DNA from: a virus
Strand: one strand, 5' to 3'
Length of the DNA: 24,553 nt
IMG/VR virus record: IMGVR_UViG_3300021960_000486
Coordinates: 1 to 24,553 of that record
Both the position numbers and the translations under genes were made by a program. This document shows positions 1 to 24,553 of the stretch, piece after piece (position 1 is the stretch's first letter; each line of letters begins with the position of its first letter). The notes beneath the pieces are model-generated. The model was not told the DNA's origin. It saw only the letters and a program-made list of their open reading frames with translations, and did no database searches.

Positions 1-756
1 GCCCTCTACACCTGCACCCTTACCACCCTCGACAAGAGTTCTCTTAAACGCTCCTGCGTCTATTGGTTTCAGCAACTTACCAACAATAAAGTAATCAGCC
101 ACGAACTCACTAGCCAAGTTTGCTGCAGTGGCACCGATTGCGTTTCTTAGATTTACTTCGCCGCCTGCTTCACGCTGTTTTTCTATGGCTTCCGCAAGGA
201 GTTCAGGCGCAGCCATAGCTGTTGTATAGCCAGTTGCAGCCGCACGTCCAAAGGGGCCACCTACCAGTGTACCTACTGTTTGTATGGCTAAATCTTTTGC
301 CTCAGAGCCTATCTGCTCACCCGCAAAACTTGCTGCTGTGCCAACACCTTGAATATCTCTAAACCCAACGGATGGGTCTTCAGCCTCAAGCCTAGCAAGC
401 TCCGCTTCCGCAGCTTCTTGCTTTGCTCTTGCCTCTTCAGCATCAAATCCAAGAAGTCTTCCGATGCCTGTGTCTGCAAGTGCTTCCTGAACAACACCAA
501 AAGAACGCTGTCTTTGAAATGGTTGAGACTCAAAGCCGCGCATAAACGCAGTCTTATCCTGCTCTTCTGCTTCAGCTAGTGGGTCTTGGCCTTGGGTGCC
601 ACCAAATCTACTCTGGATAAACTGATCAACACCTAGTTCTTTTTGAACTAAGAACTGATCTATTCTTTGCTGCTCTTCTGGAGTTGGCTGATCGCCCGAA
701 ATGTTTACAGAATACGTTCTACCGTACCTTGGCCCCTGTACTTGGATAACACCCAT
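1..756 (-). CDS. Large internal virion (ejection) protein, N-terminal part, cut by window edge
   Basis: The frame is open from an ATG at 756 to the window edge, giving 252 residues with no stop; the C-terminus lies outside. GGAGG six bases before the ATG supports the start, 14 bases after the preceding gene's stop. It opens MGVIQVQGPRYGRTYSVNIS. Residues about 105-130 are rich in Ala, Glu and Arg and look coiled-coil-like. The following stretch (about 135-200) is rich in Gly, Ala and Thr, with weakly hydrophobic helical segments. No catalytic motif is visible in this part. It is the last gene here of a run of low-complexity virion proteins. In podoviruses that position after the lysis genes often holds a very large protein ejected with the DNA. 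The role is inferred from position and composition; a long tail-associated enzyme is an alternative. Confidence 0.6.
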   Translation of the reverse strand, partial: MGVIQVQGPRYGRTYSVNISGDQPTPEEQQRIDQFLVQKELGVDQFIQSRFGGTQGQDPLAEAEEQDKTAFMRGFESQPFQRQRSFGVVQEALADTGIGRLLGFDAEEARAKQEAAEAELARLEAEDPSVGFRDIQGVGTAASFAGEQIGSEAKDLAIQTVGTLVGGPFGRAAATGYTTAMAAPELLAEAIEKQREAGGEVNLRNAIGATAANLASEFVADYFIVGKLLKPIDAGAFKRTLVEGGKGAGVEG

Positions 757-770
757 TTATAGCCTCCAGA

Positions 771-2840
771 TTAAGACGTAACATCTGCGTCTATAACACC
801 AGTTTTTATTCTAGAAGTATATAGATCATTCAGCTCAGAAAGTATTGCCGCAATATCAGGAGATATTTTTGATGGATCGTTTCCTATAACTTCACCTGAT
901 AGATCATCCTTAATTGCGCTCTGATTTTCTGCGATTTTTCCGTAATAATCCAAAGCAGCATTTATTTCAGACAAGGAAGCTGTCTTAGGGATAGACCTTT
1001 TGCCAAGCGATGCCTGACGATACGCCGCCAAGTCCTTAGCGGATTGTATTTTCTGCTGCGCACCAAGAAGTCCAAGTATATCTTTGTCGTATTGGCTACG
1101 TGATTTCTGCATTGCACCAAGACCTGCAAGCCCCGCCTCACCTAACGCACCACCCAATGTTGGATTCTTGGATGACATCAATGCCATACCTGTCTGGGCA
1201 AGTGCCAACCACTTATCAGCTTCTGCACTCTTCTCACGATCAGCAAGCATCTTCTCAATACGAGATTCAATAGAACCAAATCCTGCACCACCGCGTGGAG
1301 TTGTCGGCTTATTGTCTCCACCACCGTCACCATCACCGCCGCCATCGCCATCATCTTTAACTGCAGGTGTTCCAAATCCACGAAGCTTTTCTTGCTCAAC
1401 AAATTCTTCAATGCCGCTTGTTGTAACTGGCAGTGACAATGCGGCAGCTACCTGTTCTGCTTGCTCTGATGGAGTCTTAGCTTCTTCTGTTACCTGATCT
1501 GGGGTAGAAACATCTATAGTTGGCCGACCTTCATTAGGCATAGGTATGCCGACATCAACGCCTTCAGATGAAGAGCCTGTACCAGTGAACTCATCAGCGA
1601 CTGGAATGCTGCGCAAGAAGTTGGCAACCTCACTTAATTTTTCGTTTGGTGTCTTTCCGCTGACCACTCCAGGAAGTGAATCAAGTAAGTCGGGTGTTAA
1701 ATCAATAGACTCTTGAGTAATTTCATCTACGCGGAAACTTGGATCAGGAACCATAGTAGGATCAGCAAAGTCCACATCTGGTCTAACCATGCCAGTTGTT
1801 CGAGCAGCCCTGCGCATCAGGTCTACCTCAGAGAGAGGTGCAGGTGCAGATGCATCAAAGTCTACAGCCTTATTGCCGCTCATCTCAGATACCATATCTG
1901 CCAAAGGCACAGCACCTGCCAGTCTGGCAAGCTCCAGTTGAGCATCTTCTTCAGTTCTCTGATCTTCACTTGCAAATCTAGGGTCTACGTTAGGAAGGAA
2001 GCCTTGTGATTCAATATTGGATTGCATTGGGCTTAACGGCATGTAGCTCATTACATCGGCACCCTCACCACCAGAAGGAATGCCTTTCATGACACTCATG
2101 TCTGGTCTGTACTCATCCATAAATGCACGACCAAGCGGATCAAGACTTGCTATGCCACCAACACTAGGGTCTTCTCTTGTACCTGCTGCTTGTCTCTGCT
2201 GAAGGCTTCTGCGGATAGGGTCATCTGCAGCATAGGCCATAGGATCGAGGTCTACTTGAGACAAGGATGTCAGTTGCGTCTGGGCATTAGCGCCAGAAAC
2301 TTGTGAAGAATCTAAACCAGAAAGAACACGCGATCTTTGATCCACAGGAATATATCTTATTGCTCTTGCTGCTTCACTAGCAGACTTGAAGTCAGGATAA
2401 ATTCCTGTTCCCGAAACTCTTTCACCATCTTGAACAAGGATATACGTGCCATCTTGACCAGTAGGCTGCGCAGATATTGCGCCACCCTGCTGCATCTTAA
2501 CAACGCCACCATCAGCCATCATCTGTGGTGCCTGTGTCGGTTGGACTGGCGCTGACATTCCCATACCTGTGTTTTGTGCAATTGAACTATTTGGGTTCAT
2601 TGCCTTAGACACCTGCATGATTCCCTCTTGTGGCGCACCTGCTGCAGTGACGACCTCTTCTGCTACGGTCTTCATGTCTGCGTTTTGCTGACGCTGATAA
2701 TCATCACGCATACGCTTACGGCGTTTTAGTTCACTCAGGACAAGAAACTGTGGTGCAGTACCTGTCGGCATCTGCATCTCTTTCATTAGTGCGTTGTCTG
2801 GTAAGTCTTTTAAGCTGTCCTGAATCTCAATTATGTTCAT
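771..2840 (-). CDS. Putative internal virion / ejection protein with Asp-Gly run
   Basis: 689 residues. The ATG shares a base with the TAA of the upstream gene (TAATG at 2840). The N-terminus (about 1-50) is a charged helical segment with PDNALMKEMQMPTG and a basic patch KRRKRMRDD, a type of N-terminus I associate with marine podophage virion proteins. Around residue 110 comes MADGGVVKMQQGG, a short motif also seen as YADGG..MQEGG in the protein at 4619-5719. The middle is low-complexity and Asp/Pro/Ser-rich. Residues 496-510 are almost only Asp and Gly (DDGDGGGDGDGGGDN), which could bind calcium. Residues about 530-600 contain a Gly/Ala/Leu-rich hydrophobic segment (LGGALGEAGLAGLGAM) that might insert into membranes. 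No enzyme motif is seen. An internal or ejected virion protein is the best guess from context. Confidence 0.6.
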   Translation of the reverse strand: MNIIEIQDSLKDLPDNALMKEMQMPTGTAPQFLVLSELKRRKRMRDDYQRQQNADMKTVAEEVVTAAGAPQEGIMQVSKAMNPNSSIAQNTGMGMSAPVQPTQAPQMMADGGVVKMQQGGAISAQPTGQDGTYILVQDGERVSGTGIYPDFKSASEAARAIRYIPVDQRSRVLSGLDSSQVSGANAQTQLTSLSQVDLDPMAYAADDPIRRSLQQRQAAGTREDPSVGGIASLDPLGRAFMDEYRPDMSVMKGIPSGGEGADVMSYMPLSPMQSNIESQGFLPNVDPRFASEDQRTEEDAQLELARLAGAVPLADMVSEMSGNKAVDFDASAPAPLSEVDLMRRAARTTGMVRPDVDFADPTMVPDPSFRVDEITQESIDLTPDLLDSLPGVVSGKTPNEKLSEVANFLRSIPVADEFTGTGSSSEGVDVGIPMPNEGRPTIDVSTPDQVTEEAKTPSEQAEQVAAALSLPVTTSGIEEFVEQEKLRGFGTPAVKDDGDGGGDGDGGGDNKPTTPRGGAGFGSIESRIEKMLADREKSAEADKWLALAQTGMALMSSKNPTLGGALGEAGLAGLGAMQKSRSQYDKDILGLLGAQQKIQSAKDLAAYRQASLGKRSIPKTASLSEINAALDYYGKIAENQSAIKDDLSGEVIGNDPSKISPDIAAILSELNDLYTSRIKTGVIDADVTS

Positions 2841-4204
2841 TACTGTAGACCTTTATATAGACCAAGTGCTGATATCCCTGCTCCAAGAGCCTGTTGTACT
2901 GGATTGTAAGCCGCAAAGCGTTGCTGCTCCACATCTGGAGTTACTGGTACGCCGCGTAGAATACCTGCATATCGTTCGTACTGACTGATCGGATAGTCAC
3001 GCTGACGCACAAAGTCTTCATATTTTAGGTCAAGAAGTGCCTGATCCTCTGCACGTATGCCGCCGCCAAGAGCTTCTAGTAGCTGCGCATTCTGGATGTC
3101 TGCTGCACGGCCCCGCTCACCAATACCCATGAGTCCAGTGCCAAGACTTGCAAGATTCCCTGCGCCAGTGCCAAGCGCATTATAAGCATCAAGACCAAAA
3201 CCTGAACCGTACTGGCGAGAAGCTTCTTCGGCAGCTTGTATTCTTGCGAGTTCTGCTGCCTCAGCCGCTTGCAATCTACCTCGTTCCGCTGCAGTGGCAC
3301 CCTCGTATCTGCCAAGCTCGCCCGCAGCACCCAGTTGTGTTCTAGCTAACTCACCTGCCTCGCCAGTCTGAACTCTACCAAGCTCACCCGCCCGACCTGC
3401 TTGTACCCGTGCAAGTTCAGCAGCCTTATCTTTTTCTGCCGCCATACGTGCTGCACGATCTGATTCAAACTGACCAGCCGCTTGTTCATATGCGGACTGC
3501 AATCCTCTGGCTTCTATATCCTGTAACTGCTCATTCATAGACCTGCTTGCTAAAGCTTCTGTAACTGCAGCGCGAGACCCACCAAATGCACCTTCGCTTA
3601 CAGCTTGAGCAGCGCGTTGGTTTGCTTGACGCGCATAATCTTCTTGCGCACTTTGCTTTTGTCTCTCAACAACAGCTTGCATGTAGGGAGACATGTATTG
3701 CTCAACAGCTTCACCAATGAACTGTTGTGGCTCCTCAAACTCATACTCATTGTAATTAGCCATACGGAAATCAGAGTATGGGTCAAACTTAGCTTGAGAA
3801 AACTCAGTCTCTTGAAAGCCGCCATAAGGATCAAACTGACCTGTCTGATAGTCAGCTAAACCACTAATCCCTGCAAGTGCATCCCTTTGATAACCAAGAG
3901 CATCCATTCCAGCACCAACGGCCTGTCGCATTCCTGGGATTCCAGCGCCCGTAATATTCCTAATCATATCACGAGAAGCCATGATATCTTGATAGTCACC
4001 TGATCTGGCTAAACGCTCACCTTCATATGGTTGATAGGTTGATTCACCCGCTAAGTCTCCATAGCGTTCTGGATCGTCTGGGTAGAACGGCATAGTTGCC
4101 TCTTCGGCACCCTGAAGAAGCCTGCGAAAATACGGGTCAGCATATTCAGGCAGGTTTGTTGTTCTTTGAGTGGTATCTGTTGGTGTTGATCCGCCCTTGC
4201 CCAT
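2840..4204 (-). CDS. Putative internal virion protein with hendecad (11-residue) repeats
   Basis: 454 residues, ATG at 4204, one base after the preceding stop, with GGAG upstream. The N-terminus is polar (MGKGGSTPTDTTQRTTNLPE) and followed by an aromatic, acidic region with several DPY/YxEYEFEEP segments (about 125-160). Residues about 170-340 are predicted by eye to be a long Ala/Glu/Gln/Arg helix. Within it, residues 261-326 are six consecutive 11-residue repeats of the form A(A/G)E(L/R)(A/G)RxQxxx. The C-terminal third is Gly/Leu-rich and ends in a short hydrophobic stretch. The composition resembles proteins stored in podovirus heads that form the DNA-ejection channel. There is no catalytic signature. 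The call rests on composition and neighbours, not on a recognised family. Confidence 0.6.
   Translation of the reverse strand: MGKGGSTPTDTTQRTTNLPEYADPYFRRLLQGAEEATMPFYPDDPERYGDLAGESTYQPYEGERLARSGDYQDIMASRDMIRNITGAGIPGMRQAVGAGMDALGYQRDALAGISGLADYQTGQFDPYGGFQETEFSQAKFDPYSDFRMANYNEYEFEEPQQFIGEAVEQYMSPYMQAVVERQKQSAQEDYARQANQRAAQAVSEGAFGGSRAAVTEALASRSMNEQLQDIEARGLQSAYEQAAGQFESDRAARMAAEKDKAAELARVQAGRAGELGRVQTGEAGELARTQLGAAGELGRYEGATAAERGRLQAAEAAELARIQAAEEASRQYGSGFGLDAYNALGTGAGNLASLGTGLMGIGERGRAADIQNAQLLEALGGGIRAEDQALLDLKYEDFVRQRDYPISQYERYAGILRGVPVTPDVEQQRFAAYNPVQQALGAGISALGLYKGLQ
3227..3424 (-). repeat. Six tandem 33-bp units encoding 11-residue helical repeats
   Basis: The gene at 2840-4204 encodes, at residues 261-326, AAELARVQAGR, AGELGRVQTGE, AGELARTQLGA, AGELGRYEGAT, AAERGRLQAAE and AAELARIQAAE. 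The spacing is exact, with no insertions between units. Third codon positions differ between copies, so the repetition is far clearer in protein than in DNA. An 11-residue periodicity fits an extended amphipathic helix or right-handed coiled coil. Confidence 0.85.
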
Positions 4205-4205
4205 C

Positions 4206-4619
4206 TTATAACTCCATACGGTAAGCTATGTATTCAGGATAAAAACCATATTTCTTCAAAGCTCTACCCCAACCTTTTCTGCCGTAGCCTTCTAGATGAC
4301 TACATCCTAACTCATTTGCATACTTACGCATAGTCTCAACTAATTGATCCTGCCATTCATTCATGCGCGTTCCGCCTACCCAGTCTAAGGCCAAGGCTCT
4401 TCGTTGAGGATATTCAATAAGTCTTGTCGTAAAGGCAGCGATTACATCATCCTGCTCGTCTATGACAACCCATAAAGCATAAGTGCCGTTGTAAGTTAAA
4501 TCCAATATATCTATTGTAGTCGATCTATCTTTTACGGTAGCTACGCTTTTCTCTAATACCCTAGCAACGTCCTTCCATACATGACCTACTGCCTCTGTTG
4601 GCACCAAGCTTACTCTCAC
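4206..4619 (-). CDS. Small virion-associated protein, possible GNAT-like fold
   Basis: 137 residues with a GTG start at 4619 (MRVSLVPTEAVGHVWKDV) whose G is the last base of the preceding TAG stop, so translation is probably coupled. The order is a helix, then strands with LWVVIDEQDDVIAAFTTRLI, then GGTRMNEW and a C-terminal block GCSHLEGYGRKGWGRALKKY ending FYPEYIAYRMEL. The last part looks like the acetyl-CoA-binding and C-terminal region of GNAT acetyltransferases. Similar proteins of about 140 residues sit next to internal virion proteins in T7-like and marine podophages, where enzyme activity is not established. I infer a small internal or head-tail virion protein with a GNAT-like, perhaps inactive, fold. 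Confidence 0.55.
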   Translation of the reverse strand: MRVSLVPTEAVGHVWKDVARVLEKSVATVKDRSTTIDILDLTYNGTYALWVVIDEQDDVIAAFTTRLIEYPQRRALALDWVGGTRMNEWQDQLVETMRKYANELGCSHLEGYGRKGWGRALKKYGFYPEYIAYRMEL

Positions 4620-5719
4620 TATCCCACCATTTGTTGAAGTTTCTTCGGAGCTTCCTCTTCGGCACGGTTAACAATATCAAGGAACCCACCACCGTATGCC
4701 TTCTCTAAAGCATCAGTGGTCTTCTTCCTCAAAACGAACTCCCCATCAGACAAGAGTACATCTTGCTCCCCCTCAAGTGTAGCAGGAACCATATCGTCTA
4801 CACCAGAACCATCTCCTGGGCCACGAACCATTCCCTTCTCACCTTCCTCAAAACGAGCGACAGTGTCATCTAGTTCTCCCGACTGCACTCGCCCGACAAG
4901 ATCGCGTAGTGCATCCTCGCCGTACTTCTGAACAAACATAGCAAGTGCTATCTCTGGCTGCTCAGACATTCCTTTAATTGCTTCGATAGCCTCAACGATG
5001 ACATCCTTTTCGTTCATGCCATTGGATTCCATCATTTCATCTATTTCAGCTTCGCCACCTTCTTGCATGTACCGCAATCCCATCAAGCCACCATCTGCAT
5101 AGTAGTATGGATACTTTGGCTCATAGTCTTCTGGGCGTGGTGGCCTCTGATAACTGAAGTAGTTTGCTTCACCAGTGCCGTCAGCCTCAGCGTCAGGGTT
5201 ATATGTGCGGATCATTGGGTTCGGCATGGGTGGGGGATTCTCATCCCGCTTCTTATTCTTCATCTGATCTTGCATTTGAGAAGCATCTGAGTAGACCTGC
5301 CCCATATATGCACCAGATAACAACCCAGGCTGCATAGCACCAGCCGCTGCGTTTTGAAGGTTAAGACCCCCAAGAGATTCAACATTTGTCGGAAGACCCT
5401 GCAAGAACTTAGACCCATCAATAGTCCCTGGGATGTTCTGTGTTATTGGAGTTGACGTTGCCATTTTGTCTACAAAAGTGGATTCTCCAGCACCGCCGCC
5501 ACCCATAGAGCCAAGAACCTTAGCACCCAAGCCTGCTGCTAAACCTGTTTTAAGCCCCTCTCCCAAGTCCCCTGTCTGTATAAGAGAGCCAAGACCAGCA
5601 CCTAAACCACTAAGCATTGGAGCAGACATGCCACCTAAAAAAGTACCAAGCGTACCCGTAAGCATTCCAGAACTAGCTAAAGCGGGTAGTCCCATACTGA
5701 GCAAGAAAGGTAGAACCAT
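4619..5719 (-). CDS. Putative internal virion protein with Gly/Ala hydrophobic N-terminus
   Basis: 366 residues from ATG at 5719, chosen over a TTG four codons upstream because GGAG lies seven bases before the ATG. Residues 1-75 are hydrophobic and Gly/Ala/Leu-rich (MVLPFLLSMGLPALASSGML then GLGAGLG, GLAAGLGAKVLG), suggesting membrane insertion or tight packing. Residues 160-205 are Pro/Tyr-rich. YADGGLMGLRYMQEGG at 207-222 resembles a motif in the protein at 771-2840. Residues 225-295 are acidic and helical. Residues about 299-347 hold a compact pattern with GPGDGSGVDDMVPATLEGE, then LLSDGEFVLR and YGGGFLDIV, a pattern I recognise from phage virion proteins without a known function. The next gene overlaps by one base. 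A palindrome (5731-5748) sits just upstream of the ribosome binding site. Confidence 0.6.
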   Translation of the reverse strand: MVLPFLLSMGLPALASSGMLTGTLGTFLGGMSAPMLSGLGAGLGSLIQTGDLGEGLKTGLAAGLGAKVLGSMGGGGAGESTFVDKMATSTPITQNIPGTIDGSKFLQGLPTNVESLGGLNLQNAAAGAMQPGLLSGAYMGQVYSDASQMQDQMKNKKRDENPPPMPNPMIRTYNPDAEADGTGEANYFSYQRPPRPEDYEPKYPYYYADGGLMGLRYMQEGGEAEIDEMMESNGMNEKDVIVEAIEAIKGMSEQPEIALAMFVQKYGEDALRDLVGRVQSGELDDTVARFEEGEKGMVRGPGDGSGVDDMVPATLEGEQDVLLSDGEFVLRKKTTDALEKAYGGGFLDIVNRAEEEAPKKLQQMVG

Positions 5720-5730
5720 AACAATCTCCA

Positions 5731-5748
5731 AAAGTTCAATTGAACTTT
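5731..5748. promoter_or_regulatory. Perfect 18-bp palindrome AAAGTTCAATTGAACTTT
   Basis: The 18 bases read the same on both strands. They lie in the 41-base gap between the endolysin stop (5761-5763) and the ATG at 5719, directly upstream of GGAG. The central 14 bases AGTTCAATTGAACT match two other copies in the window (20810-20823 and 24494-24507) at all but the two central W positions. No T-run follows on the minus strand, so it is not a typical intrinsic terminator. It may be an operator, a promoter-associated element or an RNA processing site; the sequence does not decide. Confidence 0.5.
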
Positions 5749-5760
5749 AACACTTATCCT

Positions 5761-6243
5761 CTAAACGATCAATTCAAAGTGAGGCCCGTCAATAAACGGA
5801 CGCTTACCCTGTGATCTACGTAGGTCAACATATGCATTCATCGCGTCTTCCATTGTGCCATCCCACTCACGAATATCGAACGGATACCCATGACCTTCGA
5901 CAGCCCAAGCTGCGCCCCAACATACACCGACACCAACTTCTTCAGCCCCGCGTTTCATCGCGTCAGCTATCTCATCATACAGATTTAACTCCCAACGCCC
6001 TGCAGGAGTCATTGATCCATCGTAGGCCATTAGGTCAACTGCCACACCGTCTAGGTGCTTGGACTTCATAGTCTTTGACGCACCCTTTGCTACCAATGCA
6101 CGTTGCTCTTCGATGGTTCTGAGTCCACAGATAACAGAGAAGTCTTGCTTCGACTGACCTATAGCCGCACGGACAACTGCTTGCATGCGCTCATCAACAC
6201 CTTCTAGCTTCTGTACGCTACGATTTCCTAGTTTATACGGCAT
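5761..6243 (-). CDS. Endolysin: M15-family L-alanyl-D-glutamate-type peptidase
   Basis: 160 residues, the usual size for a single-domain phage M15 endolysin that cleaves peptide cross-links in peptidoglycan at lysis. The zinc-binding motif SxHxxGxAxD is intact as SKHLDGVAVD (His63, Asp70), and the last ligand lies in the C-terminal GPHFEL (His155, with Glu157). ICGLRTIEEQRALVAKG (38-54) is the conserved lead-in strand and helix that usually carries an Arg and a Gln. There is no signal peptide, so export would need a holin, and two candidate holin genes lie directly upstream. The start overlaps the holin-like gene's stop as TAATG. All expected metal ligands are present. The exact bond cut (L-Ala-D-Glu or D-Ala) cannot be told from sequence alone. 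Confidence 0.88.
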   Translation of the reverse strand: MPYKLGNRSVQKLEGVDERMQAVVRAAIGQSKQDFSVICGLRTIEEQRALVAKGASKTMKSKHLDGVAVDLMAYDGSMTPAGRWELNLYDEIADAMKRGAEEVGVGVCWGAAWAVEGHGYPFDIREWDGTMEDAMNAYVDLRRSQGKRPFIDGPHFELIV

Positions 6244-6629
6244 TACTTTCTCCCAAAAAACTTAGTTGCTGAACGAATACCAAAGCTGGCAGCGACGATA
6301 ACGCCCAATGTATACTGATACCAGTCTGGCATGACCTCTAATGCTGAGAACCCCTCAGATGTTATTGTGCGCCCCCATTCCCCACAAAAGCTGAGTATCA
6401 ATGGGATGCTAAATAAGATAGTGAGCCACTCGTCCTTCCAAGAGTTCTGAGAACCCTGTGCCATCAGACGCTCCCAGTCGGCTTCTGACGTAGCGGCACT
6501 TTTCATTATGGTCGCTTTCGCTTCCGCCTCTACGAGCTTGAGGTTTGCCGATGCAGCCTGTGCATCAGCCTTACCTTTTAGCCATCCGCCTGCTAACTCA
6601 GTTAGCGGCCCTATCAGAGCTTGCAACAT
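6243..6629 (-). CDS. Holin of the GTA_holin_3TM type
   Basis: 128 residues from ATG at 6629. An upstream in-frame ATG would add 24 residues, but AAGGAG lies seven bases before 6629, so the shorter start is preferred. It overlaps the end of the 75-residue gene by 32 bases in another frame. Residues 1-20 (MLQALIGPLTELAGGWLKGK) are amphipathic. Residues 21-65 form a charged helix. Membrane segments are seen at about 67-82 (EWLTILFSIPLILSFC) and 105-119 (YTLGVIVAASFGIRS). The pattern with SWKDEWLT and PDWYQYTLGVIVAASFGIRS fits the family Pfam calls holin of 3TMs for gene-transfer release. It would form the membrane lesion that frees the endolysin encoded immediately downstream (TAATG at 6243). 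Confidence 0.8.
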   Translation of the reverse strand: MLQALIGPLTELAGGWLKGKADAQAASANLKLVEAEAKATIMKSAATSEADWERLMAQGSQNSWKDEWLTILFSIPLILSFCGEWGRTITSEGFSALEVMPDWYQYTLGVIVAASFGIRSATKFFGRK

Positions 6630-6825
6630 TCTTGCTCTCCTTACCCATCCAGATACCAAAGCACCCTGTAAGCGCACCCATACACACGGATACAAGCCCA
6701 CTCTGCTGCACTGTCGGGTCAGGTAGACCCATATACCAGTGAACCGCTTGGTAGGTTAAGATTGTGACAACCAACATCATAAGTCTGGGGAATATTTTAT
6801 AGTCATCAATAATTGTAGCTGGCAT
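6598..6825 (-). CDS. Small two-TM membrane protein, candidate second holin or antiholin
   Basis: 75 residues. The ATG at 6825 overlaps the upstream stop as TAATG. Two hydrophobic segments are visible, about 13-33 (PRLMMLVVTILTYQAVHWYM) and 43-60 (GLVSVCMGALTGCFGIWM), followed by a short polar tail KESKNVASSDRAAN. Size and topology match small phage holins, and it lies in a lysis cassette directly before the GTA_holin_3TM-like gene and the endolysin. The downstream gene's ribosome binding site and start are inside its coding end, so the two are probably co-translated. It could be the true holin, an antiholin or a different membrane protein; sequence alone does not choose. I see no spanin pair nearby. 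Confidence 0.65.
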   Translation of the reverse strand: MPATIIDDYKIFPRLMMLVVTILTYQAVHWYMGLPDPTVQQSGLVSVCMGALTGCFGIWMGKESKNVASSDRAAN

Positions 6826-7892
6826 TACATAGACCCTTTACCGCCGAACCTAGACCCCATCATACCCAAGCCCATCTGGGGTGTTGTAGGTTGTGGCATC
6901 TGACCACCGCCCTTACCACCAAACGGAGAAGGTCTTTGCATGGGTGAATACATTGGCTGTTGTGGCCTTGTCATGCCGCCACCCTTGCCACCTAAAGCTG
7001 GAAGCCCACCGCCATAGAAAGGAGGTCTTTGCATAGGTGGTTGAGGGAAGAAAGGTCTCTGCATAGGTGGTTGAGGCGGGAATGGCATGAACGGTTGCCG
7101 ACCTGGGTCTAACTGCTGACCCATCTGTGGGGGTGGGAACATCACAGCAGGACGCGCAACATTTTGGTTCATTTGATCGAACCTACTCTGTGCCATTTGC
7201 CGATCATACATTGCTTGCCTCATAGGGTCTGGCCCAGCAGCCATGCCACCAGCACCAGTGCCTCTGGTTGGGTCTGCACCCATCTGGTCTTGAGGAGCTT
7301 CCTGTGTTGGTAAACCAACTGCACCTTTTAGTATCTGCTCTGCACCCGCTTGGTCGCCTGTCTTTGAAAGATATTCACGAGCATCATTGGATTTCAAAGA
7401 TGTATCTTCAAGACCAGCACTTGCCTTCAGCATTGCCATGCCTTCTGCCGCTCTACCTTGCTGTATAAGTTCTCTTGCACGGGCAGCAGATGGCGGCTCT
7501 TGCGCAGGGGGTAAACCCATGCCGCCATAACCAGTGCCTTTAGTCGGGTCAAAACCCATTTGATTTGTAGGCGTTGGATTAAACATTTTCTGATATCTGT
7601 CGTAGCCGCTTCGCAAGATTCTTTCACTACTAGAGTTTGGCCCCATATCCCTTGGCAAAACCCCAGGATAGTTCCTGCTATATTCTTCAAATGACATCAT
7701 TTCGCCAGGGTTATCGCCCCTTTGAGGTGGGGCTGACTGAGGCCTATCACCTAACCAAATTGGGTTGGAAAGACGTGGTTCTTCTGGAACGCTACCGCGT
7801 CTAGGTGGATAGCCCCCTGGCCCCCGTAAAAATTGATTGCCAAACCTTCTATTCATGATTGGAACAACTGATCTGCCGAAAGACCTACCCAT
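6825..7892 (-). CDS. Proline/glycine/methionine-rich virion protein
   Basis: 355 residues, ATG at 7892 overlapping the zinc-ribbon gene's stop (TAATG). The N-terminus is basic (MGRSFGRSVVPIMNRRFGNQ). A short region with TPR-like look lies in the middle (ARARELIQQGRAAEGMAML and a following similar helix ending AEQILKGA). It is flanked by two near-identical linkers, MGFDPTKGTGYGGM and MGADPTRGTGAGGM. From about residue 235 on it is almost only Pro, Met, Gln, Phe and Gly, with repeated PPMQRP and FGGKGGG units, and looks disordered. No family is recognised with confidence. Its place between the tail-hub cluster and the lysis genes suggests a virion component, possibly packed in the head or tail; that is inference only. 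Confidence 0.55.
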   Translation of the reverse strand: MGRSFGRSVVPIMNRRFGNQFLRGPGGYPPRRGSVPEEPRLSNPIWLGDRPQSAPPQRGDNPGEMMSFEEYSRNYPGVLPRDMGPNSSSERILRSGYDRYQKMFNPTPTNQMGFDPTKGTGYGGMGLPPAQEPPSAARARELIQQGRAAEGMAMLKASAGLEDTSLKSNDAREYLSKTGDQAGAEQILKGAVGLPTQEAPQDQMGADPTRGTGAGGMAAGPDPMRQAMYDRQMAQSRFDQMNQNVARPAVMFPPPQMGQQLDPGRQPFMPFPPQPPMQRPFFPQPPMQRPPFYGGGLPALGGKGGGMTRPQQPMYSPMQRPSPFGGKGGGQMPQPTTPQMGLGMMGSRFGGKGSM

Positions 7893-8062
7893 TATAAAAC
7901 TCCTCCGCCTAGCCCTTCAGGCATTGTGATAGAAACACTAACATGTCTCTTAGTTTCATCTGACCAAGGCTGACCGCACTCTGGGCATTCCTTGGCATCA
8001 TCAGGAGCGACAGTATTGCACTCCTCGCACTCTAAAGTTTGTTCTGACTTTGATTCCATCAT
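7892..8062 (-). CDS. Small zinc-ribbon protein (56 residues)
   Basis: An open frame of 56 residues from ATG at 8062 to TAA at 7892-7894. The start overlaps the upstream TGA as ATGA; a second ATG follows at 8059 and could be used instead. AAGGTGG lies five bases before the first ATG. The protein carries two CxxC pairs, ECEEC (Cys12, Cys15) and ECPEC (Cys26, Cys29), eleven residues apart between Cys15 and Cys26, which is a standard zinc-ribbon knuckle. The tail RHVSVSITMPEGLGGGVL is hydrophobic and Gly-rich. Both ends overlap neighbouring genes in the typical coupled way, which supports it being real. Its function is unknown; a virion assembly or nucleic-acid-binding accessory protein is possible. 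Confidence 0.75.
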   Translation of the reverse strand: MMESKSEQTLECEECNTVAPDDAKECPECGQPWSDETKRHVSVSITMPEGLGGGVL

Positions 8063-8289
8063 GGTGCCACCTTCAGTGTTCCGCTATCATTCCATACAGT
8101 TCCTGATTCCAAACCTGTAGCAGAAGTTGGGAGATTTGTCAGCACTAACGTTGTATTCCTTCCTGCCCCAGGGTTTCTCTGATCCTGAACAAAAAGCGAA
8201 AAAGCTCTTATAACTTCACTAAAATACTGCTGGCTATACTCAGCAGGTGGGACGGGGAAATATGGTGCTACTGTATCTGGTGATGCCAT
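8059..8289 (-). CDS. Small structural protein next to the tail hub
   Basis: 76 residues from ATG at 8289 (MASPDTVAPYFPVPPAEYSQ). A start 17 codons further upstream is possible but would overlap the tail hub by about 50 bases, and the TAATG junction at 8289 matches the pattern elsewhere here. The N-terminal half is a Pro-rich segment followed by a helix (YFSEVIRAFSLFVQDQ). The C-terminal half looks like short beta strands with NLPTSATGLESGTVWNDSGT, a pattern common in small phage tail-associated proteins (the GLxxGTVWND motif). I do not recognise a named family. The position directly after the gp10-like hub suggests a tail or head-tail accessory. Confidence 0.65.
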   Translation of the reverse strand: MASPDTVAPYFPVPPAEYSQQYFSEVIRAFSLFVQDQRNPGAGRNTTLVLTNLPTSATGLESGTVWNDSGTLKVAP

Positions 8290-10232
8290 TATTTTCTCCC
8301 ATCTGGCCTGATGTTTATACGTGGCGAACCAAGTCTCCAAGCCACGCCAGCAGCATCGGAATCAATCTTAAAGGTCATTGACCTACCCCTAAGCCTTACA
8401 AAAACTTGCTCAGTGAACTGCTCTACTGGCACAGAGGCAACCTTAGACACAGCTTCAGCATCTGTCTTTGTATAATTACCCCCAGGGGCGTTCCTAGCTT
8501 TTAGCGTCATGTTAACAAGTGGAGTTGCTGCAGTAGAATCTCTGAATGTCACATCAGGTATAATCTTATCCACAAAGCTAAAGTTGTAGCCGTCATCAAT
8601 ATCAAATTGGCTAGACTCTATGTAAGCAGAAATAGCGGAAGCTGGGCTTGTACTGCCATCATCGATGCCGTTTTCATGGTAATACAAATGTCCATCTAGT
8701 GCCGCACCAATTGGATAGTCAAAGACACCGCGATCAATCCACGCTGTCCTTGTCATCGATCCAACGTACCAGATGTTCTGATCGTAATTATACACAACGT
8801 AGCTATCTATATTGTTGTCTGCATTCGTTTCATCTGTTGATGGGTAAAACCACCACACTTCAGAGTACGAAGTATTAACAGAAGCAAAAACTTTTTCCTG
8901 CTGGTTTATATCAAACCTACTAAAGACATAATCTTTAACACTGCATGGAAGCTTTTGAACTGAACCTGTATATACATAGAACTCATTGCGCCCCATCCAG
9001 AAGACACTATCACCCACTGGCACAGCAGCTTTTGGAGACATGATCGTCGTGTTTTGAGATACAGTTGTTAAACCAAATTGGTTAGGTGGCCCAAGAAACT
9101 GCAAAGTACTCAAAGATGTATCTGTAAACACAAGTGTTTGCTGTCGTGTTTCAACGGCTTGTATAATCTCAGAGCCTGATCCAACGGGTAAGTCCCCCGC
9201 TGTATTTGTTGTGCTTGTGATATCCCAATCAGTTAAGCTGCCTTGAGATGAGAAGCGTATTAGTAATGGGTCTTGATCAGAAGAACCTTGAGCATTACAG
9301 CCAAAGGCAATGATGTGTCTATTTGTATCTGACACTAAAACTTGCTTTGCGACTGTAGGTGTTTGAGAAGCACCTCCAATTGACGAAAGCTCTACAGCAC
9401 GATTAAAACTAGAACTCGACGCACTTCGATCCCAGTAATAGATACCACCATTTCGCACATTTATGAGAAGGTCTTCTCCAAAGTTGTCGTGAGTCCATAG
9501 ACGCAGCTTATCTGTAACAAGACTGATGCTTGCAGAAGACCCCCAAGTACCACGGTTAAAGGGGCCAACACCCCAACCCGTACCAACAACAGAAGTGTCC
9601 AGACCAACATTAATTTGATACGCGCCAACAGTTGCAGTGCCGCCGCCAGGACTTCCCGATACATCTGAAGAATTTGCGTTGACAAGAGTAGGCGTAAGAA
9701 CACCGTCAATTGTGATCTCATCTATCGTGGCAACTTCTCGTGCTTGTATCTTGTAGTTGTCGTCGTCAACAATCTCTACAATTTGGTATTCTTGATTTAA
9801 AATATCAGCAGTGATGTTTCCCCCTAGAGAAACGGCACCACTAAACGTAACAAAATCATATTGCACTGCGCCATGTGCGGTGTCGTTGACTGTCAGTGTT
9901 GATGAATCAAGTGTCGCAGAAAAAGTTACATCCCCTGCAGCCGTTGTCGCGCGTATGGGAGTTATGTCGTTATATGCACCCCCCTGCTCGATGTAGTACT
10001 TCAAGTGAGTGCCTACCCCCACAAACTCAGAGTCATCTGTTGCTCTCCACGCATGCAATGCACGGCAGCTCCCCAAGAAAGACTTAACATAAATGCGTAT
10101 CCAGCCACCAATCTTCTCTGGGAACCCAGAACGAAACCTGACCTTATCGCAGTCGTACCAGCCGCCTTCGTTTGTATAGGAAGTCGTTTCTTTATTGATC
10201 CCAGGATTGAACTGTAGCTTTGATAAAGGCAT
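8289..10232 (-). CDS. Tail hub protein, P22 gp10-like packaged-DNA stabilisation protein
   Basis: 647 residues. The ATG at 10232 overlaps the upstream stop (TAATG). The N-terminus MPLSKLQFNPGINKETTSYT followed by GGWYDCDKVRFRSGFPEKIG is highly characteristic of the large marine-podovirus group related to P22 gp10 (Pfam Phage_stabilise). In P22 this protein forms the hexameric hub that closes the portal and carries the tailspikes and needle. The rest is beta-rich with blade-like repeats containing W motifs (for example RLWTHDNFGEDLLINVRNGG, EVWWFYPSTDE, NIWYVGSMTRTAWIDRG), in keeping with a beta-propeller core. Residues about 95-215 are an insertion rich in Thr, Val and Asp that may decorate the hub. 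It sits directly after the fibre gene block, whose products may attach to it. Confidence 0.78.
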   Translation of the reverse strand: MPLSKLQFNPGINKETTSYTNEGGWYDCDKVRFRSGFPEKIGGWIRIYVKSFLGSCRALHAWRATDDSEFVGVGTHLKYYIEQGGAYNDITPIRATTAAGDVTFSATLDSSTLTVNDTAHGAVQYDFVTFSGAVSLGGNITADILNQEYQIVEIVDDDNYKIQAREVATIDEITIDGVLTPTLVNANSSDVSGSPGGGTATVGAYQINVGLDTSVVGTGWGVGPFNRGTWGSSASISLVTDKLRLWTHDNFGEDLLINVRNGGIYYWDRSASSSSFNRAVELSSIGGASQTPTVAKQVLVSDTNRHIIAFGCNAQGSSDQDPLLIRFSSQGSLTDWDITSTTNTAGDLPVGSGSEIIQAVETRQQTLVFTDTSLSTLQFLGPPNQFGLTTVSQNTTIMSPKAAVPVGDSVFWMGRNEFYVYTGSVQKLPCSVKDYVFSRFDINQQEKVFASVNTSYSEVWWFYPSTDETNADNNIDSYVVYNYDQNIWYVGSMTRTAWIDRGVFDYPIGAALDGHLYYHENGIDDGSTSPASAISAYIESSQFDIDDGYNFSFVDKIIPDVTFRDSTAATPLVNMTLKARNAPGGNYTKTDAEAVSKVASVPVEQFTEQVFVRLRGRSMTFKIDSDAAGVAWRLGSPRINIRPDGRK

Positions 10233-11236
10233 TAGACGTTACCCTCTGTGACAAGGAATCGTGTCGCGCTCAAAGCCCTTCCGACTTTTCTACCGCTGGC
10301 ACTTGATGTTGTAAGACTACCATCATCTGCAAGGTAATACACGGAGTTTGTAGTCAACCCTGTTTGATTTGTATCTACATACCCTCTTGTCTGTATAAAC
10401 CCATCTGCCGTATCTGATATTGCTTTTGCTGCTATTCCCAACCAGTCATCTGCGTTTGCGGAAACCGTGGTTACTGTGGACACAGTGCCATTAGAATTAA
10501 GAGCAACAACATCTCCAGCAGATATCGCACCGCTTGCTGTATACTCCTGAACTGTCTGAGTGGCGAAAGAAAGCGTTCCAGAACCATTTGTTATGACTAT
10601 CTGGTTCGCCGCGCCATCTGATGTAGGCAGGGTAAACGCAGTTACAAATGACTGCAAGTTTGCATCATAGGCTAGAATATCTGTCCCAATAACAGTGCCT
10701 AGTGCTGTCCTTGCATCAGATGCCGTAGATGAACTCGTACCGCCATCGGCAACAAGAAGATCGGTTATACCTGTAATCGTGCCACCAGTAATTGATACAG
10801 TAGACCCTAGAGAAAACGAATCTGAAACATTTACACATTGCGCACCAGACCCAGCACCGTCTGCGTATATAACACCATTTTTATCTGCAGGAACCGTAGC
10901 ATCTCCACCTGTACCCTGCGTAAAGGTTAAGGTCTGCCCAATGTTATTCACAATGTAGTAGGCTTTACCAACTGTGTTTGGACTAATCGTAACCGTAACG
11001 CCTGCAGAAGGAGAGCCATTAAACTTTATAACACTAAAATTACCAGTGGATAGAGTGGCATCCGTTGTTGTAAGCGTATATGTTGTATCGCTTGAAGATA
11101 TAGCAACATTGACGCTGCCATCTAACGCACGATCAATAGTGTCAAAGTTTAGGTTTAGAGAGTTGCCCCATTCGCCACTCTCCTCGCCATCAGCAACTTT
11201 CTCTATTGCAAGATTTGCTGTAAAGGTACTTGACAT
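10232..11236 (-). CDS. Tail fibre, N-type A without propeller (A-C form)
   Basis: 334 residues, ATG at 11236 overlapping the stop of the 737-residue fibre (TAATG). Residues 1-40 (FTANLAIEKVADGEESGEWG then NFDTIDRALDG) match the N-terminus of the 737-residue protein (GALPTSWGAVTNTNFDIIDR). This N-terminus is common in marine phage fibres and is probably the virion-attachment end. Then come a beta-rich region (40-140), a GGTITGITDLLVADGGT...SDARTALG segment (151-180) and DANLQSFVTAFTLPTSDG (191-208). From about 236 it has the shared C-terminal module: GAISAGDVVALNSNGTVS, DDWLGIAAKAISDTADG, TGLTTNSVYYL and KVGRALSATRFLVTEGNV. The two halves of this module are adjacent, with no propeller between them. 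Function: probable host-recognition appendage. Confidence 0.78.
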   Translation of the reverse strand: MSSTFTANLAIEKVADGEESGEWGNSLNLNFDTIDRALDGSVNVAISSSDTTYTLTTTDATLSTGNFSVIKFNGSPSAGVTVTISPNTVGKAYYIVNNIGQTLTFTQGTGGDATVPADKNGVIYADGAGSGAQCVNVSDSFSLGSTVSITGGTITGITDLLVADGGTSSSTASDARTALGTVIGTDILAYDANLQSFVTAFTLPTSDGAANQIVITNGSGTLSFATQTVQEYTASGAISAGDVVALNSNGTVSTVTTVSANADDWLGIAAKAISDTADGFIQTRGYVDTNQTGLTTNSVYYLADDGSLTTSSASGRKVGRALSATRFLVTEGNV

Positions 11237-13449
11237 TATGCGTTTCCTTCAGTCACCAGAAGTTCTGTTGCAGATATAGCCTTTCCTATTTTGCCGTATG
11301 TTGTTGATGTAGAGGACAGCGCACCTGTTGACGAAACATAGTAAACTGTTCCCGCTGTTAAACCTGATTGTTGATCATTGACCCCGCCAACAACTGTGAC
11401 CAATCCAGAGCCTGCATCCGATATTGCTTCAGTAGAAACGCCAACCCAATCACCTGCATCTGTTGTTACAGTTGGGGCGGTTACCACAGAGGTTCTGTAT
11501 TCGCTTGCATCATTCGCGGTATCTGAAGTTGCGTAGATTATCTTATTGTTTGTACCGTCTACAACTGCAGCCATTTCAACATTTGATGTGCCAGTGCTTA
11601 GTGAAGTTAAGGCCGCTGCCGTTCCAAAGGTATAAGAATTTCCTGAATCATAGCTCGCTACAGATAGCTGCGCTGTACTATTGTAACCAGATGTAAAATG
11701 GTACAATCGATTGGAGTTAGAGTCATATAGAATTTCTCTTCTCTGGTTTGTCGTAAACGACAGTGCAGATGTATTTCTCGCGCCCGTGTCTGAACCAGAC
11801 GCTTTTATATAAACAAATTCACCTTGAGCAGCGGCGTATCGATTGGCAGATGAATCATATGCAATGCTCATAGCTTCGTAACCAGAGCTAGATATTGTTG
11901 ATGTATTCATATTAACTTGGCTTATAACGTTTATGTCTGCTCCGACTGTATCAACCTCTAATTCAACAAGAGTACATCCACTAAATCTGTCTTCAGTCCT
12001 GAACATAAACGCAAAATAGCCGTCATCACTATTATAAACTAAATTTGATATAGCAACTTCATCACTTATATTAACGCTATACTGGTAGTAGCTGTAATTT
12101 GAACTCCAAGTTATGCCGCCAGACCCATCAGAAACTCCATAAACTAAATATACACGAGGCACAGAGTTTCCAGTCGAAGCATCTCTAACGATAACAATAT
12201 ATACAAATCTATTGTTTGTAGGATCATACCCTAAAGATGCAGGAAAATTGCTGGAATAATCTCTTGTCATGTAACCTGGAGATGCACTGTAAATATAGCC
12301 TCCCCCAAAGTTTGTTGGCACAGATATAGAGCTTGAACCGAAAGTAATCGTAGTACCTGAAACGGTAGCTGTGAATATTCTTGGATCGCCCAAAGAACAT
12401 AATATCTGGACTTCGTTGCGATCTGTATCAACAACTGCATCTCTTACTATATGGGCCGAAGGGCTTGCATAGCCCGTTGATACAGTTGATGCTGTCGCCC
12501 AAGAAATAGAAGTGCCGCTTACTGTGCCTACAGCTCCATACAATGTAGAACTTCCAGAAGCTGGCCTATCAATCCAGAATGCAAGAATTTTTCCACTATT
12601 CGGTTCATGTACCAACGCAACAGGTTCAGTCACATCTAAACCATAAACCGCTGAACCTATGGATGGCGCACTATCACTTTGGCTTACAGTGCTTACTGTT
12701 CCATCTGTGTTTAAGACAACAACATCTCCTGCGGAAACTGCACCTGTGGCAGTAAAGGTTGTAGTTCCTGCCACCCTTTGAGCTTCAAAAGATAACGTTC
12801 CAGACCCGTTTGTCGTGAGAACCTGATTGGCTGTGCCGTCTGATGTAGGCAACGTGAAGGCTGTAACAAACGACTGAAGGTTTGCGTCATACGCAAGTAC
12901 GTCTGTACCTATCGCTACCCCTAAGTTTGTTCTGGCATCTGATGCAGATGAAGCTCCTGTCCCGCCATCAGCAACTGCAAGATCAGTAATGCCCGTAATA
13001 GAACCGCCTGTAATAGTAACATCACTAAAGGATAGGTCACCTGTAATGTCTGTAACTGCAGCACTTGCACCTGCGCCATCACAGTAAATGATTTTGCTTG
13101 TTCCGCTTGGAACAGTAACATTTGCACCAGAACCTTGCGTAAAAATAACATCCTGTGCAGTTGTGCTATTCTGCACGATATAAACCTTTTGAGAATCTGA
13201 TGGAGACACCGTTATAGTGTGGTCATTGTCAGGTGTACCCGTAAGAACCAAGACACGGTACATTCCGTCCGACAATGTTCCGTCTGTCGTGGACAAAGTG
13301 GACGTTGCGCCAGAAAGTGCAATTGAACCAATTCCGCTGATTGCACGGTCAATGATATCAAAGTTCGTGTTTGTTACAGCGCCCCAACTCGTCGGCAACG
13401 CGCCAGTAGCAATCTTATAAATCCCTGTGTTCGTTGTATAGGTTGCCAT
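11236..13449 (-). CDS. Tail fibre, N-type A with inserted seven-repeat propeller (A-P-C form)
   Basis: 737 residues, ATG at 13449 with AAAGG upstream, 11 bases after the repeat-protein stop. Residues 1-255 are the same architecture as the 334-residue protein: attachment segment, beta-rich region, SITGITDLAVADGGTG...SDARTNLG (150-177), DANLQSFVTAFTLPTSDG (188-205), then GAVSAGDVVVLNTDGTVS (236-253). Where that protein continues directly to DDWLG, this one has about 390 extra residues (roughly 270-660) with seven blade-like repeats, each marked by a YD..xNR/K-type hairpin at about 280, 340, 408, 471, 530, 574 and 630. It then resumes the shared module with GDWVGVSTEAISDAGSG, NDQQSGLTAGTVYYV and KIGKAISATELLVTEGNA. 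Seven blades suggest a lectin-like propeller carrying receptor specificity. The fibre role is well supported; the propeller fold is inferred by eye. Confidence 0.78.
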   Translation of the reverse strand: MATYTTNTGIYKIATGALPTSWGAVTNTNFDIIDRAISGIGSIALSGATSTLSTTDGTLSDGMYRVLVLTGTPDNDHTITVSPSDSQKVYIVQNSTTAQDVIFTQGSGANVTVPSGTSKIIYCDGAGASAAVTDITGDLSFSDVTITGGSITGITDLAVADGGTGASSASDARTNLGVAIGTDVLAYDANLQSFVTAFTLPTSDGTANQVLTTNGSGTLSFEAQRVAGTTTFTATGAVSAGDVVVLNTDGTVSTVSQSDSAPSIGSAVYGLDVTEPVALVHEPNSGKILAFWIDRPASGSSTLYGAVGTVSGTSISWATASTVSTGYASPSAHIVRDAVVDTDRNEVQILCSLGDPRIFTATVSGTTITFGSSSISVPTNFGGGYIYSASPGYMTRDYSSNFPASLGYDPTNNRFVYIVIVRDASTGNSVPRVYLVYGVSDGSGGITWSSNYSYYQYSVNISDEVAISNLVYNSDDGYFAFMFRTEDRFSGCTLVELEVDTVGADINVISQVNMNTSTISSSGYEAMSIAYDSSANRYAAAQGEFVYIKASGSDTGARNTSALSFTTNQRREILYDSNSNRLYHFTSGYNSTAQLSVASYDSGNSYTFGTAAALTSLSTGTSNVEMAAVVDGTNNKIIYATSDTANDASEYRTSVVTAPTVTTDAGDWVGVSTEAISDAGSGLVTVVGGVNDQQSGLTAGTVYYVSSTGALSSTSTTYGKIGKAISATELLVTEGNA
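11470..12642 (-). repeat. Seven-unit propeller-like insert in the 737-residue fibre
   Basis: Residues about 270-660 contain seven units starting near HEPNSGKILAFW, VDTDRNEVQILC, YDPTNNRFVYIV, YNSDDGYFAFMF, YDSSANRYAAAQ, YDSNSNRLYHFT and VDGTNNKIIYAT. Spacing is 44-68 residues. The units are too diverged at the DNA level to be a recent tandem repeat. The limits are approximate, set by where the sequence departs from and rejoins the shared fibre module. Confidence 0.65.
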
Positions 13450-13460
13450 CTACTTTACCT

Positions 13461-14354
13461 TTACGCTGCTATGTCCGTCCAAGTTGTCCCTGGGTTAGGA
13501 GATATATTATTCCAAGTTGTACTATCCGTTGGATCAATCTCACTCCAAGTTGTTCCTGGGGACGGTGTAATTCCTCCCCACACTATCACAGTTCCTACGA
13601 CTCCGTCACCCTCTACTCCAACAGGAAGTACATTTGCGCTTCCGCTTACCGTAACATCACCCACCTCGCCTGTGGCTGCAACACCCGCGACATCGACAGT
13701 GATGTTAATTTGAACTGTAACTTGACCTACTTCACCTGTGGCTGCAAGGCCCGTTGGTTCGACAACCGCGCTACCCGTAGCAATGACCTCGCCTATAGCA
13801 CCTGTGGCCTCAACGCCAGTAACGTCTAGATTTGCGTCCGCGATAATCGTGACATCACCCACGGCACCTGTCGCGGCAACACCTGTGACCTCTATATCGA
13901 CATTAATTGCTACGGTAACGTCACCAACTGCGCCCGTTGCCTCAACACCCGTGACACCTACAACAGCATCACCTGTGACCGTAACATCACCGACTTCCCC
14001 TGTCGCGGCAACGCCTGTAACATCGGTCTGAGCAGATGCTTGTATTGTAGGAGTGCCAAGTTGCGCAGTCCCTGCAACGCCTGTTACGGTGAACAGAGCG
14101 TCACCAATAACGGTGACATCGCCCACGGCTCCCGTTGCCTCAACACCCGTAACGTCAACGATCTTCGGAATGTTGATTTCAATAGTGCCAATGGCACCTG
14201 TGGCAGCGACACCTGTAAGATTAACGACAGCATCGCCCGTAATTGTTACGGAACCAACGGCTCCTGTGGCTTCAACACCATTGACAGAAACCGCACTACT
14301 GGCGGCTCCTGCTCCTGCGTAGGTGTCTCCCGAATATGGGAAGAAGCCAAACAT
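13461..14354 (-). CDS. 22-residue-repeat beta-rich appendage protein
   Basis: 297 residues, ATG at 14354 with AGAGG upstream. After a short start (MFGFFPYSGDTYAGAGAASS), residues 22-263 are eleven consecutive 22-residue repeats around VTGVEATGAVGDVTVxGDA, with no gaps between units. The C-terminal 34 residues hold three shorter repeats, each with TTW (TTWSEI, TTWNNI, TTWTDI). The regular Val/Thr/Gly pattern with a conserved GVxATGxVG turn suggests a beta-solenoid or a fibrous stack of hairpins. Related VTGV-ATG repeat proteins are, as I recall, frequent in marine phage tail regions. It sits between the two fibre pairs, so a tail appendage or fibre-linking role is likely. No enzymatic motif is seen, and it carries neither the N-type A or B segment nor the shared C-module. 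Confidence 0.7.
   Translation of the reverse strand: MFGFFPYSGDTYAGAGAASSAVSVNGVEATGAVGSVTITGDAVVNLTGVAATGAIGTIEINIPKIVDVTGVEATGAVGDVTVIGDALFTVTGVAGTAQLGTPTIQASAQTDVTGVAATGEVGDVTVTGDAVVGVTGVEATGAVGDVTVAINVDIEVTGVAATGAVGDVTIIADANLDVTGVEATGAIGEVIATGSAVVEPTGLAATGEVGQVTVQINITVDVAGVAATGEVGDVTVSGSANVLPVGVEGDGVVGTVIVWGGITPSPGTTWSEIDPTDSTTWNNISPNPGTTWTDIAA
13566..14291 (-). repeat. Eleven in-frame 66-bp repeats in the solenoid-like protein
   Basis: The unit is 66 bases (22 codons), 11 copies in a row. Most copies keep GV-ATG-VG; copies 4 and 11 are the most diverged. The pattern continues on the opposite strand as several stop-free frames, which explains the cluster of plus-strand open frames over 13434-14468. 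The units are diverged and differ in third positions, so recombination-driven slippage has not been very recent. Confidence 0.9.
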
Positions 14355-14368
14355 TTACCTATTCCTCT

Positions 14369-14797
14369 TCACACATTTGCTTTTTCAATTAGTATTTCCG
14401 TTGCGGATATAGCCTTACCGACCTTATACGTTCCAGATGTAGAAAGACCGCCAGAAGTGTTGGCGTAGTAAACTGTTCCAGCCGTCAAGCCTGATTGCTG
14501 ATCGTTTGTACCAGTAAATATAGTTATTGTTCCTGTGGCTCCACTTGAGATAGCAGCAGTCGCAATACCCACCCAGTTTGCAATGTTGCTTGAGGAAACA
14601 ACACTTACTGTTCCAGCCGTATTTAACGCCACTACATTACCAGCAGATATGGCACCAGAAGCCACAAAGTCATACGTGCCGCCGCCGCCGACCCCTGCTG
14701 CTGAAATAGATGCAGCAGTTGTAGCATCCACAGAGGCTATGTTTGTTAACCCCTGAGTATCACTAATTACTTGTGTGCCGCCTACTTGTATAGCCAT
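14369..14797 (-). CDS. Short tail fibre, N-type B without propeller (B-C form)
   Basis: 142 residues, ATG at 14797 overlapping the TAA of the 513-residue fibre (TAATG). Residues 1-41 (MAIQVGGTQVISDTQGLTNI then ASVDATTAASISAAGVGGGG) are nearly identical to the N-terminus of that fibre. The rest is the shared C-terminal module: GAISAGNVVALNTAGTVSVV, NWVGIATAAIS, GTNDQQSGLTAGTVYYA and YKVGKAISATEILIEKANV. The two halves of the module are directly joined, so this is the propeller-less counterpart of its upstream neighbour. At DNA level the two N-termini share an exact 26-base block (14730-14755 and 16271-16296) amid many silent differences. It is probably a small fibre or a subunit that co-assembles with the long form; the latter is a guess. 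Confidence 0.75.
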   Translation of the reverse strand: MAIQVGGTQVISDTQGLTNIASVDATTAASISAAGVGGGGTYDFVASGAISAGNVVALNTAGTVSVVSSSNIANWVGIATAAISSGATGTITIFTGTNDQQSGLTAGTVYYANTSGGLSTSGTYKVGKAISATEILIEKANV

Positions 14798-16338
14798 TAG
14801 ACATTAGCCTCAGTAATAAGTAAATCTGTTGCAGACAAAGCTTTTCCTACCTTATAGGCACCTGCTGTTGTGGACAGCGTTCCATCGGGGGAGACATAAT
14901 AAACAGAACCTATCGTCAAACCTGTTTGCTGGTCATTTACACCACCTAAAACAGTTATTGAACCTGAAGCTGTGTCAGATATTGCTTGCGTAGACACTCC
15001 TATCCAATCAGCATAATTACTAGGGGCTAATGTAGCTGTGACATACGTCATCGTAGTGGAAGAAGTATCTCTTCGCCTATATACAGTATAAAATTGGTTT
15101 GCGTTTGAGTCGTATGTAACGGCTGGATACTGGCTTGGATAATAAGTATCCTCTAAACTTGCAGCCGTTCCAATTGAAAACGAAGTACCAGACATAGTTG
15201 CTGACACCCCTTGAAGGTAATAAGGAGAAGTACTGGGAACAAAGGAAACAAAAAATTTACCAGCAGAAGAACTGTACTCCGCACCAAGACTGGTGGCACC
15301 AGCTATGCTACCTACAGAAGCTGCCGTACCAAAACTAAGAGAAGTACCGCTTATTGTTACAGCATACGCAGATAGAGTTGGATAATTAGTTGAAAACAAA
15401 CCTATTTTATTATTTATAGTATCGTAAACTGCTTTTTTTGCATAAACAGTACCACTGTAATATGTGGTAATTGACCCTAAACTTATAGATGTACCACTTA
15501 CCGTTGCTACAAGAGCTTTTCCATAGTTACTGTTGTTGTTGTCACTGTAAAACATAGCAACTTTATCTTCGTCGGGATCATACACACAGGCATTAAATTC
15601 TGGTTCATTTGAAGTAAATTGAACAGACGTTCCAAAGCTTATAGATGTACCACTGACAGTGCCTACAATTGCCCTGCCTGTTTCATTGCCAAAATTATAC
15701 ATGGCAGTAAACTGTACAAAGACTTTGCCGCTGCCCATATGAGCAGCAGACATATAACCCCCTGCAAGTTCTCCAGTATCTACCTCTGACCCCCAACTTA
15801 TAGTTGTACCACTGCTGCTGACGGTTCCGACTCTTGCATATAAATTACTGCTTTGACCCCAAAAGGCTACAATCTTACCACTGCCCACGTAAACAATTTC
15901 AATATCATAACTCAACTGCGAAGAAGTGTCGGGTGAGTTGTCGCCCCCCCAAGTAACTGTAGTTCCACTAATACTGCCAACACGGAGTTTAAAATAGTTA
16001 CTTTCTTTATAGGCCGTTAAGACTCTACTATTTGTATCGTCATATATTAGCCTAGTGCCACTATAAAACGATTGATTAGGTGTGCTGTAAACACTCGCAA
16101 CTGTCGCAGGTGAGGTGTAACTATCCGACCCTTCTGCAACAGGACTCACTGTCCCATTACTGTTTAAAGCTACAACATCACCAGCAGAAATTGCACCATC
16201 AGCAGTAAAATCTACAGTACCACCGCCACCTACACCAGCCGCACTAATAGAAGCTGCTGTAGTTGCATCAACAGAGGCTATGTTTGTTAACCCCTGCGTA
16301 TTGCTAATTACCTGTGTACCGCCTACCTGTATAGCCAT
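14797..16338 (-). CDS. Tail fibre, N-type B with inserted seven-repeat propeller (B-P-C form)
   Basis: 513 residues, ATG at 16338 with GGAG about ten bases upstream, 18 bases after the S74 fibre stop. Residues 1-41 are the N-type B segment (MAIQVGGTQVISNTQGLTNI). GAISAGDVVALNSNGTVSPV (48-67) begins the shared module, which is then interrupted by about 365 residues. That insert has seven units of about 52 residues with hairpins near 98, 149, 199, 252, 304, 354 and 408, most ending in SGTSISFGT-type strands. The module resumes at ADWIGVSTQAISDTASGS (443-460) and runs to YKVGKALSATDLLITEANV. Function: likely receptor-binding fibre with a seven-bladed propeller. The insertion point is the same as in the 737-residue fibre although the propellers share little sequence. 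Confidence 0.78.
   Translation of the reverse strand: MAIQVGGTQVISNTQGLTNIASVDATTAASISAAGVGGGGTVDFTADGAISAGDVVALNSNGTVSPVAEGSDSYTSPATVASVYSTPNQSFYSGTRLIYDDTNSRVLTAYKESNYFKLRVGSISGTTVTWGGDNSPDTSSQLSYDIEIVYVGSGKIVAFWGQSSNLYARVGTVSSSGTTISWGSEVDTGELAGGYMSAAHMGSGKVFVQFTAMYNFGNETGRAIVGTVSGTSISFGTSVQFTSNEPEFNACVYDPDEDKVAMFYSDNNNSNYGKALVATVSGTSISLGSITTYYSGTVYAKKAVYDTINNKIGLFSTNYPTLSAYAVTISGTSLSFGTAASVGSIAGATSLGAEYSSSAGKFFVSFVPSTSPYYLQGVSATMSGTSFSIGTAASLEDTYYPSQYPAVTYDSNANQFYTVYRRRDTSSTTMTYVTATLAPSNYADWIGVSTQAISDTASGSITVLGGVNDQQTGLTIGSVYYVSPDGTLSTTAGAYKVGKALSATDLLITEANV
15019..16116 (-). repeat. Seven-unit propeller-like insert in the 513-residue fibre
   Basis: Residues about 75-440. Units begin near YDDTNSRVLTAY, VYVGSGKIVAFW, HMGSGKVFVQFT, YDPDEDKVAMFY, YDTINNKIGLFS, YSSSAGKFFVSF and YDSNANQFYTVY. 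They are about 52 residues apart, each followed by VSGTSISFG-like strands. The regularity is higher than in the 737-residue protein. The limits are approximate. Confidence 0.7.
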
Positions 16339-16356
16339 CTTCGTGTTACTCCACTA

Positions 16357-19300
16357 TTAGCCTTTAAGTTCCGCAACCTCTGCCTTGAGTTCATCAATCT
16401 GGGTTTGTTGTTCTTTGATTGCCTCAACCAAGTGGCCTATCATGCCAACATAGTTGATAGACTTCATACCTGTTTCTTCATCTGTTTGCACAACATCTGG
16501 TAAGATAGGCTCTACTTGCTGGGCGATAAAGCCGTGGCCTCTTGTGCCAGTGTCCTTCCAATCAAAAGATACACCTTCAAGCTGCGTAACATCTGCTAGT
16601 GCATTCTGAATGGGCTGGACGTTATCCTTCAGTCGAGCATCTGATGTGCTGTTTAGATCACCCGTAACCAGTACGTGCGGTGAACTGTTTTTTACTTCAA
16701 GACGTTCTGAGCCACCAACAACTACACGCCACTGATCTGCTGCGTGAAATTGATTGTACGTATTTGTATCATTATAGGCTGCAACACCATTTAAAACATA
16801 TAAATACCCATTGCTATCAAATCTTGCTTGGTTTTGATTATTTGGCCTAATAAATACATCGGAACCAGTGCCAGCTTGCACATAGGTATTTGTGTCTGTA
16901 TCCCCTTGTACAATCATGTAATCGTTAACGCCTGCAGCACTACGTTTTATGCCATGAAATTGAGCATCAGAGGCATACGCATTTCCAACTAATAAGCCAT
17001 TGGTTGAACCTGCTTTTTTATTAATAGGCCCGTAAGTGCTTTCTGTAGTTAAAACCTCCGAATCACTATAATACAATGCGACATATGCGTTGGCTCCACT
17101 AAAATCACATCTTAAAGCATTACGGTTTACACCGTCTGATCCTTCCCCTTGAAAAAAGAAATCGCCGCCAGAATGAGCAAAATTTTTAAAGATCATATTT
17201 GTACCATCAAAGTACTGACGATAATCGCTGCCAGTACCCATACGGAACGTCTTGTTGTCATTCATTAAGACATAGCCAGCACCGACCTCAATCTGCTCTG
17301 AATTAGCAGTCACAACACGCCATAAATTAGCTCCGTGGAACTGCATGTAAGTGTCAGTGTCACCATCGTGATAAATACGGTCACGTAGGTAGATGTCCTC
17401 AACATCGTTGATTACGTTTGCACCCAGTGTCAGTGTACCGTTGAGGGTCATACCCCCAAATGTTGGGCTGGATGTAGTAAGTACAGCTTGGTTAATAGAA
17501 CCTGCAATGTCTACGCCATCAACTGTGCCTGAAACTGTAATGTCGCCTGTGACATCAAGGGGCTTTAACGCATCAATACTATCTTCATTAAGGGTCAAAA
17601 TGTTTGTAAGAGTTGTAGCCGAACCACTAGTAACATTACCCAACAGTTCAAAATACATCTTTGCACCGCCAGCAGTTGCAACGTCCGTATTTACCTCAAT
17701 CCTACCTGAAGCACCATTTTGTTCAGGTACACCAGCTTTGTGGTTAAAAGTAATATTAGCATTACCGTAGCCATCATTATTAGTCAGTGAAACGCCACCA
17801 CTACCTCTGCCAGCAGTCAGATAACCACTCGTAGAATATTCACCTGTCCCAGACGTTTTAGCTGTAAGGTTATTAAACTGATGGGTGTGACTGTCATTCA
17901 CAACGACAATCGCATTGTATGTGCCGCTGACATCACCGCCGAATGTGGTGCTTGTGTTTAGGTAGTAACTACCCTGCTGTCCATCTAGTGTGTCAGCATC
18001 TAGGCCAGAGCCAGCGCCATCGTTGTTTGATGTCCAATAAGTCCCAGAGTATCCACTTATATCTGTAGCGGTAGTAGCATTGCCACTCAATGTCGCCGTA
18101 ATCGTACCCGCACTGAAGTTTCCTGACGCATCCCGCGCCACAACTTTAGATGCCGTATTTGCGGATGTCGCATCAACGTTAACCGTAACTGTACCAGACG
18201 TACCGCCGCCCGTAACATAATTACCCGCAGTAACACCTGTAATGTCACCCACATTTGTAGTATACCCAGCATCATTATTGAAGCCGCTGATGTTGATGTT
18301 GCCCTTGGTCAGCTTTCTTTGAACATTAGAAGTATTAACAACAGCAAAGAAATCTCCGTCTGCATCGGATGTTGATGTTGTCAGTTCGCTTAAATCCACT
18401 GCGACAGTGACGGTAGCCGTTTCACTTCCACCACCCGATACATCAATCAAGTTACCCGCAGTAATGTCTGCAACGTAGTTACCCGTGGTGTCTGTCCCAA
18501 GAGCTACAGAGTTTGCAGCAATCGTCGTTGCAATACTTACATTACCAGAGCCATCTACACCTGTCGCTGAACCAGTGACATCGCCAGTAAGGCTTACTGT
18601 TCTAGAGGTTTCCCAAGCAGTAGCGGTAGTAGCGTTGCCTACAAGATCAGCAGTAACTTGAGCGAACGTGACGTTGTCGGATGTTCCAACCGACTGCCCA
18701 ATTGCAATATCGTTGGCATTGACTGTAACGCCTGTCCCCGCACCCACGGCAAAGGTAGTGCCTGTAAGTGTAAGACCATCACCTGCAGAGTAAACTGTAG
18801 TTTCAGCAACTTCAGAAAACACAATGTCAGTTGTGCCAAAAATAATTTCCCCAGATGTTGTCATAACATCTAGATGACCTGCATTTGTATCGCCTTCCTT
18901 AATAAAAAAGGCATCCCCTTCACCAAGAGCGTCTGGGTCGGATGGGCCATAGCTGTCAGCATCTGTGGCACGGGTAAGCACCCAGTTGGTTGATGCAGAC
19001 CCTATATTTGTAACCGTATAAACGCCATTATGAGCTTGGTTGGTCTGATTTGATACAAGAACACGATCACTTACAACCATAGTCACGCTGTCAAGGACAA
19101 GCACAGCCTGAGTGCCTGAGTTAGTAAGCGTAGCACCTACACCTGACGTTCCGTTATCATAAGTGGCAGTCAGGTTACTTGGATGCTCTACACGAACAGG
19201 CGCATGATAATGTAGACCAGCCGCTGCAATCGTATCTACATACTGTTTTGTTGCGGCCTGTAAACTAGAAACGGGGTCTTGATTAAGTACTAGATTACCG

Positions 19301-19626
19301 CTTGCATCGAAGTGCGCTGATTTCCCCGCAGGTTGAGTAATGAAAACATCCGCATCGCCTGCAGTTAAATTTACTGCAGAGCCTGAGTTAGAACTCGCAA
19401 GCACCGTTGTACGAGCAAGAGTATTAGGTGTTCCCGTTGCAAAGGTTCCAAGCCCAACTTCCCATGCACCCGTGCTACCTTCAGTTAGGGCATAATAGGT
19501 CGTGTCTGCATTAGACAATGCAGTTCCAAAGGTTTGGAACCCCGCAGAGTTACCGTCTAAATCAAGCGCACCAGTGCCTGTTGTAGAGGTGGTTTGTTTT
19601 ACACGATCCTTAACAACTAATGCCAT
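16357..19626 (-). CDS. Large tail fibre with C-terminal S74 intramolecular chaperone
   Basis: 1089 residues, ATG at 19626 with AGGAG upstream. Residues about 120-150 (QAATKQYVDTIAAAGLHYHA) begin a domain often found in marine and cyanophage fibres; it runs to about 275 and includes HNGVYTVTNIG and DVMTTSGEIIFG. The middle is beta-helix-like with VGNATTATAWETSRTVSLTG and the classic GLDADTLDGQQGSYY motif. Further on, two similar units, DTDTYMQFHGANLWRVV and DTNTYNQFHAADQWRVV, flank the distal tip. Residues 994-1089 are a Peptidase_S74 domain: SDARLKDNV with Ser995 and Lys1000 in the spacing of the endoNF dyad, then GHGFIAQQVEPILPDVV and a coiled-coil tail. S74 domains aid trimer folding and then cut themselves off, probably just before Ser995. 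It is the main fibre candidate of this phage. Confidence 0.88.
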   Translation of the reverse strand: MALVVKDRVKQTTSTTGTGALDLDGNSAGFQTFGTALSNADTTYYALTEGSTGAWEVGLGTFATGTPNTLARTTVLASSNSGSAVNLTAGDADVFITQPAGKSAHFDASGNLVLNQDPVSSLQAATKQYVDTIAAAGLHYHAPVRVEHPSNLTATYDNGTSGVGATLTNSGTQAVLVLDSVTMVVSDRVLVSNQTNQAHNGVYTVTNIGSASTNWVLTRATDADSYGPSDPDALGEGDAFFIKEGDTNAGHLDVMTTSGEIIFGTTDIVFSEVAETTVYSAGDGLTLTGTTFAVGAGTGVTVNANDIAIGQSVGTSDNVTFAQVTADLVGNATTATAWETSRTVSLTGDVTGSATGVDGSGNVSIATTIAANSVALGTDTTGNYVADITAGNLIDVSGGGSETATVTVAVDLSELTTSTSDADGDFFAVVNTSNVQRKLTKGNINISGFNNDAGYTTNVGDITGVTAGNYVTGGGTSGTVTVNVDATSANTASKVVARDASGNFSAGTITATLSGNATTATDISGYSGTYWTSNNDGAGSGLDADTLDGQQGSYYLNTSTTFGGDVSGTYNAIVVVNDSHTHQFNNLTAKTSGTGEYSTSGYLTAGRGSGGVSLTNNDGYGNANITFNHKAGVPEQNGASGRIEVNTDVATAGGAKMYFELLGNVTSGSATTLTNILTLNEDSIDALKPLDVTGDITVSGTVDGVDIAGSINQAVLTTSSPTFGGMTLNGTLTLGANVINDVEDIYLRDRIYHDGDTDTYMQFHGANLWRVVTANSEQIEVGAGYVLMNDNKTFRMGTGSDYRQYFDGTNMIFKNFAHSGGDFFFQGEGSDGVNRNALRCDFSGANAYVALYYSDSEVLTTESTYGPINKKAGSTNGLLVGNAYASDAQFHGIKRSAAGVNDYMIVQGDTDTNTYVQAGTGSDVFIRPNNQNQARFDSNGYLYVLNGVAAYNDTNTYNQFHAADQWRVVVGGSERLEVKNSSPHVLVTGDLNSTSDARLKDNVQPIQNALADVTQLEGVSFDWKDTGTRGHGFIAQQVEPILPDVVQTDEETGMKSINYVGMIGHLVEAIKEQQTQIDELKAEVAELKG

Positions 19627-19650
19627 CGCACCACTCTCCTAAATGTTTAC

Positions 19651-20145
19651 TTACGCAATACGAATAATAGCAGTTGAAGCTCCAGCAGTTGGGAACGAAA
19701 TCTGGAAATCACCGTTTGTCGCTGTCTTATCCGCCGTAAAGTCTAGTACTGCAACCGCATCGTTTGTCGGAGCAGAACCATCAGAGCGGTAGATCAACGC
19801 ACCACGCGCAGTAAATGTAGACGCAGTAAAGATTTCATTATCAAAGCTCAGATACGCTGTTGTGCCACTTGTAGTGGGGTTAGTTGAAATCGTTAACGTA
19901 CCGCCACCCGCTGCGTAATCGTTAGCCCCACCTGAAGTAGACGAACTTACTTCGTTTGTAGCATTGTAGTACTTTACGGTTTCATCCATATCAGTGCTGT
20001 CGCCGCCAAAGTTTGTGCCAGTTGCGCTGCTTGTATACAGAGCAATCTTAAAAACGTGAGTTGTGTCCGAACTAAAGTCAAAGTCTCCGTTAAGAAGACC
20101 CTGCTTAAAGGTCGTACACATGTAGCTGCTTCCATCAAAAGCCAT
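19651..20145 (-). CDS. Beta-rich phage structural protein
   Basis: 164 residues, ATG at 20145 preceded by AAGGAGAC at seven bases. It opens MAFDGSSYMCTTFKQGLLNG followed by DTTHVFKIALYTSSA and TVKYYNATNEVSS. It then has a Thr/Ser/Gly-rich middle and a C-terminal ALIYRSDG...AVAVLDF and FQISFPTAGASTAIIRI. This order is one I associate with small marine podophage virion proteins found just before the main fibre gene. The sequence suggests a beta-sandwich with no catalytic residues. It may be a tail collar or fibre-attachment protein; the exact role is unknown. Confidence 0.7.
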   Translation of the reverse strand: MAFDGSSYMCTTFKQGLLNGDFDFSSDTTHVFKIALYTSSATGTNFGGDSTDMDETVKYYNATNEVSSSTSGGANDYAAGGGTLTISTNPTTSGTTAYLSFDNEIFTASTFTARGALIYRSDGSAPTNDAVAVLDFTADKTATNGDFQISFPTAGASTAIIRIA

Positions 20146-20159
20146 AGTTAAAGTCTCCT

Positions 20160-20816
20160 TTACATTTCCATTCGGACTTGACCATCTCTATAGTCATCCC
20201 GCTTCAATCTCCCCTCACCAAGAACCATGAGCCTTTCCATAGCCTCAGAGTAGCGCTGCTGATACATCCCCAATACATCAGTTTCGCCTTTCATAAATAC
20301 ATAAGCTTCAAGAAGTGATCCATACAAAAGTGCTTCTTCTGCGTTATCACCAAGCCATGAAGTGCTTGTAGTGACTATTGAAGGCGGATCAAAGTAATAG
20401 TGCAATTGAACTTCATATGCAGAATCAGGAGTCGGCCCTAGTAAGAAGTGACCAGATGATGCAGGAGACTGAACATCCCCATCAAACTCTGCATAGTATT
20501 TTGGTAGTCCAGTTGTTGTTTTATTTGGGTAAGCTTCCCTAACAAAGTTAACGTCCTTCGGAAGAAGGAAGGAATAGTCACCAGAGCCATCAATAACCGC
20601 AATAGAAAACGGTGCCAGGAAGTCAGTGGGTCTTGATAAAAACCTATCGTTTGCAGCCATGTTGGCTGTTACGTTTTTCCGCAACTCTGGAATTAGCACA
20701 GTGCGGTGTATCTTCTGTTCTGTTTGCTTAACAAAGGTAGGTATCTGAGAAACAAAGGTAGTCTCTGTGTTCTCAGTATAGTCCTTGATCGCCTGTACTA
20801 ACTCAGAATAGTTCAT
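20160..20816 (-). CDS. Phage adaptor-type tail/connector protein
   Basis: 218 residues, ATG at 20816 set within a 14-bp palindrome (20810-20823). The N-terminal helix region MNYSELVQAIKDYTENTETT, followed by TFVKQTEQKIHRTVLIPELR, is typical of podovirus adaptor proteins of the SU10-adaptor type that bridge portal and tail. Next come MAANDRFLSRPTDFLAPFSI, a beta region to about 130, HFLLGPTPDSAYEVQLHYYF, and a C-terminal helical bundle (EEALLYGSLLEAYVFMKGE to the end) that should complete the ring-forming fold. It is separate from the P22 gp4-like gene upstream, so this phage seems to encode two adaptor-like proteins. The ribosome binding site before this start is weak. Confidence 0.7.
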   Translation of the reverse strand: MNYSELVQAIKDYTENTETTFVSQIPTFVKQTEQKIHRTVLIPELRKNVTANMAANDRFLSRPTDFLAPFSIAVIDGSGDYSFLLPKDVNFVREAYPNKTTTGLPKYYAEFDGDVQSPASSGHFLLGPTPDSAYEVQLHYYFDPPSIVTTSTSWLGDNAEEALLYGSLLEAYVFMKGETDVLGMYQQRYSEAMERLMVLGEGRLKRDDYRDGQVRMEM

Positions 20817-20823
20817 TTGAACT
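20810..20823. promoter_or_regulatory. 14-bp palindrome over a start codon (AGTTCAAATGAACT on minus)
   Basis: A perfect 6+6 inverted repeat with a 2-base centre. It overlaps the last base of the upstream TAA (20823) and contains the ATG of the adaptor gene (20814-20816). It differs from the copies at 5733-5746 and 24494-24507 only at the two central W positions. In the mRNA it could fold over the start codon and lower translation, or be a protein-binding site. Confidence 0.4.
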
Positions 20824-21059
20824 TATCCATCTCTCATATAGTTGCCGCCACGAGTTGCTGCGCCCATACCACGGCACTTTCCACCGCCTAAAGCGCCCAA
20901 TATACCGCCACCTTTCATAGCAACAGGCTTCTTTTTCATCTTGCCACCGTACCCCTTTTTATTGAGCATCTCTTGCTCTTCCTTCTCCGCCTTCGGAGAA
21001 ACATCTTTAAACTTTAGTCTTTGGCTTCCTTTGCCAAGTCTTTTCTTTGGTGCAGGCAT
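20823..21059 (-). CDS. Small basic Lys/Gly-rich protein
   Basis: 78 residues, ATG at 21059 with AAGGAGAC upstream. The first half is Lys-rich (MPAPKKRLGKGSQRLKFKDV); the second is Gly-rich and ends CRGMGAATRGGNYMRDG. That CRGMGAA-RGG tail is, from memory, common in short cyanophage and pelagiphage virion proteins. It is one of several very basic small products in this cluster. A DNA-binding or head-associated role is plausible but not shown. Confidence 0.65.
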   Translation of the reverse strand: MPAPKKRLGKGSQRLKFKDVSPKAEKEEQEMLNKKGYGGKMKKKPVAMKGGGILGALGGGKCRGMGAATRGGNYMRDG

Positions 21060-21070
21060 CTTTAGTCTCC

Positions 21071-21571
21071 TTATGGTGTCTCAGTTACAGGGCCAGCATA
21101 AACATTAGCGCCGCCACCAGTCTCTACAGATGTGGCTGATTGGCTTAATGTTACAGTATATGTGTTCGTAGTAGAACTAATAATTGTATATCCAGAATCT
21201 CTGTTGAACAGAGAGGCACCAATGCCAGCAAAAGCTTCGGCTCCGTAGAACCTAACCGTGCCTGATCTTCCGTGATTATTCTCAGTCACAACAAGAGTTG
21301 TCCCGTTAACGGAGAACGGATTGTAATCTAGAGCTGCTGCTGTAGCAGGTTCCACACGAGGGTCTGGCCTTGGATCGCGCAAAGACTGCGGATCGAATAT
21401 CTTTACTCTACCTAGAAAGTTCTGTGGCTGGTCTGGGTCAACAACGTCTTTACCCACAAGAAAACCAGTCTTAACGCCATTGTTAAACTCTGGCACAAGG
21501 TCTTTTAACTTGTATCTAAACCCTGTCTTGTCACAGAATCCGTAAGCGTATTTTGCTCTTGCGTAACTCAT
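21071..21571 (-). CDS. Structural protein with degenerate zinc-ribbon-like N-terminus
   Basis: 166 residues, ATG at 21571 overlapping the upstream TGA (ATGA). The N-terminus (about residues 8-55) matches the layout of a phage zinc-ribbon-like domain that normally reads CDxCGFRY...VCxxC..DxPQ. Here FCDKTGFRYKLKDL keeps Cys13 but has Thr16 where the second Cys is expected, and the second pair region (LVGKDVVDPDQPQ) has no Cys, so zinc binding is probably lost. The C-terminal half is beta-rich (TLVVTENNHGRSGTVRFYGA, GYTIISSTTNTYTVTLSQSA), like a small tail beta-domain. Its place between the gp4-like and adaptor genes suggests a head-tail or tail component. I do not know a more exact name. Confidence 0.6.
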   Translation of the reverse strand: MSYARAKYAYGFCDKTGFRYKLKDLVPEFNNGVKTGFLVGKDVVDPDQPQNFLGRVKIFDPQSLRDPRPDPRVEPATAAALDYNPFSVNGTTLVVTENNHGRSGTVRFYGAEAFAGIGASLFNRDSGYTIISSTTNTYTVTLSQSATSVETGGGANVYAGPVTETP

Positions 21572-22254
21572 GCACCACCTATCATGAATGTATCATACGG
21601 AACAAACTTGATGGATGCTGTCTCCTCATCTTCTCCAGCAGCTAACTGAAACTGAAACTCGTATTCCTGTTTTAAAGCAGAAACTCTGTCAGCAACTTGT
21701 GGTTTCTTCATGGCTGTATAATAAGACAGACCCGCAACCAACGCTGGGACAAAGCGCGGCGGCACAGAAGATACAGTTGAACCTATCCCAGATGAAAGAC
21801 CATCAATCCCTTTTAACCTGTAATACGAAAGTGTGTAAGTCGTCGTTGAGTCAGGCACAGGCCATAGTGTTACTTTGACTTCCGTTGGGAGCCTTTGGAC
21901 GTAGATTTGGGTCGGCCTGCCTTGCGTGTTTTTGTTTGTTTGCTGGGCGTAGGTCGAGACACTGATCCTTTCGAGCGAGGTGTCGATTTGGTTGGTGCCT
22001 GTACCAGTCCTAACTTGATGCTCAATGAGGTCAATTGTGTCCGTAGGTAGCGTATAAGTTGCTGTGCCAGCCGTAATAGATAACGTGCCAGCTTCAATGG
22101 TAAAGAGATTAAGGCCACGGTTTTGCCACTCCAGTGTTAAAAGGTTTAAACTTCGACGTGCAGTTTTAAGGTCATAACCAGAACGCATCTCAAGACCCGC
22201 CCGTTCGTAGGCTTCCTCAAATATTTCTGGTAGGTCTGGTGTTACTACTGCCAT
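21568..22254 (-). CDS. Head-tail adaptor, P22 gp4-like tail accessory factor
   Basis: 228 residues, ATG at 22254 with AGGA upstream, ten bases after the previous stop. The N-terminal helix block EIFEEAYERAGLEMRSGYDL, then ARRSLNLLTLEWQNRGLNLF, is the signature of the P22 gp4 type. In P22 that protein docks under the portal and lengthens the tail tube. The middle has beta strands with ATYTLPTDTIDLIEHQV and PTQIYVQRLPTEVKVTLWPV. The C-terminus (SVPPRFVPALVAGLSYYTAM, then QVADRVSALKQEYEFQFQLA) is helical. The length is somewhat above P22 gp4. With the gp10-like hub downstream it fits a P22-style head-completion set. Confidence 0.8.
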   Translation of the reverse strand: MAVVTPDLPEIFEEAYERAGLEMRSGYDLKTARRSLNLLTLEWQNRGLNLFTIEAGTLSITAGTATYTLPTDTIDLIEHQVRTGTGTNQIDTSLERISVSTYAQQTNKNTQGRPTQIYVQRLPTEVKVTLWPVPDSTTTYTLSYYRLKGIDGLSSGIGSTVSSVPPRFVPALVAGLSYYTAMKKPQVADRVSALKQEYEFQFQLAAGEDEETASIKFVPYDTFMIGGA

Positions 22255-22263
22255 GATCTTGTC

Positions 22264-22527
22264 CTATGTAACTACACTTCTGTGTCGTTTGGTTTTCTTT
22301 GCAATTTTTTTAGGTTGAGCCACATGCTGCTTACCTGCCTTAGTGCCTTGTCGTTTTGCTCGTGTGGTAGCTGCATACTCACTGCTGCTAAGAGACTTAA
22401 TAGCCGAAGAAGGTAGATACCGCTCACCAGTCGCATTAGAACCTTGAGTGGACGGCTTGCCACTTTTAGTACGCCATTTCTGCTTTGTCCAAGACTTGAG
22501 GCTTTTCTGCGACTTCTTCAGTGCCAT
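22264..22527 (-). CDS. Small basic protein (DUF5872-like)
   Basis: 87 residues, ATG at 22527 overlapping the upstream stop (TAATG). It is very rich in Lys, Arg and Ser. ALKKSQKSLKSWTKQKWRTK, then GERYLPSSAIKSLSSSEYAA and TTRAKRQGTKAGKQ form a pattern I know from small proteins of marine phages and of some large algal viruses (the DUF5872-type layout, quoted from memory). No catalytic residue is visible. It may bind DNA in the virion or help capsid maturation; its function is unknown. Confidence 0.7.
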   Translation of the reverse strand: MALKKSQKSLKSWTKQKWRTKSGKPSTQGSNATGERYLPSSAIKSLSSSEYAATTRAKRQGTKAGKQHVAQPKKIAKKTKRHRSVVT

Positions 22528-23021
22528 TAATCTTTATATCCACCCCCTGCTGCCTTGTATTGTTTTGCCAACATTTGGGCCTTACGAGCTGACCACTGCC
22601 CTGGTTTGCCACCTTTGCTGCCAGCTTTAATCTTATTAAACAGACGCTTACGCATACTGGGTTTAGTATAATTACCTGCTTCATTGACCTTACTCTTGGT
22701 CTTACCGCCTTTACCCATGCGGCATAGTTCAAGGTCTTTCGCATCGTTGCCAGTAGAAACTTTACCACCATGACCCATCTTGTGAGCAGAATCTTTCATA
22801 ATGCTACCGTCAGGCATACGATGATACCCCGATGGAACCTTGCCGCCAGCAGCCATACCTCTGTATCCGTTGGCGTAAGCTGCGCGTTGCTGACGCTCCG
22901 CACCTGCACGGGTAGGGTAAACCTTACCTGAGCTTCCAAACTTGTAACCACCTTTTACTTTTTTGACTGGCATTCTGTTTCCCGTTAGCTGACTACCCAT
23001 CTGTGCGCGAGAGATAGTCAT
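22527..23021 (-). CDS. Basic virion-associated protein with GGK motifs
   Basis: 164 residues from ATG at 23021, chosen over an ATG five codons upstream because it gives an ATGA overlap with the previous gene and is preceded by AAAGG. Start: MTISRAQMGSQLTGNRMPVK, followed by KKVKGGYKFGSSGKVYPT and a helical AGAERQQRAAYANGYRG. It then has the motifs GYHRMPDGSIMKDSAHKMGH and a basic end (KLFNK-type and SARKAQMLAKQYKAAGGGYK). Repeated GGK segments and high positive charge link it to its neighbours. I recognise the layout from marine podophages but not its role; it is probably head-associated. Confidence 0.65.
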   Translation of the reverse strand: MTISRAQMGSQLTGNRMPVKKVKGGYKFGSSGKVYPTRAGAERQQRAAYANGYRGMAAGGKVPSGYHRMPDGSIMKDSAHKMGHGGKVSTGNDAKDLELCRMGKGGKTKSKVNEAGNYTKPSMRKRLFNKIKAGSKGGKPGQWSARKAQMLAKQYKAAGGGYKD

Positions 23022-23332
23022 GAACCTTTCTTCCATTTAGTTGAACTAGACTTTGTCTTGCTTGGCGACCACTTAACTTTATCGGCCCAGTAAGCTGCAG
23101 ACATCTTGCCCTTGCTGATGTTCTTTGCGTGACGAGACTTAAAGGCTTTGCGCTGCCCTACAGTCTGGTTTGTCTTCACACCCTGCTGGCCAAAACGGAT
23201 AGTCTTAACCTTATCACCTTGTTTAGCCACAACAATGTGTGACTTAGTTGGGTGATTCGGTGTGCGCTTGGGTTTGTTGTATCCACTAACCCCTGCACGT
23301 TTTAAGCGACTATCTTTCTTTTTTTCAGCCAT
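23018..23332 (-). CDS. Small highly basic conserved phage protein
   Basis: 104 residues, ATG at 23332, three bases after the preceding stop. The sequence starts MAEKKKDSRLKRAGVSGYNK and contains IRFGQQGVKTNQTVGQRKAF then KSRHAKNISKGKMSAAYWAD, a well-marked pattern seen in many cyanophage and pelagiphage genomes as far as I recall. There are almost no acidic residues. Context (just after capsid-region genes) and charge suggest association with DNA or the inner capsid. No function is established that I can name. Confidence 0.7.
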   Translation of the reverse strand: MAEKKKDSRLKRAGVSGYNKPKRTPNHPTKSHIVVAKQGDKVKTIRFGQQGVKTNQTVGQRKAFKSRHAKNISKGKMSAAYWADKVKWSPSKTKSSSTKWKKGS

Positions 23333-23335
23333 GAC

Positions 23336-23620
23336 TTACTCATAAAATACTGTTGCCGTTACGTTTGCTGGAAGTGAAACATAGATGCCATTCTTCGCAA
23401 GAATGCCGTCACCAGGGATGATTATATCTGTCATACCCTGAGACTTTTCATCTACCTCAAGAAGAACTGTGCCAGAAGCTGCGGAAGCGTTATCATAAAA
23501 GATGACATCTCCTGTTGCACCTGAAGCTGTGTTTACAACCACGCCACGCAACCTAGACCTTCTTGTCACCAAAGCCGCAGATGTGTGGCTATGTACAGAT
23601 AATACGTCATTTCCAGCCAT
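23336..23620 (-). CDS. Small beta-rich virion protein, paralogue 2
   Basis: 94 residues, ATG at 23620, with GAGGT overlapping the previous stop. It shares with the next gene upstream (23629-23898) the order R(L/I)R-x-V-NTASG / LTASG, IPGDGI / IPSDGI, GIYVS / DIYVS, N(V/I)TA and a terminal TVFYE / TVFYN. The two look like a tandem duplication. The sequence predicts a small beta-sandwich. Proteins of this kind may decorate the capsid or head-tail region; the position after the capsid gene is the only hint. Confidence 0.65.
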   Translation of the reverse strand: MAGNDVLSVHSHTSAALVTRRSRLRGVVVNTASGATGDVIFYDNASAASGTVLLEVDEKSQGMTDIIIPGDGILAKNGIYVSLPANVTATVFYE

Positions 23621-23628
23621 AACTTACC

Positions 23629-23898
23629 TCAGTTATAGAACACCGTCATAGCGGTGATGTTTGTAAACGCAGAAACATAGATGTCACTGACACGAATGCC
23701 ATCAGACGGAATGTTTACTGAGTGAGAATCAGACGCAATAAAGTCTAAATCAAGAACTGTAGAGCCACCGTTACCATCAGTAATGGTTAGGCGGGGCGTT
23801 CCTGAAGCGGTAAGCACCTGAATCTGACGAATACGTGCAGGGCCAACACCCGCTGACCCCGTACCCGTTAAGCGTTTGGATTGTACATCAGAGCGCAT
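23629..23898 (-). CDS. Small beta-rich virion protein, paralogue 1
   Basis: 89 residues, ATG at 23898. It begins MRSDVQSKRLTGTGSAGVGP, then ARIRQIQVLTASG, a strand-rich middle, SVNIPSDGIRVSDIYVSAF and TNITAMTVFYN. The last half aligns with the downstream 94-residue protein. The start is three bases after the previous TGA, and the ribosome binding site would lie inside the Lys-rich coding end of that gene. It is probably a small capsid-region or head-tail structural protein, with function unknown. Confidence 0.65.
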   Translation of the reverse strand: MRSDVQSKRLTGTGSAGVGPARIRQIQVLTASGTPRLTITDGNGGSTVLDLDFIASDSHSVNIPSDGIRVSDIYVSAFTNITAMTVFYN

Positions 23899-23901
23899 CT
23901 A

Positions 23902-24111
23902 TCAGTCTTTCTTTTTCTTAGGACGACCACGCTTCTTTTTAACAGGCTTTTCTTCCCACGCCTCATTTACATCAGGTGTAGAAGGATCATCTGCTTTCAG
24001 CGTACCGTCTGAGTTACGTGCGCGAACCTTTGTAGTCTTTAGTGGATTCCCATCTGGGTCAAGACCACGAGCCGCTAACTCTTCAACACTAGGTGGTTTC
24101 CATTTACTCAT
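23902..24111 (-). CDS. Small protein with Lys/Arg-rich tail
   Basis: 69 residues, ATG at 24111 with GGGGGTGA upstream. MSKWKPPSVEELAARGLDPD is followed by a polar linker and ends VKKKRGRPKKKKD. The RGRP core flanked by lysines resembles an AT-hook, which binds the minor groove of AT-rich DNA. It is one of the basic small genes after the probable capsid gene. A DNA-binding or packaging-related role is possible, but nothing further can be said from sequence. Confidence 0.65.
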   Translation of the reverse strand: MSKWKPPSVEELAARGLDPDGNPLKTTKVRARNSDGTLKADDPSTPDVNEAWEEKPVKKKRGRPKKKKD

Positions 24112-24122
24112 TGGTCACCCCC

Positions 24123-24347
24123 TTACGCTGCTGCGATTGTGCCGCCTGTGTCAGAACGCTTCCAGTTTGTTCCGTCAGAGAAAGCTATAATAGCAGAACC
24201 AGCCGCACCGTTAGAAACATAGATGATTGTTCCTGCACCCGCATCAGAAGCAGATGGTGCGCTCGCAACTGTGTAGGTTGGAACTTTAATGTCACCAATG
24301 AAACCATCAGTAGATGTCACTGGGCCTGAGAATGTAGTTGAAGCCAT
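24123..24347 (-). CDS. Small structural protein, first gene after terminator
   Basis: 74 residues, ATG at 24347 with AAAGGG seven bases upstream. MASTTFSGPVTSTDGFIGDI then TIIYVSNGAAGSAIIAFSDG and TNWKRSDTGGTIAAA. The C-terminal DGTNWKRSDTG pattern is common in short marine phage proteins and in fibre tips. It is beta-rich and has no catalytic residue. It is the first cistron downstream of the terminator and leader at 24348-24489, so its expression may be set separately from the upstream gene. Confidence 0.65.
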   Translation of the reverse strand: MASTTFSGPVTSTDGFIGDIKVPTYTVASAPSASDAGAGTIIYVSNGAAGSAIIAFSDGTNWKRSDTGGTIAAA

Positions 24348-24456
24348 ATTAATACCCTTTGCACAAGGTTTCGCCTAGCAGTCTGTGCAACGTCAGGTGG
24401 GGCGGAATCCTGTCTGCAAGGCTAATGTTGCCCCAAACGCAGAATAGCATACTCCA
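24348..24456 (-). promoter_or_regulatory. Leader region with hairpin between terminator and 74-residue gene
   Basis: 109 bases without a credible gene. A perfect 7+7 inverted repeat TTGCACA / TGTGCAA at 24359-24390, with an 18-base loop, sits just upstream of the start, and a GGGGC / GCCCC pair lies further up. No clear -35/-10 promoter pair could be assigned on the minus strand, so the promoter for the downstream genes (if any) remains unplaced. Some read-through from upstream is possible. Confidence 0.4.
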
Positions 24457-24489
24457 GAAAAAAAGAAAGGGCTGCGTTAACAGCCCCTT
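24457..24489 (-). terminator. Intrinsic (rho-independent) terminator
   Basis: On the minus strand a 9-bp stem AAGGGGCTG / CAGCCCTTT (one G-T wobble) with a 6-base loop is followed by C and seven T residues. It lies 21 bases after the stop of the upstream gene. This is a canonical terminator and probably limits how much transcription passes from the capsid region into the genes that follow. Confidence 0.88.
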
Positions 24490-24493
24490 CCAA

Positions 24494-24507
24494 AAGTTCT
24501 ATTGAAC
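24494..24507. promoter_or_regulatory. 14-bp palindrome copy (AGTTCAATAGAACT on minus)
   Basis: An inverted repeat AGTTC-AATA-GAACT lying three bases after the stop codon at 24511-24513 and just before the terminator stem. It matches the copies at 5733-5746 and 20810-20823 at 12-13 of 14 positions. With the terminator it may form a two-hairpin 3' end, or be bound by protein. Confidence 0.45.
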
Positions 24508-24510
24508 TAA

Positions 24511-24553
24511 TTATGCACCTGGTGATCCGTAGATACCTAGTGGGTCAGATAAG
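24511..24553 (-). CDS. C-terminal end of upstream gene, probably major capsid protein
   Basis: Only 14 residues are inside the window, reading LSDPLGIYGSPGA before the TAA at 24511-24513. The ending SDPLGIYGSP is of a kind I associate with the major capsid protein of marine podophages, and the gene order (connector genes following, strong terminator right after) fits. With so few residues the name is a suggestion only. Confidence 0.5.
   Translation of the reverse strand, partial: LSDPLGIYGSPGA

Follow-up and report, generated by a model that had tools for sequence, protein, structure and literature searches.

Four neighbouring genes in an uncultured, probably marine phage appear to encode trimeric beads of one bead-chain fibre, some of them bearing lectin-like propellers, with long and short forms sharing the fibre as successive or alternative beads; we give this reading a probability of about two in three. 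The stretch of DNA analysed (the window) is an entire IMG/VR contig of 24,553 nucleotides (24.5 kb) and is probably a piece of the virion-gene block of a short-tailed phage. Its other gene products include tail-hub-like proteins, a DNA ejection protein, an endolysin, and an S74-chaperone tail fibre. The four fibre genes are flanked on one side by the S74 fibre and on the other by a virion structural protein, arranged as follows, with L and S denoting long and short forms and L092, L094 and similar handles denoting related loci:

16357..19626, minus strand: S74-chaperone tail fibre, lying immediately upstream of L1; L094 and L100 likewise have it upstream of their type-B pair.
14797..16338, minus strand: L1, 513 aa; type-B N-terminus (residues 1-42) and a bead module split by a predicted seven-bladed propeller (about residues 69-440).
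14369..14797, minus strand: S1, 142 aa; type-B N-terminus and a joined bead module (residues 43-142); orthologues in L092 and L094 are 91-92% identical.
13461..14354, minus strand: 297-aa repeat protein between the two pairs; 92% identical in L012, and adjoining the type-A gene there and in relatives.
11236..13449, minus strand: L2, 737 aa; type-A N-terminus (residues 1-226) and a bead module split by a propeller (about residues 262-663).
10232..11236, minus strand: S2, 334 aa; type-A N-terminus and a joined bead module (residues 226-334) with a decoration-protein-like predicted fold.
8289..10232, minus strand: virion structural protein (phrog_3287), which ends the fibre block here and in relatives.

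A sequence-only reading had described these genes as two long/short pairs, each pair with its own N-terminus and all four with one C-terminal module, split at a single point by a seven-unit insert in the long forms. The four open reading frames lie where that reading placed them, all on the minus strand, and its architecture holds. L1 and S1 are 88% identical over residues 1-67 (N-terminus z 34 against shuffles), L2 and S2 are 52-55% identical over about 255 residues (N-terminus z 50), and the C-half of the module, from DW/NW onward, aligns in all six pairs (z 17-32). Family HMMs find both module halves, c1 and c2, complete in every protein, separated by 375 aa in L1, 410 in L2, 5 in S1, and 7 in S2. 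The L1 insert is a predicted seven-bladed β-propeller; that of L2 comprises seven units by eye and is homologous to it (z 6.8). The long/short junctions are TAATG overlaps, as described, and the same overlap joins S2 to its downstream gene; it is thus not peculiar to the pairs. The pairs are also kept apart by the unrelated 297-aa protein, omitted from the earlier reading, which consists of short VTGVxATGxVGxVT repeats (13461-14354) and is conserved next to the type-A fibre gene in relatives.

Direct searches returned little. Scanned singly against Pfam and PHROG, the four proteins gave almost no matches, with a cement-protein signal emerging only after many relatives were scanned. A collection of isolated-phage DNA contained nothing closely matching the fibre block; there, the S1-type module alone had no tblastn match, and another module matched MH319759 only. 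A related-locus search with S2 as query gave no match and no S2 orthologue, and a genome scan for hosts returned only two metagenome-assembled contigs.

The nature of the shared module emerged from structure prediction and profile comparison. When S2 was folded from an alignment of 36 relatives, residues 226-334 resembled phage head decoration proteins, with matches (54-58 residues) to the HFTV1 capsid-portal chain (Z 9.7), the phi29 head fibre gp8.5 (Z 9.2), and lambda gpD (Z 6.1). The monomer model leaves the relative placement of the two halves loose (Foldseek rmsd 12-13 Å for the whole module); each half alone matches, the C-half matching decoration proteins separately. Strands are predicted to follow one another in the same order in L1's split module as in S2's joined one, which argues against different folds in the long and short forms. 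The L1 model also contains a low-confidence hairpin at residues 3-11. A profile of 13 short forms, searched against the A-1(L)/ICBM2 ORF set, matched two proteins of the Anabaena cyanophage A-1(L), gp81 (38.9 bits, E 7e-12) and gp82C (E 3e-5); against all PDB chains the gp82 match had an E of 0.012. A PDB profile match to PCNA (3k4x) was discarded as a repeat artefact in which each stretch scores 7 bits. Trimers of gp81 and gp82C, modelled as homotrimers, stack head to tail, by way of N-terminal hairpins, in the bead chain of the A-1(L) neck fibre (PMC10966104), and because the profile matches these very proteins the C-module is best named a bead. Homology to a bead-chain fibre likewise suggests that the beads, themselves putatively trimeric, may stack head to tail in series, an option absent from the earlier reading.

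Since the fold is common to head decoration proteins, a head or neck site is conceivable, with the beads decorating the capsid or collar as head or neck fibres. Most fold matches are indeed to head decoration proteins and the phi29 head fibre, and the A-1(L) homologues are neck fibres. A scan of S1 with PF09956 (Phage_cement_2, gathering cut-off 24 bits) gave no match, and the S1 orthologue in L092 scored 16.4, below the cut-off; only the bead of L093 passes, at 27.4. Against this placement, which we judge improbable, the genes lie in a tail-fibre block adjoining the S74 fibre, the L095 module follows an Mtd-like N-terminus, and the type-A N-terminus forms the start of tail-fibre genes in the cultured Roseobacter phages CRP-901 and CRP-902. 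Gene context and this N-terminus lead us to infer a tail location. Bead fibres need not be adsorption fibres, since no host binding was seen for the sugar-binding module of the distal A-1(L) protein gp80 (PMC10966104).

Folding of L1 from an alignment of 65 relatives (pLDDT 87.8) yielded a seven-bladed propeller whose closest structural matches are the sugar-binding lectins BP39L and PLL (Z about 31, 315 residues, rmsd 2.8). The likeness is one of predicted fold, at 10-14% identity, and the lectins are free-standing rather than inserts; the fibre propellers may nonetheless bind sugars. In several relatives, the blades are near-identical 52-aa units with six hypervariable codons on one face (L089 3892-5331; L161 4402-5685; L129 116-4630; L133 1732-6258; L167 470-2155). 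These codons fall in the DA/BC loops and show a nonsynonymous:synonymous ratio of 267:6 versus 197:624 elsewhere, the positions having been picked from these same blades; entropy over 142 non-redundant blades has its maxima at the same sites. The codons are mostly NNT/NNC, a pattern that recalls retroelement-driven diversification, and no reverse transcriptase (RVT_1) was found in 25 records, mostly fragments.

That propellers are gained and lost at a fixed site, as the sequence-only reading had proposed, is now strongly supported. Among 198 related ORFs with both module halves (redundant entries included), the gap between halves was 3-11 aa in 19, 352-418 aa in 161, above 430 aa in 17 (730-769 in sixteen and 637 in the other), and 319 aa, or six units, in one. 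Insert length is therefore quantised into no propeller, one propeller or, in most of the 17 longest, two, besides the single six-unit form. Second inserts occupy other loops (after FIGMxxGAI, before LTxxxxYYV, or before KVGKA) and are in some cases propellers of a different type. The short gene of L121 and the second gene of L013 are 94.7% identical in DNA save for one in-frame 1098-bp insert, and the short gene of L089 and the second gene of L168 are 93% identical apart from an insert of about 1.1 kb. Near-identical genes thus differ by a single in-frame propeller, the product of a recent, single-step gain or loss. Well-supported branches in a tree of 158 distinct modules force at least seven changes of propeller state. 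Exchanging propellers would seem to let phages alter, in modular fashion, what they bind.

The short partner stays constant beside this turnover. Orthologues of S1 occur in L092 and L094, each behind the same kind of long gene, and across the three phages S1 retains 91-96% amino acid identity with dN/dS of about 0.07-0.1. The long partner in the same phages is 82-94% identical in its N-terminus, 70-76% in its C-half, and 29-38% in its propeller, against a shuffled-sequence baseline of 26% (maximum 31%). Within one phage, the two type-B N-termini share 87-93% protein identity while dS is about 1 or saturated, which indicates a duplication that is old and has been kept under constraint; the same dS values led us to reject a recent duplication or gene conversion. 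The short genes could instead be decaying, functionless remnants of long ones, in keeping with short forms being in the minority and arising repeatedly. The constraint on S1 across three phages, the intact frames, and the coupled start codons make this very improbable, and for S1 it is disfavoured.

Whether pairing is itself functional, as the earlier reading suggested, receives a divided answer. For the B pair the suggestion stands, on the old duplication and the constrained S1 of three phages. Long/short pairs do recur in relatives, but not as a rule: a search seeded with joined forms favours joined forms, and a type-A search without that bias found a short form in one of eight arrays. Gene order varies, and L100 carries propellers on both members of its B pair. 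At the B-pair position of L012, a locus otherwise much like the window, lies a different gene of 760 aa.

Complete non-redundant arrays numbered 31, with three module genes in 16, one in nine, two in five, and four in one (the window); neighbouring array genes mostly share a four-base overlap. Array positions 1, 2, and 3 are separate lineages, requiring 14 changes, whereas shuffling the labels inside each array gives 45 on average and never fewer than 35. A further possibility is therefore a mixed trimer, in which long and short proteins, or the three paralogues of relatives, form one heterotrimeric bead with zero to three, possibly different, propellers. The modal array size of three, the distinct lineage at each position, the fusion of three modules into a single L153 chain, the 88% shared B N-termini, and the trimeric state of fold relatives favour such an assembly. 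It sits poorly with the 2+2 genes of the window, the arrays of one or two, the four fused modules of L175, and the A-1(L) homologues modelled as homotrimers stacked in series (PMC10966104), and on balance we think it unlikely. An extension of the idea, which we regard as doubtful, would have marine phages assemble the products of three paralogous genes into a pseudo-symmetric heterotrimeric bead whose subunits display different exchangeable propellers, each at any one of four docking loops; if true, the bead would be a multi-specific lectin array, of which the long/short pairs here would be the two-gene version.

Each gene might alternatively form its own homotrimeric fibre, long and short forms competing for an attachment site with a dose or decoy effect. 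In its favour, none of the four proteins lacks an N-terminus of its own, and the two in a pair are nearly alike. It is nevertheless a rather unlikely arrangement: a joined and a split module stand in tandem in the L174 chain, and translational coupling and conserved array positions suggest shared assembly. Beads in series are instead supported by L153, L175, and L174, which hold several modules in one chain. A common structure is supported by the type-A N-terminus, which is a gene of its own next to module genes in relatives, is fused in the window, and heads the CRP-901/902 fibre genes. Counting against the bead-chain reading, L1 and L2 each have their own N-terminus, unlike most relatives' module proteins, which are poor in N-terminal sequence.

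Several further features of these loci were noted. The split bead module of L174 (5275-10262) spans two overlapping ORFs in different frames (NFLGIAL / MTTYADGATATIQ), reflecting a sequencing error or a programmed frameshift. In L049 (4058-4576), a likely HNH homing endonuclease, recognised by eye, separates the type-A gene from the bead array. At array position 1, L102 (5944-7059) and L130 (5944-7125) encode bare beads with long glycine-rich domains behind them, a further type of exchangeable end.

In the bead-chain reading that we prefer, the C-module would be a small trimer-forming bead domain of decoration-protein fold, kin of A-1(L) gp81 and gp82C. S1 and S2 would be this bead in bare form; in L1 and L2 one of its loops would carry a lectin-like propeller of seven blades, giving three propellers to a trimer. 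Through a common attachment N-terminus, long and short partners would join a single virion fibre, where they most likely follow one another in the chain or serve as alternatives to each other. The bare bead would then serve as structural spacer or adaptor, and the propeller bead as an exchangeable receptor-binding unit whose propellers present a variable binding face. Such a constant bead with plug-in propellers at defined loops would account for how many uncultured phages could switch adsorption specificity while the fibre is not rebuilt. It would also connect marine fibre genes that have been orphans with a bead-chain fibre already characterised, and explain several unnamed fibre genes together.

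Propellers on phage receptor-binding trimers are already known (phi11, PMC4901313), as are bead-chain fibres; a search of open-licence papers turned up none describing propellers that sit as grafts in the loops of beads, vary in quantised steps and are exchanged. The gp82-gp81-gp80 neck fibre of A-1(L) has a homologous bead domain, anchor-plus-bead and bead-only proteins, and a multi-gene operon; unlike the fibre proposed here, it lacks a propeller, sits at the neck, and repeats one gp81 about 14 times rather than using paired long and short genes. Phage decoration and cement proteins (PF09956; gpD, SHP, the phi29 gp8.5 base, the HFTV1 capsid stabilisation protein) share the predicted module fold, whereas the window beads score below the Pfam cut-off, follow fibre N-termini, and have a domain inserted in a loop. 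The phi11 receptor-binding protein gp45 is likewise trimeric with one propeller per subunit, but that propeller is five-bladed, lies in line between stem and tower rather than in a bead loop, and belongs to a single gene (PMC4901313). Gene 49 of Lentibacter phage ICBM2 (AYP28108.1, 515 aa) has no short partner of the bead module, and it is flanked by other fibres, separated by chaperone-like genes; at this locus (L171 34029-38033), the fibre genes are interleaved with three small genes whose annotation is tail assembly chaperone. ICBM2 is nonetheless a cultured phage with the split-module and propeller architecture, open to testing.
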